A program made the translations under genes and the position numbers. The notes under the pieces were generated by a model. The model ran no database searches. It was not told the origin of the DNA and worked only from the letters and a program-made list of their open reading frames with translations. A stretch of DNA of 64,000 nt, from contig NZ_FTOY01000009.1 of the NCBI RefSeq assembly GCF_900156885.1, positions 62,001 through 126,000 of the forward strand, in the 5' to 3' direction. Shown piece by piece: positions 1-64,000 of this stretch (position 1 is the stretch's first letter; each line of letters begins with the position of its first letter). This stretch comes from Limosilactobacillus caccae. GTDB lineage: Bacteria; Bacillota; Bacilli; Lactobacillales; Lactobacillaceae.

Positions 1-197
1 TTGTTTGTAAAGTCATCAAGGTTTTCGGTCGTTAAGACCATATCCGCCTTACCGCCGTCTTTTGTTGGAACCTTAAATGATTGGAGCAAGCCGGCAAAGT
101 CTAAGACTGCTGCCTGTACCCCGTTATCATTGGTCAAGATGTACTTAGTAACTTTCTTTCCTTTATATGTGCCAAAAGGAACTTTAGCAATTTCCAT
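1..197 (-). CDS. galM: Aldose 1-epimerase (galactose mutarotase), 5' part only
   Basis: Reading the minus strand from an ATG at 197, preceded by a GAGGAGG ribosome binding site, gives 65 residues beginning MEIAKVPFGTYKGKKVTKY and continuing with an ILTNDNG segment and a DFAGLLQSF-like stretch. This is the typical N-terminal beta-strand start of GalM, which interconverts alpha and beta anomers of galactose or glucose in the cytoplasm. The rest lies beyond the left edge, so the catalytic His and Glu cannot be seen. Two cre boxes flank the likely promoter, suggesting carbon catabolite repression by CcpA. Other aldose 1-epimerase-like proteins start similarly, so the exact sugar is not certain. 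Confidence 0.8.
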   Translation of the reverse strand, partial: MEIAKVPFGTYKGKKVTKYILTNDNGVQAAVLDFAGLLQSFKVPTKDGGKADMVLTTENLDDFTN

Positions 198-214
198 AAT
201 ATATAGCCTCCTCA

Positions 215-230
215 AAGTAAGCGCTTTAAT
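215..230 (-). promoter_or_regulatory. cre-like CcpA box downstream of the galM promoter
   Basis: On the minus strand the site reads ATTAAAGCGCTTACTT, a close match to the catabolite-responsive element centred on CG. It lies between the probable -10 (241-246) and the galM start, a position where CcpA would block transcription. Confidence 0.6.
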
Positions 231-240
231 TGCAAGTCCT

Positions 241-246
241 ATTTTA
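241..246 (-). promoter_or_regulatory. Likely galM -10 (extended)
   Basis: The minus strand carries TGTGGTAAAAT, an extended -10 (TGn plus TAAAAT), about 45 nt upstream of the galM start. No good -35 is visible; the perfect cre at 270-283 lies just upstream of where it would be. Confidence 0.4.
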
Positions 247-269
247 CCACACTTTGTTAGCAAAATAAG

Positions 270-283
270 TGCAATCGTTTGCA
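270..283. promoter_or_regulatory. Perfect cre (CcpA) box between galM and the small ORF
   Basis: TGCAATCGTTTGCA matches the 14-base cre consensus TGNAANCGNTTNCA at every fixed position. It lies in the divergent region, immediately upstream of the galM promoter and about 30 nt before an extended -10 (TGGTAAAAT, 307-315) on the plus strand, so it could act on either side. Confidence 0.7.
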
Positions 284-354
284 CGAAAAGAAAAATTTAA
301 AAATTGTGGTAAAATTTAGCTAGAAAAGGCAAAATAAAAAGTGGGGTGCGTTCA

Positions 355-528
355 GTGGCGGAAAGTAAGTGGGAAAAGTTTAAACGGTCGTTCAATAAGA
401 ACTTTATTGATTTTTTAATGATCTTTGCAGCAGAAGATCGCTTTATTCACCAGCATAAGAAGCGGAGCAGTCAGATTAAAGAGCTAGACCGCTACGGTGA
501 AGAAAAAACGGAAAATGAAAATAAATAG
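355..528 (+). CDS. Small hypothetical protein (57 aa)
   Basis: I do not recognise the family. The GTG at 355 follows a GGGG purine run at normal distance; a second GTG at 346 would give 60 residues. The product begins MAESKWEKFKRSFNKNF, then a short hydrophobic patch (FLMIFAAE), then a strongly charged tail ending in EEKTENENK. It has no signal peptide and no convincing membrane helix, so it is probably a small cytoplasmic, basic-then-acidic protein. It is monocistronic: an extended -10 (TGGTAAAAT) lies about 40 nt upstream and a strong terminator follows at once. The clean bracketing by promoter, ribosome site and terminator supports a real gene. Confidence 0.6.
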   Translation: MAESKWEKFKRSFNKNFIDFLMIFAAEDRFIHQHKKRSSQIKELDRYGEEKTENENK

Positions 529-530
529 GT

Positions 531-574
531 AATAAGCATCAACTCCATTCGCTGAAGATGATGCTTATTTTTTA
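531..574 (+). terminator. Intrinsic terminator after the small ORF
   Basis: An 11-bp perfect stem (AATAAGCATCA at 531-541 with TGATGCTTATT at 559-569) is followed by a T run. Confidence 0.85.
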
Positions 575-775
575 TCGGCTGAATTGGAAATGTAATGATG
601 GATTATTAATAAGTATAACGTTTAGCAATTTAAATAACCGTCAAACCGCTAACTGAAAAACTTAATTAATGATAAGTGAATGATAATTTTTTGGATACAA
701 AATGACTGTTTGAGTGCGAAATAAATAAAAAATATTCTTTAAATTTATGGAATGATTATTGCTATAAGCTGAATG

Positions 776-832
776 AAGGCGTTTTTTTTTTTTTTTATCC
801 TTGATCGATCGAAAGATAAATAAAAACGCCTT
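776..832. repeat. Inverted repeat containing a T15 homopolymer tract
   Basis: AAGGCGTTTTT (776-786) is repeated inverted as AAAAACGCCTT (822-832). Fifteen consecutive T residues run from 782 to 796. The right arm touches the -35 hexamer of the downstream promoter at 831. It could be a terminator-like hairpin or a slippage-prone regulatory tract. Confidence 0.75.
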
Positions 833-859
833 GAAAGTGACGGATGGATTACTTAGAAT
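831..859 (+). promoter_or_regulatory. Promoter of the LPXTG surface protein gene
   Basis: TTGAAA (831-836), a 17-bp spacer, then TAGAAT (854-859). The leader is about 48 nt and ends in a GGGAGG ribosome site at 901-906. Confidence 0.7.
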
Positions 860-913
860 GAGAATGTTGATAGATGCAATTCTTTTTAGAGTTAATTTAT
901 GGGAGGATTATTT

Positions 914-3900
914 ATGAGCAATAATCAAATGCATTACAAGATGTACAAAGCAAAGAAAAGCATTGTATACGCAGGATTAATGACCACTGCTACTTTGGCA
1001 GGGCTTACTTTAGCAAACGTAAACACAACGAACGTTCACGCTGATGCAGCCCAACCTGCAGTAGTCGCTACTACACAAGAAAACCAGGCAGTTGATCCAG
1101 TATCTGCTGCACAAAAGAACGTTGATGAAGCTAGCACCGCAGTTGACAACGCTGAAAAGGCAGTTGTTCCTGCTAAGGACGCTAATGACGCTGCACAACA
1201 AAATGTGACAGATGCGAAGAACACTGCCCAAACAACTGCAAAGAATGATGTGAATACTGCTAATGACGCAGCAAACACTGCATTTAACGGTTACAAGGAT
1301 GCTCAAGCAACTGCTGATAGTACTACTAGTATCTCAACCAGCATTGCTAATTCATACGATCAATTTAAGAACGGTAACACTGACAACGCATTGAACGCCG
1401 CTCAACAAGCAGTTACTACTGCTCAAGATCTTTACGGATTCAACAGCTCACAAGTACAAACTGCACAAAACGTAATTGATGCAATCAACAAGTACCAACA
1501 AAACCCAACTGTTTCTAACAAGGATGATGCAGTTAAGGCCCTTACTACTTACGAAGCTTACGCTAATGACCAAATCAAGGCCGCTCAACAAGCAGTTAAC
1601 GATGCCCAAGCTAACCAAGATAAGTTACAAAAGGAACTCGACGTAGCCCTTGCTGCACAAAAGAACGCCAAGACTGCGCTTGACAACGCTAAGTTAGCTA
1701 CTAACCTCGACGCATTAAAGAAGGCTTACGAAGAAGCTTCAGCAAATGCCGCTAAGGCAACGAGTGCACTTAATGATGCTAATAATAAATTGCAAAAAGC
1801 TCAAGATGCTTGGAATACAGCACGGAATAATCAAACAAAAGCTGCTGAAAAGTTAGGTACTACTAACCCAGACATGGCTGCATTGCAAAAGGCTGTTACT
1901 GCGGCTGATGCCCAAGTAAAGTCAACTAAGGCTGATTTAGATGATGCTAATGCTGGCCTTAAGAATGCAACTACCAAGCATGATAATGCACTTAATAATC
2001 AAACTAAGGAAGTGCTTAACTTAGCAGCTAAGCAAGAAGTATTGGCTGCAAAGCAAAGTGAATTAGCTGCTGCTAAAAAGGCTGCTGCTGAGGCTAAGCC
2101 TCTTGAAAACCACTTCTATACTTCAGATGAATGGGATGAAGTTCGACAAAAAGCAGCTCAGGCTAATGCTGCTGTAAAGCGTGCCCAAGATGCCGTTGAC
2201 GCTGCGAAAATTGAAGTTAATGAAGCCCAAGATGGTGTTAGTTCCACTACCAAGGATGCTAACGATGCTGGTGGCCACTTAGTTTATGTTCAGTCCTTAC
2301 AACAAAAGGCTCAAAAAGCATACGAAAAGGCTCTTGCTGACCAAGCTGCTGCTAAGGACAAGTTAACTGCTGCTAATGATTATGAAGCTGCAAGCAAGGC
2401 TGCTAATGAAGCTGGAGCTAAGATTGGCCCAGCACAAGCCGCACAACAAGCTGCTCAAAAGGCAGCTGATGACGCGCTTAACGCTCAAACGAAGGCAGAA
2501 GCTAACTACAACAAGCTTCACCAGTTACAACAAAATGTCGTTGCTGCTCAAAAAGCCTTTGATGAAGCCCGGAATGCGCAAACTGTTGCAGCACAAAAAC
2601 TTGATGATGCAAAGCAATACCAACAAGCATCATTAGTAGCTGAAAAGGCTGCCACAGCCTTGAACAAGGCTAACAATGACTTTACGACTAAGCAGAATGC
2701 ATTAGATACTGCTCGTAAGCATCAAACCGACTTAGCAAACGAGTTAGGCACCACTAACCCAGACATGGCTGTATTACAAAAGGCTGTTACTGCAGCTGAT
2801 GCCCAAGTAAAGTCAACTAAGGCTGACTTAAATGATGCTAATGCTGGTCTTAATGCTGCAATTACCCAACATGATAAAGCACTTAATGATCAAACTAAGG
2901 AAGTGCTTAACTTAGCAGCTAAGCAAGAATTATTGGCTGCAAAGCAAAGTGAATTAGCTGCTGCCAAAAAGGCTGCTGCTGAGGCTAAGCCTCTTGAAAA
3001 CCACTTCTATACTTCAGATGAATGGGATGAAGTTCGACAAAAAGCAGCTCAGGCTAATGCTGCTGTAAAGCGTGCCCAAGATGCCGTTGACGCTGCGAAA
3101 ATTGAAGTTAATGAAGCCCAAGATGGTGTTAGTTCCACTACCAAGGATGCTAACGATGCTGGTGGCCACTTAGTTTATGTTCAGTCCTTACAACAAAAGG
3201 CTCAAAAAGCATACGAAAAGGCTCTTGCTGACCAAGCTGCTGCTAAGGATAAGTTGAACACTGCTAAGGAATATGTTGCCTTAGAAAAGACCATCAATGA
3301 TGACACTGCCAAGGTTGAAGCAGCTCGTCAAGCTAAAGAAGCCGCTCAAAAGGCATACGATGAAGCTCTTAATAATCAAACTAAGGCACAAACTAAGTTG
3401 GGCGATGACATGAACCCAGACATCACTGCTCTTCAAAAGGCATACGATGACGCTAGTGCTGCTGCTAACAAGGCTGGCTCAGACCTTAATGATGCTCAAG
3501 CAGCCTTAGACAAGGAAAACGAAGGGGTTATTAAGGCCCAAAAGGCATATGATGAAGCTACTGCTAAGGTTAACGACGCAACACGTGCCTTAAATGACGC
3601 TGCTGATGCTACTAAGAAGGCACAAACAGCATTTAACAATGCTAACGAATTTGCTACTGACGCTGCTGCATCATTTAGTGAATTCAATGCTGATCGTCCA
3701 GAAAATGCTTTGAACACTGCACAATCAATGCTACAAAAGGTTCAAAACGTTTATGGCTTTAACTCACCACAAACTGATGCTGCTGAAGCTTTGGTAGATG
3801 CTCTTAAGAACTTCTACCTTAACCCAACTTCACCAGCTGACAAGACTGAAACCTTGAAGACTATCCAAGCTCAACAAGATGTCTTCAACAAGGAAGTTGC

Positions 3901-4654
3901 CAATGCTAATGCTGCAAAGGACAAGGCTGAAGCTAAGTACAACGATGCACGTAAGAATGCAGACGCTGCACAAGCTATCCTTGACCGGGTAAACAACGGT
4001 GACTTTAGTGACTTCCCAGCTGTTGGTGATGCTGAAGCTGCTCAAAAGATTACTCAAGGTAACTATGACAACGCTTTGAAGAACTTAGAGATTGCAAAGG
4101 CTAACTTGGTTCGCGCTAACGCTAACCTTGACGCTGCAAAGAAGAACGCTGAAAGCAAGCCAGCAGGTAATCCAGATGGAAACAAGACTCCAGAAGGTAA
4201 CCCAGATGGAAACAAGACTCCAGAAGGTAACTCAGATGGAAACAAGACTCCAGAAGGTAACTCAGATGGAAACAAGGCTCCAGAAGGTAACTCAGATGGA
4301 AACAAGACTCCAGAAGGTAACTCAGATGGAAACAAGACTCCAGAAGCTAAGCCAGACGAAGGTGAAGATAGCAAGAAGGACACCCCTGCAAGTCAACCAA
4401 CTGACGAAGGTGACAAGAATGCTACCGACACTAAGAACAAGAACGAAAACACTGAAGTTACTAAGACTGACAAGGGTGCAGCCAATGTAACTCGTTCTGA
4501 ATACAAGGCAAGTGCTAACAAGCAAACTACCAAGGAAGCAAGTAACGAAACATTACCACAAACTGGTAATGAAAGTGGCGTTGCTGCAGTTGCCTTAGGT
4601 GCTGCTGCCGCTATGTTTGGTCTTGGTTTAGCTAGTAAGAAGCGTGAATACTAA
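914..4654 (+). CDS. LPXTG-anchored Ala-rich coiled-coil surface protein with long repeats
   Basis: 1,246 residues from the ATG at 914; the in-frame ATG at 899 is rejected because the GGGAGG ribosome site lies between the two. Residues 1-45 form a long signal peptide of the YKxxK type (HYKMYKAKKSIVYAG, then a hydrophobic core and a VHADA cleavage region). Residues 50-1080 are Ala-, Asp-, Lys- and Gln-rich heptad-like sequence, predicted coiled coil. Two related globular-looking segments sit near residues 139-220 and 910-1000 (each with NALN-AQ, YGFNS and NPT landmarks). A 297-residue unit occurs twice between them. Six NPDGNKTPEG-like decapeptides precede a Lys/Thr-rich wall-spanning stretch, LPQTG, a hydrophobic helix and KKREY, so sortase A should anchor it to peptidoglycan. 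No cysteine was noticed. Codons are those of a highly expressed gene. A role in adhesion or aggregation is inference only. Confidence 0.9.
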   Translation: MSNNQMHYKMYKAKKSIVYAGLMTTATLAGLTLANVNTTNVHADAAQPAVVATTQENQAVDPVSAAQKNVDEASTAVDNAEKAVVPAKDANDAAQQNVTDAKNTAQTTAKNDVNTANDAANTAFNGYKDAQATADSTTSISTSIANSYDQFKNGNTDNALNAAQQAVTTAQDLYGFNSSQVQTAQNVIDAINKYQQNPTVSNKDDAVKALTTYEAYANDQIKAAQQAVNDAQANQDKLQKELDVALAAQKNAKTALDNAKLATNLDALKKAYEEASANAAKATSALNDANNKLQKAQDAWNTARNNQTKAAEKLGTTNPDMAALQKAVTAADAQVKSTKADLDDANAGLKNATTKHDNALNNQTKEVLNLAAKQEVLAAKQSELAAAKKAAAEAKPLENHFYTSDEWDEVRQKAAQANAAVKRAQDAVDAAKIEVNEAQDGVSSTTKDANDAGGHLVYVQSLQQKAQKAYEKALADQAAAKDKLTAANDYEAASKAANEAGAKIGPAQAAQQAAQKAADDALNAQTKAEANYNKLHQLQQNVVAAQKAFDEARNAQTVAAQKLDDAKQYQQASLVAEKAATALNKANNDFTTKQNALDTARKHQTDLANELGTTNPDMAVLQKAVTAADAQVKSTKADLNDANAGLNAAITQHDKALNDQTKEVLNLAAKQELLAAKQSELAAAKKAAAEAKPLENHFYTSDEWDEVRQKAAQANAAVKRAQDAVDAAKIEVNEAQDGVSSTTKDANDAGGHLVYVQSLQQKAQKAYEKALADQAAAKDKLNTAKEYVALEKTINDDTAKVEAARQAKEAAQKAYDEALNNQTKAQTKLGDDMNPDITALQKAYDDASAAANKAGSDLNDAQAALDKENEGVIKAQKAYDEATAKVNDATRALNDAADATKKAQTAFNNANEFATDAAASFSEFNADRPENALNTAQSMLQKVQNVYGFNSPQTDAAEALVDALKNFYLNPTSPADKTETLKTIQAQQDVFNKEVANANAAKDKAEAKYNDARKNADAAQAILDRVNNGDFSDFPAVGDAEAAQKITQGNYDNALKNLEIAKANLVRANANLDAAKKNAESKPAGNPDGNKTPEGNPDGNKTPEGNSDGNKTPEGNSDGNKAPEGNSDGNKTPEGNSDGNKTPEAKPDEGEDSKKDTPASQPTDEGDKNATDTKNKNENTEVTKTDKGAANVTRSEYKASANKQTTKEASNETLPQTGNESGVAAVALGAAAAMFGLGLASKKREY
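1850..2363 (+). repeat. First copy of the ~514-bp internal repeat in the surface protein
   Basis: Encodes a block beginning LGTTNPDMA and ending AAKDKL. Copy two lies 891 bases (297 codons) downstream. Bases 2075-2358 are identical to 2966-3249 over 284 positions. Confidence 0.9.
2741..3254 (+). repeat. Second copy of the ~514-bp internal repeat in the surface protein
   Basis: Same block as the copy at 1850-2363, with scattered substitutions in its first part and none in the 284-base core. The period keeps the reading frame. Confidence 0.9.
4166..4345 (+). repeat. Six tandem 30-bp repeats (decapeptide NPDGNKTPEG-like)
   Basis: Exactly six contiguous 30-base units with a few single-base changes (Asn-Pro or Asn-Ser before Asp-Gly; one Ala for Thr). 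They encode a Pro/Gly-rich, extended spacer just before the wall-anchor region. There are no spacers between units, so this is not a CRISPR array. Confidence 0.95.
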
Positions 4655-4688
4655 GATCTAATCTGTTAATATATTTAGTAGATATACT

Positions 4689-4733
4689 AAAGGGCTGTGA
4701 CAAGGCTTTAGCTAGGTCACAACCCTTTTAGTT
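4689..4733 (+). terminator. Terminator of the surface protein gene
   Basis: AAGGGCTGTGAC pairs with GTCACAACCCTT across a short loop, followed by TTTTAGTTT. Confidence 0.85.
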
Positions 4734-4755
4734 TACTAATGAATAGGTGATAGAT

Positions 4756-5259
4756 ATGGATGGTTTAACAGAAACACTGCGTAAAGAAGAAGAAAACTAC
4801 AAGCAAGCCCAGCAATTTTATGAAAAGATGACGGAGAAGCATAAAAAGGCCAGCGCGGCCGTTACTGCTGCCCAGAGTACTTATGATGGGGTGAAGAATA
4901 TTGGTGACGAGGCCACCATTAAGGCTAGTGCCCGGCTGCTCCAAAGTGTCCAGCTAAACCTCAAACAGATTTCGACAAACCTTGAGATCAGCAAGGCGGG
5001 TGTCCAGGCGGCGAAGACTAACCTTGAAAATACCCGTCAGGCAGTCGAACTCAAACGGCTGAATCAGCAGGCAAGTAAAAAGGTAAGTAGCCCTAACCTG
5101 TTTGACCGTGGTGGGATTGACGAGCGCAAAATTGACTTTGCCCCAGAGCCACCGGCGACCGAAAAGAGTAACCACGAAGCGGATACACATAAGGATAGTT
5201 CGCCAGTGCGGATGACCCGGGCGCAATACCGTCAGCAGTTGCAAAAGGGGCAACACTAA
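4756..5259 (+). CDS. Coiled-coil cytoplasmic protein, function unknown
   Basis: 167 residues from the ATG at 4756, chosen because AGGTGA (4745-4750) is spaced five bases from it; a GTG at 4747 overlaps that site. Residues 1-110 are heptad-patterned and rich in Lys, Gln, Ala and Glu (LRKEEENYKQAQQFYEKM), strongly coiled-coil. The C-terminal third is Pro- and Ser-containing and probably flexible, ending in RAQYRQQLQKGQH. There is no signal peptide or membrane helix, so it should stay in the cytoplasm despite following a secreted coiled-coil protein. It is separated from that gene by a terminator and has its own terminator, shared with the convergent DUF2252 gene. I do not recognise the family. 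Confidence 0.7.
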   Translation: MDGLTETLRKEEENYKQAQQFYEKMTEKHKKASAAVTAAQSTYDGVKNIGDEATIKASARLLQSVQLNLKQISTNLEISKAGVQAAKTNLENTRQAVELKRLNQQASKKVSSPNLFDRGGIDERKIDFAPEPPATEKSNHEADTHKDSSPVRMTRAQYRQQLQKGQH

Positions 5260-5261
5260 TA

Positions 5262-5312
5262 AAAAGGATGGCAGATCCAGTTGAAAATGGTTGGATCTGC
5301 CATCTTTTTTAG
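5262..5312. terminator. Bidirectional terminator between convergent genes
   Basis: A perfect stem including GATGGCAGATCCA and TGGATCTGCCATC, flanked by A5 on the left and T6 on the right. It serves the coiled-coil gene and the DUF2252 gene, whose stop codon it overlaps. Confidence 0.9.
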
Positions 5313-6706
5313 TTTATTAAGTGGCCCTTCTCGAGGGCATCTTTGAACTGGTCATAGTCTTTGGTAACTTGGTCGACATAGTTAAGGGCCCAGTCAGCTA
5401 AGCCCTTATCCAGGTTCTTTTGGTGCTTTAAGTACCCGCGAATCATTGGGGCGGTAGGACTTTGGAAGTGTGCCATTGCAAGCAGGTAAGCACAGGTTTG
5501 ACAATACAGTTGGAAACTTTCAAAGTCCAATTTGCTAACATTAATTGATTCCTTCATGTCACGGAACTGGCGAACATAGTAGCTCCGGCCAGCAAAGGTC
5601 GTGCTGGCAAGGAAGGGATCCGAAGAAGATTGGAGAACCCGCTGGGCGGTAACAATCCGTTGTCCGGCCATCCCCCCGTTCTTTATTGCCTGTTGAACCG
5701 GCAGATTGAGCAGGTTATAGCGGAGGGGCATTGCTTCCTTAATCTGCAAGACCAGGTGGCTACCGTCATTGCCAGTTAACATCATCAGGTAGCAACGGGT
5801 ACCGAAACTACCAACCCCCACGCTATAACGGATGATATCTGAAATGTGAAAGTTGGCTAAGAGAACGCGTACATCAGCACTAACCCGCTCCCGGTAACGG
5901 TTAAAGCCAAGGACAAGTTGCTGGTAACGAACGGCGCTCAGGTGACGTGCCCGTGGCGGATTGTCACGGAAGACAAGGTTACCCTGGTTGTTGACTGTCG
6001 CCATTTTTTGAATGATCTCTTCGGAGTTGCTCCGCTGGCTTTTCTTGAGGATTTTATCGAGAATTTCCTTCATTTTATCGGACACATCGCCAAATGATTC
6101 GATTGCTTCCCCCATATCTTCATAGGCAAAGGAGAAGTAAAACAGCTGGGATAACGTCATCTTATTGGCGCTTTTGACGGCATGGCGGTAGGTCTTCGTG
6201 GTGAGGGTAAGGAGATTATATAAGTCATCCTTGTTAAAGCCGTTTTCCTCCCCGGCTAGTTCTGCGCTGACCAACAGGCGTTTTAAGTCACTCTCCCAGT
6301 TGCCGATTCGGGATTCGTCAAAGTCGTTTAAGCCAAAGAGAAGTTGCCGTTCGGGGGAGGCATAGAAGCCAAAGTTATTGACGTGGGCATCCCCACAGAT
6401 AATAATTGGCAAACCGCTTTGGTGTTGCTTCTTAAGGTCTTGTTCCATTAACTCGGCCGTGCCCCTAAAGAAGGCAAAGCGGCTCGCAATCATTCGCTGG
6501 TGGCGAAGGGGGAGGAGTTCGGGAATCATGTTGGACTCGGTCAACTGAATGCTCTTGATCGGGTCCCGGTCAACGGGAATGAAGGTACTGAGCATTTCGC
6601 TAGTGATTCGTTTCCGTTGTTGTTTTCCGGTATTTTCTAGCTCTGCTTTTGTTTTATTTACCTGGATCTTGCGCAGGTCAAATATATCGAGATTTTGGTT
6701 GATCAA
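5309..6706 (-). CDS. DUF2252 family protein
   Basis: 465 residues starting with TTG (MINQNLDIF) about 11 bases after an AAGGATGG ribosome site on the minus strand. It shows the family's hallmark blocks in order: RFAFFRGTAELMEQDL (around residue 75), CGDAHVNNFGFY (around 105) and FGLNDFDESRIG (around 125), followed by a mostly helical remainder. DUF2252 proteins have no established activity. The GD-H-N-FG and DFDE blocks resemble the catalytic and metal-binding loops of aminoglycoside phosphotransferase-like kinases, which suggests, but does not show, a small-molecule kinase. It is cytoplasmic, with no membrane segment. It is monocistronic and divergent from the next gene. Confidence 0.85.
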   Translation of the reverse strand: MINQNLDIFDLRKIQVNKTKAELENTGKQQRKRITSEMLSTFIPVDRDPIKSIQLTESNMIPELLPLRHQRMIASRFAFFRGTAELMEQDLKKQHQSGLPIIICGDAHVNNFGFYASPERQLLFGLNDFDESRIGNWESDLKRLLVSAELAGEENGFNKDDLYNLLTLTTKTYRHAVKSANKMTLSQLFYFSFAYEDMGEAIESFGDVSDKMKEILDKILKKSQRSNSEEIIQKMATVNNQGNLVFRDNPPRARHLSAVRYQQLVLGFNRYRERVSADVRVLLANFHISDIIRYSVGVGSFGTRCYLMMLTGNDGSHLVLQIKEAMPLRYNLLNLPVQQAIKNGGMAGQRIVTAQRVLQSSSDPFLASTTFAGRSYYVRQFRDMKESINVSKLDFESFQLYCQTCAYLLAMAHFQSPTAPMIRGYLKHQKNLDKGLADWALNYVDQVTKDYDQFKDALEKGHLIN

Positions 6707-6823
6707 AAGAGGCCCATCCTTTCACTGGCAGTACGTTATTACCTATTTTAGTGCTTTTATTTTGTTTGTAAATATGGTTTGATTGACTTAAGAGTGAAAT
6801 TAATAAATGGGGAGTTGATAAGG

Positions 6824-8365
6824 TTGATTATTGGAGTTGAGTATTCCTTCGCGCAGCACTTACACGTAAACTCACAGGTGTTAGATGTTGATGAGTTGCA
6901 AGACGATCCGAATGCCTGGTCTGTGCGGGTTGCGGGGGAATTTATGATCGTGATGAATAATAAGACGGCATTGCCAATCATCGTTCGTTACCCCCAGCGC
7001 TTCAACGATTCACGATCGTTTGTGGCGGCGGTTAAGCGGGGATTTATCCAGTTACTTGAGATTTCGCCAGTTCCCCATGCAAAGATTCGGATGATTCGCG
7101 ACGCCCAGTTTAGTAATGTAAAGTTTACCCGGCAGATCCAGCCGCTGACCCAGCGCCGGCTCCAGGTCTACCAGAACAAGCTGATGGGGCCCAATGCGAC
7201 GATTGACTGGGATAAGGACCCGACCAATGCGGAGATTGCTTTGCAGCTCGCGGAGGAGACCAAAATTCCAGTTGACGATGGTGGGGAGGGCCCGTTTGTG
7301 ATGGATGCCTTTGAAGACTATACCGTCACCGCCTTTAATGTCAATGCCCACCCCGCGTTTAATGAGCATAACCGGCGCTACCTTTACCGCTCCCAATCGA
7401 TCAATGACATTATGAACGCGACCGTCGTTAGCCAGCAGATTATGGATGATTATGAGCTTTATTTAGAGCAACGGGGGAAGAGCGAAACGATTATTGACCG
7501 TGATCTTGATTGTGCCGCGGACTACTTAAGCTACTGTGAGGCCCTGGGCCAGTCGATCCTCGACGATGTGACCCTGGTCTACCACTACCTGATCAATTAT
7601 GAAAAACTGCATGATGAGCGGATATCTGAGACCCGCTTTAAGCAGATGGGCTATGCTTTCCGCGAGTTTGCCCGGTTTATGCGCAATGAGGACCTGTTTA
7701 ATAGCAATGACTTTGATAAGTTTGTCCAGGCCGTTAGCCAGGGCGTGAAGGACTTTAACTCTAAGCAGCGGCACTACCACCTCCAGCGGATCTTTCGTGA
7801 TATGCAGCGGCAGGTCCAGGTGCAACGGGAGCATGCCCTCCAGCATGTAAACAAGCGTTACCGCGTTGATGTTGAACTAATCGACTATCAGCCAACGATG
7901 TGGCGGCAGTTTACCATTAACGGGGCGACCCGCTTAGACCGGCTATGCTTCATTATCCTGGCGGCCTTTAATGCGGATGGTAACCACCTCTTTGAATTGC
8001 AGGAGGGGACGACCCGCTTCCAATTACCGATTTTTGACAGTGGCTTTGACCATGACCAGGATATGACCAAGGTGTGGCTCGGTGACTACCGGGGGACGAA
8101 TGACTTTGTGTTAACCTACGATTTCGGTGATATGTGGCAGTTTAAAGTGAGGGTGACCGCGGTCAAGGCCAACCCCCTGATGACTTATAGTGGTCCTGAG
8201 ATGGTCGATGGTTACGGGCAGGGCATCCTCGATGATATTGGTGGGGTGGACGGCCTAATGCAGGCGGCCAAGGACGACCCAACCATCAACCAGCAGCTCG
8301 ACGTGAAAAGGTTTAACGCTGGCTGGGCAAAGAAAATTGAAAAGATCCGCAACTGTTATGAATAA
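6824..8365 (+). CDS. DUF6933-like / plasmid pRiA4b ORF-3-like two-domain protein
   Basis: 513 residues from the TTG at 6824, chosen because GGAG (6811-6814) lies nine bases upstream; the frame is open from 6779. Residues 1-110 (IIGVEYSFAQHL ... W-VR-GEFMIVMNNKT) resemble the DUF6933 domain. The middle is helical, with a putative SAM-like or integrase-N-like stretch (YELYLEQRGKSE-T--RDLDCAADYLSYCEALG) that I cannot name with confidence. Residues 360-513 match the pRiA4b ORF-3-like domain: YRVDVELIDYQPTMWRQF, LTYDFGDMWQFKVRV and the terminal GYGQGILDDIGGVDG block. Neither end domain has a known biochemical function. It is soluble, and no partner gene is evident. Confidence 0.75.
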   Translation: MIIGVEYSFAQHLHVNSQVLDVDELQDDPNAWSVRVAGEFMIVMNNKTALPIIVRYPQRFNDSRSFVAAVKRGFIQLLEISPVPHAKIRMIRDAQFSNVKFTRQIQPLTQRRLQVYQNKLMGPNATIDWDKDPTNAEIALQLAEETKIPVDDGGEGPFVMDAFEDYTVTAFNVNAHPAFNEHNRRYLYRSQSINDIMNATVVSQQIMDDYELYLEQRGKSETIIDRDLDCAADYLSYCEALGQSILDDVTLVYHYLINYEKLHDERISETRFKQMGYAFREFARFMRNEDLFNSNDFDKFVQAVSQGVKDFNSKQRHYHLQRIFRDMQRQVQVQREHALQHVNKRYRVDVELIDYQPTMWRQFTINGATRLDRLCFIILAAFNADGNHLFELQEGTTRFQLPIFDSGFDHDQDMTKVWLGDYRGTNDFVLTYDFGDMWQFKVRVTAVKANPLMTYSGPEMVDGYGQGILDDIGGVDGLMQAAKDDPTINQQLDVKRFNAGWAKKIEKIRNCYE

Positions 8366-8416
8366 TTGAACTACAATGGATAGTGAAATTCTGAATTTAA
8401 TCGAGGTCATGAGAAG

Positions 8417-9451
8417 ATGGAAGAATTACCAACAACAATGCGGGCCTGGGCCGTTACTACTCCCGGGCCAATTGATGGCGAGCATTCACCGATTGCGTTT
8501 ATCAAGAAGCCGGTGCCAACACCTGCACGGGGGGAGGTCCTAGTCAAGGTGTTGACCTGTGGTGTCTGCCACACCGATTTACACGTTACGGAGGGCGACC
8601 TGCCGGTTCACCGGCAAAACGTTACGCCAGGTCATGAAATTGTCGGGAAGGTAGTTGCTTGTGGTCCAGAAACCAGCCGTTTTAAGCTCGGTGAGCGGAT
8701 TGGGATTCCGTGGTTTCGGCATGCCTGTGGTGTCTGCAAGTTTTGCCGTTCCGGTCACGAAAACCTTTGTCCCCACTCCGTTTACACCGGCTGGGACCAC
8801 GATGGCGGTTATGCAGAATACGTGACGGTACCCGAGGGCTTTGCTTACCGGATTCCCGCAAGGTTTTCTTCGCTTGAAGCAGCCCCGCTTCTCTGTGCTG
8901 GGATCATCGGTTACCGGGCATTTGAACGGGCAAACGTGCCCGCCGGTGGCCGTCTTGGCTTATATGGCTTTGGGGGGTCTGCGCACATTACCGCCCAAAT
9001 TGCCATCGCCCAGGGGATGGAGGTGCATGTCTTTACCCGGGGGAAGGACGCGCAAAAATTTGCCCTTCAGCTAGGGTGTGCGTCCGCGCAAGGCGCCTAT
9101 GACCCATCCCCAGTACCGCTTGATTCATCAATCATTTTTGCCCCCGTTGGGGATATGGTGCTGCCGGCCCTGGCTAGCCTGGTGCCTGGTGGAACACTGG
9201 CGCTTGCTGGGATTCACATGTCTGACATTCCAGCGATGAATTACCAACGCGCAATTTTCCATGAAAAGACCTTGACGAGTGTTGAGAGTAACACTCGTCG
9301 TGACGGGGAAGAGTTCTTAACCTTAGCGGACCGGTTAGCCATTCACCCGGCTGTTAGCGAATACCCGCTTGAAAAAGCAGATGAAGCCTTACGCACGGTT
9401 AAGCCTGGCGACATCAAGGGCGCGTGCGTATTGCGGGTAAGTGAGGATTAA
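8417..9451 (+). CDS. Zinc-dependent alcohol dehydrogenase family protein
   Basis: 344 residues. It is a medium-chain dehydrogenase: catalytic zinc region GVCHTDLH and GHEIVGKV (near residues 48-80), a structural zinc loop with four cysteines (CGVCKFC ... LC, residues 102-117), and a Rossmann nucleotide site LYGFGGSAH (near 183-191). The family oxidises alcohols or reduces aldehydes with NAD(P); the substrate cannot be read from sequence. Compared with the second zinc alcohol dehydrogenase at 53094 it is distant, with a longer N-terminus and a degenerate GxGxxG motif. The start at 8417 follows GAGGT at ten bases; an internal ATG at 8438 is possible. It has its own transcription unit. Confidence 0.85.
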   Translation: MEELPTTMRAWAVTTPGPIDGEHSPIAFIKKPVPTPARGEVLVKVLTCGVCHTDLHVTEGDLPVHRQNVTPGHEIVGKVVACGPETSRFKLGERIGIPWFRHACGVCKFCRSGHENLCPHSVYTGWDHDGGYAEYVTVPEGFAYRIPARFSSLEAAPLLCAGIIGYRAFERANVPAGGRLGLYGFGGSAHITAQIAIAQGMEVHVFTRGKDAQKFALQLGCASAQGAYDPSPVPLDSSIIFAPVGDMVLPALASLVPGGTLALAGIHMSDIPAMNYQRAIFHEKTLTSVESNTRRDGEEFLTLADRLAIHPAVSEYPLEKADEALRTVKPGDIKGACVLRVSED

Positions 9452-9517
9452 TAATTGCTTTACCCCGCTCGCCCTTGGTAAGATAAGGGGTACTTTACAA
9501 GAGAGGCGCGATACTAC

Positions 9518-10102
9518 ATGAATTTTCCACAACTATCGTTAGAGAAGGTTACGGGACCCCGGGCAGTGATTGAAACGACGATGGGGGTAATTGAAGTTCA
9601 ATTATTCCCTGCGCAGGCCCCCAAAACTGTTGAAAACTTTACCAAGCTTGCCAAAAAGCACTACTATGATGGCGTAATCTTCCACCGGGTTATCCCGGAC
9701 TTTATGATCCAAGGTGGGGACCCCACTGGGACTGGTCGTGGTGGTGAGAGTGCCTTCGGGAAGCCCTTTGCGGATGAATTTTCCGATGAGCTCTTTAACT
9801 TTACCGGGGCACTGTCAATGGCCAATGCCGGCCCCAACACAAACGGCAGCCAGTTCTTCATCGTCAGCAATGAACACGTTCCGGCTAGCCTGGTTAGCGA
9901 AATGGAAATGGTCGGTTATCCCCAGGAGGTTATCGACCATTACGAAGAAGCTGGGGGAACGCCATGGCTAGATTATCACCATACTGTCTTTGGCCAAGTA
10001 GTCACCGGGATGGCGGTTGTCAAAAAGATCAGTAAGGTGAAGCGAAACAGAATGGACAAACCAAAAAAGGATGTCGTAATTAAAAAGATCACCATTGATT
10101 AA
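9518..10102 (+). CDS. Cyclophilin-type peptidyl-prolyl cis-trans isomerase
   Basis: 194 residues. Core cyclophilin motifs are present: [47 protein letters not shown] (catalytic Arg and the FMIQGGD block), [16 protein letters not shown] and [11 protein letters not shown]. It speeds proline isomerisation during protein folding. There is no signal peptide or lipobox, so it is cytoplasmic. An insertion of about 25 residues ([20 protein letters not shown]) between the ligand-binding strands and the HHTVFG motif is common in lactobacilli. The start is supported by AGAGGCG upstream. Confidence 0.92.
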
Positions 10103-10142
10103 TAGTAGAAACCGTGCTGAAATCATTGGGAATATCCAAATT

Positions 10143-10180
10143 AAAAAGGATTGGGGAAATTTTTTCTCAATCCTTTTTTG
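10143..10180. terminator. Bidirectional terminator between cyclophilin and mleR
   Basis: AAAAAGGATTG (10143-10153) pairs with CAATCCTTTTTT (10168-10179). The last codons of the convergent LysR gene lie within it. Confidence 0.85.
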
Positions 10181-11045
10181 TCAACAAATCCCATAACTGC
10201 TGCTTAAGCGGGGTAAGAATTTTTGTTTCACGGGTTACCGCTGAGAGGCGGAACGATTGTTGCATCGGTGCGCTGACGCTCAAGGCGTGGACGTCATCAT
10301 CGGCCGTGATTGCCAGGCTGGTGAGGTAGGCGATTCCTAGATTTTCGGCGACCATCGCTTTGATCACGTGGATGTCAGCTGTCCGGTAAATTACCGTTGG
10401 GCGGAAGTGGGCCTGGTGGCAGACCTGCTTAAATGCCTGCTCGTGGAAAAACTCGGTGTCGGGAATGATGAACGATTCATCCCGCAGGTCAGCAAAGGAA
10501 ACTTCCTTCTTACTTGCTAGCGGGTGGTCCTTACTGACAATGATTTGGAAAGGGTAGGCTGCCAGTTCCTTTGCCCTTAGCCGCGGCTCTTTTAAGGGGG
10601 CCAGTGAACCGAGCAGGGCGATGTCAAGGTCGCCGTGTTCAAGCATTTTGAGGATCTCTTTAGAACCATGTTCGTAGGTTTCGAGGTGACTGAGCAAGCC
10701 CTCACGCATCAACTGGGGAGTGAGCGGGGGAAAATAATAATTGCCAATAATTGGTGGTAAGCCAAAGCGGATCTTGGTGTCGTTTGCGTAATCGACTTCC
10801 TGCTTAGCAATTTCCAGCTCGTTTAAGATCACGTTGACGTGGGCCGCAAATTGTTTTCCGGCCGGCGTGACGTGGAGTTGCTTGTGGACGTGGTCGCGGA
10901 TAAAGAAGGGGGTGCCAAACGATTTTTCTAGCCGTTGAATCGCCATCGTAATTGTCGGCTGACTGACACTGAAATATTCGGCAACCTGGGAAAAATTTTT
11001 AAATTTAATTAATTGTTGATAATACTCAAGATCTTTTATTTTCAT
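10167..11045 (-). CDS. mleR: LysR-family regulator, probably of malolactic fermentation
   Basis: 292 residues from the ATG at 11045, preceded by AGGAGT; an upstream in-frame TTG is rejected. Residues 1-60 carry the LysR winged helix (YYQQLIKFKNFSQVAEYFSVSQPTITMAIQRLEKSFGTPFF). Residues 90-290 are the ligand-sensing domain (RFGLPPIIGNYYFPPL, LDIALLGSLAPLKEP). It is transcribed divergently from the malolactic enzyme gene, the classic mleR-mleS arrangement in which MleR activates mleS in response to L-malate. It is a clear paralogue of the LysR protein at 17646 (same FGLPPIIG and DIA-LGS-AP--EP blocks). Regulation of the neighbouring fumarate genes is possible. Confidence 0.75.
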   Translation of the reverse strand: MKIKDLEYYQQLIKFKNFSQVAEYFSVSQPTITMAIQRLEKSFGTPFFIRDHVHKQLHVTPAGKQFAAHVNVILNELEIAKQEVDYANDTKIRFGLPPIIGNYYFPPLTPQLMREGLLSHLETYEHGSKEILKMLEHGDLDIALLGSLAPLKEPRLRAKELAAYPFQIIVSKDHPLASKKEVSFADLRDESFIIPDTEFFHEQAFKQVCHQAHFRPTVIYRTADIHVIKAMVAENLGIAYLTSLAITADDDVHALSVSAPMQQSFRLSAVTRETKILTPLKQQLWDLLTKKD

Positions 11046-11111
11046 TTTAACTCCTGTTAACACAACTGTTTGCGGGCGGTATATTAATTTCCTTTATATC
11101 ATAGCACAAAT

Positions 11112-11141
11112 TTGACTATAAACTAGGGCCCGCCGTACGCT
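11112..11141 (+). promoter_or_regulatory. Putative mleS promoter with a TTTGACTATAA element
   Basis: TTGACT (11112-11117), an 18-bp spacer and TACGCT (11136-11141). The 11-mer TTTGACTATAA at 11111 recurs in the same place at the fumC promoter, so it may be part of a shared LysR operator. Confidence 0.45.
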
Positions 11142-11193
11142 TACAGTGTTAAAAGATGAACCAAGCAAATGAAAAAGGATAGGCGAATAATTA

Positions 11194-12819
11194 ATGAGAA
11201 AAGGTATGCAGATTTTAAATGACCCATTTAAAAACAAGGGGACTGCTTTTACGATGGCAGAACGGAAGGAATACGGCCTACTCGGCTTGCTGCCGTCATG
11301 TGTCCGGACAATTGAAGAGCAGGCTAGCGAGACATACGCCCTCTACGAATCAAAGGACTCCCGGATTGAAAAGCGCCACCTGTTAATGGAAATCTTTAAT
11401 AACAACCGGACCCTTTTCTTCTACCTGATGAAGCACCATATTACTGAATTCATGCCGATTGTCTATGACCCGGTAATTGCGGAATCAATTGAGAAGTACA
11501 ATGAGCGGTATATCAAACCCCAGGATGCGGCTTACCTGAGCATTAAACATCCAGAACTAATTAAGGAAGAATTAGCGGATGCCGCTGACGGTCGTGACAT
11601 TCGGCTGATTGTGGTTACGGATGCTGAAGGGATCCTGGGTATCGGTGACTGGGGAGTCAACGGGGTTGATATTGCCGTGGGGAAATTGATGGTTTATACC
11701 GCTGCGGCGGGCATTAACCCGTCCCAGGTATTGCCAGTATCAATTGATGCCGGAACTAATAATGAAAAACTGCTTAACGACCCGAATTATCTTGGTAACA
11801 AGATGCACCGGGTTGAAGGTGATGAATACTTCTCATTCATTGACCACTTTGTTGATGCTGTTGAGGAGACCTTCCCCAAGAGCCTACTTCATTTTGAAGA
11901 CTTTGGCCGGGGAACAGCTGCCCGGATTCTTGATAAGTACCAGGATAAGATTTTGACCTTCAACGATGATATTCAGGGGACAGGAATCATTGCCCTTGCG
12001 GGGGTCCTCGGCGCCTTAAACATCTCCAAGGAAAAGCTCGCTGACCAGACCTTCTTAACCTTCGGAGCTGGTACCGCTGGAATGGGGATTGCAAAGATGC
12101 TCTTTGATGAGTTAGTACGGCAAGGGATGGCCCCCGAAGAAGCTAAGAAGCACTTCTACTTAGTAGACAAGCAGGGGTTATTATTTGACGATACAGAAGG
12201 ACTTACGCCGAAGCAGCAACCATTTACCCGTCAACGGGATGAATTTGCCAATGCTGCTGAGTTAACTAACCTTCTATCAGTCGTGAAGGCCGTTCACCCG
12301 ACAGTCATGATTGGGACTTCTACTCAGCCGGGAGCTTTTACGAAGAAAGTTGTTACGGAGATGGCGGCGCACACCGCTCGGCCAATCATTTTCCCATTAT
12401 CCAACCCAACCAAGCTTGCGGAAGCTAAGGCTGCTGATCTTCTTGAGTGGACAGATGGCAAGGCCCTTGTTGCTACCGGGATTCCGGTTGATGATATTGA
12501 CTACCACGGGACGACTTACCAAATCGGCCAGGCGAATAATGCCCTAATTTATCCCGGGGTTGGGTTTGGGGCGCTGGCTGCCCAGGCTAAAGTGCTAAAT
12601 GACGATATGCTTGCTGCCGCTGCCCATGCCTTGAGTGGGATTGTGGACCCTAATAAGTCCGGGGCGGCGGTATTACCACCAGTTTCCAAGCTAGCGGAAT
12701 TTTCCAAACGGGTTGCTGAAACAGTTGCCCAGTCAGCCATTGACCAACACTTGGCGGGCGCAGGAATCACTGATGCCAAGCAGGCGGTTGAACAGAACTT
12801 GTGGGTCCCACGGTATTAA
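11194..12819 (+). CDS. mleS: Malolactic enzyme
   Basis: 541 residues, the usual length. It converts L-malate to L-lactate and CO2 in the cytoplasm using NAD and Mn, without net redox change; combined with malate/lactate exchange it raises internal pH and builds proton motive force. Motifs: N-terminal [13 protein letters not shown] and [14 protein letters not shown] with the catalytic Tyr region, [34 protein letters not shown] with metal ligands, [10 protein letters not shown], and the NAD site [14 protein letters not shown] near residue 290. These blocks are those of malolactic rather than oxaloacetate-forming malic enzymes. It is divergent from mleR, monocistronic, with a strong terminator. 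Confidence 0.93.
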
Positions 12820-12886
12820 TTGTGGTTGTTAAACAAAACAGTGTATTAGTGAGCATTAAGTGAAAATTATTAACCGTTCGTGAATG

Positions 12887-12928
12887 AAAAATGCCTGAAT
12901 GAGGAAATAAAATTCAGGCATTTTTTTA
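12887..12928 (+). terminator. Terminator of mleS
   Basis: AAAATGCCTGAAT (12887-12899) and ATTCAGGCATTTTTTT form a strong stem with a T7 tail. Confidence 0.9.
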
Positions 12929-12961
12929 TTTTCGCCTTGTGAAAACTGTGCAAAGTTAAAA

Positions 12962-12975
12962 TGAAAACGTTGTCG
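12962..12975. promoter_or_regulatory. cre-like box upstream of fumC
   Basis: TGAAAACGTTGTCG matches the cre consensus TGWNANCGNTNWCA at all but the last fixed position. It lies about 55 bases upstream of the fumC -35. Confidence 0.4.
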
Positions 12976-13027
12976 TCGCAAGGGATTTGCTGGCCTTTAT
13001 AAGTGAAAATTATGGAGTGCTAAATAT

Positions 13028-13057
13028 TTGACTATAATTGGCGGAGCAATGTAGGAT
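13028..13057 (+). promoter_or_regulatory. Putative fumC promoter
   Basis: TTGACT (13028-13033), an 18-bp spacer and TAGGAT (13052-13057). It shares the TTTGACTATAA element with the mleS promoter. Confidence 0.55.
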
Positions 13058-13070
13058 AGACTTGTAAATG

Positions 13071-13088
13071 ATGTGTAACATTTCACAA
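13071..13088. promoter_or_regulatory. Rex-like redox operator at the fumC transcription start
   Basis: ATGTGTAACATTTCACAA fits the Rex consensus TTGTGAA-N4-TTCACAA at 12 of 14 positions, with the right half perfect. It lies just downstream of the predicted -10, so binding would block initiation when NADH is low. Confidence 0.6.
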
Positions 13089-13126
13089 GTTATTATTGTT
13101 CAATTATTACATTGGAGGTTTTTGAG

Positions 13127-14515
13127 ATGTCAGAATATCGTACTGAAGAAGATACGTTAGGTCCCGTAAAGATTCCCGCTAGCGCATTGTGGGGACCACA
13201 AACTGAACGGAGCCGGAACAACTTCCCAACTGGTCAATACATGCCATTAGCAATTATCCGTGCTTTACTGAACATTAAGAAGGCAGCGGCCCAAGCTAAT
13301 ATGGAAACCAAGGCAATTGCTGAAGAAAAGGGAAACTTAATCGTTAAGGCGATTGATGAGCTCCTGGCCCTTAGTGATGAAGACTTACGGAAGGACTTCC
13401 CACTTAAGGTTTACCAAACTGGTTCTGGTACCCAAACGAACATGAACACCAACGAAGTAGTTGCTCATAAAGCGCACGAAATCAACCCTGACATTGAGAT
13501 CTTACCAAACGATGATGTTAACAAGGGGCAAAGTTCAAACGATACCTTCCCAACAGCGATGAACGTTGTTGCTTTAGAAGCCCTTGCTAAGTTGAAGCCG
13601 GCTGTCCAACACTTGATCGATGAATTAAAGATCAAGCAGGACAAGTACATGAAGACGGTGAAGGTCGGCCGGACCCACTTGCAAGATGCCGTGCCATTGA
13701 CATTCGGCCAAGAACTATCAGGCTATGTTGCTGCGTTAGAACACGACCTTGACTACATCAAGACCCTCGAACCAACGTTAAATGAACTCGCCATTGGTGG
13801 GACTGCTGTTGGGACTGGTTTGAATGCCGCTGAAGGAATGCCAGAAAAGATTGCCGCAAAGTTAAGTGAAGTATATGACTTAAACTTGACTGCTGATTCT
13901 AACAAATTCTACGGCTTAGCTCACCACTCTGGCTTAGACGTTGTTCACGGTGCTTTGAAGAGCCTGGCTGCCGACATGTTTAAGATTGCGCAAGACATTC
14001 GGTTCTTGGCTTCTGGTCCCCGGGCTGGTTACGGTGAATTAAATATTCCAGCTAACGAACCAGGTTCATCAATCATGCCAGGAAAGGTTAACCCAACCCA
14101 AGCAGAAGCGGTTACCATGGCGGCTATCCGGGTATTTGGTAACGACACAGTGGTAACGATGGCTTCATCACAAGGGAACTTTGAAATGAATGTCTACAAG
14201 CCAGTCTTGATTGATGCCTTCCTCGAATCAGCTGACTTAATGACCGGGACAATCATGGGCTTTGCGGACAAGATGATTCACGGTATGACGGTTAACGAAG
14301 AACGGATGGCTGAATTAGTCGACAACTCATTGATGACCGTAACGGCATTATCACCACACATCGGTTACCATGACAGTGCCAAGATTGCCCAAGCGGCTGA
14401 CAAGGCTGGTAGCACGTTGAAGGAAGCTGCTTTGAAGTCCGGCAAGGTAACTGAAGAACAATATGATGAATGGATGGACATGTTAAAGATGACCAACGTT
14501 GATCGGCAAAAGTAA
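13127..14515 (+). CDS. fumC: Class II fumarate hydratase
   Basis: 462 residues from the ATG at 13127, set by the TTGGAGG site (13112-13118). It interconverts L-malate and fumarate without an iron-sulfur cluster; here the likely direction is malate to fumarate, feeding the reductase encoded next. Motifs: RTEEDTLGPVKIPASALWG, YQTGSGTQTNMNTNEV, GQSSNDTFPTAM, GRTHLQDAVPLTFGQE with the catalytic His, and the fumarase/aspartase signature GSSIMPGKVN near residues 312-321. Codon usage suggests high expression. It is followed by a hairpin without a T run and then the reductase gene, so the genes are probably co-transcribed with partial processing or attenuation. Confidence 0.95.
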   Translation: MSEYRTEEDTLGPVKIPASALWGPQTERSRNNFPTGQYMPLAIIRALLNIKKAAAQANMETKAIAEEKGNLIVKAIDELLALSDEDLRKDFPLKVYQTGSGTQTNMNTNEVVAHKAHEINPDIEILPNDDVNKGQSSNDTFPTAMNVVALEALAKLKPAVQHLIDELKIKQDKYMKTVKVGRTHLQDAVPLTFGQELSGYVAALEHDLDYIKTLEPTLNELAIGGTAVGTGLNAAEGMPEKIAAKLSEVYDLNLTADSNKFYGLAHHSGLDVVHGALKSLAADMFKIAQDIRFLASGPRAGYGELNIPANEPGSSIMPGKVNPTQAEAVTMAAIRVFGNDTVVTMASSQGNFEMNVYKPVLIDAFLESADLMTGTIMGFADKMIHGMTVNEERMAELVDNSLMTVTALSPHIGYHDSAKIAQAADKAGSTLKEAALKSGKVTEEQYDEWMDMLKMTNVDRQK

Positions 14516-14520
14516 TTAAT

Positions 14521-14563
14521 CAGGAAAAAAGGTGGCTGCGGTAATTCCCAGCCCCCTTTCCTG
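14521..14563 (+). other. Intercistronic hairpin between fumC and the fumarate reductase gene
   Basis: CAGGAAA and TTTCCTG enclose GGCTG and CAGCC, making a stable stem without a following T tract. It is more likely an mRNA-stability or processing element than a strong terminator. Confidence 0.6.
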
Positions 14564-14593
14564 CGTTTAACCGAATATAAGGAGGACAAACTA

Positions 14594-15991
14594 ATGGCAG
14601 AAAAATTCCAACCATTATCTGTAAGCAAGTTGGATAATAATTACGATGTAGTTATTATTGGTTCCGGTGGGACCGGGCTGGCCGCAGCAATTCAAGCCCA
14701 TGAATTGGGGATGAATGTTGCTGTTTTGGAAAAGGAAGCTGAACTTGGGGGAAACACCAACCGGGCCTCATCAGGAATGAATGCCGCCGAAACAAACGTC
14801 CAATTGCACCACGGGGTGATTGACAACGTGGCGGACTTCTACCATGAAACCTACAAGGATGGTGGACGTCTAAATGATAAGGACATGCTGGGCTACTTTG
14901 TTTATCACACCGCACCGGCAATTGACTGGTTAGCTGACCATGACATCAAGCTCGATGACATTACGGTTACCGGGGGGATGTCACGGAAGCGGACCCACCG
15001 TCCAGCAAGCATGGCACCAATTGGTGGTTTCCTGGTAAAGAGCCTGCTGGAAGTAGTTGAAAAGGAAAATATCCCCGTATTTAACAAGGTCAAGGTTAAT
15101 AAGCTCTTGCAAGATGACAGTGGCCGGGTAAACGGGGTTGAAGCTAACGCGGATGGGCTAATCAAGACTATCCATGCAAAGGCTGTTATCCTAGCAACTG
15201 GTGGCTTTGGGGCATCAAAAGAATACATCAAGCGCTTCCGTCCGGACCTTGCAGATTACAAGACGACGAACCAACCAGGAGCAACCGGTGATGGTTTGAA
15301 GCTTGCCGAAAATGTCGGGGCAGAACTGATGCAGATGAACCTCGTCCAAGTTCACCCAACTGTCCAACAAGATAACCCGCACGTTTACCTGATTGGTGAA
15401 GCGGTTCGTGGTGAAGGGGCTATCCTGGTTAACGCTGACGGGGACCGCTTTGTTAACGAATTAAACACCCGGAAGATTGTGTCAAACGCCATCACTGCTT
15501 TGCCAGAACACAGTGCCTACTTAATCTTTGACCAGGGCATTCGTGACCGGGCAAAGGCAATTGAGTTCTATGATAAGGTTGGCTTAGTTGTCCACGGTGA
15601 CACAATTGCAGACTTAGCGAAAAAGCTTAACATCGATCCTGATTCATTGAAGAAGACGGTCACGACCTGGAACGAAGCGGTTGAAAATCACGATGACAAG
15701 CAGTTTAACCGGACAACCGGGATGGATCGGGGAATTACCAAGCCAGGGTTCTTCGCCATCCACATTGCACCAGCAATCCACTACACAATGGGTGGTATCC
15801 ATATCAATACCAAGACCCAGGTACTTGACGGTAACGGGGACGTAATCAAGGGCCTCTTTGCCGCTGGGGAAGTTGCTGGTGGTTTGCACGGTAACAACCG
15901 TGTTGGTGGTAACTCAATTGCCGAAACGATCGTCTTTGGTCGGCAGGCTGGTCAACAAGTTACTGTTTACGCACGGCAGTTAACCAAGTAG
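14594..15991 (+). CDS. Fumarate reductase flavoprotein (flavocytochrome c-like, soluble)
   Basis: 465 residues. It carries the FAD-binding GSGGTGLAAA (residue 24 on), ELGGNTNRASSGMNA, ATGGFGASKEYI, the substrate-loop HPTVQ, GEAVRGEGAILVN with the active-site Arg, HYTMGGIHI and GLFAAGEVAGGLHGNNRVGGNS: the full FAD/fumarate core of the FrdA/flavocytochrome c family. It should reduce fumarate to succinate, regenerating oxidised carrier during fermentation. It lacks an N-terminal haem or FMN-binding domain, a signal peptide and any membrane anchor, so the direct electron donor is unclear. It lies in the fumC-reductase-transporter order, which supports a malate to succinate route. A GGAGG-type site (ATAAGGAGGA) precedes it. 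Confidence 0.88.
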   Translation: MAEKFQPLSVSKLDNNYDVVIIGSGGTGLAAAIQAHELGMNVAVLEKEAELGGNTNRASSGMNAAETNVQLHHGVIDNVADFYHETYKDGGRLNDKDMLGYFVYHTAPAIDWLADHDIKLDDITVTGGMSRKRTHRPASMAPIGGFLVKSLLEVVEKENIPVFNKVKVNKLLQDDSGRVNGVEANADGLIKTIHAKAVILATGGFGASKEYIKRFRPDLADYKTTNQPGATGDGLKLAENVGAELMQMNLVQVHPTVQQDNPHVYLIGEAVRGEGAILVNADGDRFVNELNTRKIVSNAITALPEHSAYLIFDQGIRDRAKAIEFYDKVGLVVHGDTIADLAKKLNIDPDSLKKTVTTWNEAVENHDDKQFNRTTGMDRGITKPGFFAIHIAPAIHYTMGGIHINTKTQVLDGNGDVIKGLFAAGEVAGGLHGNNRVGGNSIAETIVFGRQAGQQVTVYARQLTK

Positions 15992-16045
15992 AAAAACTTG
16001 CTGGAATAGCGAGCTAATCGTAGTATTAATATCTTTAAATAACGG

Positions 16046-16062
16046 GACTGAATTTTTCAGTC
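16046..16062 (+). other. Short hairpin between the reductase and transporter genes
   Basis: GACTGAA and TTCAGTC flank a 3-base loop. No T run follows, so read-through to the transporter gene is expected. Confidence 0.4.
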
Positions 16063-16096
16063 TCCTGCAATTATTGATTATATAAGGGATAGGAAA

Positions 16097-17518
16097 ATGA
16101 AAAAGTTAGAAAGTGTTAATTACAAGGGGTTCATTTGGCCGGTTATTATTGGCGTGGTCCTATGGCTGATGACCCCGATTAAGCCAGCCGCAGTACCAGT
16201 TGCTGGTTGGCATATGTTTGCCTTGTTTGTTGCGACAATTATCGCATGTATTACCCGGCCGCTGCCAATCGGTGGTGTTTCAATCGTTGCCTTTGCCTTA
16301 ACGGTCCTTACCAAGACCGTCCCAATGGACAAGGCGATCGTCGGGTTCGGGAATGCCTCCATCTGGATGATTGCGATGGCCTTCTTCATTGCCCGGGGCT
16401 TTATTAAGACTGGCCTTGGTCGGCGGATTGCATTGAATTTCGTCAAGGCCTTCGGGAAACGAACGCTGGGGTTAGCCTACTCATTAATTGGGGTGGACTT
16501 GATCCTAGCACCGGCAACGCCAAGTAACACGGCCCGTGCCGGTGGGGTGTTATACCCAATCATCAAGTCACTGTCCCAGTCATTTGGCTCTGACCCGAAG
16601 GACGGGACAGAACGCAAGATTGGTTCATTCTTGATCTTTGCAGAGTACCACGGTGACATGATTACTGCGGCCATGTTCATGACAGCCATGGCCGCCAACC
16701 CGTTAGTCCAAACCCTTGCTAAGGGCAACGGCGTCAACATTAGCTGGGTTGGCTGGTTCTTGGCTGCCCTGGTTCCAGGAATTATTTCCCTGGTAATTGT
16801 TCCATGGTTGATTTACAAGATGTATCCACCGGAGATTAAGGAAACGCCTAATGCTAAGCAATGGGCGGAAGATCAGCTTACCGAAATGGGGCCAATGACC
16901 TTACCGGAAAAGTTGATGGCGGTAATCTTTGTGATTGCATTGGTATTGTGGATTGTCGGTAGCTTTATCGGGATTGACGCCACCCTGGCAGCATTTATTG
17001 CCTTAGGACTCTTGCTCTTGACAGGGGTTCTCAGCTGGCAAGATGTTTTGCACGAAACTGGTGCCTGGAACACACTGACTTGGTTCTCCGTCCTTGTAAT
17101 GATGGCCGGTTCCTTAACGAGCTTAGGATTTATTCCATGGTTGAGTAAGGCGGTTGGTAGTTCCCTTCATGGCATGAACTGGGTATTAGTATTGATCATT
17201 TTGATCGTCGTTTACTTCTACTCCCACTACCTTTTTGCCAGCTCAACGGCCCATGTTACTGCAATGTACAGTGCCTTCTTAGCCGTCGCTATTTCTGCCA
17301 ACGTGCCACCAATGTTGGCTGCATTGATGCTTGGTTTCTTCGGTAACCTGATGGCATCAACGACCCACTATGCTTCTGGTCCAGCCCCTGTTCTCTTCGG
17401 TTCTGGCTACGTTCCACAAGCTAAGTGGTGGTCACTTAACCTTGTCCTCGGTATCTTCTACCTGGTCGTTTGGATTGGGATCGGTAGTATGTGGATGAAG
17501 GTTATCGGTATGTGGTAG
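16097..17518 (+). CDS. DASS-family dicarboxylate transporter
   Basis: 473 residues with about twelve hydrophobic helices. It belongs to the divalent anion:sodium symporter family (CitT / 2-oxoglutarate-malate translocator branch). The substrate- and ion-binding SNT-type motifs are present: ATPSNTARAGG near residue 143 and SSTAHVTAMYSAF near residue 385. Members move malate, fumarate, succinate or citrate, often as exchangers. Placed behind fumC and the fumarate reductase, a malate or fumarate import, or malate/succinate antiport, role is the best inference. The start follows ATAAGGGATAGG. It ends at a clear terminator, closing the operon. Confidence 0.88.
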   Translation: MKKLESVNYKGFIWPVIIGVVLWLMTPIKPAAVPVAGWHMFALFVATIIACITRPLPIGGVSIVAFALTVLTKTVPMDKAIVGFGNASIWMIAMAFFIARGFIKTGLGRRIALNFVKAFGKRTLGLAYSLIGVDLILAPATPSNTARAGGVLYPIIKSLSQSFGSDPKDGTERKIGSFLIFAEYHGDMITAAMFMTAMAANPLVQTLAKGNGVNISWVGWFLAALVPGIISLVIVPWLIYKMYPPEIKETPNAKQWAEDQLTEMGPMTLPEKLMAVIFVIALVLWIVGSFIGIDATLAAFIALGLLLLTGVLSWQDVLHETGAWNTLTWFSVLVMMAGSLTSLGFIPWLSKAVGSSLHGMNWVLVLIILIVVYFYSHYLFASSTAHVTAMYSAFLAVAISANVPPMLAALMLGFFGNLMASTTHYASGPAPVLFGSGYVPQAKWWSLNLVLGIFYLVVWIGIGSMWMKVIGMW

Positions 17519-17550
17519 GCAGCTTGGTAACTTTGATAACAGATAAAATT

Positions 17551-17580
17551 AAGAGACGAGATTTTCTGGTCTCTTTTTTG
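17551..17580 (+). terminator. Terminator of the fumarate operon
   Basis: AAGAGAC pairs with GTCTCTT, followed by T6. Confidence 0.85.
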
Positions 17581-17645
17581 TTTTTAAATAAATTTTGACG
17601 TAAGATAATAATTGTTATTTTATTATTTTAGGAAGGAATAAGACG

Positions 17646-18533
17646 ATGAACACTCGTGACCTCCAGTATTTTGTTACCTTGGTAAAATTTAAAAATTATA
17701 CACAAGTAGCAAACTATTTTAATGTTTCGCAGCCAAGTATTACCCAGGCAATTCGTCGCCTTGAACAGGAATTTGATACCAAGTTGGTCAGAAAGGACCG
17801 GGTCCACCGTGACGAGATGATTACTCGCAGTGGGCAGCTCCTCTATAAAAAAGCGGTGGCCATTAACGAGAAGATTGCGGTTGCCCACCAGGAAATTTCC
17901 CGGGTTAACCAGAAGCAAATTCATTTCGGCCTACCACCGATTATCGGGAAGCTGTACATTTCACATATCGTTAGCAGTTTTGCCAAGTCCCTGTTACAGC
18001 GGATCAAAATCGAATCAGTGGGGTCCCATGACCTACTGAGGGACTTACAAAAGGGAAGAATTGACATTGCTGTCCTGGGCTCGACTGCTCCAATTAATGA
18101 ACCGGGCATTTTTGCTGAGCTGGTCGCAACACGGCCATTCGCAATTATTGTCGGTGAAAATCACCGCTTAGCCAAACGAAAACGGGTGAGTTTTAAGGAA
18201 CTGACGGATGAACTATTTATCAATTATGACCAGCAGTACGTTCATCAGGCCGCCTTTCAAGCCTACTGTACCTATGCCCAAGTCAAACCGCAAACGGCTG
18301 TCTATAAGGTGCCGAATATCTCCTGGATTAAGGAATTGGTGCGGCAAGGCAAGGGGATCAGCCTAATGGTTAAGGATGCGGTGGAAAACGAGCCGGGCAT
18401 TGTCGCCCTTGACATCAGTGACCCGATTCCAGAAAAGTTCTATATTTCGATTGCCACCCGGGAGGATTATGTCTTAAGCCCAGACGAAGAGCAGTTGATT
18501 GAGCAGTTAAAGGAGATTTCGCTGACTGCTTGA
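17646..18533 (+). CDS. LysR-family transcriptional regulator, paralogue of MleR
   Basis: 295 residues starting at an ATG eight bases after AGGAAGGA. The N-terminal winged helix (YFVTLVKFKNYTQVANYFNVSQPSITQAIRRLEQEFDTKL) and the effector domain (HFGLPPIIGKLYIS, RIDIAVLGSTAPINEPG) closely parallel the LysR protein at 10167. It sits directly downstream of, and in the same direction as, the fumC-reductase-transporter operon, with its own AT-rich promoter region (TTGACG at 17595). It likely senses a C4-dicarboxylate and controls that operon, but the target is inferred from position only. Confidence 0.82.
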   Translation: MNTRDLQYFVTLVKFKNYTQVANYFNVSQPSITQAIRRLEQEFDTKLVRKDRVHRDEMITRSGQLLYKKAVAINEKIAVAHQEISRVNQKQIHFGLPPIIGKLYISHIVSSFAKSLLQRIKIESVGSHDLLRDLQKGRIDIAVLGSTAPINEPGIFAELVATRPFAIIVGENHRLAKRKRVSFKELTDELFINYDQQYVHQAAFQAYCTYAQVKPQTAVYKVPNISWIKELVRQGKGISLMVKDAVENEPGIVALDISDPIPEKFYISIATREDYVLSPDEEQLIEQLKEISLTA

Positions 18534-18582
18534 CAGGGGCCGTATAATTAAATAGTTAAGATAAATTAGAGAAGGAGTTTTA

Positions 18583-19956
18583 GTGGTCGTGAGTAAAGAA
18601 GCGAATGATACGCCGATTGGTTTTGAGCCTACAGAACACCTGTCGGAAAAACACCATATGGCAATTCCCTGGCATGATTTTTTTACAAATGATAATTTCA
18701 CCCCCGCCTATGAAGCAAACCTCGTTGAGCGGGCCGCAATTGTTGGCCGAATTGGGTTGATGATGCTTTCCTATGGGACCGGGGCATGGCGTGTCCGTGA
18801 TTCAATGAATACCGTTGCCCGGACATTAAAAATGACCTGTTCGGTTGACATCGGCTTGGTCTCACTTGAGTATACTTGCATGGATGCCCACCACAGTTAT
18901 ACCCAGGCGTTGTCACTGCCAAGTACCAGTGTGAATACGACTAAATTGTCCAAAATGGAACGGTTTATTAAGGAGTTTGAGCAAAGCGGCAGTGAGATGA
19001 CGATTGGGGAGATTCATGCCCGCCTTGAAAATATTGCGCACTCCAAGGGAAACTATGCTCCTTACCAGGTTGCCTTAGCGGCTGCACTTGCATGTAGCGC
19101 CTTCGTCTTCCTCCTCGGGGGTGGGGTCGTTGAAATGGTATGCAGCTTCATTGGGGCAGGACTTGGTAACTACATTCGGCGAAAGCTGATTGACCGCCAC
19201 ATTACCCTTTTTGCCTGCGTGGCAGTGGCAGTAGCGGTTGCCTGCTTGTCGTACTTACTAGCGCTCAGCTTAATGCAACTGATCTTCAACGTTAGTTCAC
19301 GGCATGAGGCCGGCTACATTGGGGCGATGCTCTTCATTATCCCGGGCTTCCCCTTCATCACGAGTGGCCTTGACATTTCAAAGCTTGATATGCGGTCAGG
19401 CCTTGAACGGCTCACTTACGCCGTTGCGATTATTACGGTGGCAACCCTTGTCGGTTGGATTGTGGCATTGATGGTTAATTTACGGCCAGAAAACTTTGCG
19501 CCGTTGTCATTATCAACGATGGCCCTGTTCTTATTGCGGATTCCGGCAAGTTTTTGCGGGGTCTTTGGCTTCTCCATCATGTTTAATAGTACCCCGAAAA
19601 TGGCCGCAACCGCGGGATGCATTGGGGCGGTCGCCAATACCCTACGGCTAGAGTTAACCGATTTGACCGGGATTCCGGCGGGGGCCGCTGCCTTTCTTGG
19701 GGCGCTAGTCGCTGGGTTATTAGCATCGGTTGTTAAGCGCAAGATTCACTATCCGCAGATCTCCATCACCGTCCCTTCCATCGTTATTATGGTCCCTGGC
19801 CTATACATGTACCGGGCAATGTATAATATCGGGCTGACGTCAATTAGTGTGGGGACCCTTTGGATGACCAAGGCGCTCTTGATTGTTGTCTTCTTGCCAA
19901 TGGGCTTGATTGCTGCGCGGATCCTTACCGATACCAAGTGGCGGCATAATGGTTAG
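18583..19956 (+). CDS. thrE: Threonine/serine exporter family protein, fused ThrE (DUF1212-DUF3815)
   Basis: 457 residues from the GTG at 18583, five bases after GGAG; a GTG at 18589 is also possible. Residues 45-260 form the ThrE N-terminal domain (AAIVGRIGLMMLSYGTGAWRVRDSMNTVARTL and the IPGFPFITSGLDISKLDMRSGLERL block spanning into the first helices). Residues 320-450 form the second membrane domain (RIPASFCGVFGFSIMF, TGIPAGAAAFLGALVAGLLA, VPSIVIMVPGLYMYRAMYNI). About ten membrane helices are expected. The family exports threonine and serine using proton motive force; the true substrate here is untested. A two-gene version of the same system lies at 42345-43585. Confidence 0.85.
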   Translation: MVVSKEANDTPIGFEPTEHLSEKHHMAIPWHDFFTNDNFTPAYEANLVERAAIVGRIGLMMLSYGTGAWRVRDSMNTVARTLKMTCSVDIGLVSLEYTCMDAHHSYTQALSLPSTSVNTTKLSKMERFIKEFEQSGSEMTIGEIHARLENIAHSKGNYAPYQVALAAALACSAFVFLLGGGVVEMVCSFIGAGLGNYIRRKLIDRHITLFACVAVAVAVACLSYLLALSLMQLIFNVSSRHEAGYIGAMLFIIPGFPFITSGLDISKLDMRSGLERLTYAVAIITVATLVGWIVALMVNLRPENFAPLSLSTMALFLLRIPASFCGVFGFSIMFNSTPKMAATAGCIGAVANTLRLELTDLTGIPAGAAAFLGALVAGLLASVVKRKIHYPQISITVPSIVIMVPGLYMYRAMYNIGLTSISVGTLWMTKALLIVVFLPMGLIAARILTDTKWRHNG

Positions 19957-19968
19957 CTGGTGAAGATG

Positions 19969-20622
19969 ATGATTGCAGAATATCCAGCAGACCTGTTAGC
20001 AGAGGTCAAACAAAAAACGGCTGACCGGCAGCTGGCTGGTTTTACCCCGGGACAGGGGATGCTGCACCCCGATTTGATGCTAGTTGGTGAAGCCCCTGGA
20101 CGGCATGAGGAAAAGGTTAACATTCCCTTTTCGGGGGCGTCGGGACAAGAGCTGATAAAGTTTGTTAGTTCAATTGGTTATTCCCGGGAGACGGTTTACA
20201 TCACGAGTGTTGTCCGTCAGCGCCCTTACAGTGTCAAACGGGTGAAAGACAAAAAGACGGGAGAAGTAATCGAAAAGACCCCTAACCGGACACCGACCAA
20301 GAAAGAGGTACTAGCATTTGGCCCGTTATTTGACTGGGAGTTGGCGATGGTTCAACCGCGCATTATCGTTCCCCTTGGCAATACCGCTTTGCAACGATTA
20401 CTCGGTAGTCGCGCTAATATTGGGAAGTTGCACGGGCAGCTTATCGAACGGCCAATTCAAAAGGTAACAGCTGACCACCGGGGATACCAGTTTACCGCGG
20501 AAAAACACCTGCTTGTGCCGATGTACCATCCGGCGGCGGTCTTGTATGCCCGCAGGTTAGAACCGGTAATTAGAGAAGACTGGTTGGCCCTCGGGCGGAT
20601 AGTAAAAACGATTAAAGATTAA
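19969..20622 (+). CDS. Uracil-DNA glycosylase superfamily protein, family 4-like, cysteine-free
   Basis: 217 residues from the ATG at 19969 (GGTGA five bases upstream); in-frame GTG/ATG codons at 19960 and 19966 are alternatives. Family landmarks: LMLVGEAPGRHEEK (motif 1, near residue 37), PFSGASGQEL, YITSVVRQRP, IIVPLGNTALQRLLG, and the terminal MYHPAAVLYARR (motif 2 with the catalytic-region His). Family 4 enzymes remove uracil from DNA and use four cysteines for an iron-sulfur cluster. This protein contains no cysteine at all, so it cannot bind that cluster. It may be a cluster-free derivative or have another substrate. It lies 12 bases downstream of thrE, probably co-transcribed. Confidence 0.8.
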   Translation: MIAEYPADLLAEVKQKTADRQLAGFTPGQGMLHPDLMLVGEAPGRHEEKVNIPFSGASGQELIKFVSSIGYSRETVYITSVVRQRPYSVKRVKDKKTGEVIEKTPNRTPTKKEVLAFGPLFDWELAMVQPRIIVPLGNTALQRLLGSRANIGKLHGQLIERPIQKVTADHRGYQFTAEKHLLVPMYHPAAVLYARRLEPVIREDWLALGRIVKTIKD

Positions 20623-20667
20623 TTATCTATTTGCTGTTTTTGATTGTATAATAGAAAACAGTCCGAA

Positions 20668-20713
20668 AAAGAGAGTGAGACGACGCATTTGCAGAAATCT
20701 CATTCTCTTTATT
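20668..20713 (+). terminator. Hairpin in the leader of the MFS gene
   Basis: AAAGAGAGTGAGA and TCTCATTCTCTTT pair over 13 positions (one G-U) with a 17-base loop and a short T-rich tail. It lies after a TATAAT at 20647 and before the start codon, so it may attenuate the MFS gene or terminate the upstream one. Confidence 0.45.
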
Positions 20714-20742
20714 TATGTGTGTGAAAATAAGGAGATGGGAAT

Positions 20743-22218
20743 GTGGAACAGCAGCAACGAAGGACGATCGTTACCGGAGCGTTGCTCTTGTCGAATATCA
20801 TGGCCGGGATGGACGGGACAATTGTCAACACGGCCCTTCCGGCAATTACCAGTGACTTACATGGCCTGCAATATATGGGCTGGATCATTGCAACTTTTTT
20901 GCTGGGAATGGCGGTAGCAACGCCACTGTGGAGTAAGCTTGGTGAACATAAGGGAAATAAGCAAGCTTACATTACCGCAACGACAATGTTTTTAATTGGG
21001 GCGATTTTTCAAGGATTAGCGCCGAATATTTTATGGTTTATCATCGCCCGTACCGTGATGGGGATTGGTGCCGGGGGGATGAATACAATCCCGTTCATCG
21101 TCTTTGCGGAACTCTACCAAAACTTAAAAAAGCGGGCACAGGTGTTAGGAATTGCGAGCGCGTGCTTTGGGACGGCGTCAATTATCGGGCCGCTCCTTGG
21201 TGGGTGGATTGTTGACGCGTTGAGCTGGCACTGGGTGTTTTATGTCAATGTCCCGATTGCGCTGGTGGCAATTACAATCGTCAGCCTTTTCTACAAAAAC
21301 GTTAAAAAACAAGCTGCTGGTAAGCCCGTTGATTACCTTGGGGCAAGCTTATTGGTTGTTAGCCTAGTGATGATTCTAGTGGCGGTTCAGCTGATTGGTT
21401 CCGCCTCCGGAATAATGATTGCGGCGCTAATTATCATCGGCCTGCTCCTCCTTGCCTGGATGGCCAAGGTTGATAGCAAGGCTGCTGACCCGATTGTCCC
21501 GAGTCGGCTGTTTAAAAACCGCGAACTAGTGGTTGACTTCTTACTCTTCGTAATCATCTGGGGTTCTTTTATCGCTTTTGTGACCTACATTCCAATGTGG
21601 GCGCAGGGGATCTTGGGTTTAAGTGCTCTTCTCGGGGGAATGACCCAGATTCCTGGCGCGGTGACCAACTTTATCGGGTCAGAACTCGTCCCTATCTTGC
21701 AAGACCGGTGGGGGAAATACTGGATCGTTACCTGCGGGGCGGCGTCGATTTTTATTGCCTATCTCGGCTTAATGGTTGGCGGACAGGGGTCTCCGTTCTG
21801 GTTGATTTTACTGATGGGGGCTTTTGAAGGCTTTGGTGTCGGCTTGGTCTTTAATATCCTACAAATTAATGTTCAAACTGATGCGGAGTTACGCGATGTC
21901 CCCATCGCTACTTCGTTAGGGTACCTTCTGCGGATCCTTAGTCAAACCTTGATGTCGGCGGTTTATGGGGTGATCTTAAACCAAGAGTTATTCCGTGGCG
22001 TGCAGACTCATCAGGGCATTACCATGCGGATGTTAAATCAGCTGTCAAACGCTAAAACCGCCGGAAGCCTGCCACAGTCACGGCTTCCGCTGATGCGCAC
22101 AATCCTGTATAATGGCTACCAAAATATTATCGTGGCCGCGGTTATCCTGATTGTTGTCGCGTTAGTGGTGGTTATTTCGTTAGGCTGGAAGAACCATTTG
22201 CGACGGGTAAACGGCTGA
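20743..22218 (+). CDS. MFS multidrug-type transporter, DHA2 (14-helix) family
   Basis: 491 residues starting at a GTG eight bases after AAGGAG; an out-of-frame ATG two bases earlier is not used. The N-terminus (MAGMDGTIVNTALPAI) is the DHA2 motif D1, followed by the motif A-like LWSKLGEHKGNK, the motif C-like GIASACFGTASIIGPLLGGWIVD and the NVPIALVAI block. Fourteen membrane helices are likely. Such proteins export drugs or other amphiphiles by proton antiport; substrate unknown. It is monocistronic, with a hairpin in the leader and a terminator behind. Confidence 0.88.
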   Translation: MEQQQRRTIVTGALLLSNIMAGMDGTIVNTALPAITSDLHGLQYMGWIIATFLLGMAVATPLWSKLGEHKGNKQAYITATTMFLIGAIFQGLAPNILWFIIARTVMGIGAGGMNTIPFIVFAELYQNLKKRAQVLGIASACFGTASIIGPLLGGWIVDALSWHWVFYVNVPIALVAITIVSLFYKNVKKQAAGKPVDYLGASLLVVSLVMILVAVQLIGSASGIMIAALIIIGLLLLAWMAKVDSKAADPIVPSRLFKNRELVVDFLLFVIIWGSFIAFVTYIPMWAQGILGLSALLGGMTQIPGAVTNFIGSELVPILQDRWGKYWIVTCGAASIFIAYLGLMVGGQGSPFWLILLMGAFEGFGVGLVFNILQINVQTDAELRDVPIATSLGYLLRILSQTLMSAVYGVILNQELFRGVQTHQGITMRMLNQLSNAKTAGSLPQSRLPLMRTILYNGYQNIIVAAVILIVVALVVVISLGWKNHLRRVNG

Positions 22219-22248
22219 TATTATAACAGTTATCGAAAATTAAGCAAC

Positions 22249-22280
22249 GAGCCCCTAGGTTAGCCAACGGGGGCTTTTTT
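22249..22280 (+). terminator. Terminator of the MFS gene
   Basis: GAGCCCC pairs with GGGGGCT, followed by T6. The loop carries CTAGGTTAG, a motif also seen in the long palindrome at 34739-34845. Confidence 0.85.
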
Positions 22281-22365
22281 GCTTTTAAATTAAATTTTAA
22301 CTAAAAATATTATGATTGCGTGTTAGGATAGGACTAAGAGATTAAATTAAGCAGAACTATTATTC

Positions 22366-23352
22366 GTGGAAAGAATAAAGAGTTTTAATGCCCAGGTTGC
22401 ATCGCGGCTTGCTAATAATCTTGAGGCAAGCTTACGTGAATTGCGACGGTGCGGTGACCACCGTTCCAGCAAGGCAACCCTGGTCGAAATGGGCATCCAG
22501 TTAAGCGGGTTTAAAAATGACCTTGCAGAAGATAATAAATTTGCGGCGATGGTCAATAACGCCCGGCTTGATAATGACGTCCCCTACCTGTTGCCTGATG
22601 GCTTACTAACAGTTACGGCACGGCGACAAGAGGCTGATGGGGTGACGACCTACGTTTTGAATGACCACGGGGAAGGACAACGGGTTGTCATCTACCTTAC
22701 AGGAGGCGCATACCTCCAACGGCCGGATAAGACCCATTGGCAGTATTTGGACCGGCTTGCTCAGGAAAGCGGGGCAAAAGTTTATGTGCCACTCTATTCC
22801 TTAGCGCCACAGTGCACCTTCCAGGTGGCCTACCAGGAATTAGCCAACCTATACGCTGACCTGTACGCGCTGAGTCCTGCCAGTGAGATTACCTTGATGG
22901 GGGACTCTGCTGGTGGTGGCCTAGCAGCAGGCTTTTGTGAATACCTGGCTGCGCACGGGTTGCCACAGCCCGGGCACTTGATCCTCTTTTCCCCGTGGCT
23001 TGACCTTGACTTAACGAACCCGGTAATCAGCAAGTATGAAGCTTGTGATGTGACACTGGCGGTTAGTGGGTTACGAAAGATTGCGACGATGTGGGCTGGA
23101 GAGGTCGACCACCATGATTACCGGCTGAGTCCCCTGCGTGGTGACCTTACCCAGTTCCGCGATGTGGCGGTTTATTCCGGTACCCGGGAGATTATGTATC
23201 CTGACGTGACCCAGTTTGTCCAGAAATTACGGCAGGCGGGGATACCAGTCTACTACGGACCGGGAAGAAACCTGTTTCATATTTTCCCGCTATACCAGAT
23301 TCCAGAGGCACGAGCGGTGATGAAGCAGGTAGTAACAATGATTAACAAATGA
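22366..23352 (+). CDS. Alpha/beta hydrolase, hormone-sensitive lipase-like family
   Basis: 328 residues with a GTG start; no strong ribosome site is visible, so the start is uncertain. It has the oxyanion-hole TGGAYLQRP in place of the usual HGGG/A, the nucleophile elbow GDSAGGGLAAGF (Ser near residue 181), an acid-region PDVTQF and a C-terminal LFHIFP with the probable catalytic His. The family hydrolyses short carboxylic esters; the natural substrate is unknown. It is cytoplasmic. Twelve bases separate it from the DJ-1 gene, so the two are probably one transcript. Confidence 0.82.
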   Translation: MERIKSFNAQVASRLANNLEASLRELRRCGDHRSSKATLVEMGIQLSGFKNDLAEDNKFAAMVNNARLDNDVPYLLPDGLLTVTARRQEADGVTTYVLNDHGEGQRVVIYLTGGAYLQRPDKTHWQYLDRLAQESGAKVYVPLYSLAPQCTFQVAYQELANLYADLYALSPASEITLMGDSAGGGLAAGFCEYLAAHGLPQPGHLILFSPWLDLDLTNPVISKYEACDVTLAVSGLRKIATMWAGEVDHHDYRLSPLRGDLTQFRDVAVYSGTREIMYPDVTQFVQKLRQAGIPVYYGPGRNLFHIFPLYQIPEARAVMKQVVTMINK

Positions 23353-23364
23353 TGGGGTGATATT

Positions 23365-23937
23365 TTGACAAAAGTTGCAGTGATGTTTGCACCAGGTTGT
23401 GAAGAAGTTGAAGGATTGACGATTATTGATGTGTTACGCCGGATGGGGATTGACGCCACGATGGTTGGCTTAGAAGATACCCATGTTCCGGGGGCACACG
23501 GGATTGAGCTGACCTGTGATACGGTAATGGACGACCACTTGCTTGACTATGACCTAGTTGCCTTTCCTGGTGGTCGTGGTGGCGCACAGAAGCTTCGCGA
23601 TAATGAGCAATTAATGGCGTTAATGCAAAAGCGTCATGCACAGGGAAAGTGGAATGCGGCAATGTGTGCGGCACCAATTGCCCTTGCCCGTTACGGTTTA
23701 CTTGATAACCGTGATTACACATGCTTCCCTGGATTCAACGATGAAGTTGCGAAAATGACAACCAATGCTAACTTTAAAGAAGACATTACGGTTGTCGATG
23801 AAGAAGGAAAGATTGTCACTAGCCGTGGCCCAGCAACGGCCCTGGCCTTTGCTTACCGGATTGCGGAAGTTTTAGGCTACAAGACTGATGAAATCAAGCA
23901 TGAAATGCTATATGACTACTTGATGGAGCAAAAATAA
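23365..23937 (+). CDS. DJ-1/PfpI family protein
   Basis: 190 residues with a TTG start spaced normally from GGGGTGAT. It has VAVMFAPGCEEVEGLTIIDVLRR (with the conserved Glu), DLVAFPGGRGGAQKLRDNEQL, the nucleophile elbow AAMCAAPIALARYGLL (reactive Cys near residue 101) and TSRGPATALAFAYRIAEVLG. This pattern is the DJ-1/YajL/ThiJ subgroup, which includes protein deglycases, glyoxalases and redox chaperones; the activity here is not determined. It is cytoplasmic and probably co-transcribed with the hydrolase. Confidence 0.88.
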   Translation: MTKVAVMFAPGCEEVEGLTIIDVLRRMGIDATMVGLEDTHVPGAHGIELTCDTVMDDHLLDYDLVAFPGGRGGAQKLRDNEQLMALMQKRHAQGKWNAAMCAAPIALARYGLLDNRDYTCFPGFNDEVAKMTTNANFKEDITVVDEEGKIVTSRGPATALAFAYRIAEVLGYKTDEIKHEMLYDYLMEQK

Positions 23938-23984
23938 AAAAGGCGTTGCGCGATGGTAATTTACCATCAAGCGCAACGTCTTTT
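23936..23984. terminator. Bidirectional terminator between the DJ-1 gene and mprF
   Basis: A long stem: AAAAGGCGTTGCGC pairs with GCGCAACGTCTTTT and encloses a further perfect stem GATGGTAA/TTACCATC. Confidence 0.9.
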
Positions 23985-23985
23985 C

Positions 23986-26571
23986 TTATGCTTTCAGCCA
24001 CCAGAAGATTGTCCGGCGGTTTTGCTGGTCGATTCGTTGGTTGACGACGCTGACAAGGATTAGCATTGTGCTGACCAGTGAGTTCTTCTTCCGAAAGGCG
24101 GTATAACGGGAGAACCAATCAGTCGCGTACTTGTCTTTATAGTGCCGTAAGCCTTGGAAACCGTATAAACGGTAGCCGTATTCATAAATGAAGTGGGCGG
24201 CTTTTTCTTCAATAAAGCTAAACTGGTATTCACCAACGTTTGATAGTGGGGCCATCCCCAGATCAAAATAGGTGTAGCCATTTTCTTGTCCGTATTGATA
24301 CATGCTGATAAAGATCTTATCCATAATCCCTGATGGGGCGTCCTTGCTGTGGCGCATCAAGTCGATGGTTAAAATCTCCTTCCCACCGGTTGGCATGAAG
24401 GTTGCAAAAGCGACCATTTTACCATCCTGGTCACGGACGATGCCGACGGGTGCCTGGTTAATGTAGTAAGGATCAAAGAAGCCAAGCGAAAAGCCCTTTT
24501 CAACTTCATTGCCTAGCCAGCTATCAGAAACTTGCTTCATTTCCGCCAGTTGGTCGTCACTGAATGGCGGCTGTTCGACAGAAAAGCTGTACCCCTCACG
24601 GTCAAATTTATGCATTAGTGCCCGTTGTGACCGTTGCTTTTTGCCGGCAAGGGTAAAGTCAGCAAGTTTTACCAGTCCAGTCTCACCGGTCTTGATAAAG
24701 TCAAAACCAAATTCATGCAGGAGCATGGTCATCTCACTAGAGACTTCGTAAAAGACAAGTTGGTAGTCATATTGGTCAGCTTCACGGACAAACTGCCGCA
24801 GTGCTGGCCGCCAGCTATCCCGGTCACCAACTGGGTCGCCCATGATGATGAGGCGGTCGTACTTTCGCCGGTACATGAAGAATAGTTTGTCGTGGTCGTC
24901 TTCCTTGTAGTAGTAAATGGCCTTATCGCGAAGGAAGGCAAGGTGGCTAGTCTCACTCCCACCATACTCATCGATAATTGCCCGGACCCGGTCAGCATTA
25001 AAGACGATGTCCAGATTGAACGGGTCCTTGCCGGTCGTAAAATAGCGGAGAATAACTAAGATTAATAACAGACCGAGCAAGAGACCAAATAAGCCTGAGA
25101 ACCAGATCTTTTCCCCAGGGAAAAAGAGAAAGTTAGGTAAGTGGTGCTTGCTAGTGTACTGGGGAGTGTTAATCACGCCGACGAGGACATAAAAAAGGCA
25201 GGACCCAGCAAAGATCAAACTATCAATAGTAAACTTACCGATGGAATACTGGAGCTTTTCCCGGTAGAGGACGTGTCTGGACATCAAGACCAGGATTAAC
25301 ACGATAATCAGGTAAATCGTCAACCCCCAAGTACCAAGGTTCCAAATTGTGTTGGCAATCCCGATTACCAGCAAGATAAGGGTTGGCAGGTAGGCCCGTT
25401 TGACCTTCGCCTGGAGTCCCCGGGCACAGGCGAGCATTGCCAAAGCAAAGAGCACTGTGGTGAGCTGGTGGAGGAAGAAGAAGGTGTAGGGGTATAAGTG
25501 GGCGATTAGCTTGTTTTGTGCTGTTAAATCCGGAACAGATGCCGTAATCAACATCAAGAGCCCCGACACATACATAAAGGCGGTGATGAGGAAGTAGGCA
25601 GTCTTGCGCACCATTAGCAATGGTAAGCCGTCAAAAAATTGGTTCAGTTGGTTGGCAAGGTTATGGATAAACATTCCACCCGCAAAGATCAGCGGCACGA
25701 CGTAGTAAAAGATCCGGAAAAGCAAGAGCCAGATGACCGACGTTGTTTGGGGGATGCCCAGTAGGGATAGTTCTAACATCATTAAGATGTCAAACGACCC
25801 TAGCGCCCCGGGGATCATTGATAAGACCCCTAGTACTTGGGCGACGACGTATAGTGGCAACACATTGATTAGGTTGTCATGAACACCGAGACACCAGCCG
25901 ATCAATAGGAAAAAGAGGGCGACAAAGAGCCATTCACAAGTCGAACTGGCAACCAAAAAGGACCCTAATTTTGGAGTGACATCATTAAATACTTTGTTAT
26001 TGTGGATGACAGTGAAGTAATAGACGACGGGGAAATAAAGTCCCCCACCGACAAGCCATAGTGCGTAATGGTTAAAGTGGCCGCCATCGTGAAAGATAAA
26101 CATAATAATCAACGCGAGCCAGCACAGGACGGACAGTCCCGACAATAAGAAGACGGCGATTTTCGATATGGCGAGCAGGATCTCCTTTTTAGTTGCGTTT
26201 TTGCGGTAAAAATAAGCACGCAGGGTGGAACCAAGAATTCCCCCGAAACCAGCAATATTAGTCAAGGTGTTGGTAATCCAGCCGCAACGAATGATGTAAC
26301 CCTTCTTAAATTTCCCGGGTAATAAATGGGTGATTGCAACGTCATAGCCGAGCATCGGAATGACTGCAATGCAACCAGCGACTAATAAAAGTAAAATTTT
26401 CTCCCATGATAAGTCTGTTAGGCCGACCCCGACATCGTGCCACTTAACAGTTTTAAAGAAGTTACCGAGGGCGTGAATAACAAAAATAAGGACGGACGTA
26501 ACGAAGACGACCTTAATTATTTTTGCGTATTTGAGCCACCAGTGTTCAAGGCGAGTGCCCCACTGTTGCAT
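23986..26571 (-). CDS. mprF: Bifunctional phosphatidylglycerol lysyltransferase/flippase MprF
   Basis: 861 residues, the full usual length, from an ATG preceded by AAGGAGGAG. The N-terminal ~540 residues hold about fourteen membrane helices, starting with the flippase domain (GWITNTLTNIAGFGGILGSTLRA, IPGALGSFDI). Residues ~560-850 are the cytoplasmic synthase domain (GDPVGDRDSWRPALRQF, FGFDFIKTGE, DLGMAPLSNVGEY, YKDKYA). MprF transfers lysine (or alanine) from aminoacyl-tRNA to phosphatidylglycerol and flips the product, lowering surface negative charge and giving resistance to cationic peptides. It is monocistronic. Confidence 0.93.
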   Translation of the reverse strand: MQQWGTRLEHWWLKYAKIIKVVFVTSVLIFVIHALGNFFKTVKWHDVGVGLTDLSWEKILLLLVAGCIAVIPMLGYDVAITHLLPGKFKKGYIIRCGWITNTLTNIAGFGGILGSTLRAYFYRKNATKKEILLAISKIAVFLLSGLSVLCWLALIIMFIFHDGGHFNHYALWLVGGGLYFPVVYYFTVIHNNKVFNDVTPKLGSFLVASSTCEWLFVALFFLLIGWCLGVHDNLINVLPLYVVAQVLGVLSMIPGALGSFDILMMLELSLLGIPQTTSVIWLLLFRIFYYVVPLIFAGGMFIHNLANQLNQFFDGLPLLMVRKTAYFLITAFMYVSGLLMLITASVPDLTAQNKLIAHLYPYTFFFLHQLTTVLFALAMLACARGLQAKVKRAYLPTLILLVIGIANTIWNLGTWGLTIYLIIVLILVLMSRHVLYREKLQYSIGKFTIDSLIFAGSCLFYVLVGVINTPQYTSKHHLPNFLFFPGEKIWFSGLFGLLLGLLLILVILRYFTTGKDPFNLDIVFNADRVRAIIDEYGGSETSHLAFLRDKAIYYYKEDDHDKLFFMYRRKYDRLIIMGDPVGDRDSWRPALRQFVREADQYDYQLVFYEVSSEMTMLLHEFGFDFIKTGETGLVKLADFTLAGKKQRSQRALMHKFDREGYSFSVEQPPFSDDQLAEMKQVSDSWLGNEVEKGFSLGFFDPYYINQAPVGIVRDQDGKMVAFATFMPTGGKEILTIDLMRHSKDAPSGIMDKIFISMYQYGQENGYTYFDLGMAPLSNVGEYQFSFIEEKAAHFIYEYGYRLYGFQGLRHYKDKYATDWFSRYTAFRKKNSLVSTMLILVSVVNQRIDQQNRRTIFWWLKA

Positions 26572-26684
26572 TAAAAACTCCTCCTTAAATAAAATAGTTG
26601 TAATAATTTAATTATAAACGATTGCCTGTCATCATGATAGCTAGTGGGGCTCGGAAATTATTTTAATTAAATTGCAAATTGTTG

Positions 26685-26713
26685 TTGACTATTAAGAGAA
26701 AGTTCCGTATACT
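26685..26713 (+). promoter_or_regulatory. tRNA-Asp promoter
   Basis: TTGACT (26685-26690), a 17-bp spacer and TATACT (26708-26713), 17 bases before the tRNA. Confidence 0.8.
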
Positions 26714-26730
26714 TTTAGATGTTGTCAAAT

Positions 26731-26805
26731 GGTCCGTTGGTCTAGTTGGTTTAGGACGCATCCCTGTCACGGATGAGATCACGAGTTCGAGTCTCGTACG
26801 GACCG
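26731..26805 (+). tRNA. tRNA-Asp (anticodon GTC)
   Basis: 75-nt cloverleaf: acceptor GGTCCGT/ACGGACC with discriminator G, anticodon arm TCCCTGTCACGGA, T arm with GTTCGAGTC. No CCA is encoded. It stands alone with its own promoter and terminator. Confidence 0.95.
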
Positions 26806-26817
26806 TATAATTTAAGC

Positions 26818-26847
26818 AAAGGCTGGGAAGGATCCCAGCTTTTTTTG
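26818..26847 (+). terminator. Terminator of tRNA-Asp
   Basis: AAAGGCTGGGA and TCCCAGCTTTTTTT form a short, strong stem with a T7 tail. Confidence 0.9.
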
Positions 26848-26869
26848 TACACTAATTAAGGAGGAAAAT

Positions 26870-27736
26870 ATGGAAAACACGTGGGTTTATCAAGGTAGTG
26901 AGCCAATCAAGATTAAAAAGTACCTGCAACAACTAGGAATGGGCCACCGCTTGTTTAATGACTTAAAAAATGGGCAGGGGGAGTTTCTTGTTGACCACCG
27001 TCAAGTGCGCCCAACGACGAAGATCCTTCCTCACCAACCATTGACGGTGCGGGCCCAGGCAGAGCCAGCTGATGAGTCGGTTGCCATTAGCAATGAACCA
27101 TTAGTGATTGTTTATGAAGATGCCAACTGGTTGGTAATTGACAAGCCGGCCGGTGTCACTTCTGTTCCGGGACCAACGGTAGCAAATGGGACGGTTTTAA
27201 ACCGGGTAAAGGGCCATTTGCTTACGCAGAATTCACCAGACCTGCGGCCCCATTTGATTACCCGTCTTGACCGGTTTACCGGTGGCTTGCTTTTGGTTGC
27301 TAAGCACCACGTTGCTTCTAGTATGATCAGCCAGCAGGTTCAACAACATAAGATGCTAAAAGAATACACAGCCCTCATTGGGGGACAGCTAAGTGATGAC
27401 CATGGCGTAATTGATAAGCCAATTGCCCGTCGTGAAGGGCAGGCTGCCCGGGTGATTGCTGACGATGGGCAAAAGGCATTGACAGAATACTGGCGAGAAG
27501 AGCAGGGTCCAGATTGGACAAGGGTGCGGGTTCAATTGCATACTGGGCGGACGCACCAAATTCGGGTCCACTTTGCAGCGATTGGCCACCCCTTAATCGG
27601 TGACCACCTATATGGTGGCGACACTAGTAAGTACGACCACCAAGTACTGCACGCAAGTAAGATCAGCTTTACTGATCCGTTTACCCTTAAGCAGCTGACG
27701 TTTACGTCAAAGCTGCCGACGATGTTTAATGAATAA
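26870..27736 (+). CDS. RluA-family pseudouridine synthase
   Basis: 288 residues after AAGGAGGAAA. An S4-like N-terminus (IKKYLQQLGMGHRLFNDLK) precedes the catalytic domain: LVIDKPAGVTSVPG, the catalytic block HLITRLDRFTGGLLLVAK (Asp near residue 133), LKEYTALI, LHTGRTHQIRVHFAAIGHPLIGD and LHASKISF. The family converts specific uridines in rRNA or tRNA to pseudouridine. The motif has Phe and Gly where most RluD proteins have Asp/Glu and Ser (RLDxxTSG). Exact target not assignable; YhcT/RluD-like. Confidence 0.9.
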   Translation: MENTWVYQGSEPIKIKKYLQQLGMGHRLFNDLKNGQGEFLVDHRQVRPTTKILPHQPLTVRAQAEPADESVAISNEPLVIVYEDANWLVIDKPAGVTSVPGPTVANGTVLNRVKGHLLTQNSPDLRPHLITRLDRFTGGLLLVAKHHVASSMISQQVQQHKMLKEYTALIGGQLSDDHGVIDKPIARREGQAARVIADDGQKALTEYWREEQGPDWTRVRVQLHTGRTHQIRVHFAAIGHPLIGDHLYGGDTSKYDHQVLHASKISFTDPFTLKQLTFTSKLPTMFNE

Positions 27737-27737
27737 T

Positions 27738-27776
27738 AAAAATGCTGGCGAAAAAATAATTCGTCAGCATTTTTAT
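27738..27776. terminator. Bidirectional terminator after the RluA gene
   Basis: AAAAATGCTGGCGAA pairs with TTCGTCAGCATTTTT. Confidence 0.9.
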
Positions 27777-27781
27777 TATCC

Positions 27782-28510
27782 TTATTTAAGTTGTTGCAAC
27801 ATTTGTTTAACGGCTTGTGACTGGAACTCTTCTTCTGCTTGCTTCGAGACAGTTTGAATTTGTTCCGCTGTCATTGTTGGATTCTTTTGCATTGCGGCCT
27901 GGACCTTGCTAGTAACAAAGGCCTGCCCTTGTTGTTGGGCCTGTGCTTGGGCCTGCTTACCGGTCGTGGAGTGGGCAAACTTTCCTAGTTTGTCCGCTTG
28001 CTTGGTAGTGATCTTTACGTAAGTCCGCGGATATTCGAGGGTGTTTGTCCGCTTAACTAACGTCCCATCCATCCCCGACCAAGCATACAGCATTTTATAA
28101 AAGTCATTCTTGTATTGCCAACGGGTCTCCTTTGTTACCATTTGCGGGTTAGCATTATTGACCCACTTGATTTTACTAGTCGTAAACTCATTGGCTTGCG
28201 TATGGTTAGGGGTCTTTTGCTTGACCTTGGTATTATAGATGTACACATCATCCTGGCCGTTTTTGCCGACTGGTTGATAGAGGGCAAGGGGCATTGGCGA
28301 ATTGGAAGCGGAATAAATTCGTTGGACCTTCGTCGTCGTGACCTGTTCCATTCCAAAGTGGTGGCTGTAGTTCAGCGTCATCAATGTTGTCGAGAGGACA
28401 AAGATAACCCCGGTGATGATCTCAAGGGTTAAACGGAGTGTCCGTTGGTTGATGAGCATTACGCTAATGAAGAAGCAGATTGCTCCAAGAAAAGTTAGGA
28501 TGATAACCAT
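27782..28510 (-). CDS. DUF4811 domain-containing membrane protein
   Basis: 242 residues. Two N-terminal hydrophobic helices (IILTFLGAICFFISVMLI and LEIITGVIFVLSTTLMTL) are followed by a probably extracytoplasmic domain with a beta-rich part (VYIYNTKVKQKTPNH, PRTYVKITTKQ) and a Gln-rich helical C-terminus. DUF4811 proteins typically sit next to DHA2 MFS exporters in lactobacilli; no activity is known. Its start codon overlaps the MFS stop (TAATG), so it is translationally coupled and probably an accessory subunit of that pump. Confidence 0.85.
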   Translation of the reverse strand: MVIILTFLGAICFFISVMLINQRTLRLTLEIITGVIFVLSTTLMTLNYSHHFGMEQVTTTKVQRIYSASNSPMPLALYQPVGKNGQDDVYIYNTKVKQKTPNHTQANEFTTSKIKWVNNANPQMVTKETRWQYKNDFYKMLYAWSGMDGTLVKRTNTLEYPRTYVKITTKQADKLGKFAHSTTGKQAQAQAQQQGQAFVTSKVQAAMQKNPTMTAEQIQTVSKQAEEEFQSQAVKQMLQQLK

Positions 28511-30018
28511 TACTTAGCACCTCCCTTATCTGCAGAACCAATGATGTCCTTGCTGTCGATCCGGGGGTGAATCCCGTTACCGCTCGTAACGAAGAAGGTC
28601 AAAATCAGTCCAATAATTGAAAAGACAATTGCGAACCAGAAGGCCGCATGGTAACCCATTAGCGTTGCATCAAACATCTTCGCCTTGTATTGCAATGGGG
28701 CCTGCGCCAATAATGAGTGGGCAGGCTTATTGCTATTGGTAACATTGGTTAAGACGGAAATCATCACGGCAGTCCCCACCGAGGTAGCAACCTGCCGGAT
28801 CGTGTTGTTAACCGCTGTCCCGTGGGAAATTAAATTAAATGGTAAGGAGTTCATCCCTGCCGTAGTGACCGGCATCATTACCATTGAAATCCCAAACATC
28901 CGCACGGCGTACAGGAAGACAATATAAATGGTGGGCGTATCCCGGGTGATAAAGGCAAATGGTAAGGTCCCAACAGTGAGGATAAACATCCCCGTAATGG
29001 CCAGGCGCTTTGCCCCGTGCCGGTCGAAGAGGTTCCCGGTAATTGGGCTCATGACCCCCATGAAGATGGCCCCAAACAAGAGTGTCAAACCAGAATGGAA
29101 GGCGGACATTCCGTGGATGATTTGGAGGTAAAGGGGAATAACTAATTCGACCCCGACCATGGCCATCATGACGATTGAACTCAAGATAGTAGCAAGGGAG
29201 AATTCCTTACTTTCGAAAACCTTAAATTCAAGGAATGGTTCATCCAGCTTGTTTTGGCGAAGGACAAGGAAGCAGACAAGGATTGCCCCAATAATGATTG
29301 TTGAGATAACGAGGGGACTAGTCCAACCCTTATCACCAACGCTTGAGAAACCGTAGAGCATGCTCCCAAAACCGAGGGTCGAGATGATTACGGAAACAAT
29401 ATCGAGGTGCGGTTTCCGGTTAGGGATAACATTTTTAACCAGCACAAAGCTAGCGATAATAACCACGGCGGCGATTGGGACGATCATCCCAAAAAGCCAC
29501 CGCCAGTTAAAGTTGTCAATGACCCATCCGGAGAGGGTCGGACCAATCGCAGGTGCTAGTCCGATGACTAAGCCGTTGACCCCCATGGCAGCACCACGTT
29601 TTTCAGGCGGGTAAATTGTCAGCATGATGTTTTGCATCAGGGGCATGTTAATACCAACCCCCACTGCTTGGATTAGCCGGCCACTCAAAAGGACCGGGAA
29701 AGTTGGTGCTAGCCAGGACATGACTGTCCCGACCTCAAAGATTGACATTGCGATAATAAACAAGCCTTTAGTATTGAAGCGGCTACTAAGGTATGCACTA
29801 ATCGGGATCATGATCCCGTTGACCATTAAGAAGCCGGTTGTCAGCCATTGAACTGTTGAAGTGCTGACATTAAAGGCGTCCATCAATGCAGGAAAAGCAG
29901 TTGAAAGAATCGTCTGGTTTAAGATCGTACAAAAAGCCCCGATTAATAAGACCAGGACCATTAATGAACGGTTATAACTCTTACCGTTGATATCAACTGC
30001 TTGTTGATCTTGATTCAC
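28510..30018 (-). CDS. MFS multidrug exporter, DHA2 (LmrB/EmrB-like)
   Basis: 502 residues from a GTG preceded by AAAGGGG. It has the DHA2 start LNQTILSTAFPALMDAF, motif A-like LSSRFNTKGLF, the AVGVGINMPLMQNIMLT helix and GLAPAIGPTLSGWVIDNFNWRWLF (motif C). Fourteen helices are likely. It exports drugs or endogenous metabolites by proton antiport; substrate unknown. It forms an operon with the DUF4811 gene and is divergent from a MerR regulator across a perfect 19-base palindrome that overlaps its -35, so that regulator probably controls it. Confidence 0.9.
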   Translation of the reverse strand: MNQDQQAVDINGKSYNRSLMVLVLLIGAFCTILNQTILSTAFPALMDAFNVSTSTVQWLTTGFLMVNGIMIPISAYLSSRFNTKGLFIIAMSIFEVGTVMSWLAPTFPVLLSGRLIQAVGVGINMPLMQNIMLTIYPPEKRGAAMGVNGLVIGLAPAIGPTLSGWVIDNFNWRWLFGMIVPIAAVVIIASFVLVKNVIPNRKPHLDIVSVIISTLGFGSMLYGFSSVGDKGWTSPLVISTIIIGAILVCFLVLRQNKLDEPFLEFKVFESKEFSLATILSSIVMMAMVGVELVIPLYLQIIHGMSAFHSGLTLLFGAIFMGVMSPITGNLFDRHGAKRLAITGMFILTVGTLPFAFITRDTPTIYIVFLYAVRMFGISMVMMPVTTAGMNSLPFNLISHGTAVNNTIRQVATSVGTAVMISVLTNVTNSNKPAHSLLAQAPLQYKAKMFDATLMGYHAAFWFAIVFSIIGLILTFFVTSGNGIHPRIDSKDIIGSADKGGAK

Positions 30019-30077
30019 TAAAAATTACCCCTTTTCTTTTTTCGATAATGTGAAGAATATAATACTATTTGATATCC

Positions 30078-30096
30078 TTGTCAAATAATTTGACAA
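30078..30096. promoter_or_regulatory. Perfect palindromic operator embedding both -35 boxes of the MFS/MerR divergent promoters
   Basis: TTGTCAAATAATTTGACAA is a perfect inverted repeat (9-1-9). On the minus strand its TTGACA is followed at 17 bases by TATATT (MFS gene); on the plus strand its TTGACA is followed at 18 bases by TAATTT (MerR gene). A dimeric regulator bound here would control both directions. Confidence 0.75.
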
Positions 30097-30147
30097 AATT
30101 CACAAAGATTTGGTAATTTATACTATGATTTAGGACGGAGGGATTAG

Positions 30148-30603
30148 ATGGACTTGTTGACAAAGAACTTTCGTAAAATGATTATTGAAAATGCAAAGCA
30201 ATTAAAGGTTACGATGAGTGAGATTGCCTGCGTTACGGGGGTCTCGACTAGTCAGCTCCGTTACTGGGAGCGCAAGGGTTACATTGCTTCGAAGCAAGAT
30301 GAGCAAAATAAGAACCATTACTTTAGCTTAGTGACCCTCTTTAAGGTAAGCATAATTAAAATGTACTTAGATGAGGGCTATACCCTTGCAGTCGCAGTAC
30401 AAAAAGAGCGTGAACGGCGTAACTACCATGATATTTTTCAGCAGTTTATTGCTGACTGCGTGATGGGCGTTAGTGAAGAAAACGGGCAGGGGCGAGTTGA
30501 CCTCGGCCCATTGAGCGATGACCCGGGCAAGCGAGTAGTAGCGATAATTGAAGATGGGAAGACGAAGTTAAAACTTTTTCCCAACAGCGACGAAGAAAAT
30601 TAA
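30148..30603 (+). CDS. MerR-family transcriptional regulator
   Basis: 151 residues. Residues 20-95 carry the MerR helix-turn-helix and wing (MSEIACVTGVSTSQLRYWERKGYIASKQDEQNKNHYFSLVTLFKVSIIKMYLDEGYTL) followed by a short dimerisation helix. The C-terminus (EDGKTKLKLF) shows no cysteine cluster, so it is not an obvious metal sensor. A single Cys-containing HTH (IACVTG) and another Cys near residue 108 are present. It is divergent from the MFS-DUF4811 operon and is its likely regulator; autoregulation is probable through the shared palindrome. Confidence 0.85.
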   Translation: MDLLTKNFRKMIIENAKQLKVTMSEIACVTGVSTSQLRYWERKGYIASKQDEQNKNHYFSLVTLFKVSIIKMYLDEGYTLAVAVQKERERRNYHDIFQQFIADCVMGVSEENGQGRVDLGPLSDDPGKRVVAIIEDGKTKLKLFPNSDEEN

Positions 30604-30677
30604 CGTTGCGCCAACTTTGTGGTAAGGTTGATTATGGCGACATACTACAATAAATGTTCAGAAAGGGACGACGATTT

Positions 30678-31019
30678 ATGGCAGAATTGAATTACGTAGA
30701 ATTAACTGGCGAAGCTAAGGAGACAGCATTACGGTCATTTATTAATTTTTATGTGCATCAATTTGCTAATAATAGTTTGGAAATTCTTGGTTCACACGCG
30801 TCAAACGGTGTAATGGCAACAATCAATGAGATCCTTCAACAATATAACTTTATGGGACACCGGGAATTGGTAGAGTTGAGTTACAAGTTGAGTAAGCCAG
30901 CCTATGAAGAAATTCTTGAAGAACTGACTGATGTTAAGTACAGCGAAGACGGTGAACCGGTCATTGACTGGGAACAAGCGTGGGAAGAGAAGGAAGAAAA
31001 GCTTCCAGAAGAAGATTAA
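30678..31019 (+). CDS. Conserved hypothetical protein (113 aa), acidic C-terminus
   Basis: Starts at the ATG at 30678 after GAAAGGG; the upstream ATG at 30654 is rejected for lack of a ribosome site. Sequence begins MAELNYVELTGEAKETALRSFINFYVHQF and ends in a very acidic tail (WEEKEEKLPEED). It looks like a small, soluble, helical protein. I recognise no domain. It is monocistronic with an imperfect terminator behind it. Confidence 0.7.
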   Translation: MAELNYVELTGEAKETALRSFINFYVHQFANNSLEILGSHASNGVMATINEILQQYNFMGHRELVELSYKLSKPAYEEILEELTDVKYSEDGEPVIDWEQAWEEKEEKLPEED

Positions 31020-31029
31020 TCGTATCAAT

Positions 31030-31068
31030 AAGGGCTGAGGAAAATTGCTATCCCCGGCCTTTTCTTTT
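31030..31068 (+). terminator. Imperfect terminator after the 113-aa gene
   Basis: AAGGGCTGAGGA and TCCCCGGCCTT pair with one bulge and one mismatch, followed by TTTTCTTTT. Confidence 0.6.
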
Positions 31069-31361
31069 GCCGCTGGTAATTAAAGCGTAGCGACCGATTA
31101 GTAATTCATTTTGTGCCACCGGTTGCCTGCCTGTAGCTAATTAGATACTTTTGGTTTTCCCCCGGTGAATTTTAATTGTCATTTACTACCGTCCCTTTTA
31201 TAGATGTGGTAGAATAATATTAGTTTTTACGTACGGAGTTAAATAAAAAATAAGTGCCAAAACATAATAACAACAACCGACCTTGCCGATGACAAAGCGG
31301 CTCTTTTGGCTTACTTAAATTTCCGTGAAATGCTACAAATAAAAAAGGAAAGAAAGGTATT
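31069..31361 (+). promoter_or_regulatory. Long leader region of the RNase J gene
   Basis: About 290 bases without a gene. A -10-like TAGAAT lies at 31211-31216 with a poor -35. Downstream, GCCAAAA near 31256 pairs with TTTTGGC near 31305, enclosing GCCG/CGGC pairing, so the transcript starts with a structured 5' leader of roughly 140 nt. A GAAAGG ribosome site precedes the start. Confidence 0.5.
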
Positions 31362-33239
31362 ATGGCAAAGTTAAAAATAAAGAACAATGAAGTTGCCTTT
31401 TACGCCATGGGTGGACTTGGCGAAATTGGTAAGAACATGTACTGTGTACAATTTCAAGACGAGATTATTGTGATTGACTGTGGGGTTTTATTCCCCGAGG
31501 ATGAGCTTTTAGGGGTCGACTACGTCATTCAAAACTACGACTACCTAATAGAAAATAAGGATAAGATCAAGGGAATCTTTATTACTCACGGACACGAAGA
31601 CCACATCGGTGGGTTACCATTCTTCTTGCAAAAAGTTAATGCTCCAATTTATGCGGGGCCATTTGCGATGTCCCTGATTAAGGGTAAGCTTGAAGAAAAG
31701 CACCTATTACGGAATGCCGAACTTCATGAAATCAACGAGTTTGACGAGGTTCACTTTAAGAAATTATGGGTTAGCTTCTTCCGGACGACCCACTCCATTC
31801 CAGATACATTAGGGGTAGCTGTTCATACACCGCAAGGAACGATTGTCCAGACGGGGGACTTCAAGTTTGACTTGACCCCGGTCGGCAACCTTCCTGGGCC
31901 AAACTTACAACAGATGGCAAAGCTCGGTGACGACGGGGTTTTACTGTTGACTTCCGACAGTACTAATGCTGAGCGGCCAGAGTTTACCAAGTCTGAGCGG
32001 TGGGTCGATATCCATATTCGCCGGATTTTTGAACGAATCAAGGGCCGGATTATTTTTGCCTCATTTGCTTCTAACGTTTACCGTTTACGGGAAGCATCGG
32101 ATGCGGCGATTGCGCAGGGGCGGAAGATTGCAGTCTTTGGCCGGAGTATGGAAAATGCCATTGGGGCTGGTCAAGAACTTGGCTACCTCAATATCCCCAA
32201 GGACTCACTAATTGACCAAAATGAGATCAATAATTACCCACCAGAAAAGGTATTGATTATGTGTACTGGGTCCCAGGGTGAACCGATGGCGGCCTTGAGC
32301 CGGATCGCAAACGGGACCCACCGGCAGATTACAATTCAACCGGGCGACACGGTCGTCTTCTCAAGTAACCCAATTCCTGGCAATACGACCAGTGTTAACG
32401 CCTTGATCAACAAGCTTGAAGAAGACGGTGCCAATGTTATCCACGGTTATGTTAACAACATCCACACCTCTGGACACGGTGGTCAGGTTGATGAAGAATT
32501 TATGCTTCGCCTAATGAAGCCGAAGTTCTTTGCCCCGGTCCACGGTGAGTACCGGATGCAAAAGATCCACACTAAGTTAGCGGAAATGACCGGGGTACCA
32601 AGACAAAATAGCTTTATCCTCGCTAATGGGGATGTTTTAGCCCTGACGAAGGACTCTTGTCGGCTGGCTGACCATATCGATAGTGTCAGTGACGTCTACA
32701 TTGATGGTCGTGATGCTGGTGATACAGTTGGTAATCCAGAAATTAGGGAACGGCGCCTGCTTTCTGAAGAAGGGGTTGTGACGGCAATTGCGGTTGTTGA
32801 CTTGAAGGACTACCAGATTGTTGCTGGACCAGATATCGTTTCTCGAGGCTTTGTCTACATGCATGAGTCACAAGAATTAATCAAGGCAGCTAATCACGAA
32901 GTATTCTGGGCAATCCTGAACACCTTTAAGAACCACAAGCATGTGGATCAACGGGTATTAAACCGGACAATTATCAGTCGGTTGCAAAAGCTGCTTTATG
33001 ATCGGACCGGTCGGCGGCCAGTGATCATCCCAATGGTAACAATCCTAAATGGTAACAACCGGGCAGAAAACCAACACTACCGGCGGCCAACTACCAAGAA
33101 GGAAAAGGGACAAAAGCACGCTAAGAGTGACCACCAAAATGGTCAACACAACAACCGCCGCAATTCCCAGCACCACGGCAAGAAGAAGCCAGCGGTCGCG
33201 AAGGAAAAACAAGTGGTTACAGCTGGTGAACAGAAATAA
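31362..33239 (+). CDS. Ribonuclease J (J1-type)
   Basis: 625 residues. It has the metallo-beta-lactamase/beta-CASP layout: GGLGEIGKNMY, the complete zinc motif HGHEDHIGG, FFRTTHSIPD, TGDFKFDLTP, SDSTNAERP, FASFASNVYRL, CTGSQGEPMAALSRIANG, FSSNPIPGN, HTSGHGGQ and PVHGEYRMQKIH. It should be a 5'-3' exoribonuclease and endoribonuclease in mRNA decay and rRNA maturation. The intact HGHEDH favours the J1 branch over J2. Unusual: about 60 residues of basic, His/Asn/Gln-rich low-complexity tail after the RRPVIIP block, absent from B. subtilis J1. It also lacks the usual rpoY (epsilon) or rpsO neighbour, so it may be an extra paralogue. Confidence 0.9.
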   Translation: MAKLKIKNNEVAFYAMGGLGEIGKNMYCVQFQDEIIVIDCGVLFPEDELLGVDYVIQNYDYLIENKDKIKGIFITHGHEDHIGGLPFFLQKVNAPIYAGPFAMSLIKGKLEEKHLLRNAELHEINEFDEVHFKKLWVSFFRTTHSIPDTLGVAVHTPQGTIVQTGDFKFDLTPVGNLPGPNLQQMAKLGDDGVLLLTSDSTNAERPEFTKSERWVDIHIRRIFERIKGRIIFASFASNVYRLREASDAAIAQGRKIAVFGRSMENAIGAGQELGYLNIPKDSLIDQNEINNYPPEKVLIMCTGSQGEPMAALSRIANGTHRQITIQPGDTVVFSSNPIPGNTTSVNALINKLEEDGANVIHGYVNNIHTSGHGGQVDEEFMLRLMKPKFFAPVHGEYRMQKIHTKLAEMTGVPRQNSFILANGDVLALTKDSCRLADHIDSVSDVYIDGRDAGDTVGNPEIRERRLLSEEGVVTAIAVVDLKDYQIVAGPDIVSRGFVYMHESQELIKAANHEVFWAILNTFKNHKHVDQRVLNRTIISRLQKLLYDRTGRRPVIIPMVTILNGNNRAENQHYRRPTTKKEKGQKHAKSDHQNGQHNNRRNSQHHGKKKPAVAKEKQVVTAGEQK

Positions 33240-33246
33240 TATTATC

Positions 33247-33286
33247 GAAGGGAAGACGTTGTCATAGCGCCTTCCCTTTTTCTTTT
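33247..33286 (+). terminator. Terminator of the RNase J gene
   Basis: GGGAAG (33250-33255) pairs with CTTCCC (33271-33276), followed by T-rich TTTTTCTTTT. Confidence 0.8.
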
Positions 33287-33448
33287 ATCTTTTCCATTGT
33301 TCCCCCGAAACCGCTAGGCCTAATTTTTAGCTTGCTTTATCTTTCGACCACAAATTGGTGTTTTCTTCTTAAATCTAAGTTAATTGTTTGGTATGATCGT
33401 AGTTAGCAATTATTTTTTATTCACAATATTTGAGAGGGTGAGAAAGAG

Positions 33449-34639
33449 ATGACCGGAAACGATTATTTGAAAATCTGGTACCGGGTCCAGCTAGGGGCAA
33501 TGCTGGTAATATTGGCCATGATGATGATTCGTAATATCGAATTACACCGGCGGTTGATTTCGCTGGCATTAGTCATCATGGTCGGGGTACTGGCAATTGG
33601 GTTGGCAGTTGAGCTGATGGACCAGCAGCTGCCGATGATTGTGCGAAAAGTGAATGCGTGGTTGCAGGTGATTGCCCAGCCACTTATCCTGGTGTTCGCC
33701 TGGGATGTGATTGTCAGAGAGATCATCGTGTTGCTCCACCTTCCGTCGCGGGGGGTTGTGACGATGATGATCCTCTACTACCTGATCATGTTTGCCCCGT
33801 TTGCGAACGTGATTGGTGAGCTGATGGATTGGACCATCGAACGGCTAGTCTTCGTTGTTTGGCTAGCCCAGGTGGTGTTTACGCCACTGATTGCCCTGCC
33901 GACGGACCTGGTTGATAACAGCTTCTTGTTAACTGCCTTGTCAACGGGGGCAGTTGGTGCCGTGGCGTTCTTTGTTTTGACGACAACGGTGATGAGAACT
34001 TGGCGGCTGTCATGGCCAGGCTTGAAGCCCCATTGGAGTGGTGACTTTAACTGGTGGATTTTAGGCGGCCTTGTCGTCGTTGCCCTTGGCTACATTGCCC
34101 TAAATAGCGGTGAGATGCCAAGCCTTGCTAATGCTAGTTGGGAATTTACCTTATCTGCTTTTGAGGCGGCAGTGATGGAAGAATCGTTGTTCCGCTTTGC
34201 AATCTTGGGGATTCTCTTTTACGCCTGGCGTAATGTCAAGCAACGGCTTCCCCTGGCGCTCGTGACAAGTTCTGTTTTGTTTGGTGTTGTCCACCTGACC
34301 AATTATGGCTCCCAGGAATGGTCGATGACGGTCTTACAGGCAATCACCGCTGCCGGAATTGGCTTATTCTTCGCGACGGTGTATGTTTACACTGGCCAGT
34401 TGTGGTTAGCGATGATGATGCACTTCTTACTTGACTGGACAGCCTTTATTGCCTCTGATTCGACCTTAATGACCGGGAAGGTGACGATGGCGGATTGGAT
34501 TAGCACCGCAATTGAGTTACTGGTCTTTGGCGGAATCACCGCCTGGATGATGTTTGGTCAACGGCGGAAAGTAATGGAACGGCACGTCGACCGGCTGACC
34601 GGAGACAAACAACGCTTTGGCTTTATGGTTCAGTACTAA
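33449..34639 (+). CDS. CPBP-family intramembrane metalloprotease
   Basis: 396 residues, with about ten hydrophobic helices. The C-terminal half carries the CPBP (CAAX-like, Abi) motifs: EAAVMEESLFRFAILG (EExxxR), SSVLFGVVHL (FxxxH) and MMHFLLDW (HxxxD). Such proteins are membrane glutamic proteases; in lactic acid bacteria they are linked to bacteriocin immunity or protein maturation, but no bacteriocin gene is nearby. GAGAGGG precedes the start. It is monocistronic with a very strong terminator. Confidence 0.87.
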   Translation: MTGNDYLKIWYRVQLGAMLVILAMMMIRNIELHRRLISLALVIMVGVLAIGLAVELMDQQLPMIVRKVNAWLQVIAQPLILVFAWDVIVREIIVLLHLPSRGVVTMMILYYLIMFAPFANVIGELMDWTIERLVFVVWLAQVVFTPLIALPTDLVDNSFLLTALSTGAVGAVAFFVLTTTVMRTWRLSWPGLKPHWSGDFNWWILGGLVVVALGYIALNSGEMPSLANASWEFTLSAFEAAVMEESLFRFAILGILFYAWRNVKQRLPLALVTSSVLFGVVHLTNYGSQEWSMTVLQAITAAGIGLFFATVYVYTGQLWLAMMMHFLLDWTAFIASDSTLMTGKVTMADWISTAIELLVFGGITAWMMFGQRRKVMERHVDRLTGDKQRFGFMVQY

Positions 34640-34668
34640 GCTGATCGTTTGTGAAAATTGATGATATC

Positions 34669-34712
34669 AAAGGGGCTGGGAAGAAACCATGTTTCTTCCC
34701 AGCCCCAGTTTT
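34669..34712 (+). terminator. Terminator of the CPBP gene
   Basis: GGGGCTGGGAAGAAAC and GTTTCTTCCCAGCCCC form a perfect 16-bp stem with a 3-base loop, followed by AGTTTTA. Confidence 0.92.
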
Positions 34713-34738
34713 ATCTCCGAATATTACATAGTAATCGC

Positions 34739-34845
34739 GGGAAAAAAGCGAGCCCCTCAAGGGTAACTACGGACAAACGTCGGCCCGTACCGTGCCAACG
34801 TCCGTCCTAGGTTACCCCACCGGGGCTCCGAGAAGCTTTTTTCCC
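34739..34845 (-). repeat. 107-nt nested palindrome at the end of the amino acid ABC operon
   Basis: Nested arms, outside to inside: GGGAAAAAAGC/GCTTTTTTCCC (34739/34835), GAGCCCC/GGGGCTC (34750/34822), GGGTAAC/GTTACCC (34761/34811), ACGGAC/GTCCGT (34769/34800) and GTCGGC/GCCAAC (34779/34794). The last pair has a C-A clash on the plus strand but a G-U pair on the minus strand, suggesting the minus-strand RNA is the folded form. It lies 13 bases downstream of the ABC operon stop codon, so it may be an elaborate terminator or an mRNA-protecting 3' element. Confidence 0.75.
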
Positions 34846-34857
34846 AGCTTGTTTTAT

Positions 34858-35511
34858 TTAAGCAATGTGTTTATGGAGGTAGTTTGCAAATAGTGATAGC
34901 GAGTAACAAACGATGAAGTATAGTACTGCCAGTGCAACGAACATCGGAATGATGTAGTTAGTGTTTTGCCCGTAAATTATCTGGGCGTGGTACATCAATT
35001 CTGGTAAGACGATAATCGTTGCGAGAGAAGTATCTTTGACCAAGGAAATAAACTGGCTGACAAGGGCGGGCATCATGTTCTTGATCGCTTGTGGCAAGAC
35101 GATAATGCGTAATGCCTGCCACCTGGTGAGCCCGTTTGCTAGCGCCCCTTCTGTTTGGCCGTAGTCGATTGAATTAATTCCTGACCGCACGATTTCGGCA
35201 ACCATTGATGATTCAAAAATCGACAGTGCCATGATTGCAGCCGGGATGATCTCTGGCTTGATCCCAATGTTTGGCAGACCGAAGTAGGTAAAGAAGATGA
35301 TTAGCAGCAACGGGAGGTTCCGAATGATATCGATGATGAAACCGATAATTGCTGAAAGGTATTTAATCTTTGCGTAACGGATAATGCCAAGAATCGTCCC
35401 CAGGATGAAGCTGAGGATGATGGAGATTACTGAAACTTCAATTGTGATCCATAGTCCCTGCAGGAGGAAGCGGATATTGATCCATGAATAAGCATCGATA
35501 AAGTTTTGCAT
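34858..35511 (-). CDS. Polar amino acid ABC transporter, permease 2
   Basis: 217 residues with about five membrane helices. It shows the HisMQ/GlnP family EAA loop (GQTEGALANGLTRWQALRIIVLPQAIKNMMPAL), which docks on the ATPase. It should pair with the permease encoded upstream to form the membrane channel for glutamine, glutamate or aspartate-type amino acids. It is the last gene of a four-gene operon, 13 bases from the previous gene and directly before the long palindrome. Confidence 0.9.
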   Translation of the reverse strand: MQNFIDAYSWINIRFLLQGLWITIEVSVISIILSFILGTILGIIRYAKIKYLSAIIGFIIDIIRNLPLLLIIFFTYFGLPNIGIKPEIIPAAIMALSIFESSMVAEIVRSGINSIDYGQTEGALANGLTRWQALRIIVLPQAIKNMMPALVSQFISLVKDTSLATIIVLPELMYHAQIIYGQNTNYIIPMFVALAVLYFIVCYSLSLFANYLHKHIA

Positions 35512-35524
35512 CTATAATTCCCCC

Positions 35525-36163
35525 TTAAGCTAGCTTCTTTTCGAGGTAACGCATGTAATAACTCAACGGGAGGGTGATGATTAAGTACATGATTCCCACA
35601 ATAAAGTAAGTTGGAATGGTTGCCAGGGTATCGTTAGCAATTAAATTTCCTTGGTACATCAGGTCAAATCCCGCGACAAAGGCCAATACAGATGAGTTTT
35701 TAACCAGGTTAATAAACTGGTTTCCCAACGGCGGAATAACGACTTTAAATGCTTGGGGCAGGATAATGTAGCGCATCGCCTGGTTGTAGGTTAAGCCATT
35801 AGCGAGGGCCCCTTCTAACTGTCCGTGATCGATTGAGTTGATTCCGGCCCGGACCGTTTCAGCGATGAATGCGGAGGTATAGAGGGTCAGGCCAATCGTC
35901 CCGGCGGTAAAGCCATTGATCTTGACGATATACATCGGGATGATTAAGAAGAAGGCCATGGTAATTACCAGTAGCGGAATATTACGGAATACTTCAACGT
36001 AAACATGGCCGATAATCGAGACAACTTTGTGTTGTGAAATTTCCAAAAGAGCAAAGAGCGTTCCAATAATAAGGCTCCCGACTAAGGCAATCAGGCTACA
36101 AAGAATGGTGTTCCATAGCCCAATCAAGAGGGGATGCCACTGACTTGCGATTAAACTTAACAT
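35525..36163 (-). CDS. Polar amino acid ABC transporter, permease 1
   Basis: 212 residues, about five helices, with the EAA loop HGQLEGALANGLTYNQAMRYIILPQAFKVVIPPL. It is paralogous to the neighbouring permease; a heterodimer is expected as in GltJK-type importers. Its ATG overlaps the stop of the binding-protein gene (TAATG), so translation is coupled. Confidence 0.9.
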   Translation of the reverse strand: MLSLIASQWHPLLIGLWNTILCSLIALVGSLIIGTLFALLEISQHKVVSIIGHVYVEVFRNIPLLVITMAFFLIIPMYIVKINGFTAGTIGLTLYTSAFIAETVRAGINSIDHGQLEGALANGLTYNQAMRYIILPQAFKVVIPPLGNQFINLVKNSSVLAFVAGFDLMYQGNLIANDTLATIPTYFIVGIMYLIITLPLSYYMRYLEKKLA

Positions 36164-36993
36164 TAGCGTTTCATCTCCTGGTAATTAAATCCTTTGACGT
36201 TCCCAAACCACTTGACCAGCAAGCGGTTATATGTCCCGTCTTTTTCAACCTGTTCAAGGGCCCAGTTTAACTTCTTGCGGAAGCGGTCCTGGTTCTTGTT
36301 AACAGCAATCCCGTATGGCTCCTTGGTGAAGTTACCACCAACGACTTCGTAGCCGGGGTTTTCCGCGGCCATCCCGTAAAGAATTCCGTTATCAGTAGTT
36401 AGGGCGTTTCCCTGCTTGGACTTCAAGGCGGTCATTGCTTGTGCATAATCAGAAAGTTGTAAGACTCGTGCTTTTGGAGCGTACTTTGCAACGTTTTTAA
36501 CTGAGTTTGAACCAGCAACCCCGAGGATTACTTTGCCCGGTTTATTTAAATCGCTAATGTTCTTGATTGGACTGCCCTTTTTAACGAGGAGGGACTGTCC
36601 GGCATCAAAGTAGGAATGGGTGAAGTCAACTTGCTTGGCCCGTTCGGGAGTAATTGTCATTGTCGCCATAATGGCATCAATGTTCCCGTTTTTTAGCAAT
36701 GGCACCCGGGTCCCGCTTGTGACTGGGACAAAGGTACACTTGCCATCGGGGCCGAGGATCTTCTTGGTCATTGCCTTTGCCAGGTCAATTTCAAACCCTT
36801 CTAGTTTACCAGTCCGGATGTTTTCTAAACCAAATAAGCGGGTATCAGCCTTGACACCCCAGGTGATCCGGTTGCTTTGCTGGTCGGCGGTAAGGACATC
36901 CTTTTTTGAAACCGATGAGCTACAACCACTGAGGGTTAATAGGGTTAGCAGGCAAATTGCGCCGAGGCTAATTAGTCGCGAAAATTTTTTCAT
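36163..36993 (-). CDS. Amino acid ABC transporter, substrate-binding lipoprotein
   Basis: 276 residues from the ATG at 36993, preceded by GGGAGG; a GTG 24 bases upstream is rejected. The signal peptide ends in the lipobox LSGC (Cys near residue 23), so the protein is lipid-anchored outside the membrane. The mature part is a type II periplasmic-binding fold: ITWGVKADTRLFGLENIRTGKLEGFEIDLAKAM, IDAIMATMTITPERAKQVDFTHSYFDAG and AVNKNQDRFRKKLNWAL. The PERAKQVDFT-Y block and sequence type fit glutamine/glutamate/aspartate binders; the exact ligand cannot be decided. Confidence 0.9.
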   Translation of the reverse strand: MKKFSRLISLGAICLLTLLTLSGCSSSVSKKDVLTADQQSNRITWGVKADTRLFGLENIRTGKLEGFEIDLAKAMTKKILGPDGKCTFVPVTSGTRVPLLKNGNIDAIMATMTITPERAKQVDFTHSYFDAGQSLLVKKGSPIKNISDLNKPGKVILGVAGSNSVKNVAKYAPKARVLQLSDYAQAMTALKSKQGNALTTDNGILYGMAAENPGYEVVGGNFTKEPYGIAVNKNQDRFRKKLNWALEQVEKDGTYNRLLVKWFGNVKGFNYQEMKR

Positions 36994-37006
36994 GACGAAT
37001 GCCTCC

Positions 37007-37747
37007 CTAGTGTCCACTGATCTTACTCATGAATTCACGAGCACGCTCAGTAGAAGGTTGGTCGCCAAAGAACTTTTCGGTTGAATCGTCTTCTAGAATC
37101 CGGCCATCAGCCATAAAAATTACCCGGTCAGCAACCGCCCGTGCAAAGCCCATTTCGTGGGTCACGACGAGCATGGTCATGTTAGAATTCTTGGCGATGT
37201 CTTTCATTACGTCGAGGACGTCGTCGATCATTTCCGGATCAAGGGCACTGGTCGGTTCGTCAAACAGTAAGCACTTTGGCTTCATGGCGAGGCTCCTTGC
37301 AATTGCGATCCGCTGCTTTTGTCCCCCAGATAATTGGGCGGGCATGCTGTCTGCCTTGTTGGCAAGACCGACTTTTTCTAATAGCTGCATTGCCAACTCG
37401 CGGTTTTCATCTTCCGGCCGTTTAAGAACAATCCGCGGTGCTAACATTATGTTTTCTAAGACCGTTTTATTGTTATAAAGGTTGAAGTGCTGGAAGACCA
37501 TTCCAACATCTTTGCGAATAAGGTTAACGTTTGTTTTCTTATCTGCTAAATCGAAGCCGTTCACAATTAACTGGCCATCCCTGATCGGGTCAAGACCATT
37601 AATTGTCCTAATTAGACTACTCTTCCCCGAACCGGATGGGCCAATTAGAACCACCGTTTCCCCCGCATCAATATTTAAATTGATGTCCTTTAGTGCGTGA
37701 AACTTTCCATAATACTTTTGCACATTATGGAATTCAATCATTGACAT
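37007..37747 (-). CDS. glnQ: Amino acid ABC transporter, ATP-binding protein
   Basis: 246 residues after GGGGAG. Walker A GPSGSGKSS, Q-loop GMVFQHFNLYNN, signature LSGGQKQR, Walker B LLFDEPTSALDPE and the switch His (VVTHEMGFA) are all intact. It is the first gene of the operon ATPase, binding lipoprotein, permease, permease, and drives import of polar amino acids. The promoter is well defined upstream (37792-37820). The symbol reflects family resemblance rather than proven substrate. Confidence 0.9.
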   Translation of the reverse strand: MSMIEFHNVQKYYGKFHALKDINLNIDAGETVVLIGPSGSGKSSLIRTINGLDPIRDGQLIVNGFDLADKKTNVNLIRKDVGMVFQHFNLYNNKTVLENIMLAPRIVLKRPEDENRELAMQLLEKVGLANKADSMPAQLSGGQKQRIAIARSLAMKPKCLLFDEPTSALDPEMIDDVLDVMKDIAKNSNMTMLVVTHEMGFARAVADRVIFMADGRILEDDSTEKFFGDQPSTERAREFMSKISGH

Positions 37748-37780
37748 GACTACTCCCCATTTCGGTGTTAAATTTTTTAT

Positions 37781-37820
37781 AAACGTTTACTATTATAGGC
37801 CTTGTCAAGAAAAGCGTCAA
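37781..37820 (-). promoter_or_regulatory. Promoter of the amino acid ABC operon
   Basis: On the minus strand TTGACG (37820-37815), a 17-bp spacer and TATAAT (37797-37792). A cre-like TAAACGTTTA lies just downstream of the -10, at 37781-37790, with imperfect ends, so catabolite control is possible but weakly supported. Confidence 0.7.
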
Positions 37821-37908
37821 AAAGGTTTAGGTGGGGCTTAATTTAGCCTAGCTAATAGTTATTTTATCTAATAAAATACTTTTGTTTTAGGAAGACCAAA
37901 AATAATTA

Positions 37909-37936
37909 TTTACAAAATTAAGATAAGTAGTAACAT
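37909..37936 (+). promoter_or_regulatory. Putative promoter of the universal stress protein gene
   Basis: TTTACA (37909-37914), a 16-bp spacer and TAACAT (37931-37936). The leader is about 75 nt. Confidence 0.45.
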
Positions 37937-38017
37937 AGTGAGTGAAGAAGTTGATTTAACGAAGAGGAGCGAGTAAAGCTTAATCGTTAAATGAAGAACA
38001 TAGAGAGGAGAATACTA

Positions 38018-38494
38018 ATGTTCGAAATTAAGCCAAAGAAGTTCAAGAAGATCCTCGTTGGTGTTGACGATGCGCCTGATGCCCGTGCCGCTTTTTCATA
38101 CGCGGTTGATAAGGCTAAGCGTGATGGTTCAGAACTGGGAATTGTATCAATCTTAGAAACGGATCGGGTTAATGTATACCAAATCCTTGATAAGGATTAC
38201 GTTCACAGCAGTGAGGAAGAATTGCGGAAGCGGGTTAACGAATATGTCCAAGCGGCAATTGATTATGGTGTTGACCCTAGCAAGATTACGGGAATTGTTG
38301 ACCATGGTGAGCGGCCAGCAGAACGGATCTGTAACCACGTTATTCCAGCATTCCAGCCTGACTTATTAGTTGTTGGTTCCATTGGTAAGTGGGGTAACCG
38401 GAAGGCAGTTGGGTCACAGGCTTCTTACATGACCCGTCATGCTGGGACGTCAGTCTTTGTAATCCGGACCACGGCAGTAGAACATTACGAATAA
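38018..38494 (+). CDS. Universal stress protein (UspA family)
   Basis: 158 residues from the ATG at 38018, after GAGAGGAG; an upstream in-frame ATG at 37991 lacks a ribosome site. Motifs: FKKILVGVDDAPDARAAFSYAV at the N-terminus and the ATP-binding signature VVGSIGKWGNRKAVGSQASYMTRHA (G-2x-G-9x-G-S pattern) near the C-terminus. It is a small cytoplasmic nucleotide-binding stress protein; no specific role can be assigned. It is monocistronic. Confidence 0.9.
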   Translation: MFEIKPKKFKKILVGVDDAPDARAAFSYAVDKAKRDGSELGIVSILETDRVNVYQILDKDYVHSSEEELRKRVNEYVQAAIDYGVDPSKITGIVDHGERPAERICNHVIPAFQPDLLVVGSIGKWGNRKAVGSQASYMTRHAGTSVFVIRTTAVEHYE

Positions 38495-38519
38495 TAAACG
38501 ACCACTACTGTTCTTAAGT

Positions 38520-38553
38520 AAAGGCGGCTGAGTTAATTCTCGGTCGCTTTTTA
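38520..38553 (+). terminator. Terminator after the universal stress protein gene
   Basis: AAAGGCGGCTGAG and CTCGGTCGCTTTTT pair with one mismatch/bulge. Confidence 0.7.
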
Positions 38554-38572
38554 CATCTAATCACAATTTTTA

Positions 38573-38598
38573 ATCTTTCTAAACTGACGAAGAAAGAT
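38573..38598. repeat. 8-bp inverted repeat upstream of the VIT promoter
   Basis: ATCTTTCT (38573-38580) and AGAAAGAT (38591-38598), ten bases apart, lie 13 bases upstream of the -35. It could be an operator or a hairpin. Confidence 0.5.
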
Positions 38599-38610
38599 GG
38601 TTGAATTTAG

Positions 38611-38638
38611 TTGTATTTCGCTTTCTCTATGTTATAAT
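38611..38638 (+). promoter_or_regulatory. Promoter of the VIT gene pair
   Basis: TTGTAT (38611-38616), a 16-bp spacer and TATAAT (38633-38638). Confidence 0.65.
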
Positions 38639-38669
38639 GATTCTAAATTATTTGAGGGAAGGGATAGGT

Positions 38670-39353
38670 ATGCCCAAGAAAAAAATGTCTTTAGCCCAAA
38701 AGATTAACGTGTTACGGGCAAGCGTAATGGGCGCAAACGACGGGATTATTTCGATTGCGGGGATCGTTATTGGGGTTGCCGCCGCAACAAGCAATTCTTA
38801 TTCAATTTTGATTGCAGGTTTATCCGGGACACTGGCCGGAATGATTTCGATGTGCATGGGAGAGTACGTCTCAGTTTCGACACAAAAGGATTCGCAAAAG
38901 ATGGCCTTGATTAGTGAACGGCAGCGACTCGAAGACCAGTACCAGCAAGAGTTTAACTATGTTCAAAAGAAATACGAAGCCCAAGACATCGATCCGGAAC
39001 TTGCTAAGCAAGCGACAAAAGAATTGATGGCTAAGGATGCTTTGTCAACGGTAGTCCAGGAACGGTACGGCTTTAACCCAAAGGAGTTTACTAGTCCGTA
39101 TGCGGCAGCGATTGCTTCATTCATCTCGTTTCCGTTAGGTTCGATTTTACCAATGGTGGCGGTAACGGCTGCCCCAGCAGAGGTACGGATTTTAGCGACG
39201 GCGATTGCGGTCCTCATTGCATTATTAATTACCGGCTACCTGGCGGCTGTCCTTGGTAAGTCTGACCGCCTTAAGTCGATGATTCGTAACGCTGCGGCGG
39301 GACTGCTGACAATGGGTGTTACGTACCTGATCGGTCAGTTGTTTGCACGGTAG
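38670..39353 (+). CDS. VIT1/CCC1-family metal transporter, copy 1
   Basis: 227 residues from the ATG at 38670 behind GGGATAGG. It has the CCC1/VIT1 opening (LRASVMGANDGIISIAGIVIGVAAAT), the conserved MCMGEYVSVSTQKDSQKM metal-binding loop, a charged cytoplasmic helix domain, then three C-terminal helices. The family carries Fe2+ or Mn2+ out of the cytoplasm (into vacuoles in eukaryotes). No N-terminal ferritin-like domain. It is followed by a close paralogue in the same operon. Confidence 0.88.
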   Translation: MPKKKMSLAQKINVLRASVMGANDGIISIAGIVIGVAAATSNSYSILIAGLSGTLAGMISMCMGEYVSVSTQKDSQKMALISERQRLEDQYQQEFNYVQKKYEAQDIDPELAKQATKELMAKDALSTVVQERYGFNPKEFTSPYAAAIASFISFPLGSILPMVAVTAAPAEVRILATAIAVLIALLITGYLAAVLGKSDRLKSMIRNAAAGLLTMGVTYLIGQLFAR

Positions 39354-39367
39354 GGAGATGAGAATTG

Positions 39368-40060
39368 ATGGCTACAAAGACTAAAAAGCGGCAAAAGCAA
39401 ACGATGGAAGAGAAGCTGAACACGTTACGTGCTGGGGTATTAGGCTCTAACGATGGGATTTTGACGGTTGTCGGGGTCCTCGTTTCGGTTGCTGCCGCAA
39501 CAAGCGATAATTTCACAATTTTTATTGCAGGTTTATCAGACTTATTAGCCTGTGCCTTTTCGATGGCCTCTGGTGAGTATGCTTCGGTATCGACGCAAAA
39601 GGATACTGAAAAGTCCGCCGTTGCCCAAGAGAAACAGTTGTTAAAGACAAACTTTGCTGATGAATTAGCAGTCGTCCGTGACTACTATATTGAAAAAGGG
39701 GTTAGTCCCGAAACATCAATGGCAATTGCCAAGGACTTACTGAATAAGAAGCCATTGGAGACCATCGTCCGGATTAAGTATGACATTGAATTAGGCCACT
39801 ACTTGAATCCGTGGGATGCAGCATTTTCTTCACTGTTTTCCGCTGCAGCGGGGGGGCTATTCCCATTGATGGCAATGACCCTCGCCCCAGAAGCTTACAA
39901 GTGGTACGCTGTGATTCTCGCCGTTGCCCTAACTAGTGCATTGACTGGATACATTAGTTCTAAGCTCGGTAACGGGTTGGTCAAGATTGCGGTAATCCGG
40001 AATATCATCATCGGGCTGATTACGATCACGATCCACTATGGTGTTGGTAAGTTATTCTAA
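39368..40060 (+). CDS. VIT1/CCC1-family metal transporter, copy 2
   Basis: 230 residues from the ATG at 39368 (GGGAG ten bases upstream); a TTG at 39365 is possible. Same architecture as the preceding gene: LRAGVLGSNDGILTVVGVLVSVAAAT, SMASGEYASVSTQKDTEKSA and terminal GYISSKLGNGLVKIAVIRNIIIGL helices. Fourteen bases separate the two. The pair could work as a heterodimer or as transporters with different metal preference. Likely substrate iron or manganese; a metal-responsive regulator lies 1.1 kb downstream. Confidence 0.88.
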   Translation: MATKTKKRQKQTMEEKLNTLRAGVLGSNDGILTVVGVLVSVAAATSDNFTIFIAGLSDLLACAFSMASGEYASVSTQKDTEKSAVAQEKQLLKTNFADELAVVRDYYIEKGVSPETSMAIAKDLLNKKPLETIVRIKYDIELGHYLNPWDAAFSSLFSAAAGGLFPLMAMTLAPEAYKWYAVILAVALTSALTGYISSKLGNGLVKIAVIRNIIIGLITITIHYGVGKLF

Positions 40061-40061
40061 T

Positions 40062-40104
40062 AAAAAAATCTCGCAGCCATGAGCGGCTAGCGAGATTTTT
40101 TTAT
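40062..40104. terminator. Bidirectional terminator between VIT and CDF genes
   Basis: AAAAAAATCTCGC pairs with GCGAGATTTTTTT, with an inner GCC/GGC stem. Confidence 0.9.
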
Positions 40105-41021
40105 TTTTTGAGGCCATTGCCATTAATAACATTCTCTTCATCAACGGGGGTGTTAAATAATTCCTCATCGCGACCCCGGTGATATTCGGCTTGGATCGTT
40201 ACGTGGCAGATTCCATATTTATCGTGCAAGGTCTTTTCAACCTGACTGTAAATATTTTCGACCTGACTGAGTGGCATGTCTTCACAATTTAAGTGGAGGG
40301 AAAAAATAATCCGGTGTTCGTCAATCATCCAGGCGTGAACGTGGTGAACAGCATTTACCCCATCGATTTGTTTGAGGTCATGTTCAATCGCATCGTAATC
40401 TAGGTCTGGTGATGATTGCATCAAGATCTTAATTGTTTGGATAATGATTGGGCATGCTTCATAAGCGATGTAAAGAGCGACCCCCACGGTTAAGGCCGGG
40501 TCAAGCCAGGGAACATTAATGAAGGTTAAAATAATTCCACCGATGATGACGGCAACCGAGGAAAGGGCATCACTTAAGACGTGGAGGTAAGTGGCCTTGA
40601 CGTTAAGACTATCCTTACTACCGGAATGAAGTAAGATTGCGGAGACAAAGTTGGCGAGTAAGCCGATCACCGCCACGGTCAGCATAATTCCCCCGTTGAT
40701 GTGTTGCGGGTGTTGGAACCGTTTGACCGCTTCAACGATCAAGAAGACAGCGATGATTATCAGCAGCGCACTGTTGGTGAGGGCGGATAAAATCTCTGCC
40801 CGCCGGTAGCCGTAAGTACGTTGACGATTTTCCGGTTGCCCCCCAATGTGTTGCGCAAAATAACCAAGAATAATTGAGAGGGAGTCACCGAGGTTATGAA
40901 AAGCATCTGATAAGAGCGCTAAACTTCCCGACAAAATCCCCCCGACAATTTCAACAACAGTAATTAAAACATTTAGTAGGGTCACCGCCAAAAAGCGTTT
41001 TCCCGTTACTTTTTCTTCCAT
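40101..41021 (-). CDS. Cation diffusion facilitator (CzcD-like) metal efflux transporter
   Basis: 306 residues after AAGGAG. Six helices, with metal-site residues in helix 2 (SDAFHNLGDSLS) and helix 5 (HVLSDALSSVAV), and a C-terminal cytoplasmic domain containing HHVHAWMIDEHRIIFSLHL. The His/Asp site is typical of zinc exporters that also handle cobalt or cadmium. It should export divalent metal by proton antiport. It is divergent from the DtxR-like regulator, and an 8-bp inverted repeat overlaps its ribosome site. Confidence 0.9.
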   Translation of the reverse strand: MEEKVTGKRFLAVTLLNVLITVVEIVGGILSGSLALLSDAFHNLGDSLSIILGYFAQHIGGQPENRQRTYGYRRAEILSALTNSALLIIIAVFLIVEAVKRFQHPQHINGGIMLTVAVIGLLANFVSAILLHSGSKDSLNVKATYLHVLSDALSSVAVIIGGIILTFINVPWLDPALTVGVALYIAYEACPIIIQTIKILMQSSPDLDYDAIEHDLKQIDGVNAVHHVHAWMIDEHRIIFSLHLNCEDMPLSQVENIYSQVEKTLHDKYGICHVTIQAEYHRGRDEELFNTPVDEENVINGNGLKK

Positions 41022-41034
41022 CTGTGGTTGCTCC

Positions 41035-41055
41035 TTTACATTAGCAAAATGTAAA
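41035..41055. promoter_or_regulatory. Inverted repeat over the CDF gene ribosome site
   Basis: TTTACATT and AATGTAAA, separated by five bases, form a perfect inverted repeat. It begins 14 bases upstream of the CDF start codon and overlaps its Shine-Dalgarno region, so it could be an operator for a metal-sensing repressor or an RNA hairpin. Confidence 0.55.
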
Positions 41056-41081
41056 TTTAGCGAAAAGCTGATAACAAAAAA

Positions 41082-41097
41082 GTTAGGCTTTCCAAAC
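41082..41097. promoter_or_regulatory. DtxR/MntR-like operator candidate
   Basis: GTTAGGCTTTCCAAAC resembles the DtxR-family box (TTAGG-N-CCTAA type half sites). It lies in the divergent region between the CDF gene and the DtxR-like gene, upstream of a TATAAT-type -10 for the latter. Confidence 0.45.
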
Positions 41098-41203
41098 TAC
41101 ACTTTTAATAATATGCTATAATCAATTTGGGTTCAATGTTATTATCAAAAAACATAGACTGACCGATCGAAGGCCAAATTTTAATACCCAGAGGTGAAAC
41201 AAT

Positions 41204-41875
41204 TTGACTCCAATGAAGGAAGACTACCTAAAAATCATTTTTGAATTAGGCGGTAGTCACAAAAAAGTTTCTAATAAAGAGATTTCCCTTGGACTAGGAA
41301 TTGCCGCTGGATCAGTTACCGAGATGATTTCCAAGTTGGCTGACGAAGGGCTTGTTGTTCATGAACCATACGCTGGTATTTCGTTAACCGAAAAAGGACA
41401 AAAGTATGCTGCCGAGTTGGTTCGAAAGCACCGTTTGTGGGAGACCTTCCTAGTTGATAAGCTCCACTACAACTTTGCTGATGTTCACTCGGAGGCAGAA
41501 ATTTTAGAGCACCAGACGAGTGACCGGCTGGCAACTGCCTTAGATACCTTTTTACAACATCCAGACCATTGCCCACACGGGGGAGTAATTCCCTCAGCTA
41601 ATGGCAAGTTTCCTGATGTTACCCACCGCCTGTTAGCAGATGCCGATGATGGCGAGACAGTTGAACTAGAGCGGTTCTTAGATAATCACGAACTGTTAAC
41701 TTATCTTGAAGAGCTTGGCTTGCGGCCACAAGAACAAGTCAAGGTCATCCGTCATGAACCATTTGAAGGTCCAGTAGTAATCAAGAAGCAGGAAAGCGAT
41801 AAAGAGATTAGCGTGTCTTACAAGGCATCCCACAATATTTTTATCGAGCCGGATAAGCCACAGCAGAATGACTAG
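41204..41875 (+). CDS. DtxR-family metal-dependent regulator, MntR/SloR-like
   Basis: 223 residues with a TTG start six bases after AGAGGTGA. Winged helix (MKEDYLKIIFELGG ... AAGSVTEMISKLADEGLV), dimerisation/metal domain (LVRKHRLWETFLVDKL, SEAEILEHQTSDRL) and a C-terminal FeoA-like SH3 domain. Where DtxR has a metal-binding Cys (the C-x-x-E-H motif) this protein has Glu (E-I-L-E-H), as in manganese-type MntR and SloR, and the N-terminal Asp is kept. It therefore probably senses manganese (or iron) and represses or tunes transport genes; the neighbouring VIT and CDF genes are natural candidates. Confidence 0.85.
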   Translation: MTPMKEDYLKIIFELGGSHKKVSNKEISLGLGIAAGSVTEMISKLADEGLVVHEPYAGISLTEKGQKYAAELVRKHRLWETFLVDKLHYNFADVHSEAEILEHQTSDRLATALDTFLQHPDHCPHGGVIPSANGKFPDVTHRLLADADDGETVELERFLDNHELLTYLEELGLRPQEQVKVIRHEPFEGPVVIKKQESDKEISVSYKASHNIFIEPDKPQQND

Positions 41876-41895
41876 GTAAATAGTGGCTGGTATGG

Positions 41896-42016
41896 TATAA
41901 TAGTTACTGTAGTTTTTTTAAGTGCGGTTAGTTCGGTTGTTTCATTGCAATGGATTCTCTTCACCTGAGACGATTACATATTTTTATTAGTGCGAGATGC
42001 ACAGGAGGATTCCAAG
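41896..42016 (+). promoter_or_regulatory. Promoter and long 5' leader of the cold-shock gene
   Basis: An extended -10 (TGGTATAAT; hexamer 41896-41901) is followed by a leader of about 110 nt ending in CAGGAGG. Long leaders that refold at low temperature are typical of csp mRNAs. Confidence 0.6.
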
Positions 42017-42217
42017 ATGGAACAAGGAACTGTTAAATGGTTTAATAACGACAAAGGTTACGGCTTTATTAGTCGTGACAGTGGTGATGACGTCTTCGTT
42101 CACTTTTCAGCGATCCAAGGCGATGGCTTTAAGTCATTAGAAGAAGGTCAACATGTGACATTTGACGTTGAAGAAGGCGACCGTGGTCTCCAAGCGGCAA
42201 ATGTTGTTAAAGCCTAA
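42017..42217 (+). CDS. cspA: Cold-shock protein (CspA family)
   Basis: 66 residues from the ATG at 42017, ten bases after CAGGAGG; the longer reading frame from 41990 is rejected. It is a single cold-shock domain: [18 protein letters not shown] (RNP1), DVFVHFSAI (RNP2) and GPQAANVV-like end ([10 protein letters not shown]). It binds single-stranded RNA and DNA and melts RNA structure. Monocistronic, with a long leader and a strong terminator. The symbol denotes the family, not orthology to E. coli cspA. Confidence 0.95.
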
Positions 42218-42236
42218 TTAACAATAACTTACCTCA

Positions 42237-42278
42237 AGCAGGAAGAATCGGGACTAGCTGATTCTTCCTGCTTTTTTC
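42237..42278 (+). terminator. Terminator of the cold-shock gene
   Basis: AGCAGGAAGAATC pairs with GATTCTTCCTGCT, followed by T5-6. Confidence 0.92.
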
Positions 42279-42344
42279 GATGTTGAGCTTAGCAGCAAAA
42301 ATGTGGATAATAAAGGGCATATATTTAATGAGGCGGTGAGGCAA

Positions 42345-43100
42345 ATGCTGACAAAAAGAAGGCGGGCACTAGCATTGAAAACCTGCTTGCTGGCTGGAAG
42401 GATCTTAATCGAAAACGGTTCTAACATGGAACGGGTCAATGATACCCTTTCCCGAATGGCGACTAGTGCTGGCTTACATAATTTTGAGGCTTTTACAACG
42501 GTCACGGGGATTGTTGTTGGCACCATTGACGAGCCGCATGCGCAGGTAATTACGATCCGCCGGCGGAAAAATGATTTGAGCAAAATCGCTGACGTTAATG
42601 AAGTTTCCCGGGAACTTGCCCGGCACAAGATTGATGTTCCCCAGGCTTTAGCAAAATTAAAGCTAATTGACCGCCAGCAAATGCCCCGGTGGCAAAATTG
42701 GTATGAAGCATTGGCCGCCGCAATCCTAAGTGGGGCATTGATGATTGCTTTTACTGGCAATATTGCAGACTCGTGGGCCGGCTTTATTACCGGTGGCTGT
42801 GGTTATGCGGCCTTTTCATACCTGCTACGGAAGTTTAAGATCCAGTACCTTGGGGAATTTTGCTCGTCGCTTGTGATTGGCATTCTCGCGGTGATTTTTG
42901 TCAAGTTAAACCTCGCAAACAACATCAATGACATTATTATCGGGGCGGTTATGCCACTAGTGCCAGGGGTGCCCTTGACCAATGCAGCGCGAGACCTTGT
43001 TTCCGGCAACTTAATTAGCGGGCCAACCCGGGGGATTGAGGCAGTCTTAACCGCAGTCTCGATTGGGAGTGCAATTGTAATTGTCTTGCACTTTAATTAA
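42345..43100 (+). CDS. Threonine/serine exporter, ThrE N-terminal (DUF1212) subunit
   Basis: 251 residues from the ATG at 42345 behind GGTGAGG. It has the DUF1212 landmarks: CLLAGRILIENGSNMERVNDTLSRM, FTTVTGIVVG, then helices with GGCGYAAFSYLL and the PLVPGVPLTNAARDLVSGNLISGPTRGIEAVL block. It corresponds to the first half of the fused ThrE at 18583 and to YjjP. Eleven bases separate it from the gene for the second half, so the two form a two-component exporter. Substrate (Thr, Ser or a dicarboxylate such as succinate, as for YjjPB) is not certain. Confidence 0.87.
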   Translation: MLTKRRRALALKTCLLAGRILIENGSNMERVNDTLSRMATSAGLHNFEAFTTVTGIVVGTIDEPHAQVITIRRRKNDLSKIADVNEVSRELARHKIDVPQALAKLKLIDRQQMPRWQNWYEALAAAILSGALMIAFTGNIADSWAGFITGGCGYAAFSYLLRKFKIQYLGEFCSSLVIGILAVIFVKLNLANNINDIIIGAVMPLVPGVPLTNAARDLVSGNLISGPTRGIEAVLTAVSIGSAIVIVLHFN

Positions 43101-43111
43101 GGAGGAACAGT

Positions 43112-43585
43112 ATGAATTGGGCTAATATTATTTTTCAATTTATCCTCTGCTATGTTTCGACCGTCTGCTTCGGGATTCTTCTCCACATTCCCGTAAAGGC
43201 TTATAATGCAGCCGGCTTGATTGGTGGTGGGGTCTGGGTAATCTACTGGATTTTGTATTATCACCGGGGAGTCGACCTGGCCTTTAGCAACCTGCTCGCC
43301 GCAATTCTTATTTCCCTTCTGAGCCAAGCCGCTGCCCGCCGGTTACGGATGCCAATTATCGTGTTCAACGTTCCCGCCCTGGTGCCATTTGTGCCCGGGG
43401 GACAGGCCTATAAGATGGTGCGGAACTTTGCAATTGGCAATTACCATTTGGTGAGTGTCTACTTTTACCAGGTCGTCGTCATCGTCGGGGCGATTACCCT
43501 TGGCTTTGGACTGGGCGAGCTGATGAACCGGGTGCTTAATTATGTCCGTCAATATTTAATCAAAAAGTCCCGCTTCAATTCATAA
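43112..43585 (+). CDS. Threonine/serine exporter, ThrE C-terminal (DUF3815) subunit
   Basis: 157 residues after AAGGAGG. Four to five helices with LIGGGVWVIYWILYYHRG, MPIIVFNVPALVPFVPGGQAYKMVRNF and a C-terminal GFGLGELMNRVL helix: the YjjB-like half of a ThrE transporter. It is co-transcribed with the DUF1212 subunit just upstream and should assemble with it in the membrane. Confidence 0.87.
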   Translation: MNWANIIFQFILCYVSTVCFGILLHIPVKAYNAAGLIGGGVWVIYWILYYHRGVDLAFSNLLAAILISLLSQAAARRLRMPIIVFNVPALVPFVPGGQAYKMVRNFAIGNYHLVSVYFYQVVVIVGAITLGFGLGELMNRVLNYVRQYLIKKSRFNS

Positions 43586-43636
43586 CAGTGTGGTATACTC
43601 AACTTTGATTATCTTAGATTAGGAGAATTTAACATT

Positions 43637-44311
43637 ATGTTTATTGAACGTGATAGCCATCGCTGGTGGCGCTTTGCTTTAAGCGGTGGTTTCTTTATTG
43701 CCTTGATGCTGTTAATTATGTTTAACTCATCGGTGGTGACAATGATTGACGCCGTTTTGCAATCATTATTTACCAGCCAACGGCTTGAATCGATTGGCTG
43801 GTTTCATGCCTTAATGACGTTAATGTCATTTCTTGCCGAACCCAAGCTTGATCTAGTGTGGGTTTTGATTATTGCGGTTGTTCTGTGGGTTAAGCATTAC
43901 CGGATTTCTGCTCTGTGGGCGTTAGGAACAATCTTTGGGGGCGATGTGTTTGGCGAAATTTTCAAGCACCTTGTTAAGCGGGTACGGCCGGCACAACACC
44001 TTGCAGCTGATGATGGCTACAGTTTTCCTAGTGGGCACACCCTGGGGATCTTTTTAGTCGTTGCCATCCTATTCTTAGTAGTAATTCCGCTGATTCAAAA
44101 GGCATCAACAAGGGCGATCTTGCAGATCCTGCTTATCTTTGCGGTCTTCTTCTTAGCGGTGTCGCGGGTTTACTTATACGCCCACTGGCCATTTGATACG
44201 GTAGGGGCAATGCTACTTGCTTACGCATGGTTACAAGTTGCTGAGTGGCTGTATGTTGCCTTTGCACCACGGTTACAACAGCTGCCGTTGTTTAGAAGTG
44301 CTGAAATCTAA
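43637..44311 (+). CDS. PAP2-family membrane phosphatase
   Basis: 224 residues, about six helices. The three phosphatase motifs are present: KRVRPAQ (motif 1), YSFPSGHTLG (motif 2, with catalytic His) and SRVYLYAHWPFDTVGAM (motif 3). Members dephosphorylate phosphatidylglycerol phosphate, phosphatidic acid or undecaprenyl pyrophosphate; which applies here is unknown. It has its own ribosome site (TAGGAGAA) and terminator. Confidence 0.9.
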   Translation: MFIERDSHRWWRFALSGGFFIALMLLIMFNSSVVTMIDAVLQSLFTSQRLESIGWFHALMTLMSFLAEPKLDLVWVLIIAVVLWVKHYRISALWALGTIFGGDVFGEIFKHLVKRVRPAQHLAADDGYSFPSGHTLGIFLVVAILFLVVIPLIQKASTRAILQILLIFAVFFLAVSRVYLYAHWPFDTVGAMLLAYAWLQVAEWLYVAFAPRLQQLPLFRSAEI

Positions 44312-44315
44312 TAAT

Positions 44316-44343
44316 AAAAAGGCTGGTTTTTCCAGTCTTTTTT
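44316..44343 (+). terminator. Terminator after the PAP2 gene
   Basis: AAAGGCTGG pairs with CCAGTCTTT, followed by T-rich sequence. Confidence 0.85.
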
Positions 44344-44358
44344 ATTATTTCCCGGGAA

Positions 44359-44844
44359 ATGAAAATGAGAGTTAAAACTAAACGGTTAATATTACAGAGT
44401 GTTAGCAGCGATGATGATATTCAAAGACTGGCGACGTTGTTGGCTGATCCCTTCTTAGCGGATCAAGTAGGGCTGCTTTTGCCGGAAACGAAAGTTGAAC
44501 GCATTGCCGCAATTAAGATGTTGGTAAAGGGGAATCATGTCTTATTGATTAATCACCCGGCTAACGGCGATTTACTGGGGATGATTGAACTCAGTGTTTA
44601 TCATGGCGAGGAAGGCGAAATTCTTGCCCATCAATATGAACTCGGCTACTTATTGGCAGAAAATGCCCGCAATAATGGCTACATGACAGAGGCGGTGCGG
44701 GGGATGATTGAGTTATTGCCCGGCGGTACAATCTTGCACGCAATAGTGCGTGAAGAAAATACACCATCGCGGCGTGTCTTAGCAAAGTGTGGCTTTACGA
44801 GTGAGGATAATAAACATTGGATCTTGCATAAACTTGCAATTTAA
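44359..44844 (+). CDS. GNAT-family N-acetyltransferase
   Basis: 161 residues. RimJ/RimL-like pattern: an N-terminal TKRLILQSVSSDDDIQRLATLLADP, central GMIELSVYH and YELGYLLAENARNNGYMTEAVRGMIEL (acetyl-CoA site region), and terminal REENTPSRRVLAKCGFT. It transfers acetyl from acetyl-CoA to an amine, possibly a ribosomal protein N-terminus or small molecule. The ribosome site is weak (GGGAA), so the start (44359 or 44365) is uncertain. Confidence 0.85.
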   Translation: MKMRVKTKRLILQSVSSDDDIQRLATLLADPFLADQVGLLLPETKVERIAAIKMLVKGNHVLLINHPANGDLLGMIELSVYHGEEGEILAHQYELGYLLAENARNNGYMTEAVRGMIELLPGGTILHAIVREENTPSRRVLAKCGFTSEDNKHWILHKLAI

Positions 44845-44861
44845 ATTCAGTAGGGTATAAT
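44834..44861 (+). promoter_or_regulatory. Promoter upstream of the lysine riboswitch
   Basis: TTGCAA (44834-44839), a 16-bp spacer and TATAAT (44856-44861). Transcription would start just before the aptamer. Confidence 0.7.
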
Positions 44862-44867
44862 TTCATC

Positions 44868-45035
44868 AAGATGAAGAGGTTGCATATTTTATCAGTAGCC
44901 CTTGCTAGGTGGATAAGCGCCGTAGCACTGGTGAAAGGGAAATATGCCGAAACAGTACTAGCCTTATCACTAGTAGCTGTTGGGCCATCGTCATAATAGG
45001 CGGTGGACTGTCGCAGATTTTGCGGGGCGCTTCCT
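44868..45035 (+). ncRNA. Lysine riboswitch (L box) aptamer
   Basis: The conserved L-box elements occur in order: AGAGGTTGC (44875), AGTAG, GGTGAAAGGG (44929-44939 region), ATGCCGAA, TTGGG, GGACTGT and GGGGCGCTTCC. This is the five-helix lysine aptamer fold. It precedes a terminator hairpin and the lysine permease gene, so lysine should cause premature termination and shut off uptake. Confidence 0.9.
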
Positions 45036-45067
45036 AATTTGATTCAACAATGACGGATATAAAAGTT

Positions 45068-45109
45068 GGGTCTTCTGGTTGGGTTACCGAGCAGAAGGCC
45101 TTTTAATTT
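45068..45109 (+). terminator. Expression-platform terminator of the lysine riboswitch
   Basis: GGTCTTCTG (45069-45077) pairs with CAGAAGGCC (45092-45100), followed by TTTTAATTT. It lies between the aptamer and the permease start. Confidence 0.85.
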
Positions 45110-45152
45110 GTCCTCTGCAAATAGCAAATGCAAAAAATGGAGGAATTTTTTT

Positions 45153-46631
45153 ATGGCAAATGACACAAAGTCGACCGGTCATATTGAACGGACGCTTGAA
45201 ACGCGACACTTATCAATGATCGCTCTTGGGGGAACGATCGGGACTGGGCTATTTATTGCTAGTGGGTCTGCAATTTCTACTGCCGGGCCTGGTGGTGCAC
45301 TTGTCGCATATGCTGTGATGGGAATTATGGTTTACTTTTTAATGACTAGTCTTGGCGAGATGGCAACGTATATGCCACTGACTGGTTCATTCTCGGCTTA
45401 TGCGACGAAGTTTGTTGATCCCGCACTGGGATTTGCCCTTGGCTGGAATTACTGGTTTAACTGGGCAATCACAATTCCGGTTGATGTTACAACCGCCGGA
45501 ATTGTGATGAATTACTGGTTGCCGAATGTCCCTGGCTGGGTATTCAGTTTGGTCGTAATGATCTTGATTTTCGTGATTAACTATCTTTCTGTCCGTTCTT
45601 ATGGTGAGACTGAGTTTTGGTTGGCACTGATTAAGGTCGTGACCGTTATTGTCTTCCTTGTTGTGGGGGTTGCAATCATCTTTGGAGTGATGGGTGGCCA
45701 CCAGCCAGTTGGGTTAAGCAACTTCCACTACAAGCAGGCCCCATTTGTGGGTGGTGTGCCCGCAATCATCAGTGTCTTCCTCGTTGCTGGTTTCTCATTC
45801 CAGGGGACAGAAATGATTGGGATTACTGCTGGTGAAGCAGCTACTCCCGAAAAGTCAGTTGCAAAAGCAATTCATTCCACTTTCTGGCGGATCCTATTGT
45901 TCTACATCCTGGCAATTTTTGTAATTGCATGTATTTTGCCATATACAGATAAGAACTTATTAAACCAGGACGTTTCAAACATCACGATGAGTCCATTTAC
46001 AATTGTGTTCAAGCGGGCCGGGCTTGCCTTTGCCGCTAGTGTCATGAACGCGGTTATCTTAACTGCCGTTATCTCAGCTGCTAACTCTGGCCTCTATGCC
46101 TCAACCCGGATGCTTTATTCTCAGGCACGGGAAGGTTATGCCTGGAAGATTTTTGGTTACGTAAACCGGCGGGGAATTCCAATTTATGCCTTGCTCGGCA
46201 CGATGGTTGTTTCCCTAGGGGCGTATGCGACGCAATTTATCGGTCCCCAAGCATACAACTACTTGATTGGGGCTTCCGGGTTGTGTGGTTTCATCGCTTG
46301 GCTGGGAATTGCGATTTCTCACTTGCGGTTCAGACGGGCCTTCTTGAAGCAAGGTCACACCCTTGATGAGTTGAAGTACCACGCAACTGGCTTCCCATTC
46401 GGACCAATCTTTGCCTTACTTCTTTGTATCGTGGTTATGTGTGGGCAAAATGTCGATGCCTTCATCAAGATGGACTGGCAAAACATTTTGATCACTTACA
46501 TGAGTGTGCCGTTGTTCTTGATCTTATTCCTCTACTACAAGATTCGTTACAAGACGCATCTCATCCCCCTAAAGAAGGTTGACTTGTCAAAGAAGACCAA
46601 GGGTGAATCATACGAAGCAAAAGAAGATTAG
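45153..46631 (+). CDS. lysP: Lysine-specific APC permease
   Basis: 492 residues from the ATG at 45153 behind GGAGGAA; the frame extends 29 codons upstream through the terminator hairpin and is not the true start. Twelve helices of the amino acid/polyamine superfamily, with TRHLSMIALGGTIGTGLFIASGSAI, SLGEMATYMPLTGSF, WNYWFNWAITIPVDVTTAGI and GFSFQGTEMIGITAGEA, all strongly LysP-like. It imports L-lysine with protons. The lysine riboswitch upstream supports the substrate directly. Confidence 0.95.
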   Translation: MANDTKSTGHIERTLETRHLSMIALGGTIGTGLFIASGSAISTAGPGGALVAYAVMGIMVYFLMTSLGEMATYMPLTGSFSAYATKFVDPALGFALGWNYWFNWAITIPVDVTTAGIVMNYWLPNVPGWVFSLVVMILIFVINYLSVRSYGETEFWLALIKVVTVIVFLVVGVAIIFGVMGGHQPVGLSNFHYKQAPFVGGVPAIISVFLVAGFSFQGTEMIGITAGEAATPEKSVAKAIHSTFWRILLFYILAIFVIACILPYTDKNLLNQDVSNITMSPFTIVFKRAGLAFAASVMNAVILTAVISAANSGLYASTRMLYSQAREGYAWKIFGYVNRRGIPIYALLGTMVVSLGAYATQFIGPQAYNYLIGASGLCGFIAWLGIAISHLRFRRAFLKQGHTLDELKYHATGFPFGPIFALLLCIVVMCGQNVDAFIKMDWQNILITYMSVPLFLILFLYYKIRYKTHLIPLKKVDLSKKTKGESYEAKED

Positions 46632-46635
46632 TAAA

Positions 46636-46676
46636 AAAGAGCGAAAAAGGAAACTTCCTTCTCGCTCCTTTTTAGT
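46636..46676 (+). terminator. Terminator of lysP
   Basis: GAGCGA...GGAA and TTCC...TCGCTC form a long stem followed by T5. Confidence 0.85.
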
Positions 46677-46731
46677 TTAAATGTTAGAATAACTTTCGTG
46701 ACTTTTGAAATTAACAGGAGGAAATAATTAA

Positions 46732-47373
46732 ATGATTGCTTTAGCTGGAACAATCGGTGCTGGAAAGACTAGTTTAACGCAACTGTTGGCAGACCATCTT
46801 CATAGTCAAGCTTTTTATGAATCAGTCGATGACAATAAGATTTTGCCATTGTTTTATAAGGATCCCCAAAAGTATGGCTTCTTACTCCAAATCTACTTCT
46901 TAAATAAGCGTCTTGATGAGATCAAGAATTCTTACGACAACGATTTAAATGTCTTAGACCGGTCAATTTTTGAAGATGCACTCCTGTTCAAGCTTAACGC
47001 TGACATGGGGCGGGCAACGGAGACAGAATCGGACATTTACTCGTCACTCCTAAAAAACATGATGGAAGAATTACCAGAACAACACCATCAAAAAGCCCCT
47101 AACCTTTTGATCACGATTAAGGTATCATTTGAGACGATGCTTGAACGGATTGAGAAGCGGGGCCGTTCATACGAACAGATTGCTAATGATCCATCACTTT
47201 ACTCTTACTACAAAAACCTTAATGAACGCTACACAACCTGGTATGAGCAGTATGACGAAAGTCCTAAGATGATGATCGACGGGGACAAGTATGACTTTGT
47301 TGAAGATGAGCAAGCGGCAAAGCAAGTTTTGGCGATGATTGATCAAAAATTAGTTGAATTGAACCTTAAATAG
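46732..47373 (+). CDS. Deoxynucleoside kinase (dAK/dGK type)
   Basis: 213 residues after AGGAGG. P-loop GTIGAGKTS (residues 6-14), the DRSIFEDALLF block with the catalytic DRS motif, and the LID-like EKRGRSYEQ. It phosphorylates deoxyadenosine, deoxyguanosine or deoxycytidine for salvage. Lactobacilli often carry two such genes in tandem; only one is present here, so its specificity cannot be told. The tRNA promoter starts three bases after its stop codon. Confidence 0.9.
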   Translation: MIALAGTIGAGKTSLTQLLADHLHSQAFYESVDDNKILPLFYKDPQKYGFLLQIYFLNKRLDEIKNSYDNDLNVLDRSIFEDALLFKLNADMGRATETESDIYSSLLKNMMEELPEQHHQKAPNLLITIKVSFETMLERIEKRGRSYEQIANDPSLYSYYKNLNERYTTWYEQYDESPKMMIDGDKYDFVEDEQAAKQVLAMIDQKLVELNLK

Positions 47374-47376
47374 GGT

Positions 47377-47405
47377 TTGACAATTATTTGGATGGATGGT
47401 ATATT
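47377..47405 (+). promoter_or_regulatory. Promoter of the tRNA-Val/Leu unit
   Basis: TTGACA (47377-47382), a 17-bp spacer and TATATT (47400-47405). AGGCTG and CAGCCT then form a small hairpin (47410-47432) immediately before the tRNA. Confidence 0.85.
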
Positions 47406-47437
47406 AAATAGGCTGATTTATATCGACAGCCTATTTT

Positions 47438-47510
47438 GGAGGATTAGCTCAGTTGGGAGAGCATCTGCCTTACAAGCAGAGGGTCACAGGTTCGAGCCCT
47501 GTATCCTCCA
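47438..47510 (+). tRNA. tRNA-Val (anticodon TAC)
   Basis: 73-nt cloverleaf with acceptor GGAGGAT/ATCCTCC, discriminator A and anticodon arm CTGCCTTACAAGCAG. No encoded CCA. Confidence 0.96.
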
Positions 47511-47520
47511 TTTATTTTTT

Positions 47521-47604
47521 GCGGATGTGGCGGAATTGGCAGACGCGCAAGATTTAGGATCTTGTATCATTTATGATGTAAGGGTTCAAGTCCCTTCATC
47601 CGCA
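47521..47604 (+). tRNA. tRNA-Leu (anticodon TAG)
   Basis: 84-nt class II tRNA with a long variable arm; acceptor GCGGATG/CATCCGC, anticodon loop TTTAGGA. Confidence 0.95.
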
Positions 47605-47626
47605 TTTAATATTTTGAAAATTATCA

Positions 47627-47655
47627 TTGACAGATGAATGGTTTTCATGTATTAT
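47627..47655 (+). promoter_or_regulatory. Second tRNA promoter (Gly/Arg unit)
   Basis: TTGACA (47627-47632), a 17-bp spacer and TATTAT (47650-47655). Confidence 0.8.
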
Positions 47656-47692
47656 TAATAATCGTTGATAGGAATTATCTTATCAGAGATAT

Positions 47693-47764
47693 GCGGAAGT
47701 AGTTCAGTGGTAGAACATCACCTTGCCATGGTGGGGGTCGCGGGTTCGAATCCCGTCTTCCGCT
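47693..47764 (+). tRNA. tRNA-Gly (anticodon GCC)
   Basis: 72-nt cloverleaf: acceptor GCGGAAG/CTTCCGC with discriminator T, anticodon arm CACCTTGCCATGGTG. Confidence 0.96.
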
Positions 47765-47769
47765 TTTTT

Positions 47770-47843
47770 GCACCCATAGCGCAATTGGATAGAGTGTCTG
47801 ACTACGAATCAGAAGGTTGAAGGTTCGACTCCTTCTGGGTGCA
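47770..47843 (+). tRNA. tRNA-Arg (anticodon ACG)
   Basis: 74-nt cloverleaf: acceptor GCACCCA/TGGGTGC, anticodon arm CTGACTACGAATCAG. A34 would be edited to inosine by TadA to read CGN codons. Confidence 0.96.
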
Positions 47844-47850
47844 TCTTAAT

Positions 47851-47890
47851 GCGTGGCAGTTATCTTAGTGGTAGTTGCGGCGCTTTTTTT
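47851..47890 (+). pseudogene. tRNA relic (5' half, Gly-like) ending in a T7 tract
   Basis: The segment resembles the first third of a tRNA: a GCG-type start and a D-loop TTAGTGGTAG almost identical to that of tRNA-Gly (TCAGTGGTAG). It stops before any anticodon arm, and the closing GCGGCGC pairs loosely with the start, followed by T7. It may be a decayed tRNA now serving as a weak terminator between tRNA-Arg and tRNA-Pro. Confidence 0.5.
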
Positions 47891-47892
47891 AT

Positions 47893-47966
47893 CGGGAATT
47901 AGCTCAGTTTGGTAGAGCGCTGCGTTCGGGACGCAGAGGTCGCAAGTTCAAATCTTGTATTCCCGA
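47893..47966 (+). tRNA. tRNA-Pro (anticodon CGG)
   Basis: 74-nt cloverleaf: acceptor CGGGAAT/ATTCCCG with discriminator A, anticodon arm CTGCGTTCGGGACGCAG giving CGG, which reads CCG. No promoter of its own is obvious. Confidence 0.94.
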
Positions 47967-47975
47967 TCTACTTGT

Positions 47976-48023
47976 AAAAAGGCTGTTCATGACGTAGTAA
48001 ATACGTTAGAACAGCCTTTTAAT
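47976..48023. terminator. Terminator of the tRNA cluster
   Basis: AAAAAGGCTGTTC pairs with GAACAGCCTTTT. It also serves the convergent CdaR-type gene. Confidence 0.9.
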
Positions 48024-48070
48024 GTTTTAAACCGTTATTCAAAACAGACAGGCTAGTCATTATTATCAAG

Positions 48071-49144
48071 TTAGTCACCAGTAAACGGGTCATCATTTTG
48101 CTGCTGGTGAGCATAATACAGGTAAGCAGCAAAGAGTTGGAATGCATCGGTCACCTTTTTAGGGTCGCAATGGGTGATCTTCTTGATTCGTGATAATCGA
48201 TAATTAATGGTATTACGGTGGGTATAGAGGTGCTTTGCTGTTTGGTTTACGTTTAAGTCACAATTGATAAATTCTCGAATAGTGACAATCAGCTCCTTCC
48301 CGGCATCGCTTTTCGCAAGTTTGTTAAATTGTTCAACTAGTGGCGCTAACGGGAGCTTTGCTTGTAAAAGATAATCGATAAAACGTACTTGCTGAAAATT
48401 AATTAAATTGTTATTTTGTAAGCTTTCGCGAATTTTAAGGGTGGTGACGGCTTGCTTAGCGCTCATGCCAATTAATTTTGTTGTCTCACCAACAGCAAAT
48501 GTCACGCTTTTGGCAACTAATCGTTTTACTAATTGGCTTAGAATTAACGGATCCTGAACAATTATTAAGCCCAGATTGTTAGCTAACGGGAAGGTCAGGT
48601 TGCTAGCAGCGTTATTGAGCTCATCTATCTTTTCTGGCTGACAGCGAAGAGCAACTGCAGTCCACGGGACCGTCAGATTAATATTTAATTGCTGGGCTTC
48701 CAGGACTAAGCTTGGTGAAGCCTCCCGCACCCGCGTGGCTTGGAGAAGATGATAGAGTACGCGTTGCCGATCTTTTTCGCTTTCCCGCTGTTGCTGGTCG
48801 ATTTCTTCTTGCTTGAGTAACAGTTCCACCGTGGTTTTCAGTAATGCCGCAAGGGGAACCACTTTTGCCGGGTCGCCAGTAATACCAACAACACCAATCG
48901 TTTGCTGTTCATAGGTAATTGGCATATTTACACCTGGCTGACCGTGGCTGCCATGAACCTGATCCATCGGTAAGGTTTTCCCCTGCTTGATTGCGGCCAC
49001 TGCGCCGACATGAAGAGTATTGATTCGTGCTGGATTCCCACTAGCAATGATATAGCCCTTTTCGTCCATGATGTTGACGTTGTATGGAATCTGCTTCATT
49101 ACATTATCAACAATCGACTGAGCTAGTCGTGAATTAAGTTTCAT
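48071..49144 (-). CDS. CdaR-family (sugar diacid / PucR-type) transcriptional activator
   Basis: 357 residues. Residues 1-130 are the putative diacid-recognition domain (LAQSIVDNVMKQIPYNVNIMDEKGYIIASGNPARI, GVNMPITYEQQTIGVVGITGDP). The middle is a GGDEF-like remnant region, and residues 295-345 carry the PucR helix-turn-helix (FINCDLNVNQTAKHLYTHRNTINYRLSRIKKIT). CdaR proteins activate uptake and use of glycerate, glucarate or galactarate. It is divergent from a GntP permease and a glycerate kinase gene, so it is their likely regulator. Confidence 0.88.
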   Translation of the reverse strand: MKLNSRLAQSIVDNVMKQIPYNVNIMDEKGYIIASGNPARINTLHVGAVAAIKQGKTLPMDQVHGSHGQPGVNMPITYEQQTIGVVGITGDPAKVVPLAALLKTTVELLLKQEEIDQQQRESEKDRQRVLYHLLQATRVREASPSLVLEAQQLNINLTVPWTAVALRCQPEKIDELNNAASNLTFPLANNLGLIIVQDPLILSQLVKRLVAKSVTFAVGETTKLIGMSAKQAVTTLKIRESLQNNNLINFQQVRFIDYLLQAKLPLAPLVEQFNKLAKSDAGKELIVTIREFINCDLNVNQTAKHLYTHRNTINYRLSRIKKITHCDPKKVTDAFQLFAAYLYYAHQQQNDDPFTGD

Positions 49145-49220
49145 TATTTACCACATCCTACTGAAACGTTGAATCCAAGTTTTTTCTCATTTCATTACCT
49201 ATCTTATCAGCTTTCTTGTA

Positions 49221-49260
49221 CAAAGTGCTTATCATAAGCAATGAAATATTATGCACTTTG
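49221..49260. promoter_or_regulatory. Nested inverted repeats between cdaR and the glycerate permease gene
   Basis: An outer repeat CAAAGTGC (49221-49228) and GCACTTTG (49253-49260) surrounds an inner perfect palindrome TGCTTATCATAAGCA (49226-49240). This is the obvious candidate operator for the CdaR-type regulator. Confidence 0.6.
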
Positions 49261-49290
49261 CTCATTGTTTAGTTTTCCTCTTTTGTGTAA

Positions 49291-49304
49291 TGTAAACGGT
49301 AACA
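49291..49304. promoter_or_regulatory. cre box at the glycerate permease promoter
   Basis: TGTAAACGGTAACA fits TGWNANCGNTNWCA at every fixed position. It overlaps or directly follows the -10-like TGTAAT, a repressing position for CcpA. Confidence 0.7.
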
Positions 49305-49339
49305 AAACGTTAGTAGGGTTTTGAAAAGGAGGAGATAGG

Positions 49340-50635
49340 ATGGTTGTTACATGGTGGGGCGCGTTGCTTGGTCTTGCATTAGCCATTATTCTAATTTTAA
49401 AAAAGTTAAATCCAGTTTATGCACTATTTCTAGGTGCAATTATTGGGGCACTTCTTGGTGGTGCTAGTGCCACGGGAACAATTGAAATTATGATTAAAGG
49501 GACCCAAAGCGTGATGGGGACCGTTTTGCGGGTCCTTGCAGCGGGGATGCTGGCCGGAGTCATGATGGATTCTGGAGCGGCGGAAACTCTTGCACGGACG
49601 ATTATCAATAAACTTGGGGACCGAATGGCGATTTTATCACTAGCTTTTGCGACAATGGTAATTACTGCGGTCGGGGTATTTATTCCGGTTGCCGTATTGA
49701 TTGTGGCGCCAATTGCCCTCGAAGTTGGGCGGCGCTTAAATATCTCCAAGCTAGCCTTGTTGGTTGCTCTATCTGGTGGTGGAAAAGCCGGTAATATTAT
49801 TTCACCAAATGCGAATACAATTGCTGCAGCAAAAGGGTTCGGGGTCGAACTTAGCCAGGTAATGATTGCTGACTTTATCCCGGCAATTGTTGCACTGGTT
49901 GTTACCGTAATTGTTGCTTCGCTAATTAAAGCAAAGGGAGATCCAGTTACTAGCGTTGACTTTGTTGACCAAAAACAGGTTAACGACAAAGAATTACCGA
50001 GTGTTGCGCGTTCACTGGTAACACCAGTTTTAGCAATTATTTTTCTGATGTTAAACCCGCTTGGGGCGATTTTTCATATTGAGGCCCTAACCAAATTTAA
50101 CCTTGATGCAGCATATGTTTTGCCGATTGCGGCAATTATTGGGGCACTGGCGATGCGGAAGGGAAAATTCCTGCGAGCCTATGCACAAACCGGGATGAGC
50201 CGGATGACCGATGTCGTGATGATCTTAATTGGTGCTGGGGCAATCGGCGCGACAATTACTTCTTCTAGCTTACCCGCCTTAATGATTGCGGGAATTAAGG
50301 CCGGCCATATTCCGGGCGTCCTCTTAGCACCGTTATCAGGAATTTTGATGGCAGCGGCAACTGGCTCAACGTCGACCGGGGTTATCTTAGCGACCGGGTC
50401 ATTTTCAAAGGCAATCCTCGGTTTTGGGGTTACACCATTAGCTGCAGCTGCAATGGTTCATACCGGGGCAATTGTGATTGACCAACTTCCACAAGGTAAC
50501 TATTTCCATGTCAGCGCTAATGCGATGCATATGGATATTAAAGAACGTTCGCGTGGAATTGTATATGAAGCAATAATTGGTGGTTCTGCGATGCTAACTG
50601 CAACTATTTTGTATGGTTTCTTGCATTTAATGTAG
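49340..50635 (+). CDS. GntP-family permease (probable glycerate transporter)
   Basis: 431 residues with about 12-14 helices after AAGGAGGAG. It shows GntP-family features: LGAIIGALLGG, GKAGNIISPNANTIAAAKGF, GAGAIGATITSSSLPALM and ATGSTSTGVILATGSF. Members import gluconate or glycerate with protons. The next gene is glycerate kinase, ten to sixteen bases away, and the upstream regulator is CdaR-type, so D-glycerate is the best-supported substrate. Confidence 0.88.
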   Translation: MVVTWWGALLGLALAIILILKKLNPVYALFLGAIIGALLGGASATGTIEIMIKGTQSVMGTVLRVLAAGMLAGVMMDSGAAETLARTIINKLGDRMAILSLAFATMVITAVGVFIPVAVLIVAPIALEVGRRLNISKLALLVALSGGGKAGNIISPNANTIAAAKGFGVELSQVMIADFIPAIVALVVTVIVASLIKAKGDPVTSVDFVDQKQVNDKELPSVARSLVTPVLAIIFLMLNPLGAIFHIEALTKFNLDAAYVLPIAAIIGALAMRKGKFLRAYAQTGMSRMTDVVMILIGAGAIGATITSSSLPALMIAGIKAGHIPGVLLAPLSGILMAAATGSTSTGVILATGSFSKAILGFGVTPLAAAAMVHTGAIVIDQLPQGNYFHVSANAMHMDIKERSRGIVYEAIIGGSAMLTATILYGFLHLM

Positions 50636-50651
50636 AAAAGGGTGAATGATG

Positions 50652-51806
50652 ATGAAATTTGTAATTGCACCAGACTCCTTTAAGGGTGGTTTAACTGCTA
50701 AGCAGGCAGCAGAGACGATGATGACGGGGATTAAGCGGGTATATCCTGAGGCCGAATATCGTTTGGTCCCAATGGCCGATGGTGGCGAAGGGACAGTTCA
50801 ATCCCTGGTTGATGCGACTGACGGGCGAATAATTACTGCGGATGTTCATAACCCATTTAACAAGCTGGTAAAGGCTAGTTATGGAATGCTCGGGGATGGG
50901 AAAACGGCGGTAATCGAAATGGCCGCGGCGAGTGGAATCCAATTCATTAACGAGCAAACTGCTAATCCCCTGGTAACGACCACCTATGGGACCGGGGAAT
51001 TGATAATCAATGCGATTGACAATGGTGCCCAAAAAATTATTGTTGGTATCGGCGGTAGTGCGACGGTCGATGGTGGTGCGGGGATGGCCCAGGCACTTGG
51101 TGCTCGCCTCCTGAAGGCCGATGGCAACCCAATTGGTTTGGGTGGCGGTGCCCTTGCGGAACTTTCACAGATTGATCTTTCACAGATTGATTCCCGGGTG
51201 CTTAAAACAACGATTTTAATTGCTTCCGATGTTACTAATCCCTTAACGGGGCCAGATGGTGCGGCCAACGTCTTTGGACCACAGAAGGGTGCCACGCCAG
51301 AAATGGTAAAAGTCCTTGACCAAAGCCTTCGCCACTATGCGAAAGTAATTGCTAAATCAACCGGCAAGCAAGTTGATCAACTAGCTGGTGCTGGTGCTGC
51401 TGGGGGCTTAGGGGCTGGCCTGTTAGCATTTACTAAAGCACAGATGCAACATGGCATCGAATTGGTGATTGAGGCCACTAACTTAAAAGAAAAAGCGGCG
51501 GATGCGGATTTTGTGTTTACCGGTGAAGGGGGAATTGATTTTCAGACTAAGTTTGGTAAGACCCCGTATGGTGTTGCCAAAGCCTGCAAGAGTGTCGCAC
51601 CAAATGCTCCAGTTATTGTGCTGGCGGGAAATATCGGTAAGGGTGTCGACAGTCTTTACACCGCTGACGCAATTGACGCGATCTTCGCAACCCCGGCTGG
51701 TGCCAAGCCCCTGGCTAAGGCGCTTAAAGATGCGTCCCAAGATATCGCCCAGACTGCCGAAAACGTTGCCCGCTTAATAAAGGCGACCCAACAGCAACGG
51801 GTATAA
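50652..51806 (+). CDS. Glycerate kinase, type 1 (GlxK/GarK)
   Basis: 384 residues from the ATG at 50652, six bases after GGGTGA; ATGs at 50646 and 50649 are too close to that site. Family blocks: FVIAPDSFKGGLTAKQAAETM, VPMADGGEGTVQSLVDATDG, IVGIGGSATVDGGAGMAQALGARL, LIASDVTNPLTGPDGAANVFGPQKGA and FTGEGGIDFQTKFGKTPYGVAK. It phosphorylates D-glycerate to a phosphoglycerate that enters lower glycolysis. It is co-transcribed with the permease. Confidence 0.94.
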   Translation: MKFVIAPDSFKGGLTAKQAAETMMTGIKRVYPEAEYRLVPMADGGEGTVQSLVDATDGRIITADVHNPFNKLVKASYGMLGDGKTAVIEMAAASGIQFINEQTANPLVTTTYGTGELIINAIDNGAQKIIVGIGGSATVDGGAGMAQALGARLLKADGNPIGLGGGALAELSQIDLSQIDSRVLKTTILIASDVTNPLTGPDGAANVFGPQKGATPEMVKVLDQSLRHYAKVIAKSTGKQVDQLAGAGAAGGLGAGLLAFTKAQMQHGIELVIEATNLKEKAADADFVFTGEGGIDFQTKFGKTPYGVAKACKSVAPNAPVIVLAGNIGKGVDSLYTADAIDAIFATPAGAKPLAKALKDASQDIAQTAENVARLIKATQQQRV

Positions 51807-51807
51807 T

Positions 51808-51840
51808 AAAAAAGAAGTTGCAAGCGCAACTTCTTTTTTC
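51808..51840. terminator. Bidirectional terminator after glycerate kinase
   Basis: AAAAAAGAAGTTGC and GCAACTTCTTTTTT form a perfect stem with a 4-base loop. Confidence 0.92.
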
Positions 51841-51841
51841 A

Positions 51842-52798
51842 TTATGCAAGATTATCCTTAAAGAATTGCTCAATCCGGTCAAATGGAATCTTGTTCACAT
51901 TGTCATATAAGTCGATGTGTTCGCAATCCTCAACGATTAACCGTTCCTTCGGTTGACTAGCGAGGTAGTATGCCCGCTCGGAATAAGCCTTTGAATGGGC
52001 CTTATCGCCGTAAATGAAGAGGAGTGGGCGTGGTGAAATTTCTTTGATGTAATCTAATGAAGAAAATTCTAGCATTGCGAGGTTCGACGTTGTGGTGGCA
52101 GCACCACGACCATTAGGATGAAAACCGCGCTTTAACGCATAAAACCGTAACCATTCGTTGGTCAGTTCATCTTGGTTTGGTAGGTCATCAATTCCATCAT
52201 ATGGTTCCTCAGGGAAGGATGGTTGGTATTCAGGTTGTCCATTTTCAAAATCTTCCCACCGTTGCTCATTCAACTGTTCTTTTAATTGAAAGAGTTGCTC
52301 TGGGGCGAGGTTCGCCATTTCCCGGATTGCGGTCATGTCGTACATTGAAACAGTTGCCAACGCCTTGATCCGGGTATCAACAGCCGCGGCACTGAGACCG
52401 AAGCCAGCCGCACCACTAATTCCGATCACGCCAATCTTGTTCCGGTCAACGTTTGCGGCTTTTGCCCCGAGATAGTCGACCGCCGCGCTAAATGATTCCG
52501 CGTAAAGGTCTGGTGATGCGACATGCCGTGGTTCCCCCGCTGATTCTCCCGTATATACTTGATCAAAGGTTAGGACGATAAAACCACGTTGCGCTAATGC
52601 ATTTGCGTACACCGCTGGTGATTGCTCCTTAACACTCCCGTAAGGGGCACCGACGATCAATGCGGGAAGCAGTTGGTCAGCGGTGATGTCTTTTGGTGAG
52701 TAGATATCCGCGGCAATTGCAATTCCATAACGGTTATTGTAGCGGACATGCTGGCGATTAACATTTTTATCTAACTGTGTAATATATCCGTATGCCAT
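51842..52798 (-). CDS. Alpha/beta hydrolase (YcjY/dienelactone hydrolase-like)
   Basis: 318 residues from the ATG at 52798 behind AAAGGAGTGAT; an upstream in-frame ATG lacks a ribosome site. Beta-rich start (YNNRYGIAIAADIYSP), PALIVGAPYGSVKEQSPAVYANALAQRGFIVLTFD, nucleophile elbow GVIGISGAAGFGLSAA (Ser near residue 127), PLLFIYGDKAHSKAYSE (acid) and EDCEHIDLYD (His). Substrate unknown; such enzymes act on esters, lactones or acylated compounds. It is cytoplasmic and monocistronic. Confidence 0.87.
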   Translation of the reverse strand: MAYGYITQLDKNVNRQHVRYNNRYGIAIAADIYSPKDITADQLLPALIVGAPYGSVKEQSPAVYANALAQRGFIVLTFDQVYTGESAGEPRHVASPDLYAESFSAAVDYLGAKAANVDRNKIGVIGISGAAGFGLSAAAVDTRIKALATVSMYDMTAIREMANLAPEQLFQLKEQLNEQRWEDFENGQPEYQPSFPEEPYDGIDDLPNQDELTNEWLRFYALKRGFHPNGRGAATTTSNLAMLEFSSLDYIKEISPRPLLFIYGDKAHSKAYSERAYYLASQPKERLIVEDCEHIDLYDNVNKIPFDRIEQFFKDNLA

Positions 52799-53002
52799 TA
52801 AGATCACTCCTTTAACAGTTAAATAAATTATAACATTCATTGCTGACAAACGAGTGTTAATAATAAAGAAGTAAAATTTTAGTTATATTAAGTAAGTGAT
52901 TTATTACACAATTTATTTGTGATTGGTTTGCCTAGCAAAAGGCCTTAATAGGTATAAGCAACAGCATTATAAAATAAATTGGTCTCACTAGCTTTTCAGA
53001 AA

Positions 53003-53020
53003 ATGTGCAAGATTTCACTT
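53003..53020. promoter_or_regulatory. Rex-like box upstream of the alcohol dehydrogenase gene
   Basis: ATGTGCAAGATTTCACTT fits TTGTGAA-N4-TTCACAA at 10 of 14 positions. It lies just upstream of a plausible promoter (TTTAAA, 17 bp, TACCAT). Alcohol dehydrogenase genes are classic Rex targets. Confidence 0.45.
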
Positions 53021-53093
53021 TAAAAGTTACGAATGGTCTGGTACCATAAGCATTGTACTAAAAGAAAATGTTTATTAAAGGAGATCTTACCTT

Positions 53094-54119
53094 ATGAAGG
53101 CTGCTGTAATTAATGATCCAGTAGATGGATACGTTACTGTTAAGGATGTAAAGCTTCGTGACTTAAAGCCAGGTGAAGCATTAGTTGATATGGAATACTG
53201 TGGACTCTGCCACACTGACCTCCACTGTGCTGCCGGTGACTTCGGCAAGAAGCCAGGTCGGATTATCGGTCACGAAGGTGTTGGTCGAGTATCCAAGGTT
53301 GCTCCTGGTGTTACTTCCTTGAAGGTCGGGGACCGGGTATCAATTGCTTGGTTCTTCAAGGGCTGTGGCCACTGTGAATACTGCCTCACTGGTCGTGAGA
53401 CGCTTTGCCGCAACGTTTTAAACGCTGGTTACACTGCTGATGGTGCAATGGCTGAACAATGTATCGTTCCTGCTGATTACGCTGTTAAGGTTCCAGAAGG
53501 CTTAGACCCTGTTGAAGCTACTTCATTGACTTGTGCCGGTGTTACGATGTACAAGGCTTTGAAGGTTGCTGACATCAAGCCAGGTCAATGGGTATCAATC
53601 GTTGGTGCCGGTGGTTTAGGTAACTTGGGGATCCAATTTGCCCACAATGTCTTCGGTGCGCACGTTATCGCTGTTGATGGTAACCCTGAAAAGCTTGAAG
53701 CTGCCAAGGAAAACGGTGCGGAAATTTGCATCAACCGTCACGACGCTAATGTTGACGAACAAATCCAAGAAAAGGTTGGCGGTGTGCACGCTGCAGTTGT
53801 TACTGCTGTTACTACTGCTGCCTTTGACCAAGCGGTTAACTCCCTTCGTCCAGACGGTAAGTTAGTTGCTGTTGCCCTTCCACAAGGTGACATGAAGCTT
53901 AACATTGCCAAGACGGTTCTTGATGGAATTATCGTTGCTGGTTCATTAGTTGGTACTCGTCAAGACTTGGCTGAATGTTTCCAATTTGGTGCTGAAGGCA
54001 AGGTTCACCCAATCGTTAAGACTCGTAAGCTTTCAGAAATCAACGACATGATTCAAGAATTAAAGGACAACAAGGTTGTTGGCCGGAACGTCGTTGACTT
54101 TGTTCACAACAAGGACTAA
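53094..54119 (+). CDS. adhP: Zinc-dependent NAD alcohol dehydrogenase (AdhP type)
   Basis: 341 residues after AAAGGAGA. Catalytic zinc residues in CGLCHTDLH and GHEGVGRV, the structural-zinc four-Cys loop [16 protein letters not shown], and the NAD site [13 protein letters not shown] are intact. It should reduce acetaldehyde to ethanol with NADH, a main sink for reducing power in heterofermentation. Codon choice is that of very highly expressed genes (nearly only AAG, GGT and GCT-type codons). Monocistronic, with a Rex-like box upstream and a strong terminator. Confidence 0.92.
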
Positions 54120-54149
54120 TCCAAATAACTCATTTTAATTCTCTTAATT

Positions 54150-54184
54150 ACTGCGGTAGGCTGCTTGCTTACCGCAGTTTTTTA
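54150..54184 (+). terminator. Terminator of the alcohol dehydrogenase gene
   Basis: ACTGCGGTA and TACCGCAGT pair perfectly, followed by T6. Confidence 0.92.
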
Positions 54185-54224
54185 TCGGGAAGGCTTATCA
54201 GGAGCGTGACCGGGCAAAATATGG

Positions 54225-54250
54225 TAAAATGATGGTCAAGATTAGTCAGG
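54225..54250 (+). promoter_or_regulatory. ctsR promoter with CtsR operator
   Basis: An extended -10 (TGGTAAAAT, hexamer 54225-54230) is followed at once by GGTCAAG-ATT-AGTCAGG (54234-54250), a degenerate form of the CtsR heptad repeat (GGTCAAA-NAN-GGTCAAA). The position fits autorepression. Confidence 0.6.
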
Positions 54251-54267
54251 AAAGCCGGGGTGATAAA

Positions 54268-54735
54268 GTGGAAAATAAGAGTATTTCAGACATTATTGAA
54301 GCATATTTGAAAGAAATTCTCGGCAACTCAGCCCAGATTGAGATTCGCCGATCTGAGATTGCTAATCAGTTCGATGTTGTGCCATCCCAGATTAATTACG
54401 TTATTAAGACGCGCTTTACCATTCAAAATGGTTACTTAGTGCAGAGTAAGCGTGGTGGCGGTGGCTACATCCGGATTGAGCGGGTCAATTTACTTGATGA
54501 TGTTAATGTGTTAGACTCACTTATCCAAGCAATTGGCAGTTCAATTCGTGAACGTGATGCCTTTGACATAATTCAGACTTTATATGAAGAAAAAGTGATT
54601 ACACGCCGTGAGGGTGACCTAATGCTGGTTGCACTGTCGAAGCAGACACTTGCAGTTGGTGATGGCAAAGTCGAAGACCAGCTTCGTGCCCGTGTGCTGA
54701 TATCATTTTTAAACCGACTACGTTATGAGAGTTAA
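54268..54735 (+). CDS. ctsR: Class III stress gene repressor CtsR
   Basis: 155 residues from the GTG at 54268 preceded by GGGGTGAT; the frame extends 13 codons further up but through the operator. It has the winged helix NKSISDIIEAYLKEIL ... RRSEIANQFDVVPSQINYVIKTRF, the glycine-rich wing KRGGGGYIRI and the C-terminal arginine-sensing domain. It represses clp genes until heat or protein stress. Fourteen bases separate it from clpC. Confidence 0.93.
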   Translation: MENKSISDIIEAYLKEILGNSAQIEIRRSEIANQFDVVPSQINYVIKTRFTIQNGYLVQSKRGGGGYIRIERVNLLDDVNVLDSLIQAIGSSIRERDAFDIIQTLYEEKVITRREGDLMLVALSKQTLAVGDGKVEDQLRARVLISFLNRLRYES

Positions 54736-54749
54736 GAGGGGGATTGTAC

Positions 54750-57239
54750 ATGGATAACATGTTTACACCAAGTGCTAAGAATGTATTAGCACTAGCCCAA
54801 GAACAGGCAAAATATTTTAAACACCAAGCTGTTGGAACCGAACACCTACTCCTTGCCCTTTCAATGGATAAGGACGGGATTGCTAATAAGATTTTTGAGC
54901 AGTTTTCTGTTACTAGCGATGATATTCGGGAAGAGATCGAACGATTAATTGGTTACGGGACGATGGAAGACCTTGGGGCCACTGATTATCTGCCATATTC
55001 GCCAAAGGCCAAGCAGGTGCTTTCACTAGCTGGCCGGGAAGCGCAACGGATGCATGCACTAAAGATTGGCACAGAACACTTGTTACTGGCGTTGATTGCA
55101 GATGAGAGTGTCCTTTCTTCACGGATCTTATATAGTTTAGACATTGTGCCCCGGCAGATGCGGAAGGTTACTTTACGGCGGCTGGGGATCGCTGATGTCC
55201 AGCAACGGCCCAACTCTCGGCAAACGGGAGCGCGGCGTTCACCGAAAGGGACGCCAACTTTAGATAAGCTGGCTCGTGATATGACCGCCTTAGCAAGAAA
55301 TGGCCGCTTAGATCCCGTAATCGGTCGGGAAAAGGAAGTAAAGCGGGTTGAGCAGATCTTGAGTCGGCGGACAAAGAACAACCCGGTGTTAATTGGTGAA
55401 CCTGGTGTTGGTAAGACCGCGATTGCGGAAGGACTTGCCCAACGAATGGTAAACGGTGAGGTTCCGTCTGAGCTAGCCGATAAGCGGTTGATGATGCTTG
55501 ATATGGGGTCATTAGTTGCGGGGACAAAGTACCGTGGTGAATTTGAGGACCGCTTGAAGAAAGTGATTGATGAAATTCAAAACGACGGGCACGTAATCCT
55601 CTTTATTGATGAACTTCACACCCTGATCGGCGCTGGTGGTGCTGAAGGGGCGATTGATGCATCCAACATCTTAAAGCCTGCTTTAGCCCGTGGAGAATTA
55701 CAAACAATCGGGGCAACCACCCTTGACGAATATCAGAAGTACATTGAATCAGATGCAGCATTAGAGCGGCGGTTTGCGACAGTTCAGGTCGATGAGCCGA
55801 CAACTGATCAGACACTGCAAATCTTACGAGGCCTTCGTCCAAAGTATGAACAACACCACCATGCCAAGATTACAGAAAAAGCGTTAGAACAGGCGGTGAA
55901 GTTATCTGACCGCTACATTACTGACCGTTTCTTACCAGATAAGGCGATCGACCTGGTTGATGAGTCAGCAGCGATGGTGCGAATCGATGCAGAAGACAAG
56001 AAAAACAATAAACCATCATTAAAGCAACAACTCGCTGATTTGCGGTCAGCAAAAGAAGAGGCAATTGAAAACCAAGACTTTGACCAAGCTGCCCGTCTTC
56101 GCCAGCAAGAGTTAACCCTGAAGGAAAAGGTTGACAAACGAGAAGAACGTGCACAAAAAGCACCCGCCAAGGACTATAAGCTAAAGGTGACGGGAGAAAA
56201 CATCGCTCAGGTTGTGGCTGAATGGACCGGGATTCCGCTGACGCAGTTGAAAAAGACCGAGAGTGAACGGCTGGTTAACCTTGAAAAAGTTCTCCACCAG
56301 CGAGTGATTGGTCAAGACGAAGCTGTATCAGTTGTTGCCAAGGCCATCCGGCGTGCCCGCAGCGGCCTAAAAGACCCACAGCGACCAATCGGCTCCTTCA
56401 TGTTCCTCGGGCCAACTGGGGTCGGAAAGACAGAATTAGCCAAGGCCTTAGCTGCTGCAATGTTTGGCTCCGAAGACAACATGATAAGAATTGACATGTC
56501 TGAATATATGGAGAAATACAGTACCAGTCGGTTGATTGGGGCGGCTCCTGGCTATGTCGGCTATGATGAAGGTGGCCAGTTAACGGAAAAGGTTCGCCAG
56601 CACCCATACTCGGTTGTCTTACTTGATGAAGCTGAAAAGGCCCACCCAGACGTCTTCAACCTCCTGCTTCAGGTATTAGATGACGGTTACTTGACCGATG
56701 CTAAGGGCCGGAAAGTTGACTTCCGAAACACGATTATTATCATGACGTCGAACCTGGGGGCTACCCAGTTGCAAGACGAAAAGGAAGTCGGCTTTGGCGC
56801 GAAGGATCTTTCAGCTGACTATGACGCAATGTCAGCAGCCATTAAGCAGCAGATGAAGCTCTACTTCCGGCCAGAATTCTTAAACCGGATCGATGAGACG
56901 ATTATCTTCCACTCCTTGCAAAAGAACGAGTTACACCAGATTGTAAAACTGATGGTTGCCGGTCTTAATAAGCGGGTAGGAGAACAAGGGATTAACCTGA
57001 AAGTGACGCCAGCGGCGATTGACGTTATTGCTAAGCTTGGCTACAATCCAGCTTATGGGGCACGGCCACTGCGGCGGGCAATCCAGGATAACATTGAAGA
57101 CGACTTGAGCACTGGTTTGCTAGATGGCCAAATTACGGTCGGAGATGATGTTACCGTCGGTGCCCACCAAGGAAAGATTACCTTTAAAGTTAAGAAACCA
57201 GATGCGCCTAAAGCAGTCCAACTAAACGTCAGTAAGTAG
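54750..57239 (+). CDS. clpC: Clp protease ATPase subunit ClpC
   Basis: 829 residues from the ATG at 54750 after AGAGGGGG. N-terminal double Clp repeat (residues 5-145), AAA-1 with Walker [10 protein letters not shown] (near 215), a UVR motif in the middle region ([24 protein letters not shown], near 430), AAA-2 with Walker [10 protein letters not shown] (near 553) and the ClpP-docking loop VGF (EVGFGAKDL). It unfolds substrates for ClpP and, in other Firmicutes, needs adaptors such as MecA or McsB. mcsA and mcsB are absent between ctsR and clpC, as is usual in lactobacilli. Confidence 0.95.
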
Positions 57240-57249
57240 TTAATAATTA

Positions 57250-57287
57250 GAGTTTGTCATATCTGTTGATAGGGCAAACTCTTTTTC
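57250..57287 (+). terminator. Terminator of ctsR-clpC
   Basis: GAGTTTG pairs with CAAACTC, followed by T5. Confidence 0.85.
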
Positions 57288-57455
57288 GTTCGCCCAGCAT
57301 AAGTAAATGAATTTCGAATAGATTTTAACTATCTTTTTGTTGCAATTCATGGCCTTAATGGACGCCATTTCCTTGCCTGTTCACTAGTCTGGTGACTTTG
57401 AAATATTCCTGTAAAATTTCATTTATCATGTTTTATATTTATTTTTAAAAAACGG

Positions 57456-57494
57456 TTGTCAAAAGATAAGCAATAGTTTTATAATATGTTTATC
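57456..57494 (+). promoter_or_regulatory. Promoter of the TetR gene with overlapping inverted repeat
   Basis: TTGTCA (57456-57461), an 18-bp spacer and TATAAT (57480-57485). GATAAGCA (57465-57472) and TGTTTATC (57487-57494) form an imperfect inverted repeat around the -10, a plausible autoregulatory operator. Confidence 0.55.
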
Positions 57495-57530
57495 AGATAA
57501 TTAATAATGAAAATGGGAAGTGTATCAAAT

Positions 57531-58133
57531 ATGAAACGTGCGGAGCAGTTAGAGAAAACACGGCAAGCGATTTTAAAGACTGCCACTAAGCTTTTCTTGC
57601 AAAAGGGCTTTGGTGAGACCTCAACGCGGGATATCGCAAAGCAGATTGGGATTACCCAGCCAGCTTTATACCACCACTTCAGCGATAAAGAGGTTTTGTA
57701 CTTGGACGTGATGACCAACCTTTGTGGGAAGGTTCGTCAAGACATCAATAAGGTGATGCGGAAGCATGATATTACGCCTAACGAACAGTTGTGGCAAATC
57801 ACAAAAGTGCTGAAGAAGCACCACCCGTTGAGCATCTATGACCAATACAACCAGGCGATGCGCCTCTTGTCTAAGAGTGCTCAGCAAAAGTTGAACATGA
57901 TTTTTACGATGGATTATCTGGAACCCATCGCTGCCTTCTTCCGTCAACCGGAAGTTGAGCTGCGGCCAGATATTTTACCTAAGGAAGCTGCGGAATTATT
58001 TATTGCTGGGTTGACACCAATCTTTGGTACTTCCCAGCTAATTGGGGGTCACTCAATCACTCCTGAACAACGTGACCAATTGATTTTGGACTGCATTATC
58101 AATGGCCTGTCAAACTGGGGTGGAAAAGGATAA
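57531..58133 (+). CDS. TetR-family transcriptional regulator
   Basis: 200 residues from the ATG at 57531 (GGGAAG ten bases upstream); the ATG at 57507 would add eight residues. The N-terminal domain is a clear TetR helix-turn-helix: RQAILKTATKLFLQKGFGETSTRDIAKQIGITQPALYHHFSDKEVLYLDVM. The C-terminal domain is helical and of unknown ligand. No obvious target lies next to it: upstream is a terminator and downstream the rpoB promoter begins seven bases after its stop codon. Confidence 0.87.
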   Translation: MKRAEQLEKTRQAILKTATKLFLQKGFGETSTRDIAKQIGITQPALYHHFSDKEVLYLDVMTNLCGKVRQDINKVMRKHDITPNEQLWQITKVLKKHHPLSIYDQYNQAMRLLSKSAQQKLNMIFTMDYLEPIAAFFRQPEVELRPDILPKEAAELFIAGLTPIFGTSQLIGGHSITPEQRDQLILDCIINGLSNWGGKG

Positions 58134-58140
58134 TTATTTA

Positions 58141-58169
58141 TTGACAAAACTAAATCGGACTTGTATTAT
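58141..58169 (+). promoter_or_regulatory. rpoBC promoter
   Basis: TTGACA (58141-58146), a 17-bp spacer and TATTAT (58164-58169). The leader to rpoB is about 180 nt. Confidence 0.8.
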
Positions 58170-58200
58170 ATAAGAGTATGTAATTGTGAGTTCATTTGAG

Positions 58201-58224
58201 CCTGGTGATCTATTGTCCATCGGG
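58201..58224 (+). other. First hairpin of the rpoB leader
   Basis: CCTGGTG (58201-58207) can pair with CATCGGG (58218-58224), including G-U pairs. It stands just upstream of the leader terminator and might be part of a switch. Confidence 0.4.
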
Positions 58225-58237
58225 TTCTGCATAAAAA

Positions 58238-58274
58238 CCAAAGACAGTCGAGAGACTGTTTTTGGATTTTTTTT
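58238..58274 (+). terminator. Intrinsic terminator inside the rpoB leader (attenuator)
   Basis: CCAAAGACAGTC (58238-58249) pairs with GACTGTTTTTGG (58254-58265) across a GAGA tetraloop, 12 bp in all, and is followed by A and T8. It lies between the rpoB promoter and start codon, so it should end a fraction of transcripts. Confidence 0.85.
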
Positions 58275-58275
58275 G

Positions 58276-58294
58276 CCCAAAAACCGGTTTTGGG
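58276..58294 (+). other. Third hairpin of the rpoB leader
   Basis: CCCAAAA and TTTTGGG flank a 5-base loop (ACCGG), directly after the terminator T run. Confidence 0.5.
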
Positions 58295-58358
58295 ACAAAA
58301 TGTAATGAAAATGTAACATTTAAATGGACTCGCGGAATAAACTAGAGAGGTGAACAGT

Positions 58359-61300
58359 TTGGCTGGACATTTAGTTAAATACGGTAAGCACCGTACCCGT
58401 CGTAGCTACTCACGGATTAAAGAAGTTCTTGAGTTGCCAAACCTGATTGAAATCCAAACCGATTCTTATAATTGGTTTATGGACAAAGGTTTACGGGAAA
58501 TGTTTGATGACATTATGCCAATTGATGATTTCCAAGGGAAGCTTTCTTTGGAATTCGTTGACTATCAACTTTTAGAACCTAAGTATACTGTTGATGAAGC
58601 TCGTGAACACGATGCTAACTACTCAGCACCACTTCACGTAACTTTACGGTTAACAAACCATGAAACGGGTGAAATTAAGTCCCAAGACGTGTTCTTTGGT
58701 GACTTCCCACTCATGACTGACCAAGGGACCTTCATTATTAACGGGGCAGAACGGGTTATCGTTTCACAATTAGTACGGTCACCTGGTGTCTACTATAGCG
58801 AAGAGACTGATAAGAATGGTCGGCCAAACTACGGCGCTACTTTTATTCCAAACCGTGGTGCATGGCTTGAATACGAAACAGACGCGAAGAATGTTTCATA
58901 CGTACGGATTGACCGGACGCGGAAGCTACCAATGACTGAATTGATCCGGGCATTAGGCTTTGGTTCAGATGACGAAATCATTGATATGTTCGGTGGCGAT
59001 AGTGAGACATTATCACTGACCCTTGATAAGGATGTTCATAAGAACGCCGAAGACTCCCGTGTTGAAGAGTCATTAAAGGATATTTATGAACGTCTTCGTC
59101 CAGGTGAACCAAAGACTGCTGACTCAGCACGGAGCCTTTTGACGGCCCGTTTCTTTGATCCAAAGCGTTACGACATGGCGCCAGTTGGTCGTTACAAGAC
59201 TAACAAGAAGTTAATGCTCAAGTACCGCTTGCTCGGTGAGACATTAGCAGAAACATTAGCTGATCCTGATACTGGTGAAGTGTTAGCCCAAAAGGGTGAC
59301 ACGGTGACTAAGGAACTCCTCAAGTCATTAGAACCATACCTAGATCGTGATGACTTCAAGACGATTACCTACACGCCATCAGATGAAGCCGTTGTTACGG
59401 AACCAGTTAAGCTCCAAAAGATCTTGGTTTACTCCAAGAAGGATCCAGAACGTGTTGTGCCAATTATCGGTAATGGTCACATTCCATTGGAATACAAGCA
59501 CATTGAACCAGCTGACATTCTTGCATCATTAAACTACTTCTTTAACTTGCAAGAAGGAATCGGTAGCACTGATGATATCGACCACTTGGGTAACCGGCGG
59601 ATTCGTTCAGTTGGTGAATTATTACAAAACCAATTCCGGATTGGGCTTGCCCGGATGGAACGGGTTGTTCGTGAACGGATGTCAATTCAAGATCCTGACA
59701 CTGTTACCCCACAACAATTAATCAACATTCGTCCAGTAGTTGCTTCCATTAAGGAATTCTTTGGTTCTTCACAACTTTCCCAGTTCATGGACCAGACCAA
59801 CCCACTGGGTGAATTGACCCACAAGCGTCGTCTTTCAGCCCTTGGTCCTGGTGGTTTGACCCGTGACCGGGCCGGTTATGAAGTTCGTGACGTGCACTAT
59901 ACCCACTATGGTCGGATGTGCCCAATTGAAACTCCCGAAGGTCCTAACATTGGGTTGATCAACAGTCTTTCTTCTTACGCCCGCGTTAACAAGTATGGTT
60001 TCATTGAAACCCCATACCGTCGTGTGTCATGGAAGACCCACAAGGTTACTGACAAGATCGACTACTTGACTGCTGACGAAGAAGATAACTTCGTGATCGC
60101 CCAGGCCAACTCACCATTAAATGACGATGGTTCATTTGTTGATGATGAAGTTATGGCTCGTGATAAGGATGACTATGTTGAAACAAGTGTTGAAAACGTC
60201 GACTACATGGATGTTTCTCCTAAGCAGGTTGTTTCCGTTGCTTCAGCATGTATCCCATTCCTTGAAAACGATGACTCCAACCGTGCCTTGATGGGGGCCA
60301 ACATGCAGCGGCAAGCTGTTCCACTGATTAACCCTCACGCACCACTGGTAAGTACCGGGATCGACTACAAGGCTGCCCACGACTCTGGTGTCGCAATGAT
60401 TGCGAAGAAGTCAGGGACAGTTGAATATGTTGATGCGCGTGAAGTACGGGTTCGTGAAGAAGATGGTAGCCTTGACACTTACAAGTTAATGAAGTTCCGT
60501 CGGTCAAACGGTGGTAAGAACTACAACCAACGGCCAATTGTTAAGGTCGGTGAACACGTTGATGCTGACGACATCTTAGCCGATGGTCCATCAATGGAAC
60601 AAGGGGAACTAGCCCTTGGGCAAAACCCACTGATTGCCTTCATGACTTGGCAAGGTTATAACTTCGAAGATGCCATCGCAATCAACGAACGGTTAGTTAA
60701 GGACGATGTTTACACATCAATCCACATTGAATCATACGAATCAGAAGCCCGGGAAACAAAGCTCGGACCTGAAGAAATGACCCGTGAAATTCCTAACGTC
60801 GGTGACGACGCATTGAAGGACCTTGATGAAGACGGGATTGTCCGTGTCGGGGCCGAAGTTCATGATGGTGACATCTTAGTTGGTAAGGTTACACCAAAGG
60901 GAATGACCGAGTTATCAGCCGAAGAACGGTTGCTTCACGCAATCTTCGGTGAAAAGTCTCGTGAAGTTCGTGATACATCACTCCGGGTACCACACGGTGG
61001 TGGCGGTATTATCCAGGATGTTAAGATCTTTACCCGGGAAAATGGTGATGAATTGTCTCCAGGTGTTAACACCATGGTCCGGGTTTACATCGCTCAAAAG
61101 CGGAAGATCCAAGTTGGTGATAAGATGTCTGGTCGTCACGGTAACAAGGGGACTGTTTCAATCGTTGTTCCAGAAGAAGATATGCCATACATGCCTGATG
61201 GTACGCCAATCGACATCATGCTTAGCCCAATGGGTGTGCCAAGCCGGATGAACATTGGTCAGCTTCTTGAATTGCACTTGGGAATGGCGGCACGTCGTCT

Positions 61301-61964
61301 TGGTATTCACATGGCAACCCCAGTATTCGATGGTGCTTCAGATAAGGATGTTTGGAATGCCGTTAGAGAATCTGGTTTCCCTGAAGACGGTAAGACAATC
61401 CTTTACGATGGTCGGACAGGTGAACCATTTGAAAACCGGATTGCTGTTGGTTCAATGCACTACCTGAAGTTAGCCCACATGGTTGACGACAAGATCCACG
61501 CACGTTCTACTGGTCCTTACTCACTTGTTACGCAACAACCATTAGGTGGTAAGGCTCAATTTGGTGGACAGCGTTTCGGTGAAATGGAAGTTTGGGCTCT
61601 TGAAGCATACGGTGCTGCTTACACCCTTCAAGAAATCCTTACTTACAAGTCAGATGATACCGTTGGTCGTGTGCGGACATACGATGCCATTATCAATGGT
61701 GAACCAATTCCAAAGCCTGGTGTTCCAGAATCATTCCGTGTTCTTGTTAAGGAATTACAAGCATTAGGTCTTGATATGAAGGTTCTTGATGGCAACAGCA
61801 AGGAAATTCAATTGAAGAACATGGATGAAGATGATGATGAAGTTGTTAGCGTTGATGCTTTGGCTAAGTATGCTGAACAGCACAAGGTTGATGACAAGAA
61901 GGACGAAAAGAAGTCTGAAGCCGCATCATCAACGACTACCGATGATAAGACTAATCAAAACTAA
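58359..61964 (+). CDS. rpoB: RNA polymerase beta subunit
   Basis: 1,201 residues from the TTG at 58359, six bases after AGAGGTGA; the GTG at 58350 lies inside that site. All beta landmarks are present: [33 protein letters not shown], the rifampicin region [38 protein letters not shown] (wild-type-like Asp, His, Arg and Ser), [22 protein letters not shown]-like [30 protein letters not shown] and the C-terminal clamp. The C-terminal tail is acidic and Lys-rich. Followed by rpoC 41 bases on. Confidence 0.98.
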
Positions 61965-62005
61965 TTAAGGTTGCTACGGTTTACTGAAATAAGGAGGAAC
62001 ATCCT

Positions 62006-64000
62006 TTGATTGATGTCAATAAATTTGAAAGTATGCAGATCGGTCTGGCATCTCCAGATAAGATCCGTAGTTGGTCATACGGTGAGGTGAAAAAGCCGGA
62101 GACCATCAACTACCGGACCTTAAAGCCAGAAAAGCAGGGTCTGTTTGACGAACGAATCTTTGGCCCAACCAAGGACTACGAGTGTGCTTGTGGAAAGTAC
62201 AAGCGTATCCGTTACAAGGGTCGCGTCTGTGACCGTTGTGGGGTTGAAGTTACGAGCGCCAAGGTTCGGCGTGAACGGATGGGGCACATTGAACTGGCCG
62301 CTCCGGTATCGCACATTTGGTACTTTAAGGGTATCCCAAGTCGGATGGGACTTGTCTTGGACATGAGTCCGCGTTCACTTGAAGAAGTTATCTACTTCGC
62401 TTCTTACGTTGTTTTAGATCCAGGTGACACACCACTGGAAAAGAAGCAATTACTGAGTGAAGCAGAATATCGTGACAAGAAGGCAGAATTTGGTGACCGT
62501 TTCACGGCTGAAATGGGTGCGGCTGCAATCCAAAAGTTGTTAGCAGACGTTGATTTAAATAAAGAAGCCGTTGAATTAAAGGAAGAATTAAAGGAAGCTA
62601 CTGGTCAAAAGCGGACCCGTGCAATCCGGCGCCTTGATATTCTGGAAGCCTTCATTAAGTCTGGCAACAAGCCGGAATGGATGGTCTTGGATGTAATTCC
62701 AGTTATGCCACCTGACTTGCGGCCAATGGTTCAACTTGAAGGTGGCCGGTTTGCCACTTCTGACTTGAACGACTTGTACCGGCGGGTGATTAACCGGAAT
62801 AACCGTTTGAAGCGGTTATTGAAGTTACAAGCTCCCGGAATCATTGTGCAAAACGAAAAACGGATGCTTCAAGAAGCCGTTGACGCATTGATTGATAATG
62901 GTCGGCGGGGTCGTCCGGTGGCTGGTCCTGGTAACCGTCCACTGAAGTCCCTTTCGCACTTGCTTAAGGGTAAGCAAGGACGGTTCCGGCAAAACTTGCT
63001 TGGTAAGCGGGTTGACTACTCTGGTCGTTCAGTTATTGATGTTGGTCCATCATTACGGATGAACCAAATGGGACTGCCGGTTCCAATGGCCCTTGAATTA
63101 TTCAAGCCATTCATCATGCATGAACTTGTTAAGCGGGGACTCTCTGCTAACGTTAAGGCTGCTAAGCGGAAGATTGACCGGCGTGATGATGATGTATTTG
63201 ACGTACTTGAAGATGTAATCAAGGAACACCCAGTACTGCTTAACCGGGCACCTACTTTGCACCGGTTAGGGATTCAGGCCTTCGAACCAATCTTGGTTTC
63301 TGGGAAGTCAATGCGGCTGCACCCATTGGTATGTACGGCTTACAACGCCGACTTCGATGGGGACCAGATGGCCATCCACGTTCCATTATCAGATGAAGCA
63401 CAAGCTGAAGCGCGTCTCTTAATGCTTGCTGCTCACCACATCTTGAGTCCTCGTGACGGAGAACCAATTGTTTCACCATCACAGGATATGGTTATCGGTA
63501 ACTACTACATGACCACTGAAGATAAGGGCCGTGAAGGTGAAGGAATGATCTTCAAGGACACCGATGAAGCAGAGATTGCTTACAAGAACAACTATGTTTC
63601 ATTGCAAACGCGTGTCGGTGTTCAAGTAGCTTCCTTCCCTGACAAGCCATTTACTGATGACCAGCGGAACAAGATCATGATAACTTCTGTTGGGAAGTTG
63701 CTCTTCAACCGGATCATGCCAAAAGACTTTGCTTACATCAACGAACCAACGGATGCTAACATCCATAATGGTGTTGATGACCGCTTCTTCCTTGAACCAG
63801 GTGAAGATATCAATGAATACCTTGAAAATGCACCATTAGTTCCACCATTCAAGAAGGGCTTCTTGTCTGACTTGATTGCGGAAGTATACAAGCAATACAA
63901 GGTGACGAAGACTTCCCAATTCTTGGACCGGATCAAGGACCTTGGTTACTACGAATCAACAATTTCTGGTTTGACGACTGCCATCTCAGATATTCACGAC
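62006..64000 (+). CDS. rpoC: RNA polymerase beta' subunit, 5' part
   Basis: 665 codons from the TTG at 62006 behind AAGGAGGAA; the gene runs off the right edge. The N-terminal zinc site (CACGKYKR ... CDRCGV, residues 60-78), the clamp, the rudder/lid region [46 protein letters not shown] and the catalytic magnesium motif NADFDGDQ (near residue 447) are intact. It forms the catalytic centre with beta. Confidence 0.98.

Follow-up and report, generated by a model that had tools for sequence, protein, structure and literature searches.

A length-variable T-tract upstream of a surface-protein promoter in Limosilactobacillus, a putative slippage-prone promoter hinge

Variation of expression level or phase through promoter tracts is known mainly from pathogens. 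In three reports, the length of a tract or repeat sets the transcription of surface proteins (PMC4081817, PMC7098570, PMC2791445). At R28 of Streptococcus pyogenes, transcript abundance takes a distinct level with each of 9, 10 and 11 Ts, and at bca of group B Streptococcus a tract of 8–15 Ts lies 99 nt upstream (both PMC7098570). At nadA of Neisseria meningitidis, the repeat number sets the spacing between operators (PMC2791445). Here we describe a pure homopolymer of 15 Ts, read directly from the sequence, which occupies positions 782–796 (+ strand) of a 64,000-nt stretch of the Limosilactobacillus caccae genome (hereafter the window) and lies 5' of the promoter of a surface-protein gene. 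Among the literature matches listed (titles and abstract beginnings, with few subscription journals), none concerned such a tract in Limosilactobacillus, which is weak evidence of absence.

The gene, on the + strand like the other elements given here except the dyad, to which no strand is assigned, spans 914–4654 and encodes a 1,246-aa protein that carries a signal of the KxYKxGKxW type (PF19258) as well as an LPQTG anchor (PF00746). The ORF list starts it at 899; the ATG at 914 was preferred on the basis of the ribosome-binding site and the relatives. The ribosome-binding site GGGAGG (901–906) and the −35 TTGAAA (831–836) are invariant in the six species compared below, whereas the −10 (854–859) reads TAGAAT here and TAAAAT in the five relatives, always with a spacer of 17 nt; the transcription start is an inferred position. 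A promoter scan over 3 kb found three promoters against 5.7 expected from shuffles, that is, not above chance, so the promoter call rests on conservation in six species. The run is followed by 117 nt before the ATG. Upstream of it stands a conserved block, TTTATgGAATGATTaTTGcTAT (745–766), and downstream a conserved dyad (801–820) with the consensus TTTATC-AATCGAAA-GATAAA, here TTGATCGATCGAAAGATAAA, which is a candidate operator. A sequence-only reading had placed the T15 run within an inverted repeat whose right arm touches the −35; both points were confirmed, with perfect 11-nt arms, AAGGCGTTTTT (776–786) and AAAAACGCCTT (822–832), and a 2-nt overlap between the right arm and the −35. The intergenic region is preceded by a 60-aa ORF (346–528) with no Pfam or NCBIfam match, and 3' of this ORF lies a terminator-like hairpin (531–573) with an 11-nt perfect outer stem and a T-run at 568–573 (RNA fold −14.7 kcal/mol, z −3.9), which is absent from the list of our terminator scan, a scan that allows loops of 3–8 nt only. 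A second promoter at the upstream block was considered and rejected, given that the promoter scan listed none there and that no −35 is visible by eye.

The T15 run is an outlier of the genome. In its own 2.24-Mb assembly, a search for runs of at least nine Ts returned the T15 and three runs of exactly 9, with none of 10–14, and searches for T12 and A13 returned the T15 as the sole match; the longest A/T run of the assembly is 15 and the second longest is 9. Among the maximal A/T runs of the window, 162 have length 5, the number declines to a single run of length 8, and the next is the one of 15. A first-order Markov model built from the window predicts 0.17 runs of at least 15 per genome, and since the same model overpredicts runs of at least 9 (123 per genome against 4 observed), the true expectation is far below 0.17. 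As a separate observation, A/T runs of at least 9 are about thirty times rarer in the whole genome than this window-based prediction. The region 560–913 is present in only one copy in its own genome by blastn, and the dyad, searched there with 3 mismatches allowed, gave one forward and three reverse matches against 3 and 2 for the reversed-pattern control. With a single blastn copy and extra dyad matches at control level, identity as a repeat or mobile element was discarded. No copies of the module (the tract with its conserved surroundings) were found in the plasmid collection, and positions 1–8000 of the window had no Rfam match at gathering score.

The module recurs in relatives. A blastn search with 560–913 against 56 genomes matched seven of them, the own genome included; the three strongest non-self matches sit before a related gene, and the remaining three are stretches of 22–42 nt outside the tract and dyad. 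A search pattern drafted from the window and the three strongest relatives found the module in 6 of 50 genomes of the genus, with one copy each, two of these being new beyond the genomes from which the pattern was built, and the reversed pattern had one match in the same 50 genomes. Besides the window, the carriers are L. rudii STM3_1, L. balticus BG-AF3-A, 'L. reuteri' WF-AA1-C, Lactobacillus sp. 0.1XD8-4 and L. caviae CCM 8609; the six sequences are few and related, from one clade, with one genome per species. When 84,980 species genomes were scanned for exact matches, five records came up, all from Limosilactobacillus or Lactobacillus sp., the own genome's record not being among them. All six modules precede related KxYKxGKxW-type genes, the N-termini of the five relatives being 68–74% identical to that of the window, and on its other flank the sp. 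0.1XD8-4 module has a divergent ORF as neighbour, which resembles the one at 3–284 of the window. The N-terminus has a match in 38 genomes, own included, and the upstream region was inspected in 19 of them, at one locus per genome and among the stronger matches; the module was present at 6 of these homologous loci and absent at 13. Upstream of the 13 module-free loci the longest A/T run is 11, with only 117, 130 and 182 nt of upstream sequence in three of them and an uncertain start codon in some. A search of the species-genome collection by the protein N-terminus gave 55 pattern matches, none of which was confirmed; it missed the orthologues in that collection, which the exact DNA scan revealed.

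Other long runs were seen in related genomes. In L. caviae (locus L086), a T14 run at 2728–2741 precedes a gene on the − strand, so that on the gene strand an A14 stands 3 nt before TATAAT; TTGCCG lies 21 nt before TATAAT, and a shorter run would restore the usual spacer of 17. This is a candidate phase-variable promoter, and its gene product presumably carries a YSIRK-like signal. An intergenic element of ~170 nt was found in four copies in three species (L018, ~1350–1516; L038, ~1499–1657, − strand; L083, ~2319–2487; L084, ~1989–2160), each then followed by its own T15–T19 run. Two copies lie directly after an ORF that we take to be PhoU-like, and a third one gene further. In the consensus fold of this element, 6 of 33 pairs show two-sided changes in one or more of the sequences, but the covariation term, at +0.62, is unfavourable; there was no Rfam match at gathering score. 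An A14 run in sp. 0.1XD8-4 (L023, 1501–1514) and an A15 run in 'L. reuteri' WF-AA1-C (L085, 2099–2113) have similar surroundings and stand 181 and 193 nt, respectively, before the same ORF (MAGLYGK...) in the two species, presumably encoding a glutamate-decarboxylase-like protein.

In the order window, rudii, balticus, reuteri WF, sp. 0.1XD8-4 and caviae, the tract of the module is 15, 17, 15, 14, 13 and 8 nt long, these lengths being taken from assemblies with a possible error of a base or so. The upstream block lies 38, 38, 38, 38, 39 and 38 nt from the tract (the difference of two computed distances, taken from the start region of the block), and the tract ends 11, 10, 9, 10, 9 and 4 nt before the ATCGAAAGATAA part of the dyad, which is itself 23 nt from the −35 in all six. 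The distances from block to dyad are 64, 65, 62, 62, 61 and 50 nt, and those from the −10 to the ATG are 54, 54, 55, 57, 59 and 52 nt. Given the fixed spacings elsewhere, only the run and the handful of bases after it change in length between the block and the −10. Invariant columns make up 17 of 20 in the dyad, 6 of 6 in the −35, 5 of 6 in the −10, 11 of 22 in the block (a figure biased upward, because the block limits were set after viewing the alignment) and 16 of 119 far upstream. The tract sits between the core promoter and a conserved block at fixed distance, the block being a putative binding element whose helical phasing against the dyad was not significant (Rayleigh p ~0.11, n=6, related sequences), and the dyad, TTTATC-N8-GATAAA, looks like an operator. 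These alignments support the assignment of the tract to the promoter region of the LPXTG protein by the sequence-only reading, as it recurs in place with five lengths over six species and with the spacing of the flanks kept. Judged from the aligned sequences, the tract would be a variable hinge between two fixed parts, and its fixed place and differing lengths in five related species suggest that tract length may tune the amount of protein.

The same anatomy can be read in other ways. The tract might be passive, stiff or curved A/T-rich DNA that serves as an upstream element, its exact length being irrelevant and no switch being involved. L. caviae manages with T8, and ATAAAAACG at 820–828, just 5' of the −35, fits what we take to be the proximal UP-element consensus; mixed A/T sequence would suffice for such a role, however, yet pure runs of 13–17 stand in five of the six species despite a far upstream flank that is on average only ~50% identical, and we consider this explanation unlikely, while giving it real weight. 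Alternatively, a palindromic operator could have contained, in its left arm, an ancestral run that grew and is regenerated by slippage without having any function of its own. To the eye, the left arm of L. caviae, CGTTTTTTTTATC, is a rough mirror image of the right arm, which would fit growth of the run within the operator, and the segment between the run and the dyad is likewise variable. Long A/T runs are nevertheless rare here (4 against 123 expected), so that a functionless run of 13–17 at one place in five species would be unexpected, which makes such a relic improbable. The run could also be the flexible left arm of a recognition site, with a regulator binding the palindrome CGTTTT..TTTATC/GATAAA..AAAACG. 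A CG before the run in six of six sequences, the invariant AAAA of the right arm and the strong conservation of the inner dyad speak for this, but outer-arm pairing is disrupted in four of the six sequences, only one pair has a two-sided change, and the distance from the start of the run to the dyad varies by 15 nt; we regard this reading as decidedly improbable.

The inverted repeat raises the further possibility of an RNA or DNA hairpin that terminates transcription or insulates the promoter. Counting distinct perfect inverted repeats of 11 nt or longer (loop 3–60) gives 14 in the window, so the repeat alone is not rare. Its perfect 11-bp arms are accompanied by a fold energy below that of shuffles (z-scores for 766–842 of −2.1 for the + strand, whether folded as DNA or RNA, and −3.7 for − strand RNA). 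Among the six species the exact arms occur in this genome only. Of the six outer pairs that contain G or C, none is broken in the window or in L. rudii, which can form all six if three G-T/T-G pairs are counted, whereas two are broken in balticus, two in reuteri WF, three in sp. 0.1XD8-4 and one in caviae. For the outer arms and dyad together, 89.3% of cells are paired, compared with 87.8% for shuffled versions, 87 of 500 of which attain 89.3%, and for the outer stem 83.3% are paired; slid versions of the structure pair only 33–54%, a gap that is partly explained by the conserved dyad and the T-run. A hairpin with covariation was rejected, since 308 of 500 shuffles also reach one pair with a two-sided change. 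The main signal is conservation of the dyad sequence and not of a hairpin. As for an intrinsic terminator, the T-run lies in the 5' arm, GAAAGTG follows the 3' arm, and the scan for loops of 3–8 nt does not list it. Neither termination nor insulation by the hairpin is supported, with arms that are disrupted in all relatives but L. rudii, covariation at shuffle level, no + strand T-run 3' of the stem, a terminator-like hairpin already in place at 531–573 and no promoter predicted between that hairpin and the tract; a hairpin function is, in our judgement, very improbable. The segment between the arms has the same orientation in all six genomes, one per species; an invertible promoter is known at msa of L. 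plantarum (PMC8493755).

Our best reading, on which belief and doubt are evenly balanced, is that the tract is a slippage-prone, length-variable promoter hinge that would tune the expression of the surface protein. The run would gain or lose Ts through replication slippage, and each step of one T would displace the upstream block and rotate it, by ~34 degrees, against the dyad and the core promoter. The changed geometry could alter how RNA polymerase, through its alpha subunit, or a dyad-binding regulator cooperates with the upstream DNA. Cells of one population might then make differing amounts of the surface protein, so that the tract would act as a rheostat and not as an on/off switch. The length of 15 against a next-longest run of 9, the module in 6 of 50 genomes, the fixed spacings, the conservation and the precedents of sabA, R28 and nadA argue for this hinge. 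Against it we count that L. caviae has the module with T8 only, so that a long tract is not indispensable, that the bases between the run and the dyad also vary (4–11 nt), that 34 nt separate the end of the tract from the −35, a longer distance than in sabA, whose tract is adjoining, and that 13 of 19 homologous loci are without the module and the phasing gave p ~0.11. We rank the readings in the order hinge, passive A/T element, relic, run as part of an operator and hairpin. With rather more doubt than belief, we further propose a homopolymer rheostat in gut lactobacilli, a single-target module in six species of the Limosilactobacillus group in which a candidate regulator would act on the TTTATC-N8-GATAAA dyad, slippage would set its cooperation with the block, and populations would hedge their surface display. 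If true, this would be a conserved case in commensals, in which cells of one strain would differ in their surface-protein display and perhaps, in consequence, in adhesion, and the lengths T8, T13, T14, T15 and T17 form a natural series for relating tract length to promoter output.

Each of the described systems shares part of this architecture. The adhesin gene sabA of Helicobacter pylori, like the gene here, has a pure T-run 5' of its −35 and additional elements farther out, but at sabA the run adjoins the −35 and both variation and output were measured, whereas here a conserved dyad lies in between and the case is built from sequence (PMC4081817). Spy1336/R28 and bca are, like the present gene, loci of Gram-positive cell-wall-anchored surface proteins with an upstream T-run; the gene that lies divergent from R28 has predicted DNA-binding motifs, and strains there differ by single Ts with a measured effect, whereas here no divergent regulator adjoins the intergenic region and one genome represents each species (PMC7098570). 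The TAAA repeat of nadA occupies −85 to −55, compared with about −84 to −70 for the tract here, counted from the inferred start site, and in both cases a variable spacer lies between an upstream and a promoter-proximal regulator site, both sites being candidates in our case; nadA, with its NadR operators, has a tetranucleotide repeat, a known repressor and IHF, while here the repeat is a mononucleotide run and the dyad a candidate operator (PMC2791445). What the locus has in common with sabA and R28 is a long pure run upstream of the −35, here of an LPXTG gene, whose length differs between genomes while its flanks are kept, and the tract is best read as a candidate member of this known kind of loci with promoter-upstream homopolymeric tracts.
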